Shown here: positions 1 to 64,000 of the stretch, piece by piece
How positions within the stretch are numbered: position 1 is the first letter of the stretch
Layout of the letters: each line of letters begins with the position of its first letter
Origin: Myxococcales bacterium
GTDB taxonomy: Bacteria > Myxococcota > Polyangia > Nannocystales > Nannocystaceae
Assembly: GCA_016793465.1 (NCBI GenBank)
Contig: JAEUJW010000097.1
Location: forward strand, 54,385 to 118,384
DNA length: 64,000 nt
Reading direction: 5' to 3'
Notes under the pieces: generated by a model
Database searches by the model: none
What the model was told of the DNA's origin: nothing
What the model saw: only the letters and a program-made list of their open reading frames with translations
Position numbers and translations under genes: made by a program

Positions 1-55
1 GTACGTCCACAGATGTGGGACGACAATGTTCATAGATAGTGACGCGGCGGCGGGC

Positions 56-838
56 TCACGCGTTCGGCAAGCCGAGCAGGTACGTCAGCTTGCTGGGGAA
101 GATCGGGTGGGATGTCCGCCCGATCTCCCAGGTGTACTCGCGGCTCTGCAAAGGTCCGGTCATTTCACGCAGCTCCTCCGGCGTGTACGTGCGAAGCTGC
201 GAGACGACTCCGTCGAAGATGAAGAGCGCCGGAATGATCGGCACCACATAACTGAGCGCGAGCCGGCTCCACCGGAACGGCCGCAGGAACGGGGTCAACA
301 GCGCCGAGGTCACCGGCGTCAGCGCCATCTGCGCGAGGCCGATCGCGCTGCGCTCGGTGAACTCGAACACCGCGATGCCGCGCCGCTGCGCGAACGCGTC
401 GCCCAGGATCGCCCGGGCCGCGTCGGGGCGGAAGTGGTGGAAGCTGGTGAACAGGGTGCGAAAGCCGGTGAGCTCGGGCGGGACGCGGGTGGCGTCGACC
501 GGCGTCGGCACGTAGCCGACGCGCCCGTCCTCGTCCGCGGCGATGCGCTCGAACGCCGCGATGTTGGGGTAGAAGTCGCTGAGGCGGGCCGTCACGTCGA
601 GCCCCTGCGAGGCCGCGAGCGCCCGGCGGAGCCGCGGCAGCGGACCTCCGCCGCCGGAGCAGAGGTCGAGGATCTCGCGGTCGCCGGTGGCCCGCAGCGC
701 GTCGGCCAGCAGCGGCGCGACCGGCTCGTACAGGCGCAGGGCCTCGATCGTCTTGCCGAGCAGGTCGGTCATCCCGTCGCGGACGAGGCCCGGCAACCAC
801 GGCTGATCCTCGAACTCGAACAGGTGGTGGCGACGCAT
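56..838 (-). CDS. Class I SAM-dependent methyltransferase-like protein
   Basis: A 260-residue protein with a Rossmann-type SAM-binding motif I, EILDLCSGGGGP, near residues 55-66, followed by an acidic second strand (ARLSDFYPN) and a motif like post-I around TSFHHFRPD. These place it among class I methyltransferases. The substrate cannot be read from the sequence. After the core, residues about 165-210 are hydrophobic (ALTPVTSALLTPFLRPF and SYVVPIIPALFIF), suggesting membrane contact or a lipid-like substrate; this is inference. The gene is divergent from the kinase at 1000. The only nearby ATG gives the annotated start, and no strong ribosome binding site is visible. Confidence is good for the fold and low for the reaction. 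Confidence 0.8.
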   Translation of the reverse strand: MRRHHLFEFEDQPWLPGLVRDGMTDLLGKTIEALRLYEPVAPLLADALRATGDREILDLCSGGGGPLPRLRRALAASQGLDVTARLSDFYPNIAAFERIAADEDGRVGYVPTPVDATRVPPELTGFRTLFTSFHHFRPDAARAILGDAFAQRRGIAVFEFTERSAIGLAQMALTPVTSALLTPFLRPFRWSRLALSYVVPIIPALFIFDGVVSQLRTYTPEELREMTGPLQSREYTWEIGRTSHPIFPSKLTYLLGLPNA

Positions 839-999
839 CGTTCGACTCCTCCGCGGCGAAGCTATCGCCCGCGGCGGCGCCGCGTCCAGCCCGTCGTCCT
901 GTGTGCACCGCTGCCCCGACGTCAGGGATCCTCACGCGTGTCGCCATCTGCCTGTGCGGCCGCATGGAACGGCGATTACCCGCCCCGTGCTAAGTTCCC

Positions 1000-2142
1000 G
1001 TGGTCGTGCTGAAGCGTACGGTGGAGCAGCAGCCGGGCGGATCGACCGCGCACGGAGTCAGGCCCGACGAGCTCGCGTCGGCGGGCCGTCGCATCGGCGT
1101 CCACGACCCCACGACCACGCTCCTGCAGGACGGGCACGACCTGTCGGACCGCACGCTCGGCATGCTGAAGACCCAGCGCGACGCGCTGCCCGTGCACGCC
1201 GCGGGCGAGGACGAACGCACCCTCGAGCCGGGCGCGACGCGCGTCGGTCGCTTCATCGTCGTGCGCCCGCTCGGGGAGGGGTCCATGTCGCGGGTCTACC
1301 TCGCCCACGACCCGGAGCTCGACCGCAACGTCGCCGTCAAGGTGTTCCGCGCCTCGGGCGCGGACGACCTGCTGCGCCGCCAGCGCGAGGCCCACGCGCT
1401 CGCCCGCATCTCGCACCCCAACGTCGTCCAGATCTACGAGTCCGGCAACCTCGACAGCCGGATGTTCATCGTCATGGAGTACGTCACGGGCGTCACCCTG
1501 ACCGCCTGGCAGACCGAGCAGCCGCGCACGTTGATGGAGCTGCTGGCGATGTACGTCGCCGTCGGCCGCGGGCTGGTCGCCGCCCACGCCGTCGGCGTCG
1601 TCCACCGCGACTTCAAACCCGACAACGTGATCGTCGACACCGCGGGCCGCCCGCGCGTCGCCGACTTCGGGCTCGCCAGCATCCGCGGCCGCGTCGACCA
1701 CCCCGCCGCCGACGACGTGCACGGCTCGTCGGTCACCTCGACCTCGGTCGGCGTGATCCTCGGCACCCCCGCGTACATGCCCCCGGAGCAGTACAGCAGC
1801 TCGCAGGTCGGCGAGTCCGCCGACCAGTTCAGCTTCTGCGCCGCCCTGTTCGAGGCCCTCTACGGCGAGCGGCCGTACCCCGGCGAGACCATCGAGGAGC
1901 TGCGCGTCGAGGTCTCCGCCGGCCAGCTGCGCGAGCCGCCGCCCGAGCGCCGCGCGCCGCCGGCCATCCACCTCGCGCTGCTCCGCGGCCTCGCGCGCGA
2001 CCCGGCCGCGCGCTGGCCGTCGCTCGTGGCGCTGCTCGACCACCTCGATCACTACGACCCCGGCCGCGACCCCTCGCGCGCCGCCAGCAGCGGTCGTTCA
2101 CCCTGCTGCTCGACCTGCTCATGCTGGTGGTCGGCGGCGTGA
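1000..2142 (+). CDS. Ser/Thr protein kinase (membrane tail out of frame)
   Basis: Cytoplasmic Hanks-type kinase domain, about residues 83-345. Visible elements are the glycine loop LGEGSMSRVY, catalytic Lys in VAVK (K114), HRDFKPDN (202-209), DFG (222-224) and the PPE that stands for APE at 261-263. All residues needed for activity are present. An 80-residue variable N-terminal extension precedes the domain. A GTG start is used here because no ATG fits; a second GTG lies two codons later. The frame ends in a cysteine- and tryptophan-rich nonsense tail, while the -1 frame continues with a juxtamembrane RRQQR and several hydrophobic helices (next entry). The intact product would therefore be a membrane-anchored kinase of about 549 residues with the join at the CCCC run 2070-2073. 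Confidence 0.85.
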   Translation: MVVLKRTVEQQPGGSTAHGVRPDELASAGRRIGVHDPTTTLLQDGHDLSDRTLGMLKTQRDALPVHAAGEDERTLEPGATRVGRFIVVRPLGEGSMSRVYLAHDPELDRNVAVKVFRASGADDLLRRQREAHALARISHPNVVQIYESGNLDSRMFIVMEYVTGVTLTAWQTEQPRTLMELLAMYVAVGRGLVAAHAVGVVHRDFKPDNVIVDTAGRPRVADFGLASIRGRVDHPAADDVHGSSVTSTSVGVILGTPAYMPPEQYSSSQVGESADQFSFCAALFEALYGERPYPGETIEELRVEVSAGQLREPPPERRAPPAIHLALLRGLARDPAARWPSLVALLDHLDHYDPGRDPSRAASSGRSPCCSTCSCWWSAA

Positions 2143-2648
2143 TGCTGACGGTCTCGGCCAACGACCCCGCGGCGGTCACGCCGGTGGCGCTGATCGTGCC
2201 GGTGGCGGTGGTGCTGGTGCTCAGCGGCGTCTACATGTGGATCCTCCGCGAGCACCTGGTGGCCCACCGCTTCCACTGGCTGATGCTGCGGATCCTGCTC
2301 GTGCTGGTCGCGGCCTGCCTGGTCGGGCGGGTGTCGGGCGCGCTCGTCGGGCACGACTCGACCGGCGTGATCCTGCTCGGCCTCGTCGGCGCCGGCTCCG
2401 CCGCGGTCACCGTCGCCGTGTTCGTCGCCCCCGTGCTGTGGGGCATCGGCGCCGTGCAGCTCGCCGCCGCCGCGCTGGTGGCGACGCACGTCGGCTCCAT
2501 CACGGTCATCGACGTGCTGGCCCAGACGGCCACGGTCCTGGTCTACACCCGGGCCTGGCGCGCCAGCACCGGCGACACGGCCCGCATGGCGCTGACCCGC
2601 GGGCCCGGCCCCGCCGCCCCACGACCAGCGACCAGCCCAGGGCCCTGA
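2073..2648 (+). CDS. Membrane domain of the kinase, in the -1 frame
   Basis: About 191 residues reading on from the kinase after a one-base shift: LARRQQRSFTLLLDLLMLVV, then four or five further hydrophobic helices (for example LRILLVLVAACLVG and ILLGLVGAGSAAVTVAVFV) and a short polar tail. Kinases of this family usually carry such helices right after the kinase domain, so this is read as the same gene broken by loss of one C. It could instead be a separate small membrane protein starting at the ATG at 2121. The helices are clear. Which explanation holds (mutation, sequencing error or programmed slip) cannot be told here. Confidence 0.6.
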   Translation, partial: LARRQQRSFTLLLDLLMLVVGGVMLTVSANDPAAVTPVALIVPVAVVLVLSGVYMWILREHLVAHRFHWLMLRILLVLVAACLVGRVSGALVGHDSTGVILLGLVGAGSAAVTVAVFVAPVLWGIGAVQLAAAALVATHVGSITVIDVLAQTATVLVYTRAWRASTGDTARMALTRGPGPAAPRPATSPGP

Positions 2649-2828
2649 CCCGCCGCGCGGCAGGTCCGGTCGCGCATCACCCCAGCGCAGCGCCCGGTCG
2701 TGGCTCTGGACCCGCGAGAGCCCGGACCGCACGTACGCACGCCCGTGATTCGATAGCGGCGACATATCCCAAGTATATTGGGGCCGCTGTGCCGCCAACG
2801 CGCCAAGCCAACCCGAAATCAACTTCGC
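2649..2828. other. Intergenic boundary of the low-GC island
   Basis: No gene seen. Composition changes sharply near 2750: the GC-rich kinase tail gives way to AT-richer sequence. The stretch contains a small inverted repeat, CCCAA-GTATA-TTGGG, at about 2768-2782. No direct repeat marking an insertion end was found by eye. Confidence 0.4.
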
Positions 2829-3491
2829 TTAAGTCTTGACCTTCGTAGTAGAAGGATCCGTGCTTTTCGGGTAGACAAGCCCTCCTTGGCCACGCGACTC
2901 CGCGAGGAATCTTAGAGCTCTTTCAAGCGTGCCGAAGCACGGGAGGCCACTTTCACGCAACCTGTTGAAATGGATCATGCGCGTGAGCGGAAGTTGGTCG
3001 AGTGTTGGTTTGTAGCTAGCTCCGCGAGGGAAGTGCTTCGATAACCACTCTTTGACACCCCGGATCGACTCGGGGTCGCCGTCGAAGCGAGTTCCGGGCA
3101 GGAGGCCAGGGCGTTCTACTGCGTTGCCGCGGAGCGGAACACCAGCCATGAGGTCTATGCATGGCAAGAACAGGGTCTCGTACTCGCGGCAGAACATCAC
3201 CACTGCAGCCGGAAAGGGGAGATTGAGGGCTCGCAGACATGCGGCAATCGCAGGCCCAGTGTGCGCGGGACAGGCATCGTCCTCGTCACGCAGGATGAGC
3301 ATACCATCGACCTCTGGCTCGATACGGATGACTTCAGCGGCTTTACGAATGCCACGTTCGAGGTGAAGGTTGGGAAACCGACGCGGACGAGCCCATTGTA
3401 AGTCATAGCCATTCTCGCGACTGAGTCGGACGATCAAGTTGTGGGCCGCCTCGAGTTCTCCGTGACCCTCGACGACGAGGAACGCGGACAT
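2829..3491 (-). CDS. DUF4276-family Toprim-like protein, partner of AAA ATPase
   Basis: A 220-residue protein opening with LVVEGHGELEAAHNL (Glu8) and continuing with a hydrophobic strand ending in LRDEDD (Asp69, Asp71). A Glu in a VEG loop plus a later DxD is the arrangement of Toprim metal-binding nuclease and primase folds. The sequence fits the DUF4276 family, often coded beside RecF/OLD-like ATPases. A third acidic site, REYETLFL, lies near residue 105. The ATG start is preferred over an upstream in-frame one because it leaves a 4-bp gap to the ATPase gene and begins exactly at the first Toprim strand. It is probably the effector half of the ATPase pair. The family call is firm; nuclease action is inference. 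Confidence 0.75.
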   Translation of the reverse strand: MSAFLVVEGHGELEAAHNLIVRLSRENGYDLQWARPRRFPNLHLERGIRKAAEVIRIEPEVDGMLILRDEDDACPAHTGPAIAACLRALNLPFPAAVVMFCREYETLFLPCIDLMAGVPLRGNAVERPGLLPGTRFDGDPESIRGVKEWLSKHFPRGASYKPTLDQLPLTRMIHFNRLRESGLPCFGTLERALRFLAESRGQGGLVYPKSTDPSTTKVKT

Positions 3492-3495
3492 GGAT

Positions 3496-4755
3496 TCAGC
3501 CCCCCCCGTCCCCGTCGATTTCAATGACTGGAGAGTCGTACTCGGCGGAGTCGGCTTCCTGCGGATATTTGAATTCGGTCTGGAAACCCTCGAGACGCAG
3601 GACTTCACCGAGCGACAGGAGACCGCGCTTTACGGCCTCGCTCTGTGATGCGCTCATATAGCTGACGGATGTGCCGCGCTCGGGGCTGCGACTAACGACG
3701 CGGACCGCAGACGCGTCAACGCAGTCAAGCAGTTCCGGACTGTGGGTGGTGACCAGAACTTGGGAGCGCCTGCTTGCTTGAGCCAGGAAATTGGCGACGA
3801 GCGGGATGGCGCCGGGATGGACAGTGAGCTCGGGCTCTTCAATAGCGATCACCGGAACGGGCGGCTCTTGCAGGAGGGCAGTGATAATACCCGCAACGCG
3901 CAGGGTGCCGTCAGACTCCTGATAAGCCTCGAACCATTTACTGGCGTTTGTGAGCTTCTTATCGATAGTTCGACGGAAGCGAACGACGAGGTATCCAGCA
4001 GCTCGCCTGATCTCAATATCACAGATATCGCCGGTGAGCTTGTTGAGAGCGGCGACGAGTTCGGGCTTCCAAGTCGCCTCGGGCTGGTCTTTGAGAATCG
4101 AGACCCAGTTGTCGCCGTGCTTGGCCATCGGCTTGATGGGGCTGTACTTCTGTGGCCGTCGCAACTCGTTGGGGTAGATCGAGTAAACGGCAATGTTGCG
4201 CAGCGCCTGAAGCATCGGTCGAAACCGGAGGTCGCCCCCGATGAGCGGAAGCACGAGATTCTGGTCGTCGACAGCGGGTGCGAGGCCTTCTGGAGCAGCG
4301 AGCAGCTTCCCGCCAGCGACGTGGAGAGTGAGCTCCTGTTCGTCACGAACCACAGCTTTCTCGGATTTGATGCAGTACTCGGCGACATTGGAGCCGGTTA
4401 GTTCGAACTCGTAGGTAGCAGAGCCTCGAGGGAGAGCGAGTTCGAGGTGGAAATAGACGTTGTAGGGATGGCCACCGTGGGAACGGTTCCATCGGCGACA
4501 CGCCTCGATCCCGTTCCGGTCGTTGATGGCGCCGCCGAGCCCCATCTCCATACAATCTCGGACGAAGTGCAGAGCATCAACGACGTTACTCTTCCCGGAA
4601 CCGTTGGGACCGACCAGGAGCGTGAGAGGATCGAGGACAATCGTGACGTCGCGGCCGAGGCTACGGTAGTTGGATACTACGATTCGCTTGATGCGTCCGC
4701 GGTCGAGCGTGTCATCAAGTTTCGCCGGCTCGTTCATGGGTGCATGGGAAGTCAT
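3496..4755 (-). CDS. RecF/OLD-like AAA ATPase (COG4637 type)
   Basis: A 419-residue SMC/ABC-like ATPase. N-terminal strand IVVSNYRSLGRDVTIVLDPL is followed by Walker A GPNGSGKSN (49-57), a signature-like QESDGTLRVAGI (279-290), Walker B VPVIAIEEPELTVHP (300-314) and the switch histidine in VTTHSPELLD (335-344). All catalytic parts are present, and no fused Toprim domain follows, unlike full OLD proteins. The next gene supplies one. Paired ATPase/Toprim modules are known in phage defence (Gabija, PARIS, OLD), which suggests the same here. Codon use and GC are clearly below the surrounding genes, a sign of transfer. Met7 (4737) is an alternative start. No promoter was recognised. Confidence 0.85.
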   Translation of the reverse strand: MTSHAPMNEPAKLDDTLDRGRIKRIVVSNYRSLGRDVTIVLDPLTLLVGPNGSGKSNVVDALHFVRDCMEMGLGGAINDRNGIEACRRWNRSHGGHPYNVYFHLELALPRGSATYEFELTGSNVAEYCIKSEKAVVRDEQELTLHVAGGKLLAAPEGLAPAVDDQNLVLPLIGGDLRFRPMLQALRNIAVYSIYPNELRRPQKYSPIKPMAKHGDNWVSILKDQPEATWKPELVAALNKLTGDICDIEIRRAAGYLVVRFRRTIDKKLTNASKWFEAYQESDGTLRVAGIITALLQEPPVPVIAIEEPELTVHPGAIPLVANFLAQASRRSQVLVTTHSPELLDCVDASAVRVVSRSPERGTSVSYMSASQSEAVKRGLLSLGEVLRLEGFQTEFKYPQEADSAEYDSPVIEIDGDGGG

Positions 4756-4811
4756 CGGTCAAGTCGTCCGTCGTTCTCGTTGCGTCCAAGGTGAGTGTGA
4801 GGCCTTTGCAC

Positions 4812-5084
4812 CTACCCTGGGGTGAATTCGCCACGAACAAGGGCCGTGCGCACCTCTTCAAATGTATACCCAACCTCTAATTTCTCGGCGATCCACCGGG
4901 CTTGCGCCGGGGCGTGGGTGGGCCAGCGGGCACTCGTGCCGTGGCGGCCGCCGTGCACGACCTGAGGCGTCGGCAGCAGCTCTCGTTGCAGCCACATGTA
5001 GATCGTCGACCGGACGCGGCGGGCGGCCTTGCAGACCTGCTCCGTGGTCGCCCACTCGGTGGGGCTGCGGCCGCGTTTGGGCAT
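4812..5084 (-). CDS. Small MerR-like helix-turn-helix protein
   Basis: A 90-residue protein with a winged-helix pattern of the MerR type: WATTEQVCKAARRVRSTIYM, then WLQRELLP, a GRHGTSARWP wing, and a helix ending GYTFEEVRTALVRGE. It lacks the long coiled coil and effector domain of full MerR regulators, so it is likely a compact DNA-binding protein. It lies 56 bp upstream of the ATPase gene on the same strand and may regulate that module, though its GC content is closer to the host genes. Start chosen at the Met before PKRGRS; longer in-frame readings add low-quality sequence. No good ribosome binding site is visible. Confidence 0.6.
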   Translation of the reverse strand: MPKRGRSPTEWATTEQVCKAARRVRSTIYMWLQRELLPTPQVVHGGRHGTSARWPTHAPAQARWIAEKLEVGYTFEEVRTALVRGEFTPG

Positions 5085-5203
5085 GAGGGAGGGGAGTCTA
5101 CCCAGGGCACGATCTTGGTTCTTGAAACTGGCGCCTCTGTATCGGACAGTCGAGCGGACACTGCAGCAGACCGCAACACGCCGTGCAACCCAGGGACGAG
5201 GCG

Positions 5204-5425
5204 ATGACCATGGCAGGCGACCGACCGCAAGACGACCCACCGATGCACTCCGCCACCTTCCACCTGGACGATGGCCGCTACCTCGTGTTGACCGTGGTGC
5301 GGGCGTCGGCGGCGCCCGGCTTCGAGTGTGGCGTCCACAAGACGCGGCTCGAGCTGTTCGGCGCCGACCGGGTCCTGCTGCGACGGGCGAACCTCGCGCC
5401 CATGTTGCGGGAGGAGCCGAGATGA
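5204..5425 (+). CDS. Small hypothetical protein, first of a coupled pair
   Basis: A 73-residue protein not assigned to any family. After a polar N-terminus it has alternating strands (MHSATFHLDDGRYLVLTVV, then CGVHKTRLELFGADRVLLRR), so a small beta-rich fold is likely. An AGGGA box seven bases upstream supports the ATG chosen; a GTG 21 bases earlier is possible. Its stop overlaps the next start as ATGA, so the two are translationally coupled. Confidence 0.55.
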   Translation: MTMAGDRPQDDPPMHSATFHLDDGRYLVLTVVRASAAPGFECGVHKTRLELFGADRVLLRRANLAPMLREEPR

Positions 5426-5670
5426 GACGGCGTCGCGCGGGCTGGACGCCCGCTCACCCTGCGTACCGCGGCACCTGGACGAGCGAGGACGAGTACATCG
5501 CCGAGCAGATCGCCGAGCATCTGCCGCCGTACCTGACCTGGCTGCTGGCGTGCTGCGATCCCGGGCGGCTCCGGGAGGGCTATGAAGCCGGCGAGCTGCG
5601 GGTCTGGTCGGTACCCGATCCGCGCCAGGCGGGGCGCGTGTGGGTCTTCGAGGCGCCGCGGTCGTTGTAG
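5422..5670 (+). CDS. Small hypothetical protein, second of a coupled pair
   Basis: An 82-residue protein of unknown family: basic start (MRRRRAGWTP), a helix TSEDEYIAEQIAEHLPPYL with WLLACC following, and a strand-rich end (LRVWSVPDPRQAGRVWVFEA). The start is fixed by the ATGA overlap with the upstream gene and a GAGGAG ribosome binding site five bases ahead. Both members probably act together; nothing in the sequence names the job. Confidence 0.55.
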   Translation: MRRRRAGWTPAHPAYRGTWTSEDEYIAEQIAEHLPPYLTWLLACCDPGRLREGYEAGELRVWSVPDPRQAGRVWVFEAPRSL

Positions 5671-5686
5671 GGAGGGCCGGGCCGCG

Positions 5687-6094
5687 TCACGCGTGGCCGT
5701 CGAGCTGGGCGAGCGCCCGCAGGGCGTCGACGGTGGTGAACACGCCGACGACGCGGACGGGGTGCTCGCGGTCGACGACGATGGCCGCGCCGTACTTGTG
5801 CCGCGCCATCTCGTCGGCGACGGCGCCGAGGTGGGCATCGGGGCCGCAGGTGAACGGCTGGATCGTCATCGCCTCGCGCACCGCCAGCCGCTCGAGGTCG
5901 CCGCGCAGGGCCTCGGCGAGGGTGATGTCGCGCTCGCTCAGGATGCCCACGAGCCCGCCGCCGTCGACGACCGGGAGGTGACGCGCGCCGAGCCGGTACA
6001 TGCGCTCACGCGCCTGGGCCAGGGTGAGGTCGGCCTGGATGGTCTCCGGCGTTGGCGTCATGAACTGGTGGATCGTGCGGGTGGGCGTGGTCAT
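5687..6094 (-). CDS. CBS-pair (Bateman) domain protein
   Basis: 135 residues made almost wholly of two CBS motifs. The first covers about residues 8-62 (TIHQFMTPTPETIQADLTLA ... HLPVVDGGGLVGILSERDI) and the second about 70-130 (VREAMTIQPFTCGPDAHLGA ... GAAIVVDREHPVRVVGVFT). Such pairs bind adenosyl ligands such as AMP, ATP or SAM and regulate a partner. It has no other domain. The gene follows a cystathionine beta-synthase-like gene on the same strand with a 118-bp gap, which makes that enzyme the natural partner. Free-standing CBS-pair proteins are common, so the link is inference. Confidence 0.85.
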   Translation of the reverse strand: MTTPTRTIHQFMTPTPETIQADLTLAQARERMYRLGARHLPVVDGGGLVGILSERDITLAEALRGDLERLAVREAMTIQPFTCGPDAHLGAVADEMARHKYGAAIVVDREHPVRVVGVFTTVDALRALAQLDGHA

Positions 6095-6212
6095 GGCGAC
6101 GGCGCACGAGCAAGGACCGTACCAGCGGCGGCCCGCGCCCGGCCCGCGCGGACGACGAGGCGCCGGCGTCGCGGCTTGCCGGCGCGTGCACGGCTTGCAG
6201 CCCGCGCGCGCC

Positions 6213-7166
6213 TCACGGCGGCACGGCGGCCGCCAGCCAGGGCTTGGCCCGGTAGCGGTCCCAGGCGTCCGGCAGCACGGTGACGACCGGACCGTCGACG
6301 TCGCCGCGGGCGGCGACCCGCAGCGCGGCGGCCACGTTGGTGCCGGCCGAGCCGCCGACGAGCAGGCCCTCCTCTCGCATGAGGCGCAGGGCCACGGCGA
6401 AGCTCTCCTCGTCGGAGACCCGCTCGGCGCCGTCGATCACCGCGCGGTGGAGGTTGTCGGGCGCCTCGCTGCCGCCGATGCCCTCGACCGCGTAGGCGCC
6501 GTCGGGGCCGGGGCGGCCGGTCTCGATCCAGTCGGCGAGCGCCGAGCCGACCGGGTCGGCGAGCACGACCCGGACGCCGGGCGCTTGCTCCTTCAGGCGC
6601 CGACCGACGCCGCTGATCGTGCCGCCGGTGCCGGCGCCGGCCACGAAGGCGCCGACGCGGCCGCCGGTCTGCTCGAGGATCTCGACGCCGGTCGTGTCGG
6701 CGTGCGCGCGCACGTTGGCCGGGTTGTTGAACTGGTCGGTCAGGAACCACCCGCGCTCCGCGGCCAGCCGGCGCGCGACGTTGCGGAAGTTGTCGGGGTG
6801 CGACGGCGCCGCGTTCGGCGTGACGATCACGCGGGCGCCGAGGGTCGCCAGCGCGACCCGCTTGTCGACCGACATCTTCTCCGGCATCACGCACACCAGC
6901 GCGTAGCCGCGGGCCGCGGCCACCAGCGCGAGGCCGACGCCGGTGTTGCCGGCCGTGGCCTCGATCAGGGTGGCGCCCGGCGCGAGCAGGCCGCGCGCCT
7001 CCGCGTCGGCGACGATCGCCAGGGCGACGCGGTCCTTGACGCTCCCGCCGGGGTTCAGGTGCTCGCACTTGACGAGCACCGGGACCGGCAGGCCGGCGGC
7101 GAGCCGCCGCAGCGGGACGAGGGGCGTGCCCCCGATGTGGCCGAGGATGTCGCGCGGCTCCGGCAT
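6213..7166 (-). CDS. Cystathionine beta-synthase/cysteine synthase-like PLP enzyme
   Basis: A 317-residue fold-type II PLP enzyme. The Schiff-base lysine sits in NPGGSVKDR (K44), the substrate loop is EATAGNTGVGLA, and the phosphate loop is GAGTGGTISG. It makes cysteine or cystathionine from O-activated serine or serine plus homocysteine. The C-terminal VTVLPDAWDRYRAKPW resembles the cystathionine beta-synthase ending more than CysK, yet the regulatory CBS pair found on many such enzymes is absent here and coded by the next gene. A substrate test would be needed to separate synthase types. The start ATG (MPEPRD) is the only reasonable one. Confidence 0.85.
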   Translation of the reverse strand: MPEPRDILGHIGGTPLVPLRRLAAGLPVPVLVKCEHLNPGGSVKDRVALAIVADAEARGLLAPGATLIEATAGNTGVGLALVAAARGYALVCVMPEKMSVDKRVALATLGARVIVTPNAAPSHPDNFRNVARRLAAERGWFLTDQFNNPANVRAHADTTGVEILEQTGGRVGAFVAGAGTGGTISGVGRRLKEQAPGVRVVLADPVGSALADWIETGRPGPDGAYAVEGIGGSEAPDNLHRAVIDGAERVSDEESFAVALRLMREEGLLVGGSAGTNVAAALRVAARGDVDGPVVTVLPDAWDRYRAKPWLAAAVPP

Positions 7167-7226
7167 GGCGAGCAGTCTGCTACATCCGCGGGCCGACCGA
7201 CCACCGCCGCGGACGGCGACCGCGGA

Positions 7227-7643
7227 TCAGGCCTCGCCGCGCCCGGCGAGCCGGCGCGCGCGCTCCTCGGCCTCGCCGGGCACGTCGAAGGTCGAGGGGT
7301 CGAACAGCGGGCGGATCTCGACCTCCGCCTCCTCGCCGTCGGCCACGGTCAGGCCGAACGGCGCGCGCTTGGCCCACTCGACCGCCTCGGCCAGCGACCC
7401 GACCTCGAGCAGCGAGTAGCCGGCGATCAGCTCCTTCGACTCGACGAAGGGCCCGTCGATCACCGTGCACTTGCCCTCGCTGTACTTCAGGCGCACGCCG
7501 GGCATGAGGCCGCCGAGGTCGACCAGCACGCCGGCCCGCTCCAACTCCTGGTTGAACCTGTGCATGGCCAGCAGCGCCTCCTCGCTCGGCGGCTGGCTGT
7601 TCTGGCTGTGCGGGGGCGCCTTGGCGAACATCATGACCTTCAT
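7227..7643 (-). CDS. YCII-related protein
   Basis: A 138-residue protein of the YCII/DGPF family: MKVMMFAKA, then the family motif CTVIDGPFVESKELIAGY near residues 59-76 and EAVEWAKRAP. The fold is ferredoxin-like; members often sit beside ECF sigma factors, but none is adjacent here. Function is unknown for most of the family. The start is supported by GAGGAGAA six bases upstream. The next gene upstream on this strand is the GON lipoprotein, 167 bp away, so the two are probably separate units. Confidence 0.85.
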   Translation of the reverse strand: MKVMMFAKAPPHSQNSQPPSEEALLAMHRFNQELERAGVLVDLGGLMPGVRLKYSEGKCTVIDGPFVESKELIAGYSLLEVGSLAEAVEWAKRAPFGLTVADGEEAEVEIRPLFDPSTFDVPGEAEERARRLAGRGEA

Positions 7644-7729
7644 CGCGCTTCTCCTCGATCTCGGGGGGGTGTACCCGGACGACGAACGGCGCGGCGGCGG
7701 ATCGACAGGCGCGCCGCAGATTTTTTTCG

Positions 7730-7748
7730 CCGCGGGAATTTCCCGCGG
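7730..7748. repeat. Perfect palindrome beside a T run
   Basis: CCGCGGGAA-T-TTCCCGCGG lies between the lipoprotein and YCII genes, preceded on the + strand by seven T (7721-7727). For the minus-strand genes the hairpin is followed by an A run, so it is not a standard intrinsic terminator for them. It may be a protein site or a terminator of another kind. Confidence 0.45.
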
Positions 7749-7810
7749 TCGCGGCCGCCGAACCCGGGCCGGGCGCCCCCCGTGGGCGCGCCGGCGGCGG
7801 GATCGGGGCC

Positions 7811-9340
7811 TCAGAAGTTGAAGTACGCCAGCTCGAGCACGAAGCCGCTGGACTTGTTCTGCGGGTCGAACACGCAGCTGTTCATGGCCTTCGACGGGCC
7901 GGTCCAGCCGCAGTTGCCGCCGCCGGTGAGGTCGACGACCTGGTCGTAGGCGCTGAACACGGCGTCGCCGGCCGAGCTGGCGCCGGCGGTGCAGAACGTG
8001 TCGACCACGTTGAACACGGTGCCGACGAGGTCGATGTTGGCGGCGCCGTTGGCCATGCCGGGGCCGTCGCAGCTCTCGGCGATCGCGTACGGCATCGAGG
8101 TGATCACGGTCTGCCCGTGCATGAGCTGGCCGGTCGACTCGCTGAAGGTGACGTCGTCGATGTCGACGACCAGCGTCTTCGGGTCGAGCCGCACGCGGGT
8201 GAACTGGGTGCGGACCGTGGTGCCCGGGCCGTCGGTCGCGTACTCCGAGAAGTTGTAGTCGCCGCCGACGTTGGCCAGCGGCAGGTACTCCCTGGGCGCG
8301 CCGGCCATGTCGTGGCAGTACGCCGCCCACGCGCGGCTCTCCTTGCCCTCGATGTAGAGCGTGTAGTCGCCGTCGGGCGCGTCGGGCTGCTTGGCCTTGA
8401 CCTCGGCGCACGTCTCGGGGAGAAACGGCAGGTACTCGAGCTCGAGCACGAACCCGCTGGTCTTGTTCTGCGGGTCGAACACGCAGTCGTTGCCCTTGGT
8501 CGGGCCGGTCCACCCGCAGAAGCCGCCGCCGGTGAGGTCGACGACCTGGGCGCCCATGCTGAAGACCGCGCTGCCGGCCGCGGTCGCGCCCTTGGTGCAG
8601 AACATGTCCTTGACGCGGAACGGGGTGCCGACGAGGTCGACGTTGCCGATCCCCACGGCCTCGTCGGGCCCGCCGCAGCCCTCGGCGATCGCGTAGGGCA
8701 TCGACGTCACCAGCGTGTTGCCGTGCGTCAGCATGCCGGTCGAGCTGCTGAAGGTGCCGTCGTCGATGTCGACGACCAGGTCGACCGGGTCGATGCGCAC
8801 GCGCGTGTAGCTGGTGACCACGTCGGTCCGCTGGTCGTCGGCGGCGGTGTACTGCGAGAAGTTGCGGCCCGGCGCGACGTTGACGAGCACCAGGTACTCG
8901 GCCGGCGTGCCGGCCATGTCGTGGCAGTAGGCCGGCCACGGCTTGTCGGCCGCCTCGCCGACGTACAGCGTGTACTCGCCGTCGCCCGCCCCGGGGTCGC
9001 CGGCCAGCACGTCGGCGCAGGTCTCGGGCAGCGCCGGCGGGTCGCCGGTGGTGTCGGTGTCGGTGTCGTCGCCGGTGTCGCTCGAGCTGGCGCCGGTCGT
9101 GGCGCTGGCGCCGCTGCTGGTGTCGCTCGAGCCGGCGCCGGTGGTGTCGTCCGGGCCCGCGGTCGTGCCGCTCGTCGAGTCGGGGCCGCCGGTGGTCGGG
9201 GCGACGGTCGTGCCGGTGCTCGGCGCCTCGGTGGCCGCGGTCGGGTCGCTCGTGCCGGGGTCGGTGGTCGCATCGGGGCTCGCCGGGCAGGCGGCGACGA
9301 CGAGCAGGGAGGACAGGACGAAAGAGTCGCGCAGGTGCAT
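7811..9340 (-). CDS. Lipoprotein with two tandem GON domains
   Basis: A 509-residue secreted lipoprotein: signal peptide MHLRDSFVLSSLLVVAAC with the lipobox Cys at 18, an 80-residue Thr/Ser/Gly/Asp linker, then two similar 200-residue modules (about 102-302 and 303-509). Each module starts LPETCA, continues GEYTLYV or GDYTLYI, W..YCHDMAG.P.EYL, NFS.Y, and ends with GFCGWTGP or GNCGWTGP and CVFDPQNK.SGFVLEL. This matches the GON domain known from the tail of animal ADAMTS9/20 proteases and from some bacteria. Cysteines are matched between copies, suggesting disulfides. No protease domain is present, so a surface binding role is inferred. Upstream GC-rich sequence shows no clear promoter. Confidence 0.8.
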   Translation of the reverse strand: MHLRDSFVLSSLLVVAACPASPDATTDPGTSDPTAATEAPSTGTTVAPTTGGPDSTSGTTAGPDDTTGAGSSDTSSGASATTGASSSDTGDDTDTDTTGDPPALPETCADVLAGDPGAGDGEYTLYVGEAADKPWPAYCHDMAGTPAEYLVLVNVAPGRNFSQYTAADDQRTDVVTSYTRVRIDPVDLVVDIDDGTFSSSTGMLTHGNTLVTSMPYAIAEGCGGPDEAVGIGNVDLVGTPFRVKDMFCTKGATAAGSAVFSMGAQVVDLTGGGFCGWTGPTKGNDCVFDPQNKTSGFVLELEYLPFLPETCAEVKAKQPDAPDGDYTLYIEGKESRAWAAYCHDMAGAPREYLPLANVGGDYNFSEYATDGPGTTVRTQFTRVRLDPKTLVVDIDDVTFSESTGQLMHGQTVITSMPYAIAESCDGPGMANGAANIDLVGTVFNVVDTFCTAGASSAGDAVFSAYDQVVDLTGGGNCGWTGPSKAMNSCVFDPQNKSSGFVLELAYFNF

Positions 9341-9448
9341 GCCGGCCGCCTGAGCAACCGGCGTGCCAGCGCCGCGTGCAGTCGCCTCGCGGCCCGCCGC
9401 GGCCCGCCGTGTGGGCGCCCGACAGGCGCGGGCGGGCGCCCGGGCGGC

Positions 9449-10837
9449 TCACGCGATCGCGTGCTTCTTCATCAGGCGCTTCAGCTGGTCGCGGCTGCGC
9501 AGCCCGAGCAGCTGCCAGGCCCGCGAGCGCACCCCGCCGCACTGCTCGAGCGCCGCGACGATCTGCGCGCGCGTGACGTCGTCCGGTTCGGTGGTCGGCT
9601 CCGACGCCCCCGGGGCCGCGCCGCGCACCGCCAGCTCCGGCGGCGCGAGCAGGCGCTCGCCCGGGCTCGCGGCGATCGCCCGCCACAGCAGCGCCTTCAG
9701 CTCGCGCACGTGGCCGGCGTAGGCGCGCTGCGTGAGCGCGACGATCAGGCCGACGTCGGGCGGCGCCGCCGTCCCGGCCTCGCGCAGCAGGTGGCGGACC
9801 AGCAGCGGCACGTCCTCGACGCGCTCGTCGAGCCCGGGCACCGCGACGGTGTGGATGAAGCGGGCGCGCAGGTCGTGCTTCAGGTCGCCGGGCTCGCGGT
9901 TGGTCGCGCCGATGAAGCGCACGTCGGCGGTCCGGCTGGCGCCCTCGCCGAGCCGGGTGTACTGCCCGCCGTCCATGACGCGCAGCAGGTGGGCCTGGTG
10001 CGCGTGCGGCAGCTCGCCGATCTCGTCGAGGAAGAGCGTGCCGCCGTGGGCCTCGCCGAGCAGGCCGGCGCGCTCGGGCATGCCGGGGTTGGGGTAGTCC
10101 TTCAGGTTGCCGTACAGCTCGGCGTCGAGCAGGCTCTCGGGGATGGTGGCGGCGTTGCGGGCGATCAGCGGCCGGCGACCCGAGCGCTGGTGGATCGCCC
10201 GGGCCATCAGCTCCTTGCCGGTGCCGCTCGGGCCGTGCACGAGCACGTGCTCGCCGCGGGCGGCGACGAAGGCGATCGCGCGGCGCAGCTCCCACGCGGC
10301 CGGCGACTCGCCGACGATGCCGAACGCGTCGACCTCGCCGAACGCGAACGGCGGGGCCGAGGCCGGCTGGCGCGGCCAGTCGCCGGGGCGGCGGGTGTAG
10401 AGCACGGCGAAGCGGTCGAGCGCGGCGACCACGTCGCCGGGCCGCACCAGCGCGCGCTCGACGTCGTGGCCGTTGACCTGCAGCGCGCCGCGGCCGATGT
10501 GCTCGACCAGCAGCGCGCCGTCGGCCCGCGGGGTCACGCGGATCTGCCAGCGCGAGACCCGGGCGGCCCGCAGCGCGCCCGTCGACGCGCGCTCGTGCGG
10601 ACGCAGGCGCGCGAGCAGCAGCGGCAGCGCGCCGTCGTCGGCCGGCTCGACCGCGCGGCCCAGAGTGAACGGGCCGTCGACGCCCGGCGGCAGGCAGGCC
10701 ACCTCGCCGACGCGCCCGGGCTCCTCCGCCGACCACACCAGGGCGAGCGCCGCGACCGAGTCGCGCGCGCCCGGGCCGCGCCGCGGTCGGGCCGCGCCGT
10801 CGTCCCAGGTCGATTCGTGCGGCTCGCGGAGGACCAT
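9449..10837 (-). CDS. FHA-AAA+ transcriptional regulator lacking GAFTGA
   Basis: A 462-residue enhancer-binding-protein-like regulator. An FHA-like domain covers about residues 55-148 (TLGR, VSRWQIRV, VNGHDVERALVRPGDVVAAL). A sigma-54-type AAA+ domain follows, with Walker A GPSGTGKE (202-209), Walker B GGTLFLDEIGE (265-275) and sensor ATNREPGDLKHDL. A C-terminal Fis-like helix-turn-helix ends the protein. The L1 loop that should read GHEKGAFTGA is GNLKDYPNPGM, so contact with sigma-54 is doubtful. FHA domains bind phosphothreonine, and a large Ser/Thr kinase gene starts 72 bp away in the opposite direction, so it may be that kinase's target. The ATG chosen is the first in-frame Met after the shared promoter region. 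Confidence 0.85.
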   Translation of the reverse strand: MVLREPHESTWDDGAARPRRGPGARDSVAALALVWSAEEPGRVGEVACLPPGVDGPFTLGRAVEPADDGALPLLLARLRPHERASTGALRAARVSRWQIRVTPRADGALLVEHIGRGALQVNGHDVERALVRPGDVVAALDRFAVLYTRRPGDWPRQPASAPPFAFGEVDAFGIVGESPAAWELRRAIAFVAARGEHVLVHGPSGTGKELMARAIHQRSGRRPLIARNAATIPESLLDAELYGNLKDYPNPGMPERAGLLGEAHGGTLFLDEIGELPHAHQAHLLRVMDGGQYTRLGEGASRTADVRFIGATNREPGDLKHDLRARFIHTVAVPGLDERVEDVPLLVRHLLREAGTAAPPDVGLIVALTQRAYAGHVRELKALLWRAIAASPGERLLAPPELAVRGAAPGASEPTTEPDDVTRAQIVAALEQCGGVRSRAWQLLGLRSRDQLKRLMKKHAIA

Positions 10838-10909
10838 CGCCGGGCCGCACGATAGCCGATCCGTCGCGGGCGGACCCCGGCGCGTTCCCGGGCGATCGAC
10901 CGCAATCCG

Positions 10910-13900
10910 ATGGCGTGTCGCGGGCGCGGTTCGGCATACTGCGCCGCGTTGCTCGCACCCGGGCCGCACAGCACGGAGGCCGCACGCGCGGCGCTCCCGA
11001 CCCTCGACTCGAGCGACGCCGCGAGCCCGCCCGCGACGGACGGCCCGCCCGCGGACACGGGCCAGCGCGTCGGCCGCTACCGGACCCTGCGGGTGCTCGG
11101 CCAGGGCGGCGCCGGCGTGGTCTACTCCGCCTACGACCAGCTGCTCGACCGCATCGTCGCGCTGAAGACCGTACGCACCGACCGCAGCGCGCCGACCGAC
11201 GTCGGCCGGTTCATCCGCGAGGCCAAGGCCCTGGCCCGCCTGTCGCACCCCAACGTGGTGCCCATCCACGACGTGAGCATCGCCGGCGGCCAGGTGTTCC
11301 TCGCCATGGAGCTGGTCCGCGGCCGCACGCTGCGTCGCCACCTGGCCGAGACCGCGGGCCTCGGCCACGCCGCGGTGGTCGCCCTGTTCGTCGCGGCCGG
11401 CCAGGGGCTGGCCGCGGTCCACCGCGCCGGGCTCATCCATCGCGACTTCAAGCCCGACAACGTCATGGTCGGCGAGGACGGCCGCGTGCGCGTCCTCGAC
11501 TTCGGGCTCGTCCGCGACGCGCGCGGCGAGCCGACCGGCGAGCCCGAGGCCCACGCGACCCCCGCCGGCGACCTCACCGCGACCGGCGGGGTGCTCGGCA
11601 CGCCGGCGTACATGGCTCCCGAGCAGCACCGCGGCGGCGAGGCCGACGCGCGCAGCGACGTGTTCAGCTTCTGCGCGTCGCTCTACGAGGCGCTCTACGG
11701 CGAGCGCCCGTTCGCGGCCGACAGCTACGAGGGCCTGCGCGCGGCCACCCTGGCCGGCGAGGTGCGCCCGCCGGCCCACGCGCGGGTGCCGGCGTGGCTG
11801 CGCGAGGTGGTGCTCCGCGGCCTGCAGGCCGCGCCCGAGCGCCGCTGGCCGGCGATGGAGCCGCTGCTCGCGGCCCTCGCCGCCGACCCCGAGGCCCGGC
11901 GCCGCCGCCTCCTGCGCCGGCTCGGCCTGGCCCTGACGATCGCCGCTATCACCCTGGTCGCGACCCTGCTCGCCCTGCAGCTGCGACGCGCGTGGCGACA
12001 GCAGCGCGGCGAGGCCCTGGCCGCCGAGCACCTCGCCGGCGCGCTGTCCGAGGCGCCCGAGCGGGCCGACGCCGCCTTCGCCGCGTTCGTCGACGACCCG
12101 GCCCACCGCGGCACCCGGGCGCTCGCCGGCGCCTGGCTGCGCCGCGGCGACCGCCGACGCGACGCCGGCCAGCCCGACGCGGCGCTCGCCGACTACGCCC
12201 GCGCCTACGTCGAGGCGGCCGCGCCCGACGGCGCCGACGAGGCGCTGCGCCGCATCGCCGCCGTGCAGCTCGGGCGCTGGGACAGCGCGACGCTCTCGCA
12301 GGTGGTGGCCGCCCTGCCCGCCGCCCGCGACGACCGCGACACCGCCGACCTCCGCGTCGAGGCGGCGCTGCGCCGGCGCGACCTGCAAGCGGCCGTGAGC
12401 CTCGCCGCCGACCCCGCGTCGCGCTTCGCCGGCGCGCGCCCGCTGCTGCGCCGCCTGACGCCGGCCCGCGCGCTCGGCCTGCGCGCCCGCGAGGCCGTCG
12501 CCCTGCCCGCGGGCGGCCCGTGGAGCGCTGCGGTCGTCAGCGACGATCGCCACGAGCTCGTGCTCCTCGACCCCGCGCTCCGCCCCGGCCCGCGCTGGCG
12601 CGCCGACGCCAACGTCTACCTGACGCCGGGCGCGGCGCCGTGGGCCCTGACCCGCCGCGGCGACGACGGCCTGCTGATCGACGTGACCCGCCCCGAGCCG
12701 GCGCTGGCCGTGTTCCCGGCGCCGATCGACGCCTACCCCTACGGCGTCGTCGACGCCCGCGGCGACGGCCGCCCGGCGCTGTACTTCGGCTTCCAGTGGC
12801 CGCTGCGCGGCTTCCACGCGGTCGGCCCCGCGGGGCTGCGCGGCGCCCACGAGGCCACCGCCCGCGCGCGCTCCGACCTCGACGCGCTGGTCGCCGCCGA
12901 CCTCGACGCCGACGGCGTGCAGGAGATCGTCGCCGCCTTCGGGCCGCCCCGCGCCTTCGACCTGCGGGTGTTCCACGCCGACGACGACGGCGGGCTCACG
13001 CTGATCGGCCGGCGCCAATTCGGCTGGATCCGCGCGCTCGGCGCGCTCCGCCGCCCCGACGGCACCACCGCGCTGGTCGCCCTCCGCGACTCCCGCGGCG
13101 TCAACGCCGACGTGTTCCCCGAGCCCCCGCACCACGGCGCGGCGCCCGGGGTCCACCTGCTGCGCTGGACCGGCCGCGAGCTGACATCGCTGGCCCACGC
13201 GCCCCCGCCCCACGACCTGCCGCTGACCGTCGAGGACCGCTCGCTGATCGCCGACCTCGACGGCGACGGCCGCGACGAGCTCGCCGTGCGCGTGCGGGCC
13301 CCCGACGACGGCTCGCGCCACACGCTGCTGGTCCGCCAGACCGCCGACGGCGCGCTCGAGCCGCTGGTGCTCGGCCACTGCGAGCCGCTCGCGGCCGTGC
13401 GCGCGGCCGACGACGACGTCCCGGCGCTGCTCGTGCTCGACGCCGAGACCAAAGAGCTGTGGGCCCTCGGCCGCGGCGACGCGCCGATGCCCCCGGCCGC
13501 GGCCCGCACGTCGCCGTCACCGCCGCCGCCGCCGACCGACGAACCGCTGCGCCAGCGCTGGACCCGCGCCGAGGACCTCGCCGTCGCCGGCATGCCCGCG
13601 AGCGCCGCCGAGGTGCTCCGCGACGGCGCCGCCATGGTCGCCGACGCGGAGCTCCGCCGCCGCTTCCGCGACCGCGCCGCCGCCCTGTTCGCCGCCGCCG
13701 GCCAGCCCGAGGCCGCGCTCGCGCTCGACGTCGGCGACCCCGCGCCGACCCCCGACGCCCTGCTGCGCCGCGCCAGCCTGCACACCGAGCTCGGCGCCCA
13801 CGCCGAGGCCGCCGCCGCCGCGCGGGCCCTGCTCGACCACCCGCGACGCGACGACGGCCAGGCCCAGGCGGCCGCGGCCATCCTCGGGCGGGTGACGCCG

Positions 13901-15280
13901 CTGCTCGACGCGCGCGCCGGCCTCGACCTGCGCTTCGACGCCGCCCTCGCGCCGGCCTGGCACATCGAGCGCCCGGCGGCGCTGCGCCTCGACCCGGTCG
14001 CCGGCGCCCTGCGGATCGACGCGCTCGCCGGCCAGGGCCGCCTCGCGAGCCTGCCGGTGCGCTGGGACGGCGGCCCGCTCGAGATCGAGGTCGACCTCGA
14101 GGTCGAGCGCGCCGAGTACAACTCGGCCCTGCGCTTCGCCCTCGTCGACGCGGCCGACGAGGTGCTGCTCGGCGTCGACCTGCGCGGCGGCGGCGACCGC
14201 ACGTTCCACAACCACGGCGTCGCCTGCGTGCCCACCAACCAGATCGGCGACTTCACGCGCGAGGTCCCGTCCGCGGTCACGCGCCACCGCGTGGTCATGC
14301 GGGCCACCTACTTCCCCGACCGTGGCGTGATCGAGTGCGCCGTCGACGACGACGGCCGACGCACGTACAAACAATTGCGGCCGGCGACCCGCCCCGGCGC
14401 CGGCCGCCACACGCTCGTGATCGGCGGCGCCGATCCCCACGCCAGCCACCGCGTGACCGCCCTGCTCCGCGGCGTCCGCCTGCGCGGCGCCCGGCTCGAC
14501 GCGGCCGGCGATCCGCCCGCGCCGGGGCAGGCGATCGCCCGCGCCCTCGTCGAGGGCGACGCCCCGCCGATCCGCGATCCCGCCGCGCTCGCCGACCCGC
14601 GCCACGCCCTGCTCGCGCTGCTCGTCGCCGACTCGCCGGCTCGCCCCGTCGCGCCCGAGGTCCTCGCGCGGGCCCTGCCCGGCCTCGGCGACGCCGACCT
14701 GCTGCACCTGCTGCGCACCCGCGCGAGCCTGGCCCCGGCCCTGCGCGCCGCCGCGGGCCCGCGCGCGCTCGCCGTGCTCGCCGCGGTCTGGCTCCCGCTG
14801 GCCCGCCACCACGCCGACGACCCGGCGCTGCAGCGCGAGCTGCTCGCCGCCCTGGGCGGGCTCGAGGCCCTCGCCCTCGACGATTCGAACCGGCGAGCGA
14901 TCGGCACGCTGCTGCACGTGCGCGCGCAGATGCTCGCGCGCCTCGGCCGCCGCGCCGCCGCCCGCCGCGACCTCGAGGCCGCCCTCGTCGCCTTCGCGGC
15001 CACCGCCGACCCGCCGGGCGAGCCGCTGCGCGCGATCATCCACCGCACGCTCGCGGCCCTGCTCGTCGACGACGACCCCGCCGCCGCGCTCGCGCACACG
15101 GCCCGCGCCGTCGCCTGCGACGAGGCGCCCGAGCTCGCCCAGGATCGCCTGCGCCGCGAGCCGCGGATCCTCGCCCGCGCCGCCGCCGACCCGGCCTGGG
15201 CCCGCGTGCTGGCGGCGCCGCCGGAGCCCGCGACCTGCTCGCCGCCCGCCCGCGAGACCACCGACGATGTCCAGCCGTGA
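10910..15280 (+). CDS. Giant membrane Ser/Thr kinase with extracytoplasmic sensor region
   Basis: A protein of about 1456 residues. The cytoplasmic kinase domain (about 55-325) has LGQGGAGVVY, VALK (K86), HRDFKPDN (177-184), DFG (197-199) and MAPEQ, all intact. One membrane helix follows at about 338-358 (LGLALTIAAITLVATLLALQ). The rest is outside: TPR-like helices, FG-GAP-like calcium repeats (DLDADGVQEIVAAF and DLDGDGRDELAVRV, near 660 and 785), a beta-sandwich stretch around 1040-1170, and more helical repeats to the end. This suggests a receptor kinase sensing ligand or protein contact. It is divergent from the FHA regulator. The true start may be a codon or two later than the ATG given; no clear ribosome binding site is visible. 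Confidence 0.85.
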   Translation: MACRGRGSAYCAALLAPGPHSTEAARAALPTLDSSDAASPPATDGPPADTGQRVGRYRTLRVLGQGGAGVVYSAYDQLLDRIVALKTVRTDRSAPTDVGRFIREAKALARLSHPNVVPIHDVSIAGGQVFLAMELVRGRTLRRHLAETAGLGHAAVVALFVAAGQGLAAVHRAGLIHRDFKPDNVMVGEDGRVRVLDFGLVRDARGEPTGEPEAHATPAGDLTATGGVLGTPAYMAPEQHRGGEADARSDVFSFCASLYEALYGERPFAADSYEGLRAATLAGEVRPPAHARVPAWLREVVLRGLQAAPERRWPAMEPLLAALAADPEARRRRLLRRLGLALTIAAITLVATLLALQLRRAWRQQRGEALAAEHLAGALSEAPERADAAFAAFVDDPAHRGTRALAGAWLRRGDRRRDAGQPDAALADYARAYVEAAAPDGADEALRRIAAVQLGRWDSATLSQVVAALPAARDDRDTADLRVEAALRRRDLQAAVSLAADPASRFAGARPLLRRLTPARALGLRAREAVALPAGGPWSAAVVSDDRHELVLLDPALRPGPRWRADANVYLTPGAAPWALTRRGDDGLLIDVTRPEPALAVFPAPIDAYPYGVVDARGDGRPALYFGFQWPLRGFHAVGPAGLRGAHEATARARSDLDALVAADLDADGVQEIVAAFGPPRAFDLRVFHADDDGGLTLIGRRQFGWIRALGALRRPDGTTALVALRDSRGVNADVFPEPPHHGAAPGVHLLRWTGRELTSLAHAPPPHDLPLTVEDRSLIADLDGDGRDELAVRVRAPDDGSRHTLLVRQTADGALEPLVLGHCEPLAAVRAADDDVPALLVLDAETKELWALGRGDAPMPPAAARTSPSPPPPPTDEPLRQRWTRAEDLAVAGMPASAAEVLRDGAAMVADAELRRRFRDRAAALFAAAGQPEAALALDVGDPAPTPDALLRRASLHTELGAHAEAAAAARALLDHPRRDDGQAQAAAAILGRVTPLLDARAGLDLRFDAALAPAWHIERPAALRLDPVAGALRIDALAGQGRLASLPVRWDGGPLEIEVDLEVERAEYNSALRFALVDAADEVLLGVDLRGGGDRTFHNHGVACVPTNQIGDFTREVPSAVTRHRVVMRATYFPDRGVIECAVDDDGRRTYKQLRPATRPGAGRHTLVIGGADPHASHRVTALLRGVRLRGARLDAAGDPPAPGQAIARALVEGDAPPIRDPAALADPRHALLALLVADSPARPVAPEVLARALPGLGDADLLHLLRTRASLAPALRAAAGPRALAVLAAVWLPLARHHADDPALQRELLAALGGLEALALDDSNRRAIGTLLHVRAQMLARLGRRAAARRDLEAALVAFAATADPPGEPLRAIIHRTLAALLVDDDPAAALAHTARAVACDEAPELAQDRLRREPRILARAAADPAWARVLAAPPEPATCSPPARETTDDVQP

Positions 15281-15366
15281 CGCCGCGGTGCGGTCGGGCC
15301 GCCCGCCCCGCGCCTCGAAAAACTATCGCGGGGCCGCCCGCGAGGCGCCGTGATAGCGTGGCCGCG

Positions 15367-15795
15367 GTGACGCACGCGGGATCGATCGGCCAGCACGAGG
15401 TCCGCCGGACCGGCGACCTCGTCGCGCTGCGCATCCGCGGCCCGCTCACCATCGGCGACCTCCGCCGGCTACGCGAGGTCCTGGTCGCGGTGATGGCCGA
15501 GCGCGGGCACTGCTTCCTCGTCGCCGACATGCGCGAGGCGACCGCCATCGATCACGACACCCGCAAGTACATGGCCGACTGGAGCCGCGAGAGCACCGAC
15601 TGGGTGGCCGGCGCGGCCATCCACGGGGTGAGCTTCGCCATGCGCGCGCTGCTGACGCTGACGCTGAAGGCGATCAAGATCCTCGGGACGCAGCAGGTCG
15701 AGCTGGTGTTCGTCAAGGACGAGCCCGACGCGCTGCGCTGGATCGACGACCGGCGGCGGGCCCTGTTCCCCGCGGCGGCGCACGACCACGAGTAG
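15367..15795 (+). CDS. STAS/SpoIIAA-like protein
   Basis: A 142-residue single-domain protein with the pattern of STAS/SpoIIAA-like proteins: GDLVALRIRGPLTIGDLRRL, a central strand CFLVADMREATAID, and helix HDTRKYMADWSRE. The later hydrophobic helix MRALLTLTLKAIKIL then strand VELVFVKDEPDALRWID fit the same fold. STAS proteins are phospho-regulated adaptors or anti-anti-sigma factors; the usual phosphoserine loop is not obvious. It follows the giant kinase by 86 bp on the same strand, so a signalling link is possible. GTG starts at 15358 and 15367 both fit; the second leaves the fold intact. Confidence 0.65.
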   Translation: MTHAGSIGQHEVRRTGDLVALRIRGPLTIGDLRRLREVLVAVMAERGHCFLVADMREATAIDHDTRKYMADWSRESTDWVAGAAIHGVSFAMRALLTLTLKAIKILGTQQVELVFVKDEPDALRWIDDRRRALFPAAAHDHE

Positions 15796-15862
15796 GCCGC
15801 GCCTCCGCGGCCCACGTCGACGCAGCCGGGCGCCCCGGGTACCATCTCGCGCGCTCGTTGCC

Positions 15863-16300
15863 ATGCCCACCCAGCCCACGCTCGAGGACTTCGCGTTCAC
15901 CCACACCGTCCGCGTCCGCTGGACCGAGGTCGACGCCACCGCCATCGCCTTCAACTCGGCCTACCTGGTCTACTTCGACCTCGCCATCACCGAATTCCTG
16001 CGCGCGACCACCAACCTGCGGCTGCTCGCCGACCTCTTCCTCGTGCGCTCGAACCTCGAGTACCGCCGCCCCGCCCGCTTCGACGACGAGCTGACCCTCG
16101 GCGCCCGCGTCGTGCGCATCGGCCGGACCGGCTTCACCGCCCAGCTCGCCGTGTTCCGCGGCGCCGACCTGCTGGTCGACGGCAACAACGTCTACGTGCA
16201 CGCCCCCGGCGAGCCCCCGACCCCCGCGCGCCTGCCCGACGACTTCGTCGCCCGCGTCCGCGTGCCCGCGCGCCCGCCCACCGGGCCCATCCCGGTCTGA
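15863..16300 (+). CDS. Hotdog-fold acyl-CoA thioesterase
   Basis: A 145-residue 4HBT-type thioesterase: VRVRWTEVDATAIAFNSAYL with the likely catalytic Asp at 24, the long central helix YFDLAITEFLRATT, then strands VRSNLEYRRPARFDDELTLG and FTAQLAVFRGADLLVDGNNV. The enzyme hydrolyses acyl-CoA or acyl-carrier thioesters in the cytoplasm. The chain specificity cannot be inferred. The start ATG sits at the end of a GC-rich leader without a strong ribosome binding site; a short proline-rich tail ends the protein. It stands alone between the STAS gene and a lipoprotein gene. Confidence 0.85.
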   Translation: MPTQPTLEDFAFTHTVRVRWTEVDATAIAFNSAYLVYFDLAITEFLRATTNLRLLADLFLVRSNLEYRRPARFDDELTLGARVVRIGRTGFTAQLAVFRGADLLVDGNNVYVHAPGEPPTPARLPDDFVARVRVPARPPTGPIPV

Positions 16301-16523
16301 CCGGCGCTCGTGCCCCGCCTCGTGGCCGCCTCGCCCGCCGCGCTCACTCGCCGGCGACCTCACCGGCCCTGGCGCCGCGGGCGATCCGACAGTGCCAGCG
16401 AGCCGACGGACACGCGTCCGTGACGACGCTGCGTGGTGGTGCGGCCAGCGTCCACACGCCGCTCCACGCGCCGCCGCGACAACGCGCGTTGACACTTCGC
16501 GGGCCGCGAACGACCATCCGTGA

Positions 16524-19061
16524 ATGGTGGCAAGGTACGCATTCTGGGGACTCATCGGTGGGGCCACGCTCGCGTCGGCGATGCTGCTGTCCGCCTGCAA
16601 CGGCGGCGGCGGCGGCAACGACACGCAGGGCACGGACGACGCGGGCAGCGGCGGCATCACGGCGCCGACCGGCGAGGGCAGCGCGCCGACCGGGTCGCTC
16701 GACACCGGCGACACCACCGCGACCGGCGGCTCGGGCGTCGTCACCGGCGGCGGCCCCGGCAGCGACAGCAGCGGCGGCACCGGCCCGAACCCCTCGACCG
16801 ACACCGGCACCAGCGGCGACACCGGCGACCCCGACACCGGCAGCGCCGAGGTCAGCAGCGGCGACGTCACCGGCGACACCGGCGACCCGCCCGAGGGCTT
16901 CGACGTGCAGCCGAGCGCCATGCAGGAGATCGCCGTCGGCATCTACGAGCAGACCCCGACGATCATGTACACCGCCACCCTCAACGGCCAGCCCGTCGGC
17001 GCCGGCTGGGGCGTCGACCGCGGCGAGGTCGGCTCGGTCATGGCCGGCCCCAACTCGACCACCACCTTCAAGCCGACCGGCACCGCCGGCGGCCTCGTGC
17101 ACGTGTACGCCGGCCTCAACATGGAGAGCGTCAGCCGCGACATCTTCGTCAAGCTGTCCGGCGAGCAGAACGGCTACGACCCCGACAACCCGACCGACGA
17201 CCCGCAGGTCCCCGAGGGCGCGGGCGTGCTGCTCGAGGGCGGCGGCGTCGGCGGCGTCGGCGGCGAGGGCATCGGCCCGCCGGTCATGGACCCGCTGATC
17301 TTCGACGCCTTCGCCAGCCCGGTCGACGACGGCAGCTCGATCGGCCTGAAGTACCTCTACCCCTACGACGGCACCGTGTGGCCGCGCGGCATGCTCGCGC
17401 CGCTGCTGATGTGGCGCTCGACCCTCGGCGACGCCGACGCCGTGCAGATCGAGCTGTCGACCACCACCGACTCGTTCGCGTGGAAGGGCACGTTCGCCGC
17501 GCCCGAGGTGCTGATGCAGACCGGCGGGCCGTTCATCCGCCACCCGATCCCCCAGAGCATCTGGAACATGGCGACCAACACCGCCGGCGGCTCCGACCTG
17601 CTCACGGTCAAGCTGACGATCGCCAAGGACGGTCAGGCCTACGGGCCGATCGAGCAGACGTGGAAGATCGCCCCGGCGCGCCTGTCCGGCGTCATCTACT
17701 ACAACAGCTACGGCACCAAGCTGGCGCAGAACTACGGCGGGGCGATCGGCGGCAACGGCATGTTCGGCGGCGCCGTGCTCTCGATCCGCGCCGGCGACAC
17801 CGGCCCCAAGCTGACCGCCGGCGCCAACGGCAACTCGAGCCAGTGCCGCGTGTGCCACTCGGTGTCCGCCGACGGCTCGCGGCTGATCGCCCAGCGCGGC
17901 GACAACACCTCGCAGAGCGTGCTCTACGACCTGTTCCCCGACAACGTGATCGCCGCCCCGCTGGCCACCGGCGCCGAGTTCCCCGGCATGTACCACGACG
18001 GCTCGATGGCCCTCGCCCCCAGCGGCCAGCTGCTGCCGCTGCCCGACAACGCCATGCCGCTGCCGGCCACCGGCCTCACCAGCTTCTCGAACAGCATCGG
18101 CACCCCGACCTTCGCGCCCGACGGCTCGCTCGTCGCCTTCAACCCGATGACGAGCCCCCAGCTGCAGAACCCGCGGCAGAAGCTCGTCGTCATGAGCTTC
18201 GACGCCGGCTCGCTGACCTTCAGCGACCCCGTCGTCGTCGCCGACTACACCGGCACGCCCGCCGAGCACCGCCCCGGCTGGCCCGCGTTCTTCCCCAACG
18301 GCAAGGCGGTGGTGTTCCACGAGCAGATCGCCGCCGGCGTCGACGGCAACAACCTCGGCGACCTGCGCACCCGCAAGGGCGCCAGGGCCTTCCTGTCGAT
18401 GGCCAACGTCGGCGACCCCATGACCGTCACCCCGCTCAACCAGCTCAACGGCAAGGACGCCGACAACAACTCGTACCTGCCCGCGCTCGACCAGCCGGTC
18501 GTCATGGGCTGCACCGGCGACGGCGCCCAGGTCGGCAACATCGACAACACCCACGCCAACGACGTCGACCTGAACTACGAGCCCACCGTCAACCCCATCG
18601 CCTCCGGCGGCTACGCCTGGGTGGTGTTCACCAGCCGCCGCCTCTACGGCAACGTCGCCACCATCCCCCCGTTCTGCAGCGACCCCCGCGGCGTCGACCT
18701 GTTCAAGAACATCACCACCAAGAAGCTGTGGGTCGCCGCCATCGACCTCGACGCCGAGCCCGGCACCGACGCCAGCCACCCCGCCTTCTACCTGCCCGCC
18801 CAGGAGCTCCTGGCCGGCAACTCGCGCGGCTTCTGGGTCCTCAACCCCTGCAAGTCGAGCGGCGAGGGCTGCTCCGCCGGCGACGAGTGCTGCGGCGGCT
18901 ACTGCCAGCCCGAGACCGACGGCGGCCCGCTCATCTGCCTCGACGACCTCCCCGAGGGCCAGTGCGCCCAGCCCTCCGAGAAGTGCGACGTCGACGCCGA
19001 CTGCTGCGACAACCAGAACGTCTGCCTCAACGGCTTCTGCACCGTGCCCTCCCCGGGCTGA
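16524..19061 (+). CDS. Large lipoprotein with haem c motif and beta-propeller-like region
   Basis: 845 residues. The signal peptide MVARYAFWGLIGGATLASAM ends in LLSAC (lipobox Cys at 25), followed by a Gly/Thr/Asp linker to about residue 130. The middle holds one CRVCH motif (in SSQCRVCHSVSADGS), the c-type haem attachment signature, and TolB/PD40-like segments (PDGSLVAFNP, PAFFPNGKAVVFHEQ). The C-terminus has cysteine pairs (CSAGDECCGGYC and CDVDADCCDNQNVCLNGFC) of a small knotted repeat common in myxobacterial surface proteins. It may carry electrons or bind ligand at the cell surface. A TTGACA at 16489 followed after 17 bp by GACCAT could be the promoter, placing the transcript start at or beside the ATG. 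Confidence 0.75.
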   Translation: MVARYAFWGLIGGATLASAMLLSACNGGGGGNDTQGTDDAGSGGITAPTGEGSAPTGSLDTGDTTATGGSGVVTGGGPGSDSSGGTGPNPSTDTGTSGDTGDPDTGSAEVSSGDVTGDTGDPPEGFDVQPSAMQEIAVGIYEQTPTIMYTATLNGQPVGAGWGVDRGEVGSVMAGPNSTTTFKPTGTAGGLVHVYAGLNMESVSRDIFVKLSGEQNGYDPDNPTDDPQVPEGAGVLLEGGGVGGVGGEGIGPPVMDPLIFDAFASPVDDGSSIGLKYLYPYDGTVWPRGMLAPLLMWRSTLGDADAVQIELSTTTDSFAWKGTFAAPEVLMQTGGPFIRHPIPQSIWNMATNTAGGSDLLTVKLTIAKDGQAYGPIEQTWKIAPARLSGVIYYNSYGTKLAQNYGGAIGGNGMFGGAVLSIRAGDTGPKLTAGANGNSSQCRVCHSVSADGSRLIAQRGDNTSQSVLYDLFPDNVIAAPLATGAEFPGMYHDGSMALAPSGQLLPLPDNAMPLPATGLTSFSNSIGTPTFAPDGSLVAFNPMTSPQLQNPRQKLVVMSFDAGSLTFSDPVVVADYTGTPAEHRPGWPAFFPNGKAVVFHEQIAAGVDGNNLGDLRTRKGARAFLSMANVGDPMTVTPLNQLNGKDADNNSYLPALDQPVVMGCTGDGAQVGNIDNTHANDVDLNYEPTVNPIASGGYAWVVFTSRRLYGNVATIPPFCSDPRGVDLFKNITTKKLWVAAIDLDAEPGTDASHPAFYLPAQELLAGNSRGFWVLNPCKSSGEGCSAGDECCGGYCQPETDGGPLICLDDLPEGQCAQPSEKCDVDADCCDNQNVCLNGFCTVPSPG

Positions 19062-19089
19062 GCACGACACCGCTCCCCCGCCCGTCGTC

Positions 19090-19122
19090 GACGCCGGCCC
19101 GCGCGCAGCGCGAGCCGGCGTC
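19090..19122. terminator. Hairpin between convergent genes
   Basis: Perfect 9-bp arms GACGCCGGC and GCCGGCGTC around a 15-base loop, in the 63-bp gap between two convergent genes. It probably ends transcription from both sides; no T run follows, as is common in very GC-rich genomes. Confidence 0.6.
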
Positions 19123-19124
19123 GC

Positions 19125-19961
19125 TCACGCTCCTTCGGACGCCGCCATCCGCAGCTTCAGGCGCTCGGCCAGGGCCTCGCGCGCCGCGTCGGGGAAGCCG
19201 GACAGGCCCGGCGTGTCGTTGCTCTCGAGCGTCACGAACTCGCCGTCCGGCCGCTCGAGGAAGTCGAGGCCCAGCGCGTCGGCCTGCAGGTGCCGCATGG
19301 CCGCGCGCGTGTGCTCGACGAGCCGCTCGATCGGCTCGATGAGGCGGTACTTGCGGGTGTCGACGTTGGCCTTCCAGCCGCGGCCCTCGCGCTCCATGGT
19401 CCACAGGCGCTCGCCGATCGCCAGGCAGCGGACGTCGCGGCGGTACGCGATGAACGGCTCGACGGTGGCGTAGTCCTCGACGGCGAACAGCAGGTCGGCG
19501 ACGTCGCCCCAGGCGGCCTGCTGCTGGACCAGCAGCTTGCCGAGCCCGGCGTGGTGGTTGCCGGCCTTGACGACCAGGGGGAACTTGCGGCCGAGGCGTC
19601 GCACCATGTCGTCGCCGATCGCCACGTCGAACGGGATCACCGGCAGGCCGGCGGCGCGCAGCTCGGCGAGCATGCCGAGGCGGTCGAAGCCGCGGAGCAG
19701 CACCGCGGCCGGATTGACGCACGGCACCCCGGCGAGGCGCACGAGGTCGAGCACGTTGCGGTGCTGCTCGCGCGGGCGGATCGCCCCGACCCGCCACAGC
19801 ACGGCGTCGACGCGGTGCGCCGACTCGCGATCGACGCACCACAGCTCGCCGTCGCGGAGCACCCACGAGCAGTCGGCGAGCCGCCGGTGCACGACCTCGT
19901 CGTCCGGGAAGTACCGCTGCCAGTCCTGCTCGCCGTGGACGACGATGATGGTGCGCCGCAT
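19125..19961 (-). CDS. ATP-grasp family ligase-like protein
   Basis: A 278-residue ATP-grasp protein related to RimK-like ligases. Visible parts are the central KFPLVVKAGNHHAGLGK nucleotide-binding strand-loop, the pair ATVEPFIAYRRDVRCLAIG, and the metal-binding end ALGLDFLERPDGEFVTLESN with Asp, Glu and Asn residues. Such enzymes join a carboxylate to an amine or thiol using ATP. The substrate is unknown. The short N-terminal domain (IIVVHGEQDWQRYFPDDEVV) is typical of small stand-alone members. The gene is monocistronic, convergent with the haem-motif lipoprotein and divergent from the esterase-like gene. Confidence 0.75.
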   Translation of the reverse strand: MRRTIIVVHGEQDWQRYFPDDEVVHRRLADCSWVLRDGELWCVDRESAHRVDAVLWRVGAIRPREQHRNVLDLVRLAGVPCVNPAAVLLRGFDRLGMLAELRAAGLPVIPFDVAIGDDMVRRLGRKFPLVVKAGNHHAGLGKLLVQQQAAWGDVADLLFAVEDYATVEPFIAYRRDVRCLAIGERLWTMEREGRGWKANVDTRKYRLIEPIERLVEHTRAAMRHLQADALGLDFLERPDGEFVTLESNDTPGLSGFPDAAREALAERLKLRMAASEGA

Positions 19962-20014
19962 GCCCGCGGAGGATAACGCGGCCGCGGCCGCCCGCCCCGC
20001 GGTAGACTCGCCGC

Positions 20015-20914
20015 GTGACCCGCCCCACCGCCGAGCTGTCCGCCGCGCTCGCGCTGTGCCTCGCGTGCGCCGCCGAGGCCCCGCCGCCGCCCGCCGCCGC
20101 TCCCGCGGCCAGCACGCTCACGCTGCCGGTGACCGACCTCGACGGCCTGTCCTCGCTCGCCGTCGGCGAGGGCGGCGGCCTGTTCACCCTGCCCGAGCGC
20201 CGCCCCGTGCTGCTCGAGCTGAGCCCGACCGGCGCCGAGGTCCGCCGCAGCCCGCTCGTCGGGGCGCCCGACGGCCTCGAGTTCGAGTCCCTGGCCTGGC
20301 TCGGCGGCCAGCGCTTCGCCGTCGGCACCGAGGGCGGCTGCGAGGCGGGCGCCGAGCGCGTGCTGCTGATCTCCCGCGACGGCGACGCGGCCCGCGTCGA
20401 CGGCGTCGTCGAGCTCCCGCTGGCGGCCTGGGGCACCACCTGCGACCGCTACCGCGGCGTCGAGGGCCTGTGCGCCGCCTCGGGCCGGCTGGTCGCCGCC
20501 CTCGAGGCCGTCGTCGACGCCGACGAGCGCTTGGCCCCGCTCGCCCGCGTCGACCTCGCGACCGGCGAGCCCACCGCGCTCCGCCTCGCCCTCACCAGCA
20601 CGAAGGAGCAGGGCGGCAAGATCTCGAGCCTCGACTGCCGCGCCCGCGACGGCGCCCTCGAGGTCCTCGCCGTCGAGCGCCACTTCAATTTGGCCCGCGT
20701 GATCGGCTTCACCCTGCCCCTCGACGGGCCCGCCCCCGCCGCGCCTCTACGGCCGCGCATCCTCGTCGACCTCGCGCCGCACGCCGACGGCGGCACCCGC
20801 AACTTCGAGGGCCTCGCGCGCCTCGACGAGCGTCACGTCCTGCTGATCGTCGACAACTTCTACGGCCGCGTCACCGGCCCCAACGAGCTGCTCGCGCTCG
20901 AGCTCCCGCCGTGA
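20015..20914 (+). CDS. Secreted esterase-like/phytase-like propeller protein
   Basis: A 299-residue exported protein. A short signal peptide (LSAALALCLACA) ends with a probable lipobox Cys, followed by an Ala/Pro linker. The rest has repeated strands DLDGLSSLAV, DGLEFESLAWLGG, RYRGVEGLCAASG and TRNFEGLARLDERHVLLIVD that match the esterase-like domain of phytase (PF13449 pattern). Such domains form beta-propellers, sometimes hydrolytic, often only binding. No catalytic triad was identified. The GTG start is needed for the signal peptide. It converges with the AI-2E transporter gene with only 15 bp between stops. Confidence 0.65.
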   Translation: MTRPTAELSAALALCLACAAEAPPPPAAAPAASTLTLPVTDLDGLSSLAVGEGGGLFTLPERRPVLLELSPTGAEVRRSPLVGAPDGLEFESLAWLGGQRFAVGTEGGCEAGAERVLLISRDGDAARVDGVVELPLAAWGTTCDRYRGVEGLCAASGRLVAALEAVVDADERLAPLARVDLATGEPTALRLALTSTKEQGGKISSLDCRARDGALEVLAVERHFNLARVIGFTLPLDGPAPAAPLRPRILVDLAPHADGGTRNFEGLARLDERHVLLIVDNFYGRVTGPNELLALELPP

Positions 20915-20929
20915 CGGCGCGCCTGCAGG

Positions 20930-22195
20930 TCACGGCGCCGGGCCGCGCGGCGGCTCGACCACCTCGACCACGCGGAACTCGCGGGCGATGTCGGTGGCCA
21001 GCGCGACCGCCTCGACCGGCGCCGCGCCGGCGCTGATGCGGGCGTAGGCCAGCTCGGCCGCCTGGTCGCGGGCCCGCTGCGAGCCGTCGTCGGAGTCGTC
21101 GCCCGGCAGCTCGACCCGCAGCTCGCGCGCGATCATCAGCAGGCCCGCGGAGATCGGCAGGGCCAGCAGCGCGCCGATCACCCCGAGCAGCTTGCCGCCG
21201 ATCAGCAGCGCCAGCACCACCATCGTCGCCGACAGGCGCAGCGTCGTCCCGTAGATCTTCGGCACCAGGTAGCGGCCCTCGAACTCCACGTAGGCGAACA
21301 TCGCCGCCGCCACCAGCGCCCCGGTCGCCTGGCTGATCATCAGCCCCGCCAGCGCCGCCAGCACCAGCGCCAGCCACGAGCCGATGAACGGGATGACGTC
21401 GAGCAGCCCCGCCAGCACCGCCAGCGACAGCGCGTTCGGCACCCCGCAGGCCTCGAGCAGCACGAACGAGAACACCGTGATCGCCGCCGTCGTGAGCAGC
21501 TGCCCGCGCACATAGCCGCCGACGATCACCTCGAGCTCGATCAGGATCCGCGCCAGGCGCACGTGGTAGACCCGCGGCACCACCGCGTACAGCCCCGCCT
21601 GCGAGCTCCGCCCGCCCGCGAGCATGTAGCAGGCCAGCGCCACCGCCGTGACCGCGTAGCCGAACGCCACCGCCGCCATCGACGAGGCCGCCAGCACCGC
21701 GGCGCCGACCGTCGACAGCACCTGCTCCGAGCCGGCGTCGCGCACCAGGCCGGCCAGCGGCGCGGTCAACGGCCGCTCGCCGAGCCACGCGATCACCCGG
21801 TCGCGCTGGGCCGGCGCGTCGGCCAGCAGGCCCAGCAGCTCGCTGAGCAGCGGCGGCAGCGAGACCAGCAGCACCAGCGACAGCCCGCCCAGCAGCCCCA
21901 GCACCACGACGAGCATGGCCAGCGGGCGCCGGAGGCCGCGGCGCTCGAGCCGGACCACCAGCGGGCTCAGCGTGCCCACCAGGATCAGCGCGACGACCAT
22001 CGTCAGCGCGATCGCCCACAGCTCGACCAGCAGCCACACCGCCAGCGCGCTGGTCAGCAGCGTGACGATCGTGCGCACCGGCACCTCGATCTGCACCACC
22101 CGCGGCGGCTCGCGCCGGTCGTCCCGCGCCGGCGACACCTCGATCACCGTCGAACCCTCGGCCTGCGCACGCGTCGGCAAGCGGCCTCCGTTCAC
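20930..22195 (-). CDS. AI-2E (PerM) family transporter
   Basis: A 421-residue inner-membrane protein with about eight hydrophobic helices in the AI-2E/PerM layout: a first pair near the N-terminus (TIVTLLTSALAVWLLVELWA), the family block LLDVIPFIGSWLALVLAAL, and YLVPKIYGTTLRLSATMVVL near the end. Members export small molecules or act as Na+/H+ antiporters, with specificity unknown. The tail of about 70 residues is polar and cytoplasmic. The GTG start overlaps the stop of the upstream small gene (GTGA), so the two are translationally coupled. The later GTG codons would remove part of the first helix. Confidence 0.85.
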   Translation of the reverse strand: MNGGRLPTRAQAEGSTVIEVSPARDDRREPPRVVQIEVPVRTIVTLLTSALAVWLLVELWAIALTMVVALILVGTLSPLVVRLERRGLRRPLAMLVVVLGLLGGLSLVLLVSLPPLLSELLGLLADAPAQRDRVIAWLGERPLTAPLAGLVRDAGSEQVLSTVGAAVLAASSMAAVAFGYAVTAVALACYMLAGGRSSQAGLYAVVPRVYHVRLARILIELEVIVGGYVRGQLLTTAAITVFSFVLLEACGVPNALSLAVLAGLLDVIPFIGSWLALVLAALAGLMISQATGALVAAAMFAYVEFEGRYLVPKIYGTTLRLSATMVVLALLIGGKLLGVIGALLALPISAGLLMIARELRVELPGDDSDDGSQRARDQAAELAYARISAGAAPVEAVALATDIAREFRVVEVVEPPRGPAP

Positions 22196-22473
22196 CAGAA
22201 GAAGGGGGTGAGCTCGCGGCTCTCGAGCCAGCCGCAGTCGCCCGGGTCCGCGCACACCGAGGCCTCCGCCAGCAGCCACGTGAACCCCGCGTCCGCGGCG
22301 TCGCAGCTCGTGCGTCGCGTCGGCCGCTCGTTGACCGCCGTCGTCTCGCGGACCCGGAACCGCACCGCGATCTCCTCGGCCGTCGGGGCCGCCAGGCCGG
22401 TGGCCCTCAGCGCCTCGTCGAGCGCGTCGGTGCGGAGGTCGGTCGCTTGGCTGTCGAGCTTCTCGGCGTACAT
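22192..22473 (-). CDS. Small hypothetical protein coupled to AI-2E gene
   Basis: A 93-residue polar protein of unknown family. It begins MYAEKLDSQATDLRTDALDE, contains a helix ALRATGLAAPTAEEIAVRF, and has four Cys in the second half (TSCDAADAG, SVCADPGDCG and others). No signal peptide or membrane helix. A GAGGGGG box about five bases ahead of the ATG supports the start. The GTGA overlap with the transporter gene argues that it is truly translated. Confidence 0.55.
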   Translation of the reverse strand: MYAEKLDSQATDLRTDALDEALRATGLAAPTAEEIAVRFRVRETTAVNERPTRRTSCDAADAGFTWLLAEASVCADPGDCGWLESRELTPFFW

Positions 22474-22690
22474 GGGTTCCCCCTCGGTCGGGCCCGCCTC
22501 GGGGCCGCGCCGCTACCATGGCTCGACCCTCCGCCTCGCGTCACCGCCGCGGCGCTGCAATGGTTGCACCGCGGCCCCGCGCGGGCCCCCGTACCCCCTC
22601 CACGCGCGCCTCCGGCGACGCGCAATGCTTGCTCGCAGGGCCGTCGACCCCGCCTTGCGCGCGGCCGCGGCCCTGCGATATCCAGGGCCC

Positions 22691-23755
22691 GTGAAGCGCC
22701 TGCCGCTCGGGCTCACGCTCCTGCTCGTCGCCTGTCAGACCGTCGGCCCCCAGTCGATGAAGTATGGCCGCGGCCAGTACAACGAGGTCGTCCAGCGCAC
22801 CGACGGCGAGCAGCTGCTGTTGAACCTCGTGCGCCTGCGCTACCGCGACCCGCCGCTGTTCCTCGAGGTCACGAGCATCGCCACCAGCCTCGCGCTCGAG
22901 CTCGGGACCAGCGTCACCGGCAACGTCGGCGACCTGAAGACGGTCGCCCCCGGCGGCAGCGTGCTCTACACCGAGCGCCCGACGATCACCTACGCCCCGC
23001 TGCACGGCGCCCGCTTCGGCCAGCAGTTCCTGACCCCGATCGACCTGCGGGTGCTGCTGCTCATGTACCACTCGGGCTGGGCGGTCGACCGCATCCTCAA
23101 GGTGTTCATCCAGCGCATGGGCCCGCTGCCCAACGCCCCGCGCGCCTCGGGCCCCACGCCCGACCGCGCGCCGCTGTACCAGGACTTCTTCCGGGCCTGC
23201 GAGCTCCTCCGCGACCTCTGGCAGGCCGGTCACCTCGAGCTCGGCGAGACCACCCGCGGCGGCCTCACGGCCCTCGTGATCTCGATCGACCCCACCCTCG
23301 CCGCCGACCCCCGCGTCGCCGAGCTCGCGCGCCTGCTCGGCCTCGGCGAGCCGACCACCACCGTCCTGCTCTCGCCGCTGCTGCGCCCCGGCGAGCCCGG
23401 CGTCATCTCGGTGGTGCCGCGCTCGCTGCTCGCCGCCATGTACTACACCTCGCAGGGCGTCGAGCCGCCCGAGCAGGACGTCCGCCGCGGCCTCGTCACC
23501 CGCACCCTCGAGCCCGGCGGCGAGGCGTTCGACTGGACCCGCATCACCGGCAAGATCCTGCGCGTCCGCTCGACCCGCCACCGCCCCTCCGGCGCCTTCC
23601 TGTCGGTGTCCTACCGCGGACGCTGGTGGTACATCGCCGACGCCGACCTCGACTCCAAGTCGACCTTCTCGTTCCTCAGCCAGGCCCTCGAGCTGCTGTC
23701 GAGCGACGTCAAGGCGCCCGGCCCGCTGCTCACCCTGCCGATCAGCGCGGGCTGA
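22691..23755 (+). CDS. Conserved lipoprotein of unknown function
   Basis: A 354-residue lipoprotein: GTG start, MKRLPLGLTLLLVAC with the lipobox Cys at 15. The mature part carries YNEVVQRTDGEQLLLNLVRL, a segment frequent in a proteobacterial family of uncharacterised envelope lipoproteins, then FLEVTSIATSLALE, YTERPTITYAPLHGARF and a C-terminal FLSVSYRGRWWYIADADLDS. The late strands plus FSFLSQALELLS are the best conserved looking part. Function is not known to me. It stands alone; upstream sequence is very GC-rich with no readable promoter. Confidence 0.7.
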   Translation: MKRLPLGLTLLLVACQTVGPQSMKYGRGQYNEVVQRTDGEQLLLNLVRLRYRDPPLFLEVTSIATSLALELGTSVTGNVGDLKTVAPGGSVLYTERPTITYAPLHGARFGQQFLTPIDLRVLLLMYHSGWAVDRILKVFIQRMGPLPNAPRASGPTPDRAPLYQDFFRACELLRDLWQAGHLELGETTRGGLTALVISIDPTLAADPRVAELARLLGLGEPTTTVLLSPLLRPGEPGVISVVPRSLLAAMYYTSQGVEPPEQDVRRGLVTRTLEPGGEAFDWTRITGKILRVRSTRHRPSGAFLSVSYRGRWWYIADADLDSKSTFSFLSQALELLSSDVKAPGPLLTLPISAG

Positions 23756-23883
23756 CGTCACCGCCGACGGCGCCGTCGACGGTGATGCTCACGGCGATCG
23801 CACGGTCCTGCTCGGCGTCGCCGACCACACCTTCGCGGTCGCGGCGATCGCCGGCCTGTCCGTGCGCGTCGGGCCGTGAGCGG

Positions 23884-24534
<651 letters not shown>

Positions 24535-24552
24535 GATCGTACCTGTCCTTTG

Positions 24553-24596
24553 TTCAGTATCGTGAAAAGTATCTTACCATACTGAAACCTTGTCAA
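24553..24596 (-). promoter_or_regulatory. Peroxiredoxin promoter with overlapping inverted repeat
   Basis: Reading the minus strand: TTGACA (24596-24591), 17-bp spacer, GATACT (24574-24569), with the expected transcript start about 28 bases before the ATG. An inverted repeat with arms TTCAGTAT (24553-24560) and ATACTGAA (24579-24586) spans the -10 box, and a third AGTAT lies inside it. This is the layout of a repressor operator; an Rrf2- or LysR-type redox regulator would fit, but the protein is not identified. Confidence 0.75.
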
Positions 24597-24907
24597 GAGG
24601 TCCGAACCCGGGAAAAACCCGCACATACGCAAGATCCGCGGCCCCCTGCGACCCGCGCGGGCGGCGAAACTACGACGATTGTTCGGCGGTATGTCCGCCG
24701 CGCGCGACGATTCATTTAATATGATGAGATATCGGATCGGCAGATTTTACCCCGGCCTTGTCGCGGTCCCGATCTCGCGCATAGTCGGTTGCCTCCGCAA
24801 GAAGGCCGCATTCCCCGGATGTCGCGACGACATACCGCGGCGCCGGGACATGCATGAATCCACCACTCACCGCGGCTTCACGCCGCCATGCACACGGAGA
24901 TACGATC
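24597..24907. other. Intergenic region between divergent stress genes
   Basis: No gene supported. It is AT-richer than its surroundings from about 24700 to 24780 (CATTTAATATGATGAGATAT) and should contain the promoter of the downstream KGG gene, but no box pair with correct spacing could be fixed by eye. Confidence 0.4.
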
Positions 24908-25276
24908 ATGCCGCAGAACAATCAGGGCAATCAGGGCAATCAGGGCAACCGCGGCAACCGCGGTCAGCAGGGCCAGCAGGGCGAGGACCGCGAGCAGCAG
25001 CGCGGCCAGGGCCAGGGCGGCCAGCAGGGCCAGGGCGGCCAGCAGGGCCAGGGCGGTCAGGACCGCGGCTTCGCGGCCATGGACCCCGATCGCCAGCGGG
25101 AGATCGCCGCCGAGGGTGGCCGCGCCTCGCACGAGCAGGGCACCGGCCACGAGTTCGACTCCGAGGAGGCCCGCGAGGCCGGCCGCAAGAGCCATCAAAA
25201 CACCGGCGGCCAGCAGGGCGGCAACCAGAGCGGCCAGCAGAGCGGCAACCAGGGCCAGGGCAACCGCAGCAAGTGA
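24908..25276 (+). CDS. KGG-motif stress-related low-complexity protein
   Basis: A 122-residue hydrophilic protein. The N-terminal half is Gln/Gly/Asn-rich repeats (GNQGNQGN, then GQGGQQ). The centre has two KGG/Con-10-like motifs, REIAAEGGRASHEQGTGHEF and EEAREAGRKSHQN, the signature of bacterial stress-induced general stress proteins. The C-terminus returns to Gln/Gly repeats. It is probably disordered and protective in stationary phase, spores or drying, as for related proteins. The ATG before PQNNQ has a GGAGA box; the longer reading upstream is not supported. Confidence 0.85.
   Translation: MPQNNQGNQGNQGNRGNRGQQGQQGEDREQQRGQGQGGQQGQGGQQGQGGQDRGFAAMDPDRQREIAAEGGRASHEQGTGHEFDSEEAREAGRKSHQNTGGQQGGNQSGQQSGNQGQGNRSK
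25010..25060 (+). repeat. 18-bp tandem repeat inside the KGG gene
   Basis: Unit GGCCAGGGCGGCCAGCAG occurs twice exactly and once in part with changes, encoding GQGGQQ copies. Its length, a multiple of three, lets copy number vary without a frameshift. Confidence 0.85.
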
Positions 25277-25450
25277 TCGCGCCCCCCCGGGCGTGCGGGC
25301 GAGCGCACCACGCGGTGCGGCTCGCCCGCCTCACGCTGTCCGCAATCCGGCGCAGGCGCAGGCCCGGCCTCGAGCAGCGGTCGCCCTCACGCGCGCGAGC
25401 GGCGAAGCGCCGGGTTTGACAGCGGCGAGGCCATCGCCTACCAAGCCGCC

Positions 25451-25912
25451 ATGATCGAACCGGCACTCCCCTGGGAGGGCGGCTGTCGCTGCGGACAGGT
25501 CCGTCTGAGGCTCACCGCGCCGCCCCTGCTGACGATGGCGTGCCACTGCACCGGCTGCCAGCGCATGACCGCGAGCGCGTTCTCCCTCAGCGTCGGCGTC
25601 CCCAGCGAGGGCTTCGCGGTCACGCAGGGCGAGCCGGTGATCGGCGGCATCCACGGCGAGGCCCGCCACCACCACTGCCCGCGCTGCAAGTCGTGGCTGT
25701 TCACGCGGATGCCCGGGCTCGACTGGTTCGTCAACGTGCGCGCCACCATGCTCGACGACGCCTCGTGGTTCGCCCCCTTCATCGAGACCTACACCCGCGA
25801 GAAGCTGCCCTGGGCCGCCACCCCGGCCGTCCACAGCTTCCCCGGCCTGCCGGCGATGGACGCGTTCCCCGGGCTGATCGCCGAGTACGCCGCCCGCCGC
25901 TCCGCCGCTTGA
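25451..25912 (+). CDS. GFA/CENP-V family zinc protein
   Basis: A 153-residue glutathione-dependent formaldehyde-activating enzyme-like protein. Zinc ligands are visible as GGCRCGQVRL (CxC), MACHCTGCQ (CxC then C) and HCPRCKSWLF (CxxC). The family fold is a beta-sandwich with two zinc sites. Formaldehyde-glutathione chemistry has been shown for few members; most are unassigned. A histidine cluster, ARHHHCPRC, precedes the last pair. Stand-alone gene with its ATG directly after the shared intergenic region. Confidence 0.85.
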   Translation: MIEPALPWEGGCRCGQVRLRLTAPPLLTMACHCTGCQRMTASAFSLSVGVPSEGFAVTQGEPVIGGIHGEARHHHCPRCKSWLFTRMPGLDWFVNVRATMLDDASWFAPFIETYTREKLPWAATPAVHSFPGLPAMDAFPGLIAEYAARRSAA

Positions 25913-25971
25913 CTCGTCGCGCGCCGCGGCGCACCACCGCGGCGCACCGCCGCGGCGCACCGCCGTGGCGC

Positions 25972-26946
25972 TCAGCCCCCGCGCAGCAGCACCTTGCCGT
26001 CGCGCCCGCCGCGGGCCGCGTGCTGCAGCGCCTCGCGCACGCGGTGCAGCGGGTAGCTGGCCTCGACCGGCGTGTGCACCACGCCCTCGCCGATCAGCGA
26101 GAGCAGCTCGCCGTAGGCCGCCTGCATGTCGTGCAGCGACGTCCTGCGGAACCAGTTGGCCAGCCAGAACCCGCGCAGCACCACCCCGCGGAACACCAGG
26201 TCGAAGGCCGAGAGGTGGCAGGCCTCGCCCGAGAGCAGCCCGTAATTGAGCACCGTCCCGCCCGGGCTGACGCACGCGCCGAGGCGGGCGGTCGCGGCCC
26301 CGCCGACGGCGTCGACGGCCAGCGGCAGGCTGCCGTCGCCGACCAGCGCGCGCACGCGCTCGGCCAGGTCGGGCCCGTCGACGAGCACGTGCTCGGCCCC
26401 GAATTTTTTCAACATGTCCTCGAGGCCAGGTCGCCGCACGACGGCGACGCCGCGCAGCCCGGCGCGGCGGGCGAGCGCGAAGAACACGCTGCCGACGCCC
26501 GAGTTGGCGGCGTTCTTGATCACGAAGGCGCCGGCGGGCAGGCGCACCTCGGACAGCATGGCGCGGGCGGTCAGCGGGTTGACGGTCAGCATGGCGAGCT
26601 GGTCGTCGGGCAGCTCGCGCGGCAGCGGGAACACCTCGGACGCCGGGCGCACCGCGCGTTCGCGCCAGGCTCCGCCGTTGAGGAGCACGCGGTCGCCGAC
26701 CTGCACGTGGGTGACGGCGTCCGAGCCGAGCGCGACCACCCGCGCGACCCCCTCGAACCCCGCGTCGGCCGGCAGCGGCGGGACCACGCCGTACTCGCCG
26801 CGCAGGTACAGCAGGTCCGCGGGGTTGATCGGCGAGGCCAGCAACTCGACCACGACCTCGCCCGGACCCGGCTGCGGTTCCGGCCGGTCGACGACCTCGG
26901 CGACTTCCTCGGGGACACCAAAACGAGAGAACTGGACGGCGCGCAT
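25972..26946 (-). CDS. Zinc-free MDR oxidoreductase, enoyl reductase/quinone reductase-like
   Basis: A 324-residue medium-chain dehydrogenase/reductase. The N-terminal GroES-like part starts MRAVQFSRFGVPEEVAEVVD, with INPADLLYLRGEYG and DAGFEGVARVVALG. The NAD(P) fold has NAANSGVGSVFFALARRAGL and the following VAVVRRPG, which resembles mitochondrial-type 2-enoyl-CoA reductases (MECR) more than classic quinone oxidoreductases. No structural or catalytic zinc ligands are seen. It probably reduces a 2-enoyl thioester or a quinone with NADPH. A Met six codons upstream is possible, but MRAVQF matches family starts. Confidence 0.8.
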   Translation of the reverse strand: MRAVQFSRFGVPEEVAEVVDRPEPQPGPGEVVVELLASPINPADLLYLRGEYGVVPPLPADAGFEGVARVVALGSDAVTHVQVGDRVLLNGGAWRERAVRPASEVFPLPRELPDDQLAMLTVNPLTARAMLSEVRLPAGAFVIKNAANSGVGSVFFALARRAGLRGVAVVRRPGLEDMLKKFGAEHVLVDGPDLAERVRALVGDGSLPLAVDAVGGAATARLGACVSPGGTVLNYGLLSGEACHLSAFDLVFRGVVLRGFWLANWFRRTSLHDMQAAYGELLSLIGEGVVHTPVEASYPLHRVREALQHAARGGRDGKVLLRGG

Positions 26947-27088
26947 GCCGGGGGAACATACCACCCCGCGTCCGCTCCCCGCCCTGGGCGCCAGGCCCCA
27001 CCCGACCTTCCCCGGGTGGATCCCCCCTGACCCCCCTCACGGTCGATGCATATCCGGAATCTCCGGACCAGCGTGATACCATCGCCGG

Positions 27089-28654
27089 ATGCCTGGTTTC
27101 CGTCGCTCGTCCCTGACCGCCCTGTCCTCCCTCGCAGTCGCCCTCGTCGCATGCGGCGACTCCGGCGGGAGCAGCAGCAACAGCAGCACGAGCGTCACCA
27201 GCCCGACCGCGGGTGACACCAGCGCCGAGAGCGGCAGCCAGAGCGACAGCGGCGTCAGCGGCACCTCGGCCCCGACCTCGAGCGCCAGCGCCGACGGCAC
27301 CAACTCGAACTCCAACTCCAACACGAACTCCGACTCCGGCTCCGACGGCGGCTCCGACACCGGCATCCAGGGCTCGAGCGAGGGCGACGAGGGCGGCATC
27401 AAGTTCGACGTCGAGGGCGGCGGCGACATCCCCGACGGCCCCGGCCCCGGCCTCGGCTCGTGCCGGCCGTCGGAGATCTATGGCGCCTCGGGCGGCTTCC
27501 CGACCTTCCAGGACCCGGCCTACGCGTCGTTCCTCGACAAGAAGGTCGCCATCGTCACCCACAACAACTGGGACCCGGCGCCCAACAACTTCTCGCTGAC
27601 GATCGTCGACATCGACGGCCCGCCCCCGCCGCCGAACGCCAACTACTACGCGCCACTGTACCACCAGCCGGCCTGGACGCTCGACAACCTCGGCCGCATC
27701 TTCGGCCTCACGCTCGACTCCGACGGCAACATCTACGTGGCCGCGACCACCGCCTACGGCGCCAACCCGACGCCCAACGTCATCAAGCGCATCGACGGCG
27801 TCACCGGCGAGATCTCGGTGTTCGCGACCCTGCCCAACAACGGCCCCGCGTTCGGCAACATCAACTACGACTGCGTCAGCGAGTCGTTCTACGTCAGCAA
27901 CTTCGAGGACGGCCGCATCTACCAGCTCGACAAGACCGGCGCCGTCATCCACAGCTTCCACCACGGCAGCATGACCGTGTCGCTCGGCATGCCCGCCGAC
28001 CCCGGCGAGCCCGACGGCGTGTTCGCCCCGCTCGGCCAGCGCCCGTGGGCCGTGCAGTCCAACGCCGGCCGCCTCTACTACAGCCTGTGGGTCGAGCACC
28101 AGTCGCAGAGCGACCCCGCCCGCGAGAACGAGATCTGGTCGGTCGCCTACGACAAGGACGGCATCGTCGACCCCGCCACCGCCAAGCTGGAGTTCTCCCT
28201 GCCCACCGTGCAGGGCTCCACCAACTCCGTGCCCGTCTCCGACCTCAGCTTCGCCAGCACCGGCTGGATGCTGGTCGCCCAGCGCACCATGGGCAGCGAC
28301 ACCAACACCGGCGCCCACCAGTCGACCACCTTCGAGTACGACTACCAGAACGGCTCGTGGGTGTTCGTCGGCACCACCTACGTGGTCGGCGAGCTGCTGC
28401 CCTACAGCGCCGCCGGCGGCGTCGACCACGACTTCGCCGAGAACGGCTACGTGTGGATGACCGGCGACGCCCTCGACTTCTACACCCCCAACGTCGTCTA
28501 CGGCCTGCAGGGCACCCCCTACGGCGGCGGCGGCATCGAGACCAGCACCCTCATCGACCTCGACGCCGAGGTCACCCAGCAGGACAAGACGGTCTACGGC
28601 GACGTGGAGCTGCCGATCCCCGGCGACGCCTCGCCGGTCCCCCCGCCGAGCTAG
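27089..28654 (+). CDS. Beta-propeller-like lipoprotein
   Basis: A 521-residue lipoprotein: signal MPGFRRSSLTALSSLAVALV with lipobox Cys at 22, then an 80-residue Ser/Asn/Gly linker including repeated NSNSNTNSDSGSD. The mature domain reads like an NHL/SMP-30-type propeller: LDNLGRIFGLTLDSDGNIYV, IKRIDGVTGEISVFATL, ISTINYDC-like strands and FEDGRIYQLDKTGAVIHSF. It probably binds a ligand outside the cell; no enzyme motif was found. It is divergent from the enoyl reductase-like gene. A TCCGGA direct repeat with 3-bp spacing lies about 35 bp upstream. Confidence 0.7.
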   Translation: MPGFRRSSLTALSSLAVALVACGDSGGSSSNSSTSVTSPTAGDTSAESGSQSDSGVSGTSAPTSSASADGTNSNSNSNTNSDSGSDGGSDTGIQGSSEGDEGGIKFDVEGGGDIPDGPGPGLGSCRPSEIYGASGGFPTFQDPAYASFLDKKVAIVTHNNWDPAPNNFSLTIVDIDGPPPPPNANYYAPLYHQPAWTLDNLGRIFGLTLDSDGNIYVAATTAYGANPTPNVIKRIDGVTGEISVFATLPNNGPAFGNINYDCVSESFYVSNFEDGRIYQLDKTGAVIHSFHHGSMTVSLGMPADPGEPDGVFAPLGQRPWAVQSNAGRLYYSLWVEHQSQSDPARENEIWSVAYDKDGIVDPATAKLEFSLPTVQGSTNSVPVSDLSFASTGWMLVAQRTMGSDTNTGAHQSTTFEYDYQNGSWVFVGTTYVVGELLPYSAAGGVDHDFAENGYVWMTGDALDFYTPNVVYGLQGTPYGGGGIETSTLIDLDAEVTQQDKTVYGDVELPIPGDASPVPPPS

Positions 28655-28671
28655 TCGGCAAGGGACCGGAC

Positions 28672-28712
28672 ACGGGCCGCCCCGCAGCGATTGCCGGGCG
28701 GCCCGTCCCCTT
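28672..28712 (+). terminator. Rho-independent-like terminator
   Basis: Perfect 11-bp stem ACGGGCCGCCC / GGGCGGCCCGT with a 13-base loop, followed by CCCCTTTA. It closes the propeller lipoprotein gene and separates it from osmC. Confidence 0.75.
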
Positions 28713-28753
28713 TAATAAAAACATCGGGCATCGTTCCGCCAGGAGACACACGC

Positions 28754-29194
28754 ATGGGAGTCAGCAAGGCCAGCGCAACCTGGGACGGCACGATCAAGCA
28801 GGGCCGCGGCGCCATGAAGCCCGACCACGCCGCCGAGATCCCGTTCTCGTTCTCGTCGCGCTTCGAGGGTCAAGCCGCCAGCAACCCCGAGGAGGTCGTC
28901 GGCGCCGCGCTCGCGGGCTGCTTCTCGATGGCCCTCTCGCTCGGCCTCGAGAAGGCCGGCCACCCCCCGAAGTCGATCCGCACCAGCGCCAGCGTCCACC
29001 TCAACCGCGACGGCGACGGCTTCAAGATCGACAAGATCGAGCTCACCACCCGCGCCAGCGTGCCCGGGCTCGACGCCGACAGGTTCACCGCGATCGCCGA
29101 GGCCACCAAGAAGGCCTGCCCGGTCTCGAAGGCCCTCGCCGGGGTCGACAGCATCACCCTGCAGGCCAGCCTCGAGCCCGAGTCCGCCGCCTGA
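28754..29194 (+). CDS. OsmC/Ohr family peroxide reductase
   Basis: A 146-residue OsmC-type protein. Both redox cysteines are present: AGCFSMALSLGL (C56) and KACPVSKAL (C122). With the Arg/Glu partners of the family it reduces organic hydroperoxides as a dimer in the cytoplasm. MGVSKASATWDGTIKQGRG is a typical OsmC opening. AGGAG nine bases ahead supports the ATG. Transcribed alone after the terminator; it sits in a run of stress genes with the peroxiredoxin and KGG proteins, though each seems separately controlled. Confidence 0.9.
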   Translation: MGVSKASATWDGTIKQGRGAMKPDHAAEIPFSFSSRFEGQAASNPEEVVGAALAGCFSMALSLGLEKAGHPPKSIRTSASVHLNRDGDGFKIDKIELTTRASVPGLDADRFTAIAEATKKACPVSKALAGVDSITLQASLEPESAA

Positions 29195-29359
29195 TCCGCG
29201 CGCGCGTGTCGGCGGGTCACACCGCCGGCACGTCGTCCCCGGGCGCGACGGGTCGCCCGAGGATCGTCGGGCCGCGCTCGCCGGCCTCCGCGACGAACAC
29301 GTCGCCCGCTCGCGCCTGCTTGCGCTCCCGGGCGCTCCGCCATAATTAAAACTCCGCCA

Positions 29360-31951
29360 GTGCGCGCGGCCCGGACGACCAGCGTTCCCGCGGCGGCGTC
29401 CCGCCCGCCCCACGGCGACCTCTCCGTCCGCCTCGCCGAACAGGCCCCCGCCGCCCTCCGCCTGCTGCTGCGGCCCTTCGACGACGACCGATCGAAGCCC
29501 GCTCCCGGTCGCCGCCCCCCTCGCGCCGACCGGGCTCCCCGCCTCGACCTCCGCCGCCTCCGCGACGGCCTCGTCACCGTGCTCCTGCGCCTCGCCTTCC
29601 TGCTGCACGCCGAGGCCCGCGACCTCCTGCCCCGTGCCACCCACGACCTCCACCGCCGCCTGCGCGAGGCCGCGGCCGACGCCGACCTCGACGCCCGCCA
29701 CGAGGCCTGGCCCGCCCTCCTCGCGCTGTTCCGACGGATCCACCACACCCACGGCGGCGCGCTCTTCGACCCCGACCGCCACCGCCTCCTCGCCGACGCG
29801 CGCGTCCCCGACGGCGCCGTCCTGCACATATTGAATTATCTACGCACCCTCGACGACGCCCCCGTCTCCTACGACTCCCTCGACATCGAGCACCTCGGCC
29901 ACCTCTACGAATCTCTCACCCCCATCCAGCTGTCCGTCACCGCCGACGGCCTCGATCTTCATATCAATCGCCACCGGACCAGCGACGCCCGCCGCCGCTC
30001 CGGCTCGCACTACACCCCGCGCGCCCTCACCGCCCCCGTCGTCCGCACCACCCTCGCCCCCGTGCTCGCCGCCCTCGGCCCCGACCCCGACCCCGCCCGA
30101 GTCCTCCAACTGGTCATCTGCGACCCCGCCGCCGGCTGCGGCGCCTTTTTATTGGAGACCTGCCGCCAGCTCGCCGACCACCTCCGACTCGCCTGGCAGC
30201 GCCACGGCCCGCCCGACGCGCTCCCCGATCGCGCCCGCGAGCTCGTCGCCCTGCGCTGCCTCCGCGGCGTCGACCGCGACCCCGTCGCCGTCGACCTCGC
30301 CAGGCTCTCCCTGTGGCTGCTCGCCCGCTCCACATCTCCCTTCACCGTGTTCGACCCCGTCGTCAAACACGGCGACAGCCTGATCGGCCTGACCCGCGCC
30401 CAGCGCCGCGCGCTCGCCCCCGCGACGGTCGACGGCCTGCAGCGCCTCGCCGCCGCCCTGCGCATCGACGGCGCCCCCGTGCCCGCGTTCGCCTGGGAGA
30501 GCGCCTTCCCCGACGTGTTCACCCGCGACGACCCCGGCTTCGACTGCTGCCTCGGCAACCCGCCCTTCCTCGGCGGCACCAGGATCTCCACCACCCTCTC
30601 CACCCAATACTTGAAATATCTCACCACCGCGTTCCCCGGCGCCGGCAACCGCACCGACCTCGTCGCCTACTTCTTTCGCCGCAGCTACGACCTCCTGCGC
30701 GACGGCGGGGCCCTCGGCCTGATCGGCACCAACACCCTCGCCCAGGGCGACACCCGGGGCGCCGGCCTCGCCCACCTGCGCGAGCGCGGCGCGACGATCT
30801 ACGCCGCCACCCGCCGCCTGAAGTGGCCCGGCAGCGCCGCCGTGGTCGCCAGCGTCGTCCACATCCTCAAGAATGCGCGGCCCCCCGGCCCCGCGCTCCT
30901 CGACGGCGCGCCGGTCCCGACGATCTCCGCCTTCCTCCTGCCCGGCCAGACCGACCGCGACCCCGCGCGCCTCGCCGCCAACCGCGACCTCGTGTTCACC
31001 GGCATGAAGCCCTACGCCGACGGATTAATCTTCTCCGACGACAGCCCGAAGACCACGCCGCTCGCCGAGATGCGCCGCCTCGTCGACGCCGACCCGCGCA
31101 ACGCCGCGCGGATCTTCCCGTACATCGGCGGCAAGGAGATCAACACCCACCCGCGCCAGGAGCCCCACCGCCACATCATCCACTTCGCCGCCATGTCCGA
31201 GCCCGAGGCCGCCCGCTGGCCCGCACTCTTAAAAATTGCCCGCGACCGCGTCCGCCCCGAACGCCTGCGCAAGTCCGCCGAGGTCGCCGCCCACCCGTGG
31301 TGGCAGTTCTGGCGCCCGCGCCCCGAGCTCAGCGAGAAGCTGCGCCACGTCGACCGCGTGCTCGTCAACTCGCAGGTCAGCACCCACCACGCCTTCGCCT
31401 TCCAGCCGGCGAACCGCATCTTCTCCCACGCCCTCAACGTCTTCATCCTCCCCGGCCACGCCGCCTTCGCGCTGCTGCAGTCGCGCGTGCACGAGATCTG
31501 GGCCCGCACCTTCGGCTCGTCGATGAAGGACGACCTCCGCTACACCGCGTCGGACTGCTTCGAGACCTTCCCGCTGCCGCCGCGCTGGCAGACCGACCCC
31601 GTCCTCGAGGCCGCCGGCCGCCGCTACGACGCCCACCGCGCCGCCTCGATGATCTCCCGCGACGAGGGCCTCACGGCCACCTACCACCGCTTCCACGACC
31701 CCGAGACCACCGCCCCCGACCTATTAATGATGCGAGACCTGCACGCCGAGCTCGACCGCGCCGCCCTGTCCGCCTACGGCTGGACCGACCTCGCCGCCCG
31801 CCTCGTCTGCGAGTTCCGCCTCGACTACGACGATAATTCATCGACCACCGAACACCGCCCGCGCCGCCGTCCGTGGCGCTACCGCTGGCCGCAGGACCTC
31901 CACGACGAGGTCCTCGCCCGCCTCCTCGACCTCAACCGCCGCGCCTGCTAG
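29360..31951 (+). CDS. Eco57I-family N6-adenine DNA methyltransferase without nuclease domain
   Basis: An 863-residue protein. A helical N-terminal region, about 65-190, has the family pieces LVTVLLRLAFLLHAEARDLL and HLGHLYESLTPIQ. The methyltransferase core has motif X-like SGSHYTPRALT (214-224), motif I VICDPAAGCGAFLL (252-265) and motif IV GNPPFLGG (399-406). The C-terminal half matches the target-recognition part of type IIG/BREX-like enzymes (SMKDDLRYTASDCFETFPLP). The PD-(D/E)XK nuclease usual at the start of type IIG proteins is missing, and no restriction gene is adjacent. It may be a solitary methylase or half of a system coded elsewhere. GTG start; CATAAT at 29341 could be the -10 box. 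Several AT-rich codon clusters interrupt the GC-rich coding. Confidence 0.85.
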   Translation: MRAARTTSVPAAASRPPHGDLSVRLAEQAPAALRLLLRPFDDDRSKPAPGRRPPRADRAPRLDLRRLRDGLVTVLLRLAFLLHAEARDLLPRATHDLHRRLREAAADADLDARHEAWPALLALFRRIHHTHGGALFDPDRHRLLADARVPDGAVLHILNYLRTLDDAPVSYDSLDIEHLGHLYESLTPIQLSVTADGLDLHINRHRTSDARRRSGSHYTPRALTAPVVRTTLAPVLAALGPDPDPARVLQLVICDPAAGCGAFLLETCRQLADHLRLAWQRHGPPDALPDRARELVALRCLRGVDRDPVAVDLARLSLWLLARSTSPFTVFDPVVKHGDSLIGLTRAQRRALAPATVDGLQRLAAALRIDGAPVPAFAWESAFPDVFTRDDPGFDCCLGNPPFLGGTRISTTLSTQYLKYLTTAFPGAGNRTDLVAYFFRRSYDLLRDGGALGLIGTNTLAQGDTRGAGLAHLRERGATIYAATRRLKWPGSAAVVASVVHILKNARPPGPALLDGAPVPTISAFLLPGQTDRDPARLAANRDLVFTGMKPYADGLIFSDDSPKTTPLAEMRRLVDADPRNAARIFPYIGGKEINTHPRQEPHRHIIHFAAMSEPEAARWPALLKIARDRVRPERLRKSAEVAAHPWWQFWRPRPELSEKLRHVDRVLVNSQVSTHHAFAFQPANRIFSHALNVFILPGHAAFALLQSRVHEIWARTFGSSMKDDLRYTASDCFETFPLPPRWQTDPVLEAAGRRYDAHRAASMISRDEGLTATYHRFHDPETTAPDLLMMRDLHAELDRAALSAYGWTDLAARLVCEFRLDYDDNSSTTEHRPRRRPWRYRWPQDLHDEVLARLLDLNRRAC

Positions 31952-32010
31952 CCCCCTCGCGACGAGCGCGGCGAACATCGCCGCGCCCGCTCGCCGCACC
32001 GGCTCCGCCA

Positions 32011-32418
32011 TCAATGCTCGTGGTCGTGGTCGTGGTCGCAGCGGCCCTCGGCGTGGGCCTTGTCGTGCTCCTCGATCTGCTTGCGCACGTCGTCCATGTC
32101 GAGCTCCTGGACCTTGGCGACGATCTCGTCGAGCGCGCGAGCCGGCAGCGCGCCGGCCTGACGGAACAGCAGGACGCCCTGGCGGAACACCATCACCGTG
32201 GGGATCGACTGGATCCCCAGACCCGCGGCCAGCTCCTGCTGGTTCTGCGTGTCGATCTTCCCCCACACGATGTCCTTGTGCCGCTCCGACGCCGCCTCGT
32301 ACACCGGCGCGAACCCCCGGCACGGCCCGCACCACGCAGCCCAGCAGTCGAGCACGACCACCTCGTTGCCGGTGATCGTGCTCTCGAAGTTCTCCACGGT
32401 GATCTCGGTCGTGCTCAT
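32011..32418 (-). CDS. Thioredoxin-like protein with histidine-rich tail
   Basis: A 135-residue thioredoxin-fold protein: VVVLDCWAAWCGPCRGFAPV with the CGPC active site, IDTQNQQELAAGLGIQSIPT containing the cis-proline, and VMVFRQGVLLFRQAG. It reduces disulfides in the cytoplasm; no signal peptide. After the fold it carries a 30-residue extension ending RCDHDHDHEH, unusual for thioredoxin and able to bind metal ions such as zinc, copper or nickel. The start at MSTTEIT is preferred because GGAGGCGACG precedes it; an upstream Met adds only seven residues. Confidence 0.88.
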   Translation of the reverse strand: MSTTEITVENFESTITGNEVVVLDCWAAWCGPCRGFAPVYEAASERHKDIVWGKIDTQNQQELAAGLGIQSIPTVMVFRQGVLLFRQAGALPARALDEIVAKVQELDMDDVRKQIEEHDKAHAEGRCDHDHDHEH

Positions 32419-32579
32419 CGTCGCCTCCGGCCCCTCCATACACCGGATCTCCCCCCGGCGCGAGCGAACGCCCGAGAAACGCCGCCCAGGCGGCCTCGCA
32501 CGGCCGTCTTCACCGACCGGCGAGCGGACGACCTCCCGCTCCCTCGTGCGACTCCGCGAGCGCGCTCCGTCAGCTCACG

Positions 32580-34388
32580 TCAACCTCGCGGCCCGCCCCT
32601 GTCAGACCGACGCGACCGCCGCCGCGGCACCACGAGCACCACCCACGACGCGAGCAGCGTCCCCTCGCCGACGACGCACCCGCACCCCTCGGCCCGCGGC
32701 GGCGCCGGCGGCTCGACCGGCGCGCTCGTCGTCTTCGGCGGCGCCTGCAGCGGCCGCGGCTCGGCCGACCGCTTGACCTCCGCCGGCGCCTCGCCCGGCC
32801 GCGGCAGCCCCTTCGCCTGCCACACCGGCGCGCACCGGTCCCACGCGCTCCTGTTCATCTCGGCCCGCAGCGACTCCGCCCGCTCGACGCACACCCGCTC
32901 GACCACCCTCGTGTTCGCCGAGCGCACCCGCTCGAGCAGCGAACAGTCCTCGAACGACTCGACGTCGCAGCGCGTCGCCGACGCCCGCTCGAACTGCGGC
33001 GGCCGCGGCTGCAGGCACCACTCCTCGGCCGCGTAGCGCTCGCACGTCTGATGCCGATACGGCCCGACCGCGTGGTGATACTCGTCCTCGCACAGCTTCT
33101 TGAACCCGTCCTTCGCCAGCGCCTCCCGCAGCCGCGTGTTGTTGTCCCCGGAGACCCGCACGCACACCGCGTCGTCCGTCGGCAGGTCCTTGCAGGCCTT
33201 GCGATAGCCCTCACCCTGCTCGCACGGGTTCACCGGCGGCGGCGCCCCCGGCATGTCGGCCCGCGCCTCGCCCGCGAGGCCCACCAGCCCCACGACGGCG
33301 GCGAGCAGCGGCGCCGCTCGCCGCCGCCGCCGCCCCAGCCCCGCCAGCCCGAGCCACGCGAACGCCCCCGGCGCGCCCGTGGTGCACCCGCAGCCGCCCG
33401 TGTCGTCGTCGATCGCGCCGCTCGTGCCGCCGGTCTCCGGGACCGTCGCGGCCGTGGTCGGCTCCTCGCCTCCGCTCGTCGGCGCGCTCGTCACACCGCC
33501 CGTCGTCGCGCCGGGCAGCGGCCCGCCCGTCTCGCCCGCGCCGCTGCTGCCGATGCCCGTCTCGCCGCCGCCGCTGCCCTCGCCGACGCCCGTCTCGCTC
33601 GCGCCGCTGCTGCCGACCCCCGTCTCGCCGTCGGTCGTCGTCTCGCCCGGCGGCAGCGGCGGCTCGGGGTGCACGTCCTCGAGGTTGTCGCCCTCGACCG
33701 CGTCGTCGATGTAGATCGTCGGCACGTCCATGAACTCGACCTGCCCGCGCAGCAGCCCGACCTGCGTGAAGTGCGGGTTGTCGTCGGCCAGCGTCTTCGC
33801 CGCCGCCGCCGTCACCACCTGCACGCCGTCGAACCACACGTCGACGGTGCCGACCGCCGGGTCCTTCGACCACAGCACGCGCATGGCGACGCGGTGCCAC
33901 ACCCCCGCGGTCGCCACGCCCTCCTGCTCCCACTGGACCACGTTGTTCGGCTGGCGCGTCGAGAAGCTCATGCGCTCGCCCGAGACCTCGAACGCCATCA
34001 TCTGCTGATAGCTGTTGTTCGACTCCCAGTACCCGATCTGCTGCGACGGATCGACCGTCAGCGTGTCCGGCAGATAGAAGCTCCACGCGAAGAACAGCGC
34101 CGCCCCCTCGGCCGTGCGCCCCATCGCCGGGCTATGGTTCAGCTCCACCCTCTTTAAACCGTTGGGCCACACCGCGTCGTTGTGCAGCTCGATCTTCGCC
34201 GCCATCATGCCCTCCGCGGCCTGCTCGCCCGACACCTGCGCGTAGGTCATGCCGTCGATGGTCTCGTTGAGCACCCCGCTCCACTGCGACAGGTCGCCGC
34301 CCTCCATGTCGGCCACCCACACCGGCGCCGCCGCCACGGACCCGGGGATCAAGAACACGAGCACGAACGGCGACACACGCACGGCCAT
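32580..34388 (-). CDS. In-frame fusion: polysaccharide lyase-like protein and second MYXO-CTERM protein
   Basis: 602 residues in one frame that look like two secreted proteins. Part 1: a signal peptide (FVLVFLIPGSVAAA), a jellyroll like the heparin lyase I-type Polysacc_lyase family (MEGGDLSQWS, FFAWSFYLPDTL, VDVWFDGVQVV), a Thr/Gly linker, then a MYXO-CTERM sorting signal (GGCGCTTG, hydrophobic helix, RRRRR). Part 2 begins at once with a second signal-like helix (LLAAVVGLVGLAGEARA), a Cys-rich domain (about 13 Cys), and another MYXO-CTERM end (EGCGCVVG, helix, PRRRSRRS). Normally each would be a separate gene. A lost stop or an indel in the CGG run near 33320, or a real polyprotein cut by sortase and signal peptidase, could explain it. 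ATG at MAVRVSP. Confidence 0.7.
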   Translation of the reverse strand: MAVRVSPFVLVFLIPGSVAAAPVWVADMEGGDLSQWSGVLNETIDGMTYAQVSGEQAAEGMMAAKIELHNDAVWPNGLKRVELNHSPAMGRTAEGAALFFAWSFYLPDTLTVDPSQQIGYWESNNSYQQMMAFEVSGERMSFSTRQPNNVVQWEQEGVATAGVWHRVAMRVLWSKDPAVGTVDVWFDGVQVVTAAAAKTLADDNPHFTQVGLLRGQVEFMDVPTIYIDDAVEGDNLEDVHPEPPLPPGETTTDGETGVGSSGASETGVGEGSGGGETGIGSSGAGETGGPLPGATTGGVTSAPTSGGEEPTTAATVPETGGTSGAIDDDTGGCGCTTGAPGAFAWLGLAGLGRRRRRAAPLLAAVVGLVGLAGEARADMPGAPPPVNPCEQGEGYRKACKDLPTDDAVCVRVSGDNNTRLREALAKDGFKKLCEDEYHHAVGPYRHQTCERYAAEEWCLQPRPPQFERASATRCDVESFEDCSLLERVRSANTRVVERVCVERAESLRAEMNRSAWDRCAPVWQAKGLPRPGEAPAEVKRSAEPRPLQAPPKTTSAPVEPPAPPRAEGCGCVVGEGTLLASWVVLVVPRRRSRRSDRGGPRG

Positions 34389-34456
34389 GCCGCGAAAACA
34401 CCGCGAACCGCACCCCCTGTCAACCGCGACGCCGGAGCGAGGTCCGCCGACCGCAG

Positions 34457-34640
34457 TCAAACACGCGCCAGCACCACCGCGACGTCGTCGGGCAGCGCCC
34501 CCGAGCGCAGGCGGACGAGCTCACACAGCCGCGCCGCCAGCCCGTCCCACCCGCCGTCTCGCGTGAGCTCGACGATGCGCCGCATCGGCGCGTAATTCAC
34601 CAGACCGTCCGACGCCAGCAGCAGCGTGCCCGCTCCCCCC
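34457..34640 (-). pseudogene. C-terminal remnant of a PP2C phosphatase
   Basis: About 57 residues from the end of a PPM/PP2C Ser/Thr phosphatase: GTLLLASDGLVNYAPMRRIV with the metal-binding ASDGL, and the final ALPDDVAVVLARV. The upstream five-sixths of the gene are gone; sequence beyond about 34640 has no phosphatase similarity and runs into the neighbouring lipoprotein gene's stop. It is probably a relic of a deletion. Confidence 0.7.
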
Positions 34641-34680
34641 ACACGCCCTGCTCGACGCGCACGCGCCTGCCCCCGCGGCC

Positions 34681-37179
34681 TCAGTCCTTCGGCGGGGCGA
34701 AGCCCGCCGGGCAGAACCGCTGCTCCGCCGGCACGCCGATCTGGTCGGCCGCGTCGTCGATCGAGAGTATGAACGCGATCAGGTCCTTCTTCTCCTGCTC
34801 GGTCGGCGCGAACACCTGGTTGCCCGCGGTGAAGTGGCCCTGGAAATTGCTGCTCAGCAGCTCCTCGAGCGTCGCCGCCGCCCCGTTGTGCAGGTACGGC
34901 GCCCCGGTCGCCATGCCGAGCAGCGACGGCACGTTGTAGCCGTCGACCCCCTGCGCCGGCATGTCGTTCTGCCGCAGCTCGTCGGCCCCGCGCCCCTGCG
35001 GCCCGTCCGCGTCGAACGTGCCGACCTTGCGGACCACGCACGTGTGGCGGTGCGGCGCCCCGTTGGCGTCGTTCTGGATCACCGTCATCAGGTTGACGTC
35101 GGGGTTGGCGACCTGGTCGGGCCGGACCATGCCGATGCTCTGCACGCCCGCGGCCGCCAGCGTCACCGCGCTCGCGTCGGCGTCGAGCAGCGGCGTGTAG
35201 TAGCGCTCGGACAGCGTCCACAGCGGCCCGCCGTGGCAGTACTGACAGTTGCCCTCGAGGAACACCCCGCGCCCCGCCACCGGGTCGCCGTCCAGCACGG
35301 TGCGCCGCCGCGGCGCGCGGATCGAGCGGATGTACGCCTCGATCGCGTCCCAGTCCTCGGGCGTCGCCCCGCTGGCCGCCACCGCCGCCGCCGACCCCTT
35401 ATTGAAGGCGTTCTGCGGGTCGCCGGTCCCGCCCGGGCCGACGATGTCGATGCGCGCCGCCGCGTTCGGCGTGCCGTCCATGTTGAGCGCCGCGTCGCTG
35501 ACGATCGCCCCGGTCCCGTTGGCGACCCCGCGGGTGTTCAATTCGAAGTCGTGGACCTCGTCGAAGATCGCCGTCCAGTTTAAAATCCGCTGCACCGACC
35601 CGTTGGCGTTGAACGTCGCCGACAGGTCCGACGACTGCCGCGGCCCCGCGGGGAACGACCACGTCACGTTGTCGGTCCCGCCGTTGGGGTGGCAGGCCGC
35701 GCACGACACCCAGCCGTTGGTCGACCAGCGCGCCAGCCCGGTCTCGAAGAACCGCTGCCCTTTGAGGATCTCGACCTCGGTCAGGTTGCCCGGCTGCAGC
35801 GCCGAGACGATGTCCGCCACCCTGGTCGTCTGCGTGGCCAGGTCGATCACGCTGATCGTGCGCGCGACCTCGTTGTACACGTAGGCCGTCTTCTCGACGA
35901 TCGCCACCCCGGTCGGCGACTTGCCGGCCTGCAAGAAGTTGGTGCCCGACGGCGCCCCCGCCACGATCGGCACCACCGAGTAGTCGACCCGCTGCAGGCT
36001 GTCCGACGCCAGCGACGTGAAGTACGCGAAGTCGCTGTTCGGCGCGAACGCGATGTCGTTGGGGATCGCCACGAAGCGCTTCGGCGGCGTCAGCACGTCG
36101 AGCAGCGCGTTTAAGTTGACCGTGCGCGCCTGGTCCTCCTGCCCCGTCGCCAGGTCGATCGCGTGCACCAGCCCCTGCACGTTCTGATGAAAGTCGGTCA
36201 GCGTCATGAACGCCTTCGGCGAGGCCCCGACCGCCGTCACATACACGTGGTTCATGTTGATCGCGCACGAGTTCAGCTGGTTGGGGTACACCCCCGTGCC
36301 CGGCGTCGCCGCGATGCCCGCCTCGAGCAGCGGCGCCAGCGTGGTCGTCGCCACCGAGTAGTCGCCGCTGTTGACCTTGAACACCCGCCCCTCGGCCGCG
36401 TCGTCGAAACCCTCCTTCGAGCCCGCCCGCGGTCGCCCGAAGAAGTCGGTGACGAAGATGGTCTCGTCACCCTCGTCCATGTCGGCGTCGTTCGTCACGC
36501 ACACCGCGTACGGGTTGCCGCCCAGCTGCACGCTGTTGACCAGCGTCATCGTCGACGTCTGAATAATGCTCAGCGTGCCGTCGACCCAGTTGCTCACGTA
36601 CAGCTTGCTGCCGCCCGGCGACAGCGCGCCCTGGATCGGCTCGCTGCCGACCAGCACCGCCGTCGCCGCCGTCGGGCTGCCGCCGTCCGCCGCCAGCACC
36701 CGGTGCACCTGCGACGAGCCGCGGCTCACCACGTACAGCGTGTGCCCGTCGGGGCTCCAGCTCACCGACACCGGCTCGTCGCCGACGGCGATGCGCGCCC
36801 GCTCGACCGGGTCGACGCCCTCGGCGATGGCGAACAGCGTGACGTCGTCGGTGCCCTTGTTGGCGACCGCCAGGGTGTCGGCCTGCGGGTTGGCGGCGAT
36901 CGGCCCGCCCTTGCTCGGCTGCATCGAGTACACCAGCGGCCCGCCCGTCGTCGGGTCCTCCGTCGTCGGATCCCCGGTCGTCGGCGGCGTCGTGCCCATG
37001 GTCGGGTCGGGCTCGTTCGTCGACGACGTCGGCGGCGCCGTCGGGTCGCCCGTCGGCCCCGCCTCCGTCGGCGTCATCCCCGTCGAGCTCGTCCCCCCGC
37101 TCATCTCGTCCGCGTTGTCGCCGCAGCCGACCATGCACACGCACACCACGAAGCCTGAAACTGTGGACCGGAGCGCCAT
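34681..37179 (-). CDS. Di-haem cytochrome c peroxidase-like lipoprotein with YVTN propeller
   Basis: 832 residues. Signal MALRSTVSGFVVCVCMVGC (lipobox Cys 19) and a Thr/Pro/Gly linker to about 90. A YVTN/NHL-type propeller covers about 90-470 (DTLAVANKGTDDVTLFAI, VSWSPDGHTLYVVSRG, GSKLYVSNWVDGTLSII). Two haem c sites follow: CAACHPNGG and CQYCHGGPLW, in the frame of the bacterial di-haem peroxidase/MauG family (ILKGQRFFETGLARWSTNGW, VPSLLGMATGAPYLHNGAA). It would sit on the outer membrane or periplasmic face and either reduce peroxide or oxidise a bound partner. Haem attachment needs Ccm machinery outside this window. A single gene divergent from the SLOG-like gene. Confidence 0.88.
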   Translation of the reverse strand: MALRSTVSGFVVCVCMVGCGDNADEMSGGTSSTGMTPTEAGPTGDPTAPPTSSTNEPDPTMGTTPPTTGDPTTEDPTTGGPLVYSMQPSKGGPIAANPQADTLAVANKGTDDVTLFAIAEGVDPVERARIAVGDEPVSVSWSPDGHTLYVVSRGSSQVHRVLAADGGSPTAATAVLVGSEPIQGALSPGGSKLYVSNWVDGTLSIIQTSTMTLVNSVQLGGNPYAVCVTNDADMDEGDETIFVTDFFGRPRAGSKEGFDDAAEGRVFKVNSGDYSVATTTLAPLLEAGIAATPGTGVYPNQLNSCAINMNHVYVTAVGASPKAFMTLTDFHQNVQGLVHAIDLATGQEDQARTVNLNALLDVLTPPKRFVAIPNDIAFAPNSDFAYFTSLASDSLQRVDYSVVPIVAGAPSGTNFLQAGKSPTGVAIVEKTAYVYNEVARTISVIDLATQTTRVADIVSALQPGNLTEVEILKGQRFFETGLARWSTNGWVSCAACHPNGGTDNVTWSFPAGPRQSSDLSATFNANGSVQRILNWTAIFDEVHDFELNTRGVANGTGAIVSDAALNMDGTPNAAARIDIVGPGGTGDPQNAFNKGSAAAVAASGATPEDWDAIEAYIRSIRAPRRRTVLDGDPVAGRGVFLEGNCQYCHGGPLWTLSERYYTPLLDADASAVTLAAAGVQSIGMVRPDQVANPDVNLMTVIQNDANGAPHRHTCVVRKVGTFDADGPQGRGADELRQNDMPAQGVDGYNVPSLLGMATGAPYLHNGAAATLEELLSSNFQGHFTAGNQVFAPTEQEKKDLIAFILSIDDAADQIGVPAEQRFCPAGFAPPKD

Positions 37180-37402
37180 CGGCGAACGGTAGGAGCGAGT
37201 TCGTCGCCTGCCAAGGACCGCGCCCCGCCCCCGAGACGCCCGGTGATTCCGTGCACATGCGCGCCTCCTCGTTCAGGGGGACAAGGCCCCCAGCGTCCCG
37301 GACACTGCCCACAGGTCCCCGTGCGTACGAGTCTGCACGCTCGATTGCGCACATATCCGTCACCATCCACGCGCACCCGCAGCGTCGCCGTACCATCGCT
37401 CG

Positions 37403-37759
37403 ATGATCGTCATCGTCGCCGGCGCCGTCGCGTGGACCGACGCCGCCGCCATCGAACGCGAACTCTTAAAGCTCCCCGCCGGCAGCGTCGTGATCCACGG
37501 CGACAGCCCCGGCGCCGACGCCCTCGCCGGCAGCGTCGCCGCTCGCCTCGGCCACATCGTCGTGCCCATGGCCAAGACCGCCGACGACGCCCGCCGCTAT
37601 CGCAGAGCCGCCTGGAAGGGCCTCAACGTCCGCATGCTCGCCCGCGGCGCCGAGCTCGTGCTCGTGTTCCACCCCGACATCGCCGCCAGCAGAGGTTCGA
37701 AGCACATCGCCGAGCTCGCCCGCGCCGCCGGCGTCGTCGTCGAGGTGTTCACCGCCTGA
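37403..37759 (+). CDS. SLOG/YspA-like nucleotide-sensing protein (DUF2493 type)
   Basis: A 118-residue Rossmannoid protein: MIVIVAGAVAWTDAAAIERE, then SVVIHGDSPGADALAGSVAA, the GDxxGAD loop that defines the YspA/SLOG family, and ELVLVFHPDIAASRGSKHIA. SLOG domains sense nucleotide-derived signals or process cytokinin-like bases and are parts of several defence systems. Alone it has no effector domain. The next genes on the same strand include a two-TM SLATT-like protein, but they start 386 bp and more downstream, so co-transcription is not shown. Confidence 0.75.
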   Translation: MIVIVAGAVAWTDAAAIERELLKLPAGSVVIHGDSPGADALAGSVAARLGHIVVPMAKTADDARRYRRAAWKGLNVRMLARGAELVLVFHPDIAASRGSKHIAELARAAGVVVEVFTA

Positions 37760-38144
37760 CCGGCGGGTCTCGCCGACCGACGCCGGCTCACTTCCTGGTC
37801 TCGGTCCTCGTCTCGCTGGTCTTCGCATCGTCGGTCCCGACCGCACATGAATCCGCCATCCGGACACGGCGAAGCGACGCGCGCCTCCGACGGTCTGCGG
37901 CGGACCGCCTGACGTCGCGTCGCGGTCGGGTCCGCGCGCGCGCCGTGGATCATTGGCGCGGGCAATGGCTGGCATAGCCAGGCCACGAAATTACCGGCGG
38001 CCCCGGCATCACTTTCCCGGCGAACCACGACCGACCCGGTCGCGGACCCCGGCCGCCCGACGCGGCCGCGGCCACGCCCTCGCACGAGGCGCGTCCGGGC
38101 GGCTCGTGCCCACAGCATCGCAACGACAGGACCAGGTATCCGCC
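37760..38144. other. Intergenic, 385 bp
   Basis: No coding sequence supported on either strand. A small hairpin CTGGC-ATA-GCCAG lies near 37969-37981, about 165 bp ahead of the next start. Nothing else recognised. Confidence 0.4.
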
Positions 38145-39107
38145 ATGAGCAACTCCATCCTCCTCAAGACCAGCGCCCAGCCGATCGCCCACGCCGACGT
38201 CAAGCAGCTCCTCGACGCCATCGTCGCCGACGCGCGCAACGAGCTGGCCGGCGTGTTCGCCAGCGTGAAGCAGGGCAAGACCCCCGCCGGCGCCCGCGCC
38301 CGCGCGATCGCCCAGGCCGCCGACCAGCTGCCCGCCCGCACCCGCGACGCCCTCCTCGGCGCCGGCGCCAAGCTGGCCGGCGGCGCCGCGGCCACCCCGA
38401 AGCGCGTCACCTCGCTCGCCGCCCTCGTCGGCGAGCCCCGCCCCGTGCCCGCCGCGGCCGCCGCCCCCGCCTCGAAGCTCACCCTGCGCGTGCAGAAGAT
38501 CAAGTGCGTCAACGACACCAGCGAGCTCGGCAAGGACGAGATGCTGCTCGGCGGTCAGGCCAGCGTGATCCCGCTGTCGGGCGACAACACCTTCGGCACC
38601 CCGACCGACGCCGGCACCACCGCGCCCGTCGCCCTCGGCAAGTTCAAGGCCGGCGACTCCCGCAACCTCGACCTCACCCTCGCCAGCTTCAACCTGCGCG
38701 ACTCCCTCCCGTTCCCCCGCGTGTTCAACGTCTCGATGCTGCTGGTCGAGAAGGACCTCGGCAACCCCGACAAGCTCGTCACCCTCCTGAAGACCATCCA
38801 GGCCCTCGTCGAGGACAAGGTCGTCGACAAGGTCCAGGAGTTCCTCACCGGCCTCGACGACGAGAAGAAGTTCACCGCCCTCATCGCCCTCGCGGTCACT
38901 CTGGTGCCCGCCGCCATCGGCCTGCTGATCGGCGCGGTCGGCCGGCTCGTCGGCGACGAGGCCTTCCCGGTGTTCGCCGCCGCCATCTCGCTCGATTCGG
39001 CATCCTCCCTGTTCGACGGCGGCAAGAAGGACACCGCCGACCAGGTCGCCCAGTTCTCCGCGTTCGGCGGGACCTACCAGGTCACCTTCGACTACGCCCT
39101 GAGCTGA
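38145..39107 (+). CDS. Unknown protein with hydrophobic segment
   Basis: A 320-residue protein of no family known to me. N-terminal 100 residues are helical and Ala-rich (VKQLLDAIVADARNELAGVF). A middle beta-rich domain begins LTLRVQKIKCVNDTSELG, resembling a strand-plus-acidic-loop pattern seen in several uncharacterised secreted bacterial proteins. A hydrophobic helix, FTALIALAVTLVPAAIGLLI (about 245-265), could insert into a membrane. No signal peptide. The ATG is chosen for the ACAGGACCAGG stretch ahead of it. It precedes a two-TM protein by 88 bp on the same strand. Confidence 0.6.
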   Translation: MSNSILLKTSAQPIAHADVKQLLDAIVADARNELAGVFASVKQGKTPAGARARAIAQAADQLPARTRDALLGAGAKLAGGAAATPKRVTSLAALVGEPRPVPAAAAAPASKLTLRVQKIKCVNDTSELGKDEMLLGGQASVIPLSGDNTFGTPTDAGTTAPVALGKFKAGDSRNLDLTLASFNLRDSLPFPRVFNVSMLLVEKDLGNPDKLVTLLKTIQALVEDKVVDKVQEFLTGLDDEKKFTALIALAVTLVPAAIGLLIGAVGRLVGDEAFPVFAAAISLDSASSLFDGGKKDTADQVAQFSAFGGTYQVTFDYALS

Positions 39108-39195
39108 CCGCCCGCGGCGCCGCCGCTCACCTCGCCGCCGCGCCCGCTCCGGGCGCGGCGCTCGCCTGATCTCTGCTTCGCCGCCCGAGGACACG

Positions 39196-39612
39196 ATGGA
39201 CCCGCAGACCCCCCACCCGCCGCTCGCGCCCCTGATCCGCCGCAGCCTCGAGACCGCCGCCGCTCGTCGCGCGCGCCTGCAGTCGACCGCCCTGCGCCTC
39301 ACCCTCGTCGCGCTCGTGGCCGCCGCGCTGGCCACGTTCTTCGCCGGCATGTCGAGCCTCACCGACGACCCCGTCGTCGCCGACGACTGGCGCGTCACCT
39401 GCGCGATCGCCTCGCTGTGCACCCTCGTCGCCACCCTCAGCGGCGGCCTTCAACCGGTGCTCGTCCGCCCCGACCGCCTCACCCGCGCCAGCGAGTGCGT
39501 CGGCAAGCTGCGCACCTTGCTGTTCGAGGCCGAGACCCCCGACCACGACCAGGCCGCCCTCCGCCGCAAGTTCCAGCAGGTCATCGTCGACCACGACGAC
39601 CTCGAGCTCTGA
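39196..39612 (+). CDS. Two-TM SLATT-like small membrane protein
   Basis: 138 residues with two membrane helices, LTLVALVAAALATFFAGM (about 35-52) and CAIASLCTLVATLSGGL (about 70-86), flanked by amphipathic helices, the second ending LRRKFQQVIVDHDDLEL. This matches the general plan of SLATT/DUF4231 proteins, pore-type effectors that accompany SLOG or nucleotide-signal sensors in defence modules. The match is by architecture, not by a diagnostic motif. It lies between the unknown 320-residue protein and a giant helical-repeat gene, all on one strand. Confidence 0.55.
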   Translation: MDPQTPHPPLAPLIRRSLETAAARRARLQSTALRLTLVALVAAALATFFAGMSSLTDDPVVADDWRVTCAIASLCTLVATLSGGLQPVLVRPDRLTRASECVGKLRTLLFEAETPDHDQAALRRKFQQVIVDHDDLEL

Positions 39613-39784
39613 GCAGCGCGAACGACCGGCAGGCGCACCTCTCGTGGCCGCACGCGATTCGAACCCTTCGTGTGCGACGAGCCGCCCCGCCGCTCGCGCC
39701 CGCGCCCCCCTCCGCGGGGGCCCCGCGCGCTCGCCCTCGAAGACCCCTGGCCATGCGCCTCGCTTTCGCCGATCGTGGTGCCGC

Positions 39785-42700
39785 ATGTCCCTGTCCTCGA
39801 AGCTGCGCGCCGAGCTCCTCGCCACCCACCACATCGGCCGCCTGGAGCGCATGCTCGAGCTCGGCACCCGCGCCCGCACCGACCCCGACGCCCTCGCCGC
39901 CATCGACGAGCTCACCGACGGCGACGTGTTCGACCGCCGCCTCGCCCTGCTCGCCCAGCACACCCTGCGCGACGGCAGACGCCTGCTGCGCTTCACCGAG
40001 GACGTCGCGCGTTCGCTCCGCAGCCTCGCCTTCACCCTCGTCCCGCGGGTCTGCGACGACGCCGAGGCCCTCGAGGCCCTGAAGATCGCCTACACCCTCC
40101 GGCGCGAGCGCCCGCTGCTGCGCGCCCTCGCCATCCGCAAGCGCCGCGACGTCGTCGACCGCTACCTCGACTGGCTCGCCGGTCACCCCGGCCTCCACGA
40201 CTTCGCCGACATCGTCCCCTGGGCCACGCCGGCCGGCGTGAGGCGTCACCTGGGCCGCGCGCTCGCGCGGCCCTCGCAAGTGTTCTGGTCCCGCCTGGCC
40301 CGCAGCGCCCCCGCGGCCCTCGGCGGCGAGCTCTCCGACCGCCTGCGCGCCGTCCCCGGCGAGCCCGACCCCGTCACCCGCCAGCTCATCGCGGCCCACA
40401 GCCGGGCCATCGCCGAGGGCGCGCCCGACGAGGCCCTCGAGCTGTTCGACCTCCTGTTCGCCCGCAAGATCTACAGCCAGGCCGCGCTCCTGCACCAGAC
40501 CGGCCGCCGCCGCCCGTCCGCCACCCTCGCGGTCATCGAGCGCCACGACCTCCGCCCCGGCGGCGCGCCGTTCGCCCGCTCCGCGGCCGCCTTCACCCCC
40601 GCGGAGCTCGGGCGCGTCATCCTCCGCAACCCCAACCTGCTCGGCCGCGCCGACGATCTGATCGCCCTCCTCGACGAGCCGCAGATCGCCGCCGTGCTCG
40701 CCGCCTGGTGCGAGGTCCTGAAGGAGCACCCCATCTGGGGCTTTACCCTGCTCGGCAGGCTCGCGGGCGAGCGCCGGCTCGCCGCCCACGAGCGCTGGTC
40801 CGTGGCCGCCCGCAACGGCGACGGCGTCATCGCCAGCGGCACCGTCGCCCTGCTGCCCGAGGACCTGCGCGAGCGCGAGGCCCGGCGACACCTCCACGAC
40901 GTCGTCGCCCTCGGCACCCGCCCGATGGAGCGCATGGTCTACGCCCGCTACCTCCCGTGGGACGAGGCCCTCGCCGAAATTAGGGCCTTCCTCGGCTACC
41001 CCGAGGGCGGCGTCCGCGGCCTCGCCCTCGACACCATGCTGGCGATCCCCGGCCTGCGCCCGCGCGAGGCGGAGCTCGCCGACAAGGCCCTGGCCATGGT
41101 CACCGCCCGCAAGAACGAGCAGGACCCCGTGCGCTCGATCATGCTGCGCGCCCTCGTTGCCTGGCCGCGCGGCGTGTGGCGCAAGGACCACGTCGCCGTG
41201 ATCGGCCAGGTCGTGCGCGACGCGCTCGACGCCGGCGACCTGTCCCACGGGACAGCCATCGCCGCCGAGTCGCTGATCGTCCGCACCTTCCACCTCGACC
41301 CCGCCGCCGGCGCGACCTGGCTCGGCACATTCTTGAAGGAGCGCGGCAACATCTACGACGCCCGCCTCGGCGTCCACCTCAGCGACGACGACATCCGCGT
41401 CGCCGCCCCCCACCTGCTGAAGATCGCCAGGCTGTGGTCGAAGCAGGAGCGCGTGAACAACCTCGTCGCCCTCGCCTCGAGCCTCGAGGCCCGCGTCACC
41501 CTCGTGCCCGGCCTGTGCGACCTGCTCGCCGACGTCGCCGCCGCGACCCCGTGGAGCGGCCCCGCCTACGCGATCGTCGAGCTGTTCGCCCGCCACGACG
41601 TCCCCCGCTACGAGAGGCTGCTCCCGACCACCCTGCGCCGCTGGCTCGACAAGGGCTGGCAGGGCACCGTGCTCATGCTCGCCGCCCGCAAGGAGCGCCC
41701 CGGCACGCGCCAGCCGCCGGTCCACCAGGAGATCGCCGCCGCGCTCGAGACCATCGCCCGCGGCCACGGCCGCGACGGCGAGGTCATCCAGGCCGTCACC
41801 CTGCTGCGCGTGCGCGCCGTGCAGCACTTCGACCGCATCCTCCCCGACCTCCTGAAGCGCGACGCGTCCTACGTCTGCATCCCCGTGGTCCACTGGCACC
41901 TGCACAGCCGCCGCCAGGACCTGCTCGGCCCGTTCCTCGGCAGCCGCGTGATCACCGGCCGCTTCGCGACCGGCAAGACCGCCTGGATCCTCCCGTTCCG
42001 CCAGGGCTTCTTCCGCTGGACGCCGGCGCAGAACGCCGCCTTCGCCGACAGCCTCTCGCACATCGTCCGCGACAAGGACCGCGACACCCCGACGATCTGG
42101 TACTGCCTCGGAGTGCTCGCCGCCATGGACTCCGCGCCCATGGACACCCTCACCGGCGCCGCCGTCGACCCCCGCCCCGCGGTCCAGGAGAAGGCCATCC
42201 GCGTCATGGGCCGCTGCGACCGCGGCCAGGGCGTGCCCACCCTCATCCAGTGCCTCGACGACGCCCGCGCCCGCATCGCCATCTACGGCCTGCGCCGCGC
42301 CCTCGGCGACATGCTCCCGCGCGCCGCCCTCCACCTGCTCGGCGAGGTCCCCCTGCGCAAGGTCACCGTCGCCAAGGAGGTCGTGCGCCTGCTCGGCGAG
42401 CTGCGCATCGACGCCGCCTACGAGTACCTCATCGGCCTCGACGCCACCGACCTCCACCGCGACGTCCGCATCGCCATGCTGCGCGCGCTGTGGGACCACC
42501 TCGACCGCGAGCCGACCTGGGCCGTCTACGCCCGCTCGGTGTCCGGCCCCGACTGGGTGATGGCCTCGCGGCTCGGCGACATCCCGGCCGACCGCCTGAC
42601 CCCCGAGTCCGACCGCCGCCTCTCGGGCCTGCTCGGCAAGGTGCTGGAGCGCCCCGAGCCCGAGGCCCGCATCGACCTGCTGCAGCGCGCCGCCGTCCTG

Positions 42701-43384
42701 GCCGTCAGCGACCCCGAGCGCACGTTCCTGCGCGCCTGCAGCGAGCGCCTGATCTCCCCCTACGACGACGAGGTCCGCGCCGCCGCCCTCGCCATCCTCC
42801 ACCGCAGCACCGAGCACGACCTGCTGCTGCTGCCCGAGCTGCTGTCCCGCGCCCTCGCCGACGCGCGCTGCCTCCACCGCGCCGTCGACGGCCTGCTATC
42901 GGTGCAGATCCAGTCGCGCGCCTCGTGGGTCCAGGCCGCCCGCGCCGCCGAGCAGGTCCTCGCCCCCGACCCCCGCTGGCTGGCCCTGCGCCTGCGCTGC
43001 GCCGCCGCGGCCATGCAGCCCGCCGAGCTCGCCGACTACATCAGCGAGCTCGCCGGGTCCGCCGCCCTCACCGCCGACGCCCTCGCCGTCTGCCACGCCG
43101 CCGTCGCCGCCGTCCGCCTCGACCTCCTCGAGCCCTTCACCGAGCGACTAATTAAAAGCCCCGCCCCCGACGCCCGCCGCGTGGCCCTCACCGCCCTCGT
43201 CCGCGACGCCGGCCCCGAGCGCGGCTGGTCCCCCGAGCGCCTGGTCCGCCTCGCGACCCTGCAGAACGACCCCTCCCCCACGGTCGCGGGCGCCGCCCTC
43301 GCCGTGTTCCCCCCGCGCGAGATGATCGACAGGGACAAACACCGCCGCAAACCCGCCGCCCCGATCACCAAACCCACGCGGTAA
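39785..43384 (+). CDS. Giant HEAT-like helical-repeat protein
   Basis: 1199 residues almost entirely of paired helices with the HEAT/ARM spacing of about 35-40 residues (for example VQEKAIRVMGRCDRGQGVPT then LIQCLDDARARIAIYGLRRA, and EVRAAALAILHRSTEHDLLL). No enzyme motif, signal peptide or membrane helix. Such solenoids are scaffolds for protein complexes or, in ALK-type members, bind DNA. A related-looking repeat-rich class is common in actinobacteria and myxobacteria with no known role. ATG start at the first helix; 172 bp downstream of the two-TM gene. Confidence 0.75.
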   Translation: MSLSSKLRAELLATHHIGRLERMLELGTRARTDPDALAAIDELTDGDVFDRRLALLAQHTLRDGRRLLRFTEDVARSLRSLAFTLVPRVCDDAEALEALKIAYTLRRERPLLRALAIRKRRDVVDRYLDWLAGHPGLHDFADIVPWATPAGVRRHLGRALARPSQVFWSRLARSAPAALGGELSDRLRAVPGEPDPVTRQLIAAHSRAIAEGAPDEALELFDLLFARKIYSQAALLHQTGRRRPSATLAVIERHDLRPGGAPFARSAAAFTPAELGRVILRNPNLLGRADDLIALLDEPQIAAVLAAWCEVLKEHPIWGFTLLGRLAGERRLAAHERWSVAARNGDGVIASGTVALLPEDLREREARRHLHDVVALGTRPMERMVYARYLPWDEALAEIRAFLGYPEGGVRGLALDTMLAIPGLRPREAELADKALAMVTARKNEQDPVRSIMLRALVAWPRGVWRKDHVAVIGQVVRDALDAGDLSHGTAIAAESLIVRTFHLDPAAGATWLGTFLKERGNIYDARLGVHLSDDDIRVAAPHLLKIARLWSKQERVNNLVALASSLEARVTLVPGLCDLLADVAAATPWSGPAYAIVELFARHDVPRYERLLPTTLRRWLDKGWQGTVLMLAARKERPGTRQPPVHQEIAAALETIARGHGRDGEVIQAVTLLRVRAVQHFDRILPDLLKRDASYVCIPVVHWHLHSRRQDLLGPFLGSRVITGRFATGKTAWILPFRQGFFRWTPAQNAAFADSLSHIVRDKDRDTPTIWYCLGVLAAMDSAPMDTLTGAAVDPRPAVQEKAIRVMGRCDRGQGVPTLIQCLDDARARIAIYGLRRALGDMLPRAALHLLGEVPLRKVTVAKEVVRLLGELRIDAAYEYLIGLDATDLHRDVRIAMLRALWDHLDREPTWAVYARSVSGPDWVMASRLGDIPADRLTPESDRRLSGLLGKVLERPEPEARIDLLQRAAVLAVSDPERTFLRACSERLISPYDDEVRAAALAILHRSTEHDLLLLPELLSRALADARCLHRAVDGLLSVQIQSRASWVQAARAAEQVLAPDPRWLALRLRCAAAAMQPAELADYISELAGSAALTADALAVCHAAVAAVRLDLLEPFTERLIKSPAPDARRVALTALVRDAGPERGWSPERLVRLATLQNDPSPTVAGAALAVFPPREMIDRDKHRRKPAAPITKPTR

Positions 43385-43429
43385 AGCCGTGCCCGCGTAA
43401 ATACATGATTGCGAAGGTCCCTCCAGGGA

Positions 43430-43591
43430 TCAGGTATCCGGCCCCGCGGCGCTCAGCTCTTTGAGGAGACCGACGATCGTCTTCCCCTTTGCGATCTCGG
43501 CGTCCACCCATTCCACGTCTCGCTCGAGCAGCGGACGGACCTGCTTGGCGATCTGGGCGACGGACCTCCGCGCTTGCAATGCACCCGCCAC
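43430..43591 (-). CDS. Possible small or truncated gene
   Basis: 53 codons from a GTG giving MAGALQARRSVAQIAKQVRP, then LLERDVEWVDAEIAKGKTIV and a GLLKELSAAGPDT end. It has the look of a real DNA-binding or plasmid-type helical protein, and the reading frame stays open upstream with plausible residues (FTLPLARH) but no good start. It could be the tail of a decayed gene. It is in a lower-GC patch. Confidence 0.35.
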   Translation of the reverse strand: MAGALQARRSVAQIAKQVRPLLERDVEWVDAEIAKGKTIVGLLKELSAAGPDT

Positions 43592-43662
43592 GTGGCGAGC
43601 CAGGGGCAGCGTAAAAGCCGGCCAGATGGAGGATTTTCCCCTGGCCCCCAGGTGGAGCAGCT

Positions 43663-43956
43663 GTGAAGTCCGATCATTCGACGCAACCCCAGGAGCCAGA
43701 AGGAGTAGATATCGAGCTCGACAACCTCGTCGAGCCGATACTCCTCCTCGAGCCGACCGCCCATCCGCCGCGCGGACGATCGTTCGCGGTCTTCACCCTG
43801 ACGACCGGACAGGCGCTCGAGGTTCACATCCCCTGGGCAATCGACTGTATCGTCAAAGACATTTCTTTCGCCACGGAATGCTCTTACATCCTGCGCGACG
43901 ACGACGGATCGGTGGAAGATTCCGGCGACCTGCTCCTGTCGCGGAGCCACCACTGA
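43663..43956 (+). CDS. Small acidic hypothetical protein
   Basis: 97 residues, acidic, of unknown family: EPEGVDIELDNLVEPILLLE, strand-rich FAVFTLTTGQALEVHIPWAI and IVKDISFATECSYILRDDDG. No signal or membrane helix. GTG start with GGTGGAG about nine bases upstream. It lies in the same lower-GC patch as the preceding entry and ends 19 bp before the convergent L,D-transpeptidase gene's stop. Confidence 0.55.
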   Translation: MKSDHSTQPQEPEGVDIELDNLVEPILLLEPTAHPPRGRSFAVFTLTTGQALEVHIPWAIDCIVKDISFATECSYILRDDDGSVEDSGDLLLSRSHH

Positions 43957-43975
43957 CGGCCCCGCCAGGCGCACT

Positions 43976-45895
43976 TCAGCGCCGGCTGTACAGCGCCGCT
44001 TTGCTCGGCTTCTTGCGCTTCCCGACGTTCTCGCCCGCGAGCACCTCGACCGGCACGGGCGGGGTCAGCTCGATATAAAACCCGCGGTCGTCGCGACGGG
44101 CCGTGAAGCTGCTGCGCTTGTGTCGGACCTTGCGCACGTACCGCTCCTCGAGCGCCCCTTTGATCTTGTAGTCGTGGTGGCGCAGCAGGAACGACGTGAG
44201 CCCGAGGATCTGATGATTGTACGTGCGGTGGCAGCCGTGGCTGTCGCCGCGGGAGATCGACGGGTAGTTCACCGACCCGTGGGTGCGGATGGCCCGGTCG
44301 TGCAGCTTCCCGTCGCTGGTCACCAGGTGGTGGATGAGCATCGCCAGGCCGTAGGCCGAGCGGTAGCCCGGCCCGAGCAGCTCCTGCTTCAGCTCCCACT
44401 TGCCGTTGCGGGCGCGCACCAGCTCGCGGTCGGGCGTCGACTTCGGCGCGAACCACACCGGCGACACCACCAGGTCGCGCCACACCCGCGGCCCGATGTC
44501 CGACGCCTTGAACTTCTTGACCACCGCCCCGTTGCCGAGCTTCTCGTCCTGCCACCCGCCGATGGTCGTCGGCCAGCGCACCAGCGCCGTCTCGCGGTCG
44601 CCGTGCTTCGCGTACACGATCAGCATCGGGCGCCGGTTCGTCACCCGCCGCGCGTGCTTGCCGCGAGGCGCGTCGTAGGACACCTCGCCGCGGTCGATCA
44701 CCGCCCGCAGCTCCACGCCCTCGCGGTGGTACGCCGGCGCCGGCGGCAGCTTGATCGCCACCCGCGGCTCCTCGGCCGCCAGGCGGGCGCGCAGCGAGGC
44801 GCGCACGCTAGTAAAATCTCGCCAGCCGAGCGCCGCCGCGGCCGCCTCCGTCGCCCGCGAGATCAGGTCCGGCGCGCCGTGCTCGAGCGCCGGATAGTCG
44901 CCCTGGTAGCGCATCTCCGGCCCGTCGAGCGTGCGCCCGAGCACCGTGCCCCACTCGGCGCGCGCCGACCCGTCCTCGATCAGGCCGGCCGCGTCGGCCA
45001 CCCGCTGGCGCAGCACCCGCAGCGCCAGCCGCAGCTCGAGCTCCCGCGAGTCCCCGGCCATGGCCTCCCGCGTCTCCGCGTCGACCTCGCCGGTGGCGAC
45101 GATCCAGTGGCGCCGCTGATAGGCGCGCAGCGCCTCCGAGGTCGTCCAGTCGAAGTACCCGCGGCTGCGGCTCTGCGCGCTCATCAGCCCCTCGCACACC
45201 AGGTGCGCCTGCAGCCCCGCGATCGTGCCGGCCCGCGCCTCCGCCTGCTCGAGCTCGCCGACCGTCTTCTTGAAGCGCGGCTCGGCCGCGACCAGCGCCT
45301 CGCGCGAGGCGTGCCCGCCGCGCCGCATCGCCGCCGCGACCAGCCCGCGCAGGCGCCCCAGCGCCGCGTCACGGCTGTCCCCGGTGGCCCGCTTCTCCCA
45401 CCGCATCACCCCGCCGGTGGCCAGCGCCTCGTCGGCCACGGCGTCGTGGCAGCGGTGGCGCTGCTCGTCGTCCATGCGCGCGAGCACCACGTGGAAGTTC
45501 GGCGAGATGCCATAGAGCTCGAGCGCGCGGTCCTCCTCCTCGATCGACCCGGCCTCGAACTTCTCGCCCGCCAGCCGCACGTACGTCGCCGCGTAGGCCG
45601 GCGGCGCGTGGCCCACGGCCTGGGCCGCGCCCGCCAGCGCGAACGGCGTCCACTCGTCGCCGAGGTCGACCGCCGTCAGCCCGCGCTCGCTCGCCTCGTC
45701 GGCGCACACGCTGCCCGTCGCCTTGCCCGCGGCCAGCACCTCGAGCGAGCGCTCGCACTTCGCCGCCGCCTCCGCCGCTCCGCCGACGCCTGCGACCGCC
45801 AGGCAGGCGCCCAGCTCCAGCGTGCGGCGGACAACCCTCGTGACCCTCGTACATGCAGCGAACAACATGATCGTTGCCCTGTCTTTGACACGCAC
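43976..45895 (-). CDS. L,D-transpeptidase (YkuD) with peptidoglycan-binding domain
   Basis: A 639-residue exported enzyme. Signal-like N-terminus (LELGACLAVAGVGGAAEA), a long helical region, a PG-binding-1-like part (GYFDWTTSEALRAYQRRHWI), and a C-terminal YkuD catalytic domain: IRTHGSVNY (H539), SHGCHR with H553, catalytic C555 and R557. It makes 3-3 crosslinks or attaches proteins in peptidoglycan. The domain order resembles YcbB/LdtD-type enzymes. Met10 (45868) is another start choice and sits nearer the signal helix. Divergent from the cupredoxin-like lipoprotein. Confidence 0.9.
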   Translation of the reverse strand: MRVKDRATIMLFAACTRVTRVVRRTLELGACLAVAGVGGAAEAAAKCERSLEVLAAGKATGSVCADEASERGLTAVDLGDEWTPFALAGAAQAVGHAPPAYAATYVRLAGEKFEAGSIEEEDRALELYGISPNFHVVLARMDDEQRHRCHDAVADEALATGGVMRWEKRATGDSRDAALGRLRGLVAAAMRRGGHASREALVAAEPRFKKTVGELEQAEARAGTIAGLQAHLVCEGLMSAQSRSRGYFDWTTSEALRAYQRRHWIVATGEVDAETREAMAGDSRELELRLALRVLRQRVADAAGLIEDGSARAEWGTVLGRTLDGPEMRYQGDYPALEHGAPDLISRATEAAAAALGWRDFTSVRASLRARLAAEEPRVAIKLPPAPAYHREGVELRAVIDRGEVSYDAPRGKHARRVTNRRPMLIVYAKHGDRETALVRWPTTIGGWQDEKLGNGAVVKKFKASDIGPRVWRDLVVSPVWFAPKSTPDRELVRARNGKWELKQELLGPGYRSAYGLAMLIHHLVTSDGKLHDRAIRTHGSVNYPSISRGDSHGCHRTYNHQILGLTSFLLRHHDYKIKGALEERYVRKVRHKRSSFTARRDDRGFYIELTPPVPVEVLAGENVGKRKKPSKAALYSRR

Positions 45896-45993
45896 CCCCC
45901 GCGCGAGCGCCGTGAAATTCCGGAGCCCATGGCTGGCAAATCCGTCGCATCGTCTGTCGCGCGACCCCGCACAGTAGTACCTTACGCGCCGTC

Positions 45994-46803
45994 ATGTACC
46001 GTCTCTCGGCGTTCCTCGCCTCCACCCTGCTCGCCTGCGGCAACTCTGGCTCCACCGCCACCGCCACCGCGTCGCTGACCACGGTCAGCGCCGGCGCCAC
46101 CGCCACCGACGCCGAGGCGTCCGCCGGCGACACCACCGCCGCGCCCGCGCCCACCGGCGAGACCGGCAGCGCGGCCGCCACCACCGGCGCCGGCGACCTC
46201 ACCACCTCCTCCGCCGGGTCCACCGGCGCCGACGCCACCGCCGCGTCCGACGACTCCACCTCGACAGGCTCGACCTCGACAGGCTCGACCTCGACGTCCT
46301 CGACGAGCTCCGCCGCGACCACCGCCGGCGACGGCTCGTCGACCTCCGCCGCGGCCGTCTGCGGCGACGCGGTCGTCGAGCCCGGCGAGGCCTGCGACGA
46401 CGGTCTCACCCCCGACTGCGCCGGCACCCACGACGGCGGCGACGGCACCTGCGTGCCCGCCGGCGAGTGCTCGCCCGGATACGTGCTCGCCGACGCCGCG
46501 TGCGTCCCCGAGCGGGTGACCGCGCACGTGCACATCATGGTCAGCAACACCTGCGACATGACCGTCGACCCCGAGTCGTTCACCGTCCAGCCCGGCCAGC
46601 AGCTGAAGCTCGAGTACCACAACCACAGCGCGGATTACCCCGTCGACGTGTGGATGCACTACAATGGCGGCTTCACCGACCTCGAGCCCGGCGGCACCTG
46701 GAAGGAGCAGTACGAGCATTGCTTCGGCCCCGCCCCCTCCGAGGGCTACGCCGACATCTCGACCGCCTGCTCCGAGTTCCACCTGCCCATCCACTGCCTG
46801 TGA
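45994..46803 (+). CDS. Lipoprotein with DUF4215-type motif and cupredoxin-like domain
   Basis: 269 residues. Signal MYRLSAFLASTLLAC (lipobox Cys 15), then a 100-residue Thr/Ser/Ala/Gly linker. Next is CGDAVVEPGEACDDG, the myxobacterial DUF4215-like Cys-rich repeat. The last 100 residues (VHIMVSNTCDMTVDPESFTV, LKLEYHNHSADYPVDVWMHY) look like a small beta-sandwich of cupredoxin type; His, Cys and Met that could bind copper are present but the exact site is not clear. Probably a surface protein. Confidence 0.65.
   Translation: MYRLSAFLASTLLACGNSGSTATATASLTTVSAGATATDAEASAGDTTAAPAPTGETGSAAATTGAGDLTTSSAGSTGADATAASDDSTSTGSTSTGSTSTSSTSSAATTAGDGSSTSAAAVCGDAVVEPGEACDDGLTPDCAGTHDGGDGTCVPAGECSPGYVLADAACVPERVTAHVHIMVSNTCDMTVDPESFTVQPGQQLKLEYHNHSADYPVDVWMHYNGGFTDLEPGGTWKEQYEHCFGPAPSEGYADISTACSEFHLPIHCL
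46261..46305 (+). repeat. 15-bp tandem repeat in the lipoprotein linker
   Basis: Unit TCGACAGGCTCGACC occurs twice exactly and then once diverged, coding for Ser/Thr/Gly linker residues. The unit is a multiple of three. Confidence 0.8.
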
Positions 46804-46910
46804 CGAGCCCCGGCGAACCCCGCCTCGACGTCCACGTCCTCCCCGACAACGAACCCGGGAGCCGCGGACGATCCGCGACCGCGCGCGCCGGGTTGTGCTT
46901 CAATCGACCC

Positions 46911-48650
46911 ATGCTCGCGCTCCGGGCCCTGCACCGCGCCGCTCCCCTCGCCCTCCTGCTCGCCTGCACCGCCCCGCCCGAGCGCCCCGCGGCCCCGGTC
47001 GCGGCGCCCGCCGTGCCCGCCGCGCCGATCGTGCCGCCGCCGCCGGTGCGGATCTCGGTGCACGCCGAGTACCCCGGCGCCGCCGTCGAGGAGGTCGAGC
47101 GCGCCCTCGCCGAACCACTCGAGCGCGCCCTCGCCGACATCCCCGGGCTCGTCGGCAGCCGCAGCGTCTCGCGCCCCGGCCGCCTCGAGCTGACCCTCGA
47201 GCTGCCCGCCCGCGCCGACGTGAACGCCGCCCGCGTGGCCGCGTACGAGCGCCTGCAGGCCGTCCAGCGCGAGCTGCCCGCGTCGGTGAGCCCGCCGATG
47301 CTGGCCGCCGATCCCCACCCGCACGCCGCCCTCGTGTTCACCCTGCACAGCGCCGAGCTCGACGCCGTCGCCGTGCGCCGCCTCGCCGACGAGCTCCGCG
47401 ACCACGCGCTCCGGACCCCCGGCGTCGCCGACGTGATCGCCTGCGGCGGCCGCGACGCGCAGCTCGAGATCCAGCTCGACCCGTCCCGCCTCGGCGCTTA
47501 CGGCGTCTCGATCCTCGACATCATCGCGACCCTCCGCCGCGACCTCGCCCCCGCGAGCGCCCGCCTGCCCGGCGCCGTCGTGCGCGGCGCCCCGGGCGAC
47601 GTCGGCGCGCTCGCCGAGCTCGTCGTCCGCGAGGGCGACATCGGCGTGCGCCTGCGCGACCTCGCGACGATCGCCGCCACCGCCCGCGCGCCCGCCTGCG
47701 ACGCCGTCCGACTCGACGGCGCCCCCGTCGTGCTCGCCGCCGTGTACGCCGCGCGCGGCGCCCGGCCCGACGAGTTCACCGCCGCCGTACGCGGCGCCCT
47801 CACGGCCCGCGCCGCCGCCCTCCCGCCCGGCGTCACCCTCGAGGTCCCCGACCCGCCGCCGCACCGCCTCGCCCTCGCGCTCGACGGCGCCGGCGACGTC
47901 GCAGTCACCGACCTCGCCCGCCGCCTCCCCGCCCTCGCCGCCCCCGCCGTGCTGCAGGTCGGCCCGCGCGAGCCCGGAGCCACCCGCCTGCTCGCCGACC
48001 TGTTCGTGTTCGCCGACCCCGCGCCCGCGCTGTCGCTCCCGCCCGGGGTCTCGCACCTCGCCAGCGGCACCGTCGCCGACGCCTTCGACGACCCCACCCA
48101 CCACGTCGTCCGCGTCACCGGCCCCGACCTCGACGTCGACGCCGAGCTCGCCGCCCGCTTCGTCGCGCTCGCCCGCGAGACGCCCGGCGTCGCCCTCGCC
48201 GACGTCCGAGACGACCGCGCCGGCGAGCTCGCGCTCACGCTGCGGCGGGACCGCCTCGCCGACCGCGGCCTGCAGCCGGCCCCCGTCCGCGACGTGGTCG
48301 CCGCCCTGCTCGGCGAGCTGCCCGTCGGCGGCCTCCACGAGGCCGCGGTCACCACCCCGGTGATCCTCCGCATCGGCGACGGCGGGTCGGTCCCCGGCGA
48401 TCCCGCCGCCCTCGCCGAGCGGGCCCGCGGCCTCGCCCTGCCCGGCCCGTCCGGCCCCGTCCCGCTCACCGACGTGGTCGACATCCGCAGCACCGTCGAG
48501 CGCGCCGCGATCGTCCACCACGACCGCCGTCGCTGCGTCGAGGTCGACGTCCGCTACCGCAGCGCCGACCCGGCCGCCCGCAAACAATTGCAGGACGCCA
48601 CGGCCGCCGCGCTCCAGCTCCCGCCCGGCCACGCGATCGTGTGGGACTGA
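46911..48650 (+). CDS. Lipoprotein made of RND efflux porter domains without membrane helices
   Basis: A 579-residue lipoprotein: MLALRALHRAAPLALLLAC (lipobox Cys 19), short Pro/Ala linker, then sequence matching the periplasmic porter parts of AcrB/CusA-type pumps. The first porter half has EYPGAAVEEVERALAEPLER, DIPGLVGSRSVSRPG, TPGVADVIACGGRDAQLEIQ, LDPSRLGAYGVSILDI and VRLRDLATI. The second half repeats the pattern (TPGVALADVRDDRAGEL, RDRLADRGLQPAPVRDVVAA, GPVPLTDVVDI). In a real pump each half is separated and followed by six membrane helices; none is present here. It is therefore soluble and outer- or inner-membrane anchored by lipid. No membrane-fusion or outer-membrane gene is adjacent. 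Possible roles: substrate-binding antenna or decoy. Confidence 0.8.
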   Translation: MLALRALHRAAPLALLLACTAPPERPAAPVAAPAVPAAPIVPPPPVRISVHAEYPGAAVEEVERALAEPLERALADIPGLVGSRSVSRPGRLELTLELPARADVNAARVAAYERLQAVQRELPASVSPPMLAADPHPHAALVFTLHSAELDAVAVRRLADELRDHALRTPGVADVIACGGRDAQLEIQLDPSRLGAYGVSILDIIATLRRDLAPASARLPGAVVRGAPGDVGALAELVVREGDIGVRLRDLATIAATARAPACDAVRLDGAPVVLAAVYAARGARPDEFTAAVRGALTARAAALPPGVTLEVPDPPPHRLALALDGAGDVAVTDLARRLPALAAPAVLQVGPREPGATRLLADLFVFADPAPALSLPPGVSHLASGTVADAFDDPTHHVVRVTGPDLDVDAELAARFVALARETPGVALADVRDDRAGELALTLRRDRLADRGLQPAPVRDVVAALLGELPVGGLHEAAVTTPVILRIGDGGSVPGDPAALAERARGLALPGPSGPVPLTDVVDIRSTVERAAIVHHDRRRCVEVDVRYRSADPAARKQLQDATAAALQLPPGHAIVWD

Positions 48651-48687
48651 CGGTTCCCCCGCGCCCGCAACTCCCGTAACGTCGCCC

Positions 48688-49809
48688 GTGGTGCTCGTCG
48701 CCCTCGCCCTCGTCGCCGCGCTCGCGCAACCCGGCCCCGCCGCGCCCGCGACGGTCGCCGAGCGCGTCGCCGCCGTGCTCGCCCGCACCCCGCTCGTCGA
48801 CGGCCACAACGACCTCGCGTGGGCCATCCGCGAGTCGAAGCTCGGCCCCGCCGGCTACGACCTCCGCGCCCGCGCCCCCGGCCACACCGACCTCGCGCGC
48901 CTGAAGACCGGCCGCGTCGGCGCCCAGCTGTGGTCGCTCTACGTGCCCGCCGACGGCCCCAGGCACCTATTCGTCCGCACCCAGCTCGAGCAGTTCGACC
49001 TCGCCCGCGAGGTCATCGCCCGCTACCCCGAGTCCCTCGGCCTCGTGCTCACCGCCGACGAGCTCGAGCACGAGTTCCGCCACGGCCGCGTCGCCGGCCT
49101 GCTCGCGCTCGAGGGCGGCCACGTCATCGACGACTCGCTGGCCCTGCTGCGCACCTACCACGCCCTCGGCGCGCGCGCGATGACCCTCACCCACACCGCC
49201 AGCACCCGCTGGGCCGACGCCGCCGGCCAGCCCCCGCGCCACGGCGGCCTCACGTCGTTCGGCGAGGACGTCGTGCGCGAGATGAACCGCCTCGGCATGC
49301 TCGTCGACCTCTCGCACGTCAGCGACGCGACCATGGACGACGCCCTGCGCGTCAGCGCGGCCCCCGTGGTGTTCACCCACTCGTCGGCCCGCGCCCTCAC
49401 GGACGTCCCGCGCAACGTGCCCGACGACGTGCTGCGCCGCCTGCCCGCCAACGGCGGCCTCGTCATGGTCGCGTTCGTGCCCGGCTTCGTGTCCCGGGCC
49501 GCCGCCGACCGGAAGAAGGGCGAGTCCCCGCGCGCCACGCTCGCCCATGTCGCCGACCACATCGAGCACGTCCGCCGCGTCGCCGGCGTCGACCACGTCG
49601 GCCTCGGCTCCGACTTCGACGGCATGGTGGCGGTGCCCGAGGGCCTGGAGGACGTCTCGACCTTCCCCGCCCTGCTCGCCGAGCTCGCCCGCCGCGGCTG
49701 GTCCGACGAGGAGCTCGGCAAGCTCGCCGGCGCCAACTTCCTCCGCGTCCTGCGCGCGGTCGAGGCCACCGCCCGCCGCCTGCGCGCCCCCGCCGCGCCC
49801 CCGCGCTGA
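48688..49809 (+). CDS. Membrane dipeptidase (peptidase M19)
   Basis: A 373-residue renal-dipeptidase-type metallopeptidase. Zinc ligands and family motifs in order: LVDGHNDLAW, LLALEGGHVIDDS, LGMLVDLSHVSD, VFTHSSARAL and GLGSDFDGM. It hydrolyses dipeptides, including those with a D-residue. A GTG start gives a hydrophobic N-terminus (LVALALVAALAQPGPAAP) that would export it. It follows the RND-porter lipoprotein by 37 bp and precedes a dioxygenase by 21 bp on the same strand, so an operon is likely. Confidence 0.92.
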   Translation: MVLVALALVAALAQPGPAAPATVAERVAAVLARTPLVDGHNDLAWAIRESKLGPAGYDLRARAPGHTDLARLKTGRVGAQLWSLYVPADGPRHLFVRTQLEQFDLAREVIARYPESLGLVLTADELEHEFRHGRVAGLLALEGGHVIDDSLALLRTYHALGARAMTLTHTASTRWADAAGQPPRHGGLTSFGEDVVREMNRLGMLVDLSHVSDATMDDALRVSAAPVVFTHSSARALTDVPRNVPDDVLRRLPANGGLVMVAFVPGFVSRAAADRKKGESPRATLAHVADHIEHVRRVAGVDHVGLGSDFDGMVAVPEGLEDVSTFPALLAELARRGWSDEELGKLAGANFLRVLRAVEATARRLRAPAAPPR

Positions 49810-49830
49810 CCGCCGCCGTATACTGCCCGG

Positions 49831-50388
49831 ATGTTCGCCGGCCACTTCGACTTCTCCCACCCGCTCGTGTGGACCGTCGACGACGCGCTCGCGCCCGCCG
49901 CCTGCGAGGACCTGCTGACCCGCCTCGCGCCCGGCCCCTGGCTGCCCGCCACCGTCAACCGCGCCGACGGCCGCGCGGTCGACCGCCGCGTCCGCAACAA
50001 CGAGCTCGCCCTCGTCGACGACCCCGCCCTCGCCGCCGCGCTGTTCGAACGCCTGCGCCCCGACCTCCCGGAGCGCCTCATGGGCCTGCGCCTCACCGGC
50101 CTGAAGCAGCGCATGCGCTGCTATCGCTACCGCGTCGGCGAGTACTTCGGCCCGCACGGCGACCAGTCGTACCCCGGCGCCCCCGGCGAGCGCAGCCTCC
50201 TGACCCTGATGATCTACCTCGACGACGGCTGCGAGGGCGGCGAGACCGCCTTCCTCGACCTCAATAAAATCATCGTGCCCCGCCGCGGCCGCGCCCTGCT
50301 GTTCCAGCACATGGTCCTGCACGAGGGCCGCGCCGTCACCCGCGGCGTCAAGCACGTGCTGCGCACCGACGTGTTCTACCGCGAATGA
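49831..50388 (+). CDS. Prolyl 4-hydroxylase-like 2OG-Fe(II) dioxygenase
   Basis: A 185-residue oxygenase. The iron facial triad is visible as HGDQSY (HxD) and the distal His in [11 protein letters not shown]; the 2OG-binding basic residue follows in [14 protein letters not shown]. The family oxidises protein or small-molecule substrates using 2-oxoglutarate. It ends in a 13-bp overlap with the convergent second dioxygenase gene. The pair differ in family, so this is not a duplication. Confidence 0.88.
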
Positions 50389-51368
50389 TCCGCCGCCAAT
50401 TCGGGGAACACCCGCGCCACCTTGTTTAATAGGTATTCGCCGTAGGTGCCATGAAACGCGTGCACGCTGGCCCGGTCCCAGCGCGAGGCCGCGTCGTCGT
50501 CGACCCCGCTGGCCAGCCGCGGCAGCGGCCGCACCTCGGCGTCGAAGTCCGGGTCGAAGAACAGCGGGAACGCCAGCCGCGAGCGCCCGCTCGCGTTGCG
50601 CACGCGATGCGGCGTCGAGCGGTACCACCCGCCCGTCAGCCGATCCAGCATGTCGCCCAAATTACAGACCAGCGCGCCCGGCACCGGCGGCGCCGAGATC
50701 CACCCCCGCGGCGTCCGCACCTCGAGCCCGCCGACGTCGTCCTGCGCCAGCAAGGTCAAGAGCCCATAATCGGTGTGCTCCCCGACCCCCCACGAATCTT
50801 CACACCCCGACGGAGGCGGAGGCGGAGGCGGATAATTAAAGATGCGAAACAGCACCGTCGGCTCGCGCGTGTAATTTAATACAAAGTAGTCGTCCGGCAG
50901 TCCGAGCCCCGCCGCGATCGCGGCCATCAACGAATGCGCGGACTCCGTCGCCTCGCGCATATAATCGTCGACGGCCGCCCGCAGCTCCGGCACCCGCCGC
51001 GGATGCAAGTTGCGCCCGTGCAGCGGCACCCCCGCGCGCACGCGCGGATGCTCGTCATCCAGCTCGGTCCCGTAATAGATCCCCTCTTTGTTGTCCGGCA
51101 CCCCCGAGGTCAGCTCCCCGCCGACCGGGAAGTACCCGCGCCACGCCCGGCCCGCGCGCGCCATGGCGATCTCGAGCTTGTCCGCCGCCGGCAGCGCGAA
51201 GAACCGGGCGCTCGCCGCCGCCAGCCGCGCCAGCGTCGCCTCACGCACCGCGTGGCCCACGACGTAAAAGAACCCGTGCTCGCGGCACACCGCGGAGATC
51301 GCCGCCACGACCTCCGCTCGCCCCGCTCCCCCGCTCCCCAGCGGGCCCATGTCGATGACCGGCAGCAC
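50376..51368 (-). CDS. Isopenicillin N synthase-like 2OG-Fe(II) oxygenase
   Basis: A 330-residue double-stranded beta-helix oxygenase. N-terminal DIOX_N part ([36 protein letters not shown]), then the iron site [12 protein letters not shown] (HxD) and [20 protein letters not shown] with the third His and the 2OG-binding RxS. Related enzymes hydroxylate or desaturate small molecules and antibiotics. A run of prolines, [11 protein letters not shown], near residue 185 is unusual. The codon usage includes several AT-rich spots. The substrate is unknown. Confidence 0.9.
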
Positions 51369-51514
51369 CGCGGCGCACGCTACCCCGGCCGTCCCGCCCT
51401 GTCACCGCCTCGCCCCGCGCGCCGCTGCACCCGCGCGAACGTCCGCGGCGGAGCGGCCGGACCGCGGACACCACGCGCTTGACCCGCATTCGCGGGCCCG
51501 GCTTGAATCTGCCG

Positions 51515-53152
51515 ATGCACCTGCGTCGCCCCCCGCTCCTCCTCGCCATCGCGCTCTCCGCCTGCGGCGACTCGGCCACCGTCGACCCGAGCACCACCGA
51601 CACCGACACCTCGTCCGGGGACTCCTCGTCCGCCGGCACCACGACGCAGCCCGCGAGCGCCACCGACCTCCCGACCTCCACCGACGGCAGCGCCGACGGC
51701 ACCGGCACCACCACCGACTCCACCAGCACCACCGCGCCGCTCACCAGCGGCCCCGACCCCACCACCACCACCACCGGCACGCCCGACACCTCCGACACCG
51801 GCGACAGCACCTCGACGTCCTCGACCGCGAGCACCGGCGACTCTTCCACCGGCAGCACCGGCAGCACCAGCACCGGCGACGACAGCACCACCGAGGCCCC
51901 GCCCTGCGGCCCCGGCTCGCCCGGCCCCGACGCCGACGGCGACGGCGTGCCCGACGAGTGTGACCCCTGCCCCGACGACAACCCCGACGACAGCGACGGC
52001 GACGGCGTGTGCGACGGCGCCGACGCGTGCCCCGGCGGCGACGACGGCCTCGACAGCGACGACGACGGCACCCCCGACTTCTGCGACATGGACGAGGTCG
52101 TCATCAATTTCCCCAAGCCGATCGACGACTACGACGTCGCCGCCGACGGCGCCCTCGTGGTCACGCGCGCCGAGACCGGCCAGGTGTTCGTGACCTGCTA
52201 CAACGGCGACCGCAGCGTCCGCCGCCCCGAGTTCGTGGCCGGCGCCTATCAATACACCGACTTCGTCCGCGCCTACCCGGAGGTCCACATCGCCCGCGAC
52301 ACCCAGCAGGTGCTCGTCACCTGGTACGACCAGAACGGCGGCGACCCCAACCACCGCATCGCCTACTCCTACCTCGACGACGCCTGCCAGCCGATCGCCA
52401 CCAGCCAGACCGCGATCACCCAGCCCGGCGCCTACATGGAGTTCCACACCGCCGCGATCGACGCCCTCGGCCACGCCGTCGTCACCGTCTCGCCGAGCGC
52501 CACCCTCATCAACCGCATCGACGACAACGGCGTCGCCGCCGCCCAGTCCGAGGCCTTTAATATCAACGCCCTCTACGGCACCCACGTCGCCCTCAATCAA
52601 GCCGCCGGCAACGGCATCGTCGCCGCCCAGATCCACAGCGGCAACGGCATCTACTACCGCCGCTTCGACAGCGACGGCGGCTGGCAGGACCCCGGCCCGG
52701 TCATGATGCCCGTCAACTATCACTACTGGTACGACGGCTTCACCCTCGGCATGAACGACAGCAGCGAGTTCGTGCTGCTGTGGCGCTCCGACGGCACCGC
52801 GCTCGACATGCGCTTCCACGCCGCCGACGGCGCCGTGCTCGCCGACGCCAGCCGCGTTACCATCGACTTCGAGGGCTGGGACGGCGGCCACTGCTACGAC
52901 TCGTTCCGCCGCCGCCACCAGGAGGTCCCGCTGCGCGGCGACAACTTCATCCTCGGCGAGGTCTACAACTGGATCACCCCGGCCCAGAACCGCGTCGTCC
53001 ACCACTTCGAACGCACCCCCGAGGGCGCCGAGCTCGCCCTCGACCAGACCGAGCACAACCTCGACGAGGGCCTCACCATCCGCCTCGACGAACTCGGCTT
53101 CGCCTACCTCCGCGACAGCCAGGGCATCCACATCGTCGCCAACTACCCGTGA
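51515..53152 (+). CDS. Lipoprotein with thrombospondin type 3-like calcium repeats
   Basis: 545 residues. Signal MHLRRPPLLLAIALSAC (lipobox Cys 17), a 100-residue Thr/Ser/Asp linker, then calcium-type repeats DADGDGVPDECDPCPDDNPD and DSDGDGVCDGADACPGGDDG with DSDDDGTPDFCD. After about residue 190 comes a large beta-rich domain (VFVTCYNGDRSVRRPEFVAG, FVLLWRSDGTALDMRFHAAD) with sialidase/BNR-like blocks but no catalytic residues found. Probable surface adhesin. The upstream in-frame Met 12 codons earlier would spoil the signal peptide. Confidence 0.75.
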   Translation: MHLRRPPLLLAIALSACGDSATVDPSTTDTDTSSGDSSSAGTTTQPASATDLPTSTDGSADGTGTTTDSTSTTAPLTSGPDPTTTTTGTPDTSDTGDSTSTSSTASTGDSSTGSTGSTSTGDDSTTEAPPCGPGSPGPDADGDGVPDECDPCPDDNPDDSDGDGVCDGADACPGGDDGLDSDDDGTPDFCDMDEVVINFPKPIDDYDVAADGALVVTRAETGQVFVTCYNGDRSVRRPEFVAGAYQYTDFVRAYPEVHIARDTQQVLVTWYDQNGGDPNHRIAYSYLDDACQPIATSQTAITQPGAYMEFHTAAIDALGHAVVTVSPSATLINRIDDNGVAAAQSEAFNINALYGTHVALNQAAGNGIVAAQIHSGNGIYYRRFDSDGGWQDPGPVMMPVNYHYWYDGFTLGMNDSSEFVLLWRSDGTALDMRFHAADGAVLADASRVTIDFEGWDGGHCYDSFRRRHQEVPLRGDNFILGEVYNWITPAQNRVVHHFERTPEGAELALDQTEHNLDEGLTIRLDELGFAYLRDSQGIHIVANYP

Positions 53153-53174
53153 CCCTCACGAGCCGGACAGGCTG

Positions 53175-53202
53175 CTGGCGGCCGTCACGCTCACGCCGCC
53201 AG
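53175..53202. terminator. Hairpin between convergent lipoprotein genes
   Basis: Arms CTGGCGGC and GCCGCCAG (8 bp, perfect) with a 12-base loop in the 79-bp gap between convergent stops. Likely a bidirectional terminator. Confidence 0.55.
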
Positions 53203-53231
53203 GCCCCGGCGGGGTGATCCCCGATCGATAT

Positions 53232-54338
53232 CTACCGACCGCAGTCCGCCGCCGCCGCCGCCGTGAGCAGGAAGCTCGCGCCCTTGCGCAGCGTGAACGG
53301 CGGCGGGCTCTCGCGCACGGCCTGCCCCTCGACCTCGACGGCCACGTACTCGCCGCGCCGCCCCTTCGCGCGCACGCGCGTGCCGCGGAGGATCACCCCG
53401 ACGGCCTCCGGCGCGCCGCCGGCCGCCACGAACAGCGGATACTCCGCCCCGCAGCCGGACCAGTGCGAGCTGCCGACCAGGCTGAGGCCCGACGCCGCGA
53501 AGCTCCCGACCTGCGGATCTCTCAGCGCCGCGATCAGGCGCCCGTCGACCCACCCGCTGACGATCGCCTCGACGAGCGGGCCGTCCTCGATCGGCCACGC
53601 GATCTTCACCTGCGCGCCCGACTGCTCCAGCTTCTCCACCGCCACCGCCCGCGTGAGGTGCAGGTGCAGCGCCGCCGGTCCGCCCGGCGTCGCCGCCACC
53701 GCCACCGGACCGCGCGGGCGCAGGCGGTGCTCCGGGTTCACCGTGTCGCCGAAGCCGCGCTGCAGCGTCAGCGTCTCGCACGCGACCTCGACCTCCGGCG
53801 CGCCCACGAAGCGCACGCGCCTGTCCCGCGGCGGCGCCACCCGCAGCCGCGGCCCCTCGCTCGTCGCCCACACCAGCGGCATCGCCTTGCCCGCCCGCAT
53901 CACCCCCGCGAACACCAGGTCGTCGCGCGTGGTGAACAGCGGCAGGTCGCTCGCCCGCGGGCTCGTCTGCAGGCGCACCCCGAGCGCGGTGAACTCCGCC
54001 CGCGCGCCGCCCTCGACCACGAAGCGCAGCTCGTCGGCCCGCACGATCGTCCCGTACGCCCGCCCCGACGCGCTCCGCAGCGTCCGCGCCACCTGCGAGT
54101 CCCAGTAACCCCTGCGGATCTCGCACGTGCCCAGCGGCGGCTTCACCTCCGGCGTCGTGACCTCCGCCGCGACCTCCGGCGCCGGAGCCGGTCCCGCGGC
54201 CGCCGACGTGACCTCGACCGCGGCCGCGACCTCCACTGGCGCCACCGCCCGCGCCGCCTCGGCGGGAGCGCTCGCCGGCGGGGGCGGAGCCGCGGCACAT
54301 CCGATGAGCACGAGCGACAGGGCGAAGCTTACGCGCAT
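53232..54338 (-). CDS. Lipoprotein of unknown function, with SH3-like strands
   Basis: 368 residues: MRVSFALSLVLIGC (lipobox Cys 14), Ala/Pro/Val-rich linker to about 70, then a beta-rich domain of unknown family with WDSQVARTLRSASGRAYGTI, VSGWVDGRLIAAL (an SH3-like strand pair) and a final FTLRKGASFLLTAAAAA. Two Cys pairs are likely disulfides. GGAGG seven bases before the ATG supports the start. Downstream member of a two-gene lipoprotein unit (58-bp gap). Confidence 0.65.
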   Translation of the reverse strand: MRVSFALSLVLIGCAAAPPPPASAPAEAARAVAPVEVAAAVEVTSAAAGPAPAPEVAAEVTTPEVKPPLGTCEIRRGYWDSQVARTLRSASGRAYGTIVRADELRFVVEGGARAEFTALGVRLQTSPRASDLPLFTTRDDLVFAGVMRAGKAMPLVWATSEGPRLRVAPPRDRRVRFVGAPEVEVACETLTLQRGFGDTVNPEHRLRPRGPVAVAATPGGPAALHLHLTRAVAVEKLEQSGAQVKIAWPIEDGPLVEAIVSGWVDGRLIAALRDPQVGSFAASGLSLVGSSHWSGCGAEYPLFVAAGGAPEAVGVILRGTRVRAKGRRGEYVAVEVEGQAVRESPPPFTLRKGASFLLTAAAAADCGR

Positions 54339-54396
54339 CCGCCTCCAGACAGCCCGCGAGCCCCCAGGTTCCCGCGAGCCGCCCGTCGCCTCCGGC

Positions 54397-55464
54397 TCAC
54401 CGCGCCACGTCGCCGGGCAGCTCGACGATCCGCTCGCCCGCGATGAACAGCGTGCGCCCGACCACCAGGTGATGCGGCCCGATCCACTCGATCGCCTCCG
54501 ACCCGCCGACATCGTCGAGCCCCGGGACCAGCCCCTCGCCGCCGATCTTCCCCAGGTCCAGCTTCGACGGCTTCGGCCACGCCGACCCCTCGCCGCGCGG
54601 CAGGGGATAGAGCTGCTTGCTCGCCACCTCGTGCAGCAGGAACTGCTGGTGCAGCACGTCCCCCAGCTCGCTCGCCACGTCGATGAGCAGCCACTTGCCG
54701 TCCGGCGAGCGCGAGTGGACCGCGTGGCTCTCGTACGGCGACTCGACCTCCGGCCGGCCCGGGCGCCCCGCGCACTCCTTGGGCCCCTCCTCGTCGGACC
54801 GCCCGCACACCTCGCCGCCGCCGAACACCCGCGCCACCACCTTCCCGTCCGCGACCTTGATCGCCATGTCGCGCCAGACCGAGCGCAGGTCCGCCTCGTG
54901 ATCCGCGAGCACCACGCACGCGACCTCGCCCCTGGCGTCGACGAAGAACTCGTCCTCGTTCGTCAGCGACAGCTCCGGCACGCTGCCGCCCTCGTAAGCC
55001 TCGTGCGGGCACGGCGGACCGTCGGGCAGCAGCGCCAGCGACCGGTGCTCGCCGTCGGCGAGGTCGAGCACCCGCAGATCGCTGAACTTCTGCTTCACCT
55101 CGCCGAGGAACAGCACCCGCGCGCGACCCGGCAGCCACCGCGGCGACCGTGCCGGCACCGCCGCGATCGTCCGCAGCGTCGCCCCCGTCAGGTCGACCTC
55201 GACCACGCCGCCCTCGCCCGCCACGATCCACGTCGACGCCGCAGGCACCGCGGGCACCGTCGGCGCCGCCGCCGTCGTCACCTCGACCGCCTTCGCCTCG
55301 GGCTGCTCCTCCGACTCCGTCTTCACCGGCTCCGGCGCGGCCACCAGCGCCGGCTTGTCCGCCACCGCCTGCGCCGGCACAGGCTGCGCCGCGCCCGGAC
55401 ACCCGGCCAGCGCGACGACCAGCGCCGGGCAAGCGAACACACGTGAACGACTGAGGCTCGTCAT
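54397..55464 (-). CDS. TolB-like propeller lipoprotein
   Basis: 355 residues: signal SRSRVFACPALVVALAGC with lipobox Cys, Ala/Pro/Glu linker, then propeller-like strands TWIVAGEGGVVEVDLTGATL, SPRWLPGRARVLFLGEVKQK and HSRSPDGKWLLIDVASELGD, the last being the PD40/TolB blade signature. It probably binds another envelope protein. First gene of the unit with the next lipoprotein; the preceding polA gene runs divergently. A Met three codons upstream is possible. Confidence 0.7.
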   Translation of the reverse strand: MTSLSRSRVFACPALVVALAGCPGAAQPVPAQAVADKPALVAAPEPVKTESEEQPEAKAVEVTTAAAPTVPAVPAASTWIVAGEGGVVEVDLTGATLRTIAAVPARSPRWLPGRARVLFLGEVKQKFSDLRVLDLADGEHRSLALLPDGPPCPHEAYEGGSVPELSLTNEDEFFVDARGEVACVVLADHEADLRSVWRDMAIKVADGKVVARVFGGGEVCGRSDEEGPKECAGRPGRPEVESPYESHAVHSRSPDGKWLLIDVASELGDVLHQQFLLHEVASKQLYPLPRGEGSAWPKPSKLDLGKIGGEGLVPGLDDVGGSEAIEWIGPHHLVVGRTLFIAGERIVELPGDVAR

Positions 55465-55575
55465 CGCCGCCATCCTACGTCAACCCCGCCCGGCGCCCGA
55501 ACACCCCGCAGAGCGCCCGCAAAACACTGTTCAAAACCCTCGCGCGCCAGCGCGCGCGCGGCCTATCATGCCCGC

Positions 55576-58245
55576 ATGGCGAAGACGGAGCGACTCGTCC
55601 TGGTCGACGGCACCTGGCTGGTGTACCGGGCTTTCTTTGCGATCCCCGCGAACCTCGCTACCCGCACCGGCCTGCCGACCAACGCGATCTTCGGGTTCGC
55701 GTCGATGTTCCGCAAGCTGTTCTCCGGGCGCATGCCCGACCGCGGCGCCGTCGTCTTCGACTCGCCCGAGCCCACCCACCGCGAGAAGAAATTCCCGGCC
55801 TACAAGGCCCAGCGCCCCTCGATGCCGTCCGAGCTCGGCCAGCAGCTGGCGACCATCGACCGCGTCGTCACCGCCAACCGCTTCCCGCTGATCCGCCGCC
55901 CCGGATACGAGGCCGACGACATCATCGCCACCCTCGCCCGCCGCGGCGCCGAGGCCGGCCTCGAGGTCATCATCGTCGCCGGCGACAAGGACCTCGCGCA
56001 GATGGTCGGCGAGCGCGTGCGCATGCTCGACACCATGCGCGACGTCACCTACGACGTCGACCTCGTGCGCAAGAAGTGGGGCGTGCCGCCCGCCCGCATC
56101 CCCGACCTGCTCGCCATCATGGGCGACAGCGTCGACAACATCCCCGGCGTGCCCGGCATCGGCGAGAAGGGCGCCGCCGGCCTGATCGAGAAGTATGGCT
56201 CCCTCGACGGCATCCTCGCCAACCTCGGCGAGCTGAAGGGCAAGCAGAAGGCCACGCTCGAGGAGCACCGCGAGAAGGTCGTGCTCTACCGCGAGCTCGC
56301 CACCGTCGACACCGACGCCAGACTCGACATCGACCTCGACGCTCTGCGCCTGACCCCGCCCGACCCGCAGGAGCTCGACGCCCTCTACCGCGAGCTCGAG
56401 TTCAATAGTCTGATCTCCGGCGGCGGCGCGGCCCGCACCGGCGACACCCCCGACATCGACGTCGAGGTGCCCGCCGACCTCGAGGCCGCCCGCGCCGCGC
56501 TCGCCAGCCTGCCCGCCGAGAGGCCGATCGCCGTCGTCCCCCTGTTCGACCCGCCGACGCGCGTGCAACACGCCCACCTCGTCGGCGTCGCCCTCGCGCT
56601 CGCGGGCCGACGCCCGCTCTACCTCGCCCTCCGCGGCCCCGGCAGACCGCTCGGCGACGCCGCGCTCGACCTCCTGCGCCCGCTGCTCGCCGACCCCTCG
56701 CGCCCGAAGTTCGTCCACGACCTCAAGCACCTGGTGATCCTCGGCGCCCGCCAGGGCTTCACGCTCGCCGGCAAGATCGTCGACACCATGCTCGCCTCGT
56801 TCCTGGTCGACCCCTTTAAATGCATCCCGCACGGCCTCGACCAGGTCGCCCGCGAATACACCCAGCGCTCGGTCCCCCAATTGAAGTCGCTGATCGGCAG
56901 CGGCCAGTCGGTGCGCTCGCCCGCCGCCGTCGACATCAGCGCCGCCGCCAAATACACCGCCAGCCTCGCCGACGTGATCCTCGCCCTCGGCCCGGTATTA
57001 ACTAAACGCATGGGCGAGGCCGGACAGGTCGCCCACTACGACGAGCTCGAGGTCCCGCTGACCCACGTGCTCGCGCGCATGGAGATCGCCGGTATCCGCG
57101 TCGACCGCGACGACCTCGCCCGCATGAGCGAGGAGTTCAACGCCCGCAAGGCCGAGATCGAGAGGCGGATCTACGCCCTCGCCGGCCAGGAGTTTAATAT
57201 TGGCTCGACCAAGCAGCTCGCCGAGGTCCTGTTCGAAAAGTTGAAGCTCCCCGTCATCAAGAAGAACAAGACCGGCTACTCCACCGACGCCGAGGTCCTC
57301 GAGCGCCTTTCTATTAAGCACGAGATCGCGGCCCAGATCCTCGCCCAGCGCGAGCTCGCCAAGCTGATCAACACCTACACCGACGTGCTGCGCGAGGCGA
57401 TCGCCCCCGAGACCGGCCGCATCCACGCCACCTTCCAGCAGACCGTCGGCGTCTCCGGTCGCCTGATCTCCACCGACCCCGACCTCCAGCGCACGCCGAT
57501 CCGCACCCCCGAGGGCAAGCGGATCCGCCGGGCCTTCGTCGCCCCCGAGGGCACGCGCATCATCTCCGCCGACTGGTCGCAGATCGAGCTGCGGGTGCTC
57601 GCCCACTTCAGCAAGGACCCTCATTTACTCGACGCATTTAAAAACAAGCTCGACCTCCACCGCCGCACCGCCTCGCTGCTGTTCCAGGTCGCCCCCGAGT
57701 CGATCACGAGGGAGCAGCGGGACATCGGCAAGACCGTCAACTTCGCCACGATCTACGGCCAGGGCGCGACGGCCCTCGGGCAGATCCTCGGCATCCCCCG
57801 CAAGGACGCCGCGGCCTACATCGAGAAGTACTTCGAATATTACAGCGGCGTGCGCGCCTGGCTCGACCGCACGATCGCCGAGGCCCACAAGAACGGTTAT
57901 GTGACCACCCTGCTCGGCCGCCGCCGCTGGATCCCCGAGCTGTCCTCGCGCACCGACAGCGACCGCGCCGCCGGCGAGCGCATCGCCGCCAACACCCCGA
58001 TCCAGGGCTCGGCCGCCGACCTGTGCAAGCTGGCGATGCTGCAGATCGACCGCGGCCTGCCCGCCGTGGCCCCGCACGCGCGCATGCTGCTGCAGGTCCA
58101 CGACGAGCTGGTGTTCGAGGTGCCCGAGGCCGAGGTCGCCGCCACCAGCGAGCTGGTGCGCGGCATCATGGAGAAGCCCTACCCGCTCGACGTGCCGCTC
58201 GAGGTCAGCATCGGCGTCGGCGCGAGCTGGGGCGAGGCCCACTGA
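55576..58245 (+). CDS. polA: DNA polymerase I, proofreading site degenerate
   Basis: An 889-residue family A polymerase. The 5' nuclease domain is intact (LVDGTWLVYRAFFAIP, VVFDSPEPTHREKKFPAYKA, GYEADDIIATLA, GDKDLAQMVG, GDSVDNIPGVPGIGEKGAA). The polymerase domain has motif A DWSQIELRVLAHFSKD (Asp666), motif B RDIGKTVNFATIYG (715-728) and motif C QVHDELVFE (840-848). In the middle domain the exonuclease residues are not conserved: no DxE in IAVVPLFDPP, and VHDLKHLVILG lacks the Asp of the NLKYD motif, so 3'-5' proofreading is probably lost, as in Thermus Pol I. It fills repair and Okazaki gaps. Coding contains many TTAA-type AT-rich codon pairs. Confidence 0.97.
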   Translation: MAKTERLVLVDGTWLVYRAFFAIPANLATRTGLPTNAIFGFASMFRKLFSGRMPDRGAVVFDSPEPTHREKKFPAYKAQRPSMPSELGQQLATIDRVVTANRFPLIRRPGYEADDIIATLARRGAEAGLEVIIVAGDKDLAQMVGERVRMLDTMRDVTYDVDLVRKKWGVPPARIPDLLAIMGDSVDNIPGVPGIGEKGAAGLIEKYGSLDGILANLGELKGKQKATLEEHREKVVLYRELATVDTDARLDIDLDALRLTPPDPQELDALYRELEFNSLISGGGAARTGDTPDIDVEVPADLEAARAALASLPAERPIAVVPLFDPPTRVQHAHLVGVALALAGRRPLYLALRGPGRPLGDAALDLLRPLLADPSRPKFVHDLKHLVILGARQGFTLAGKIVDTMLASFLVDPFKCIPHGLDQVAREYTQRSVPQLKSLIGSGQSVRSPAAVDISAAAKYTASLADVILALGPVLTKRMGEAGQVAHYDELEVPLTHVLARMEIAGIRVDRDDLARMSEEFNARKAEIERRIYALAGQEFNIGSTKQLAEVLFEKLKLPVIKKNKTGYSTDAEVLERLSIKHEIAAQILAQRELAKLINTYTDVLREAIAPETGRIHATFQQTVGVSGRLISTDPDLQRTPIRTPEGKRIRRAFVAPEGTRIISADWSQIELRVLAHFSKDPHLLDAFKNKLDLHRRTASLLFQVAPESITREQRDIGKTVNFATIYGQGATALGQILGIPRKDAAAYIEKYFEYYSGVRAWLDRTIAEAHKNGYVTTLLGRRRWIPELSSRTDSDRAAGERIAANTPIQGSAADLCKLAMLQIDRGLPAVAPHARMLLQVHDELVFEVPEAEVAATSELVRGIMEKPYPLDVPLEVSIGVGASWGEAH

Positions 58246-58247
58246 GC

Positions 58248-60164
58248 TCAGGTCTTCGCCGCGAAGAACTCCGCCGCGTCGAAGTAGCGCGCCCCCACGC
58301 CCTTCGCGAAGTCGCGGTCGCTGTCCATGTCGCCGACCATGATTAAATGTTCGCGCGCCAGCTTGTGGCGGTGAATGAGCGACACTCCGAGCCCCGGCAG
58401 CGGCTTGCGGCAGAAGCACCCGACCGGGAACGCCGGGTGCGGGCAATACATCACCTCCGCGACCGGCAGCCCGAGCAGCTCGATCGTCCGCGCGAACGCG
58501 GCCTCGGCCGCCTCCTTGGTCAGCGTCTCCGAGGCCACGCCGCTCTGGTTCGACACGAAGAATAATTTGTAGCCCTCGTCGACGAACCGCTGCAGCACCT
58601 CGCGGCGCCCCGGGAGGATCTCCACGTCGTCCGCAGAGCGCGGGAAGATCTCCCCCGACCTGGTCTTGCGCAGCGTGCCGTCGACATCGAGCAGCAACCC
58701 GCGATTGGTAAATTGCGGGTCCGGGCGGCGCACGAACGGGATCTCCTCGACGATTGAAAAACCCTCGTCGACGTGCGGCGCCTCGAACGTCGCCGCGAAG
58801 CGGGCCATCGCCGCGGGCGGAGGCAGGTTCGTGTCGACCTTACCCAGCTCTTTTAAATCCTCCGGCCCGAGCAGCCGCCCGTAGCGCTCGAGCACCCGCA
58901 GCACCACGTTGGTGTAGGCCTCGTCGATCGGCGTGTTCATGTACTTGCAGCGCACCGGCACCCCGTGCGCGTGGGCCATGCGGATCAGCGAGAAGCGCGA
59001 CGCCCGCGTCGCGTAGGTGTTGTCGAGCACCACCCGCCGCTGCCCCGCGGCCAGCAGCTCGCCGAGCTTCGGCACCATGTCCTCGAGGTCGCCGCCGAGC
59101 GTGTCGCGGTTGAGCCGCGCGTACCCGCGTTCGAGGTAACGATTGACCTCTGACGTCTTGCCCGCGCCCTGGATCCCCAGGATCACCACGACCTCGGGCT
59201 CGTCGCCCGGGCCCTCGCCCGCGACCAGCGCGCGCAGCCCCGGCGGCGTGACCGGCGGGGCCGTCAGCGCCTCGACGGCCGGCGTCGGCGTGAACGAGAT
59301 CTTGCTCGCCAGCTCGGCCCGGTCGCGCTCGTCGTACGGCACCTCGAGCGCCTTCAGGGCCGACTCGACGCTCGCCCGCCTGGTCGCCCCGAACAGCGGG
59401 ATCACCGGCGGCCCGAGGTCGAGCAGCGCCGCCAGAGCCGCCTCGTGCGGCGTGATCTTGTGGCGCGCCGCGATCGGCTTGACCGCCCGATTTTTTAATA
59501 GGTTGCCGACCTTCGCGTGCCCGCCGAGCGGGCGGTGGGCGAGGAACGGGATGTTCATGCGCCGGGCCAGCGCGACCAGCCCCTCGGTCGCGCCGCTGCG
59601 GTCGATCACGCTGAGCTCGTGCTCGATCGCCCGCACCGGGAACAGCCGCTCGGCCTGCCGCACCTCGGCGATCGAGGTGTTGCTGAGCCCGAGGTGCTCG
59701 ATCTTCCCGGCCTTCTGTAGCTCCGCCAGCGCCCCCAGGCTCTCCTCGAGCGGCGTCTTCGGGTCGTTCGCGTGCAGCAGCACCATGAAGATGCGCTCCA
59801 CCCCGAGCGCCTTCAGGCTGCCGTCGATCATCTTGCGCAGGTGGTCGCGGCGGCCGTTCGGCACCCAGCGGCCCTTGGGGCGGGCCAGCCCGACCTTGGT
59901 GATCACCCGGACCTGCTCGCGCGGCCCGCTCCAGCCGGCCAGCGCCTCACGCACCAGGCGCTCGCCGTAGTGCAGGTCGCGGTCGTCGAGCGCGTACGAG
60001 TCGGCGGTGTCGAGCACACGCACGCCCCGGTCGAGCGCGAAGCGGATCACCGCCAGCGCGTCGGCCTCGGGCGGCCGGCCCTCGGTCGAGAGCCGGAGCA
60101 GACCGAGCGCGAGCGGGACATCGAGCTTGCCGAGCACACCATAGTCGGGGGGGGCCTTGGTCAC
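58248..60164 (-). CDS. Aldo/keto reductase-polynucleotide kinase-HAD phosphatase fusion
   Basis: A 638-residue three-domain protein. Residues about 10-290: aldo/keto reductase with tetrad candidates D52, Y57, K90 and H131 (RVLDTADSYALDD, VITKVG, LLHAND). Residues about 325-475: a P-loop kinase of the PNKP type, ILGIQGAGKTS (329-338) and VVLDNTYATRASRFSLI. Residues about 485-638: a HAD-IIIA phosphatase, LLLDVDGTLRK (D493, D495), SNQSGVAS, zinc site CPHPAFPVGCFCRKP and GDMDSDRDFA. All active residues appear intact. The last two domains are the set that heals 5'-OH and 3'-phosphate ends of DNA or RNA; the reductase part is not explained by that. GTG start fits the first strand. Convergent with polA, 2 bp between stops. 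Confidence 0.85.
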   Translation of the reverse strand: MTKAPPDYGVLGKLDVPLALGLLRLSTEGRPPEADALAVIRFALDRGVRVLDTADSYALDDRDLHYGERLVREALAGWSGPREQVRVITKVGLARPKGRWVPNGRRDHLRKMIDGSLKALGVERIFMVLLHANDPKTPLEESLGALAELQKAGKIEHLGLSNTSIAEVRQAERLFPVRAIEHELSVIDRSGATEGLVALARRMNIPFLAHRPLGGHAKVGNLLKNRAVKPIAARHKITPHEAALAALLDLGPPVIPLFGATRRASVESALKALEVPYDERDRAELASKISFTPTPAVEALTAPPVTPPGLRALVAGEGPGDEPEVVVILGIQGAGKTSEVNRYLERGYARLNRDTLGGDLEDMVPKLGELLAAGQRRVVLDNTYATRASRFSLIRMAHAHGVPVRCKYMNTPIDEAYTNVVLRVLERYGRLLGPEDLKELGKVDTNLPPPAAMARFAATFEAPHVDEGFSIVEEIPFVRRPDPQFTNRGLLLDVDGTLRKTRSGEIFPRSADDVEILPGRREVLQRFVDEGYKLFFVSNQSGVASETLTKEAAEAAFARTIELLGLPVAEVMYCPHPAFPVGCFCRKPLPGLGVSLIHRHKLAREHLIMVGDMDSDRDFAKGVGARYFDAAEFFAAKT

Positions 60165-60208
60165 GGTCGATGAAGTAGCAACGACCGCCCGCCCGACGCA
60201 ACGCCTGA

Positions 60209-62737
60209 TCAGCGCGGCGGCAGCGTCGCCATCCAGGCCAGGATCCGCCGCTGGTAGGGCGCGAACACCTCGGCGTCGCCGCGGAGGAAGCCCAGCGCCT
60301 CGCCGGCCAGCTCCCGCGCGCGCGCCAGGTCCCGACCGTCCGCCCACACCGCCCGCGCCAGCCCGAAGCGGTTGCCGGCCGCCGCCTCCGGCGGCGCGTT
60401 GCTCGAGCGCGTGGCCTGCACCCCGCGTTCGAACCACGCCCTCGCCGCCTTCGGCCGCCCGCGGGCCAGCTCGAGCTCCCCCATGCCCGCCAGCGGGAAG
60501 CCGAACTCCGCGTCGTCCGGCGCCAGGATGCGCTCGTACATCGCCAGCACCCGCCGGTGCAGCCGCTCCGCCTCGTCGTAGTTCTTCAGGTTGCGGTCGG
60601 CCTCGGCCAGGCTGTACAGCGCGTCGGCCACCAGGCGGTGCTCCGCCCCGTACTGGGCCTCCCGCAGGGCCAGCGCCCGCTCGAGCAGCCGCCGCGCCTC
60701 CGCGTACGAGCCGCGCTCGCTGTGCACGTTGGCCAGCCCGTACAGCGCGCCGGCCAGCTCGGGGTGGTCCGGCCCGAGCGTCGCCTCCTGGATCGCCAGC
60801 CCGCGTTCGAACAGCCGCAGCGCCCCGACCAGCAGCCCGCGCAAGGCGTACAGGTTGCCGAGGTTGACCATGCCGCGCGCGACCTCCGGGTGCTCGGCCG
60901 GCAGCGCCGCCGCGGTGATCGACAGCGCCCGCTCGTACAGCCGCTGCGCCGCCGCGTACTGGTGCTGCTCCTGCCGCATGACCGCGAGGTTGTTGAGCGA
61001 GCGGGCGACCTCGAGGTTGTTCGGCCCGAGCGCCCGCTCGCGGATGGCGATCGCCCGCATCAGCAATTCGCTGCCCTCGGCGAAGGCCCGGCGCGCGTGG
61101 GCCACGTTGGCCAGCGCGTGCAGCGAGGCCGCGACGTCGGGGTGATCGGACCCCAGCGCCCGCTCGCGGATCGCCAGCGTGCGCCGCCACAGCGCCTCCG
61201 CCGCCTCGAGGTCCGTGGCGACCAGCAGCTTGGCCAGGTGATCGCGGGTCGCCAGCGTCTCCGGGTGCTCCGGCCCGGCCAGCCGCTCGTACAGCGCCAG
61301 CGCCCGCTCGAGGTTGCCGCGCGCCTCGGGCGACCCCTGCGACTGCTGGATCAGCCCGACGCTGCGCAGCAGCGCCGCCCGTCGCAGGCTCTCCGACTCG
61401 CCGAGGCGGTCGAGCCGCGCCGCCGCGACCCGACCCCAGCGCAGGCCCTCCTCGTGGCGCGCCAGCCAGCGACCCTCGGCCTGCGTCAGCCCGATCTCCG
61501 CGTCGGCGATCAGCGACTCGTCGCCCGCCCGCACCGCCTCGACCAGCCCGTCCTCGTGCCAGCGCGCGCCCGCCTGCAGGTCGCTCGCCGCCCCCGCCGC
61601 CGCCCCCGCGACCAGCCGAGCCCGCGCCGCCAGCGAGCCCCAGCCGACCGCGTCGGCCCGCAGCACCAGCGAGCGCGCCAGCGCGTACGCGTCCGCGTAG
61701 CGGCCCGCCGCCTGCAACGCGGCCACCTGGGCGAACCGCCGGGCCACCGCCTCCGCGCCGACCCGCGTGTCGCGATCCCGCGGCGCCGCCGCCCCGTGCG
61801 CCAGCCACCCCGCGTCGAGGCACGCGGCGATCGCCGGCAGGCTCGCCGCCGCCTGGCCCGCGCGCAGCGCCCCCTGCGTGTCCTGCACCGCCGACAGCAG
61901 CCCCGCCAGCGACCAGCGCGCCGCCTGCAGGCACGCCTGCGCCCGCTCGCCGGTCTCCGCGTCCCACGTCCGCGTGACCCGCTGGCGCAGGCAGGCCAGC
62001 CCCTCCGCGTCGTCCCACGCGCGCGCGTAGTCGTCGAGCGTGCGCTCGACCCGCGCCGCCGTGCCGGCCGCGTGCGACGAGCCGGTCGCCAGCATCGCCG
62101 CCCGCAGCCGCCCGCGCGCCGCCTCGCTCCACGTCTCGCCGATGCTGCGCCCCGCCTCCGCGCACTCGCGCACCCGCGCGGCGACCTGCCAGCGCTGCCA
62201 CCCCAGCGCCCCGCCGAGCGCCGCCGCCGCCAGCAACGCGCCCGCGAGCGCCCACTGCCGCTGCCTGCGCCGCTCGCCGCCGCCGAGCGCGTCGAGCAGC
62301 GCCGCCATCGACGGCCAGCGGTCGCCGGGCTCGACCGCCAGCCCGCGCTCGACCGTGCGGCGCAGCCACGACGGCACCTTCGCCCCCGCGGGCGGCGGCC
62401 GGCGGTTGCCCGTCGAGATGTTCATGACCATCGCCGCCAGGGTCTCGCCGACGAACGGCCGCTCGCCGTACAGGCCCTCCCACAGCGCCACGCAGAACGC
62501 GAACTGGTCGCTCTTCGGGTCGCCCTCGCCGCCCAGCCACTGCTCGGGCGCCATGTACGACGGCGTCCCGATCAGCGCCCCGACCTGCGTGACCTTCGAG
62601 CGCAGGATGTCCCCGTGCGACGCCATCGACGCCTCGAGCGTCCTGCGCGTGCGCGCCGCGTCGCCCGCGCGGGCCAGCCCGAAGTCCATCACCCGCACGC
62701 GCCCGTCGGCCCCGACCATCACGTTCTCGGGCTTGAA
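60209..62737 (-). pseudogene. Ser/Thr kinase gene cut at the catalytic loop; TPR tail intact
   Basis: The remaining part starts in the middle of the catalytic loop (FKPENVMVG, next to the expected HRD) and continues with DFGLARAG, an APE, one membrane helix (WALAGALLAAAALGGALGW), then a long series of TPR_10/kinesin-light-chain-type repeats of about 42 residues (AIRERALGPNNLEVARSLNN is one). The glycine loop, Lys and HRD are absent: upstream sequence is foreign and has an in-frame TAG seven codons before the junction. An ATG at 62722 could start a kinase-less fragment. The missing N-terminal half should lie at the far end of the integrated element, outside this window. Confidence 0.85.
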
Positions 62738-62745
62738 AACCCGCT
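62720..62745 (-). other. Element-chromosome junction (att region)
   Basis: Similarity to kinase coding stops at position 62737, in the minus-strand sequence GTT|TTCAAGCCCGAGAACGT. The TTCAAGCCCGA part is nearly the same as the loop codons of the other two kinases here (at 1612 and 11446). The exact exchange core cannot be set without the other junction. Confidence 0.65.
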
Positions 62746-62758
62746 TGGGGGTCTATCT

Positions 62759-62772
62759 GCCGCTATAGCGGC
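62759..62772. repeat. 14-bp palindrome near the junction
   Basis: GCCGCTATAGCGGC is perfectly self-complementary and lies 22 bp from the junction, between it and the integrase stop. It may be a recombinase arm or accessory protein site. Confidence 0.55.
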
Positions 62773-62782
62773 GAATTGGCGG

Positions 62783-63934
62783 TCAGTTGCCCGGCGTTGC
62801 CGAGCGGTTGCCATCGAAGGTGCGGGCGGCCTTGCTCACCAGGCGCTGCTTGTTCTGGTGGAGGTACCCCTGGGTCGTCTGCAGCCGCGCGTGGCGGGCG
62901 AACGCCTGGACCGTGTACACGTCCTCGCCCTGGTCGGCGAGGTAGGTGATGCCGGTGTGGCGGAGGATGTGGAGTCCGGTGAGGTCGAACTTCACGATGC
63001 GCTGGAGGTGGTGGAGAGCCACCTTGACGCTGTGCTGGCTGTGCTCGGCCCACTGCCACTTGGTCCACTGCGAGTTTCGGTAGAGAACCCGCGGGCCGTG
63101 CCGCTCGATGGCCTGAAGGGCCTCAAAGAGCGGGTCAGTGATGGCGACGTCGCCGACCGTTCCCTTGCACGGGCCTTCCTTGCCCCGGAAGATGGTCCTC
63201 GACACCGTGATCAGCCGCTTCTTCATGTTCACGTCGCTCCACCGCAGGGCCGCGATCTCCCCCGTCCGCATGCCGCACTCGAAGCCGAGGACGAACACGA
63301 TGACGTCGTGGGGTGAGAGCTGGGCTTGCGCCTTGCGGAGCTCCTCGATCTGCTCGGCGTCGTAGTGCGGGCGGGTCTTCGGGTCCACCTTGACGAACTC
63401 GATCAGCGGCACGCCGGTGATCAGGCGTCGGTGAAGCGCCCAGCGGAGCATCTTGGCGATCTTGCTGAGTGCGTAGTTGATGGTCGAAGCCTCGAGGCCC
63501 TTCTTGTTCATGTCCGACTTGAGCTTGTCGATTTGATCGACGTCGATGGCGCGGAGCGGCAGCGGTCCGAGCGCCGAGAGGTGATTACGCCAGAGGCTGT
63601 CGTAACCAGTCTGGGTGGCCGGACGCTTGAAGCTTACATAGTTGGGCTCGAAGCGTTCGCGGTAGAACGTTTCGAACGTCAATTCGCACTTACCGCGCGA
63701 TTCGCTCTGGGGGGCCTCGGTGGTGCGTTCCTCCTGACTCGGGGTCGGCAGCGCGAACGTCCTCAGCCACTTCTCCAGCTCCTTCTCGCCCCAACGCTGC
63801 GCCTGGCGCTCGTCGAGGCCCGTGGGAGCGACGATGCGCTTCCGCAGGGGAGTCTGGTGGATGGGGTGCTCGATCTGCATGTCCACGTGGTAGCGGGTCT
63901 TGTCCTTGATGTACGGGCGGAGCGTGATGCTCAT
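62783..63934 (-). CDS. int: Tyrosine recombinase (phage-type integrase)
   Basis: 383 residues. An N-terminal arm-binding-like part (MSITLRPYIKDKTRYHVDMQ), a SAM-like core-binding domain (about 85-180), and the catalytic domain with MRTGEIAALRW (R223), LHILRHTGIT (H322, R325), FARHARL (H348) and nucleophile GYLHQ (Y357). The active set is complete, so the enzyme is likely functional. The start at MSITLRP is preferred over the upstream Met because AGGGACA lies ahead of it and the added residues look non-coding. It reads toward the junction with the kinase gene. Confidence 0.93.
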   Translation of the reverse strand: MSITLRPYIKDKTRYHVDMQIEHPIHQTPLRKRIVAPTGLDERQAQRWGEKELEKWLRTFALPTPSQEERTTEAPQSESRGKCELTFETFYRERFEPNYVSFKRPATQTGYDSLWRNHLSALGPLPLRAIDVDQIDKLKSDMNKKGLEASTINYALSKIAKMLRWALHRRLITGVPLIEFVKVDPKTRPHYDAEQIEELRKAQAQLSPHDVIVFVLGFECGMRTGEIAALRWSDVNMKKRLITVSRTIFRGKEGPCKGTVGDVAITDPLFEALQAIERHGPRVLYRNSQWTKWQWAEHSQHSVKVALHHLQRIVKFDLTGLHILRHTGITYLADQGEDVYTVQAFARHARLQTTQGYLHQNKQRLVSKAARTFDGNRSATPGN

Positions 63935-64000
63935 GCGGGGTGTCCCTGCCGCCCGGCCGCATTCTCGCGCCCAATCAAGCAGCACAGCGCGACTCCACGC

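Follow-up and report, generated by a model that had tools for sequence, protein, structure and literature searches.

The porter domains of RND proteins have been studied almost only within proton-driven pumps. Pumping needs a proton relay in the fourth membrane helix (TM4), together with helices for coupling; in the periplasmic part, the PC1 subdomain forms one wall of the deep pocket, and the copper/silver site of CusA is made of three methionines. CusA and CzcA, RND pumps of the heavy-metal (HME) type (TIGR00914; PDB 3ne5, 3k07), contain the helices TM1 to TM12 and the proton relay. For AcrB, F178 is described as one of the drug-binding phenylalanines of the deep pocket and trimer assembly as requiring the arm (PMC8277102); a well-folded monomer is reported after deletion of 17 residues (PMC4303003). 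Two helix-free RND bodies have been engineered, AcrBper from AcrB and BstA-PD from an HpnN-like RND protein (PMC10942540). No natural helix-free RND porter protein was found in the literature searched, by narrow multi-term queries that covered few subscription papers. Nor was a natural protein of such build listed in the searches made, which agrees with the first-pass annotation of the locus described here, where a shell of this kind was called not a known efflux component.

The gene, P0001, lies in a 64-kb stretch of DNA from a Myxococcales bacterium, hereafter the window, which is the part of this genome that was searched. It is a single open frame of 579 aa that starts with ATG and fills exactly the interval given for the whole gene in Table 1. 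Its GC content by codon position (0.87/0.55/0.98) is like that of a genuine gene, whereas third-position GC in the same frame just upstream of 46911 is 0.53; the ATG at 46911 is therefore a credible start, though the frame is open further back. The lipobox occupies residues 16–19, and Cys19 is the residue expected to be lipidated. A Lys or Asp at position +2 is described as the sorting signal for inner-membrane lipoproteins (PMC3222651), and since P0001 has neither there, its lipid would be placed in the outer membrane.

Table 1. Features of the stand-alone porter gene P0001. Positions are those of the window, and subdomain bounds are given as residues of the protein.
Feature	Position	Strand	Basis
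Whole gene: helix-free lipoprotein built of two RND porter/docking halves	46911–48650	+	Pfam, CusA alignment, hydropathy, model
Lipoprotein signal peptide, lipobox LLAC; Cys19 codon at 46965–46967; +2 residue Thr	46911–46967	+	
Pro/Ala-rich linker, residues 20–44, mostly of low model confidence	46968–47042	+	
PN1 porter subdomain, residues 45–134	47043–47312	+	Approximate bounds, CusA/AcrB alignment
PN2, first part, residues 135–178; ends at invariant Cys178 (47442–47444)	47313–47444	+	
DN docking subdomain, residues 179–262; trimer arm shortened	47445–47696	+	
PN2, second part, residues 263–315; begins with invariant Cys263 (47697–47699)	47697–47855	+	
PC1 subdomain, residues 316–396, poorly conserved; a pump has six membrane helices before it	47856–48098	+	
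PC2, first part, residues 397–440	48099–48230	+	CusA alignment, model
DC docking subdomain, residues 441–524	48231–48482	+	CusA alignment, model
PC2, second part, residues 525–579, up to the stop; non-conserved Cys542 (48534–48536)	48483–48647	+	

The Pfam profile ACR_tran (PF00873) matched P0001 in two stretches with E=3.6e-40 and 138 bits, for a cut-off of 28. Residues 44–311 align with 50–329 of the CusA chain, and residues 400–577 with 690–864. Both periplasmic RND halves are thus present, with porter and docking subdomains in the order PN1, PN2/DN, PC1 and PC2/DC. PN2 (to about residue 315) runs straight into PC1, and TM4 with its acidic proton-relay residues is absent. By hydropathy P0001 has no TM-like segment, whereas RND relatives longer than 1000 aa (n=227) have 9–13 each. 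On TIGR00914 (CusA/CzcA) it scored 101.6 bits, below the curated cut-off of 701.45, and no other RND-like frame was detected in the window by family-profile search at E 0.01. The two porter halves in order behind a lipobox, and the lack of membrane helices, both read from the sequence in the first-pass annotation, were thus borne out by the frame, the LLAC motif, the profile match, the CusA alignment and hydropathy. Lacking the TM4 relay and any helices for coupling, P0001 is not a pump. Taking sequence and model together, it is almost certainly the complete periplasmic part of an RND pump, in fold and in descent, made as a lipoprotein after the loss of all twelve membrane helices; the ancestral pump was probably of the heavy-metal type.

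A first structural model, built on an alignment of four rows, reached a pLDDT of 54 and was set aside. The fold predicted by the second is that of an RND porter/docking body. The earlier picture of both halves stands with a refinement: PC1 (residues ~316–396) is present, though poorly conserved and poorly modelled, and in the length of its DN arm P0001 falls below all 231 pumps compared. Low model confidence in PC1 is partly a matter of alignment, because residues ~316–344 were mis-set against pump helices in the alignment of the second model. PC1 is also the least conserved subdomain of the protein family described below (mean pairwise identity 0.19, versus 0.29–0.32 elsewhere). Since it is the lowest in a pump control too (0.16, with just 0.38 of PC1 columns aligned), this may be partly an alignment effect.

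P0001 is not alone. Fifteen further one-piece members were found, which brings the family to 16. Protein searches gave the metagenomic members P0002, P0007 and P0012, of 590–618 aa, and genome searches gave one each in G216, G367, G385, G336, G537, G520, G388, G389, G390, G391, G392 and G394. These 12 come from independent genomes, on contigs that reach 13 Mb, and six of them, found in near relatives of the organism of the window, are syntenic. The DNA polymerase I of this organism shares 79–81% full-length identity with the enzymes of G388, G389, G390, G392, G393 and G394. In G391 the polymerase was matched in two overlapping pieces (C2, 11323297–11325965), one with an in-frame TGA, whereas in close relatives it was matched in one piece.

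The porter frame is open in 16/16 members. A lipobox was recognised in 13 of the 16 (8/10 by a hydropathy/lipobox scan and 5/6 by eye), while two (L093 and L094) have a lone N-terminal membrane helix where the lipobox is expected, so that some anchor, lipobox or single helix, exists in 15/16. A borderline hydrophobic stretch in PC1 of P0002 (341–359) is just above threshold. Judged by sequence and model, the stand-alone shell is an RND protein in fold and descent, with the defining helices and the proton relay absent. The survey of related genomes thus revealed a conserved stand-alone family and not a broken pump.

The frequencies obtained are lower bounds, because shallow scans missed members that deeper scoring found. 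Members were detected in at least 3 of 29 genomes with 45–46 candidates scored per genome, and in at least 6 of 317 with four candidates each; phylum scans of 377 genomes with three candidates each gave one and three members, and are too shallow to serve as a survey. At 45–46 candidates per genome the closest relatives, G388–G394, had appeared to lack the gene, a result overturned when up to 150 were scored and six of the seven proved positive. G393 had no member among the matches listed at that depth. Among the best 120 of 162 protein-search matches no stand-alone member appeared beyond P0001 and P0002; the same search missed P0007 and P0012, so the database was not exhausted. No relative of the family was found on viral contigs.

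Inspection of conserved positions revealed nine invariant columns among the 16 members, the other members being 25–33% identical to P0001. Two of these columns are Cys178 and Cys263, both present in 16/16 members and together in 0/231 full-length RND relatives, where a Cys occurs at position 178 in none and at position 263 in one. In an ungapped alignment made by eye, Cys178 takes the place of AcrB F178, and Cys263 corresponds to about AcrB 276. According to predicted secondary structure, the two residues flank the DN docking subdomain, one at the exit of the chain from PN2 and the other at its return. The natural reading is that they would form a disulfide in the periplasm that clamps the neck of DN. 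A three-Cys metal site, an idea drawn from four sequences, was abandoned when Cys542 proved to be present in 4/16 members only, which leaves only the Cys pair. The six syntenic orthologues (L114–L119) have a second, invariant Cys pair in PC1, absent from the window copy.

Apart from the Cys pair, the columns conserved in at least 8/10 members and rare in pumps were swaps among small or hydrophobic residues (such as I254 and L568), and this comparison of ten members with pumps gave no new pocket signature. The usual drug-pocket residues of AcrB are not retained in the family. Binding of metals, put forward in the first-pass annotation, can be excluded in the manner of CusA for the P0001 copy, which contains just two methionines, the start Met included, and so has no CusA-type three-Met copper site. 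The docking subdomains DN and DC are conserved about as well as the porter subdomains.

The stretch that holds the trimer arm (204–248) is 45 residues long in P0001 and 31–49 in the 16 members, compared with 49–64 (median 53, n=231) in pumps, the lengths for pumps and members being taken from two different alignments. None of the 16 members exceeds the shortest pump in this respect, and only P0002 equals it. PN1, PN2a, PC2 and DC are mostly of pump length, L092 being somewhat shorter. Given that the arm is short and that AcrB needs its arm for the trimer, the family protein probably does not form trimers in the manner of RND pumps; a monomer or a weak oligomer seems the likely state.

To place the family among RND proteins, a maximum-likelihood tree was computed from 64 rows and 444 columns that cover both porter halves. 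One further protein, P0004, fell with the 16 members in a single clade against 47 pumps (support 100/99), the nearest pumps being left unsettled. Without P0004, the stand-alone set had 64/36 support; in a quick tree with ten members it was not one group. In that quick tree the clade joined 30 pumps (SH-aLRT 99), among them P0006, P0033 and P0047, named CzcA by their source; another source-named CzcA, P0231, fell outside this group. Several terminal branches of the tree are long, and by a warning of the program L093 may be pulled to the L114–L119 group. Best matches and the ten-member tree indicate that the family probably descends from the HME pumps.

P0004 is a metagenomic protein of 804 aa, labelled "CzcA", from a 37-kb contig. 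It has seven TM-like segments, versus 9–13 in pumps: one N-terminal, five in the middle and one C-terminal. By eye, a Trp stands at the place of Cys178, and there is no Cys pair. Its sequence would fit a pump half-way through helix loss, or possibly a parallel case. Further genes like P0004 were found in 0/317 genomes, at E 1e-40 with three candidates each and no positive control.

The six syntenic orthologues are open and 65–89% identical, while a neighbour beside them is 97–99% identical. The dN/dS ratio was below one in 15/15 pairs of these orthologues (0.47–0.86, median 0.75), compared with medians of 0.97 (0.83–1.21, +1 frame) and 1.40 in shifted frames; at its upper end the range of the gene slightly overlaps the +1-frame range. 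For comparison, the adjoining aminotransferase gave 0.12 and another lipoprotein 0.63. Purifying selection on the gene is real but weak, and the protein is maintained while changing fast. In one orthologue (L118, on C1 of G389) the signal-peptide stretch, near 9197–9290, is out of frame with the rest, which is either a real lesion or a sequencing error.

Genes around the members were then compared. In the window, a lipoprotein frame precedes P0001 and a Peptidase_M19 gene follows 37 bp downstream; in the regions of relatives around the M19 dipeptidase (four regions), the dipeptidase itself was the sole shared gene. Nearby in the window, a 2OG-FeII_Oxy_3 gene (49831–50388, + strand) and a gene with DIOX_N and 2OG-FeII_Oxy (50376–51368, − strand) are convergent and overlap by 13 bases, and a frame at 43976–45895 (− strand) carries a PG_binding_1 peptidoglycan-binding domain, its remainder having no Pfam match.

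In the six close relatives the order is aldehyde dehydrogenase, class-III aminotransferase, the gene, a DoxX-like gene and a lipoprotein, followed further on by a gene for a Rieske/KshA_C/SCP2 fusion protein and one for a fatty-acid hydroxylase (Pfam, on the L114 copies). The gap between aminotransferase and gene is 4 bp in four of five measured, and 85 in L116, with the start chosen there. The conserved block after the gene (10622–15974 of L114, and syntenic in L115–L119) suggests lipid or steroid chemistry.

Elsewhere, TamB-like and Omp85/POTRA (TamA-like) genes lie directly downstream of the G385 member (L069, 2003–9147). An ABC ATPase is near the member in L056, an aldehyde dehydrogenase in L092, a histone-deacetylase-family gene in L093, and an M50 peptidase with an AMP-binding enzyme in L094. 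That an aldehyde dehydrogenase is found in two unlike settings is perhaps due to chance, as the gene is common. The remaining matches across contexts joined genes of L070 and L093 to window genes far from P0001. Three window regions (1000–2142, 10910–15280 and 60209–62722) probably share a domain, because all match one gene of G367 (L070, 1650–4454). No neighbour, and hence no conserved partner gene, was common to the seven divergent contexts. Pfam profiles matched none of 30 neighbours (10 in the window and 20 selected elsewhere) as an adaptor, an outer-membrane factor or an RND permease. RND genes are numerous in the genomes of members.

What could such a protein do? We tentatively favour, at somewhat under even chances, a non-transporting RND descendant acting as a periplasmic holding or binding protein. 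The lipid anchor would sit in the outer membrane and present the porter/docking body in the periplasm, the disulfide would clamp the neck through which the chain passes into and out of DN, the shortened arm would leave a monomer or a weak oligomer, and a hydrophobic or envelope-derived ligand would be held passively in the cleft between subdomains. Passive holding was taken as the most likely role because binding of drugs and sterols in vitro is known from the two engineered bodies that lack helices; against binding stand the lost AcrB pocket residues, the Cys at the place of F178, the low conservation of PC1 (perhaps partly an alignment effect), the weak purifying selection and the lack of a new pocket signature. 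A more specific version, a passive, outer-membrane-tethered carrier of sterol- or hopanoid-like lipids that passed through a P0004-like stage, gave up the trimer and locked DN by a disulfide, is distinctly unlikely as stated. Its leads are the sterol-binding engineered domain, the Rieske/KshA_C/SCP2 and hydroxylase block in six genomes, and the TamA-/TamB-like neighbours in one. Next in order comes a rather doubtful role as a partner of pumps or a decoy, the latter raised in the first-pass annotation, in which a docking/porter surface anchored in the outer membrane would engage adaptors or TolC-like factors, and tune, cap or compete with pumps. The even conservation of DN and DC and the many RND genes of these genomes fit it. 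A monomeric AcrB mutant is reported to cross-link AcrA like the wild type (PMC4303003), and adaptor contact thus does not depend on trimer formation; a TolC-binding outer-membrane lipoprotein, YbjP, is described in E. coli (PMC13082787). However, no adaptor, outer-membrane-factor or RND gene was linked to the family among the neighbours tested, and the members have a short arm, the element by which the top of a trimer is shaped.

Decay ranks third. A pump that lost its helices, does little or nothing and persists only weakly constrained, with P0004 as the half-way state, would account for the median dN/dS of 0.75, the fast divergence, the seven-segment P0004 in the same clade and the out-of-frame signal peptide in one of six orthologues. 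It is nevertheless unlikely, as the porter frame is open in every member and all but one have an anchor, the Cys pair is invariant at 25–33% identity in a family with nine invariant columns, dN/dS is below one in every pair, and the position is kept in six genomes. Assembly with a separate membrane part, also suggested in the first-pass annotation, would make the protein the soluble half of a two-part transporter, or a hetero-subunit of RND trimers. Matching surfaces could exist, given the full set of porter and docking subdomains, yet this is highly unlikely: neither the window nor the neighbours tested elsewhere include a further RND gene, the seven divergent contexts share no neighbour, and the arm is short throughout, so the suggestion gains no support. 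Finally, a frameshift, a deletion or a mis-assembly of an ordinary RND gene would explain why P0001 scores only on RND pump profiles. This would have undone the first reading of the sequence, but it is virtually impossible and was ruled out, since independent genomes have the same architecture, with a Cys pair absent from pumps and mostly a signal peptide in the place of TM1.

Passive holding thus remains the preferred reading. A conserved natural family with the whole periplasmic machine but no motor suggests that the shell is useful in itself, and, together with P0004, it offers a possible path by which a pump could become a non-pump. Annotators should also take note, as profile matches alone would label such non-transporting genes efflux transporters.

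Compared with CusA/CzcA, P0001 lacks TM1 to TM12 and the relay, adds a lipobox and the Cys pair, and has a short DN arm and too few methionines for the three-Met site. P0004 shares its clade but keeps TM-like segments and is without the Cys pair. YbjP, a lipoprotein tied to the efflux machinery, is a functional analogy only: its family is a different one by its own paper, where a heading names DUF3828 (PMC13082787). BstA-PD is closer, as its periplasmic RND halves are joined by a linker that replaces the helices, and it is described as an active binder of sterols; unlike P0001 it is man-made, and natural BstA is described as a membrane protein (PMC10942540). AcrBper has the same construction and size as P0001 (572–589 residues in the chains listed) and gave the highest-ranked Foldseek matches of the P0001 model (E 1.6e-37, TM 0.7). 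It differs in being man-made, trimeric in crystals, equipped with the drug-binding phenylalanines and not lipidated. P0001 and its relatives may be regarded as the natural counterpart of AcrBper, and as a soluble system in which the roles of porter and docking domains can be studied without transport.
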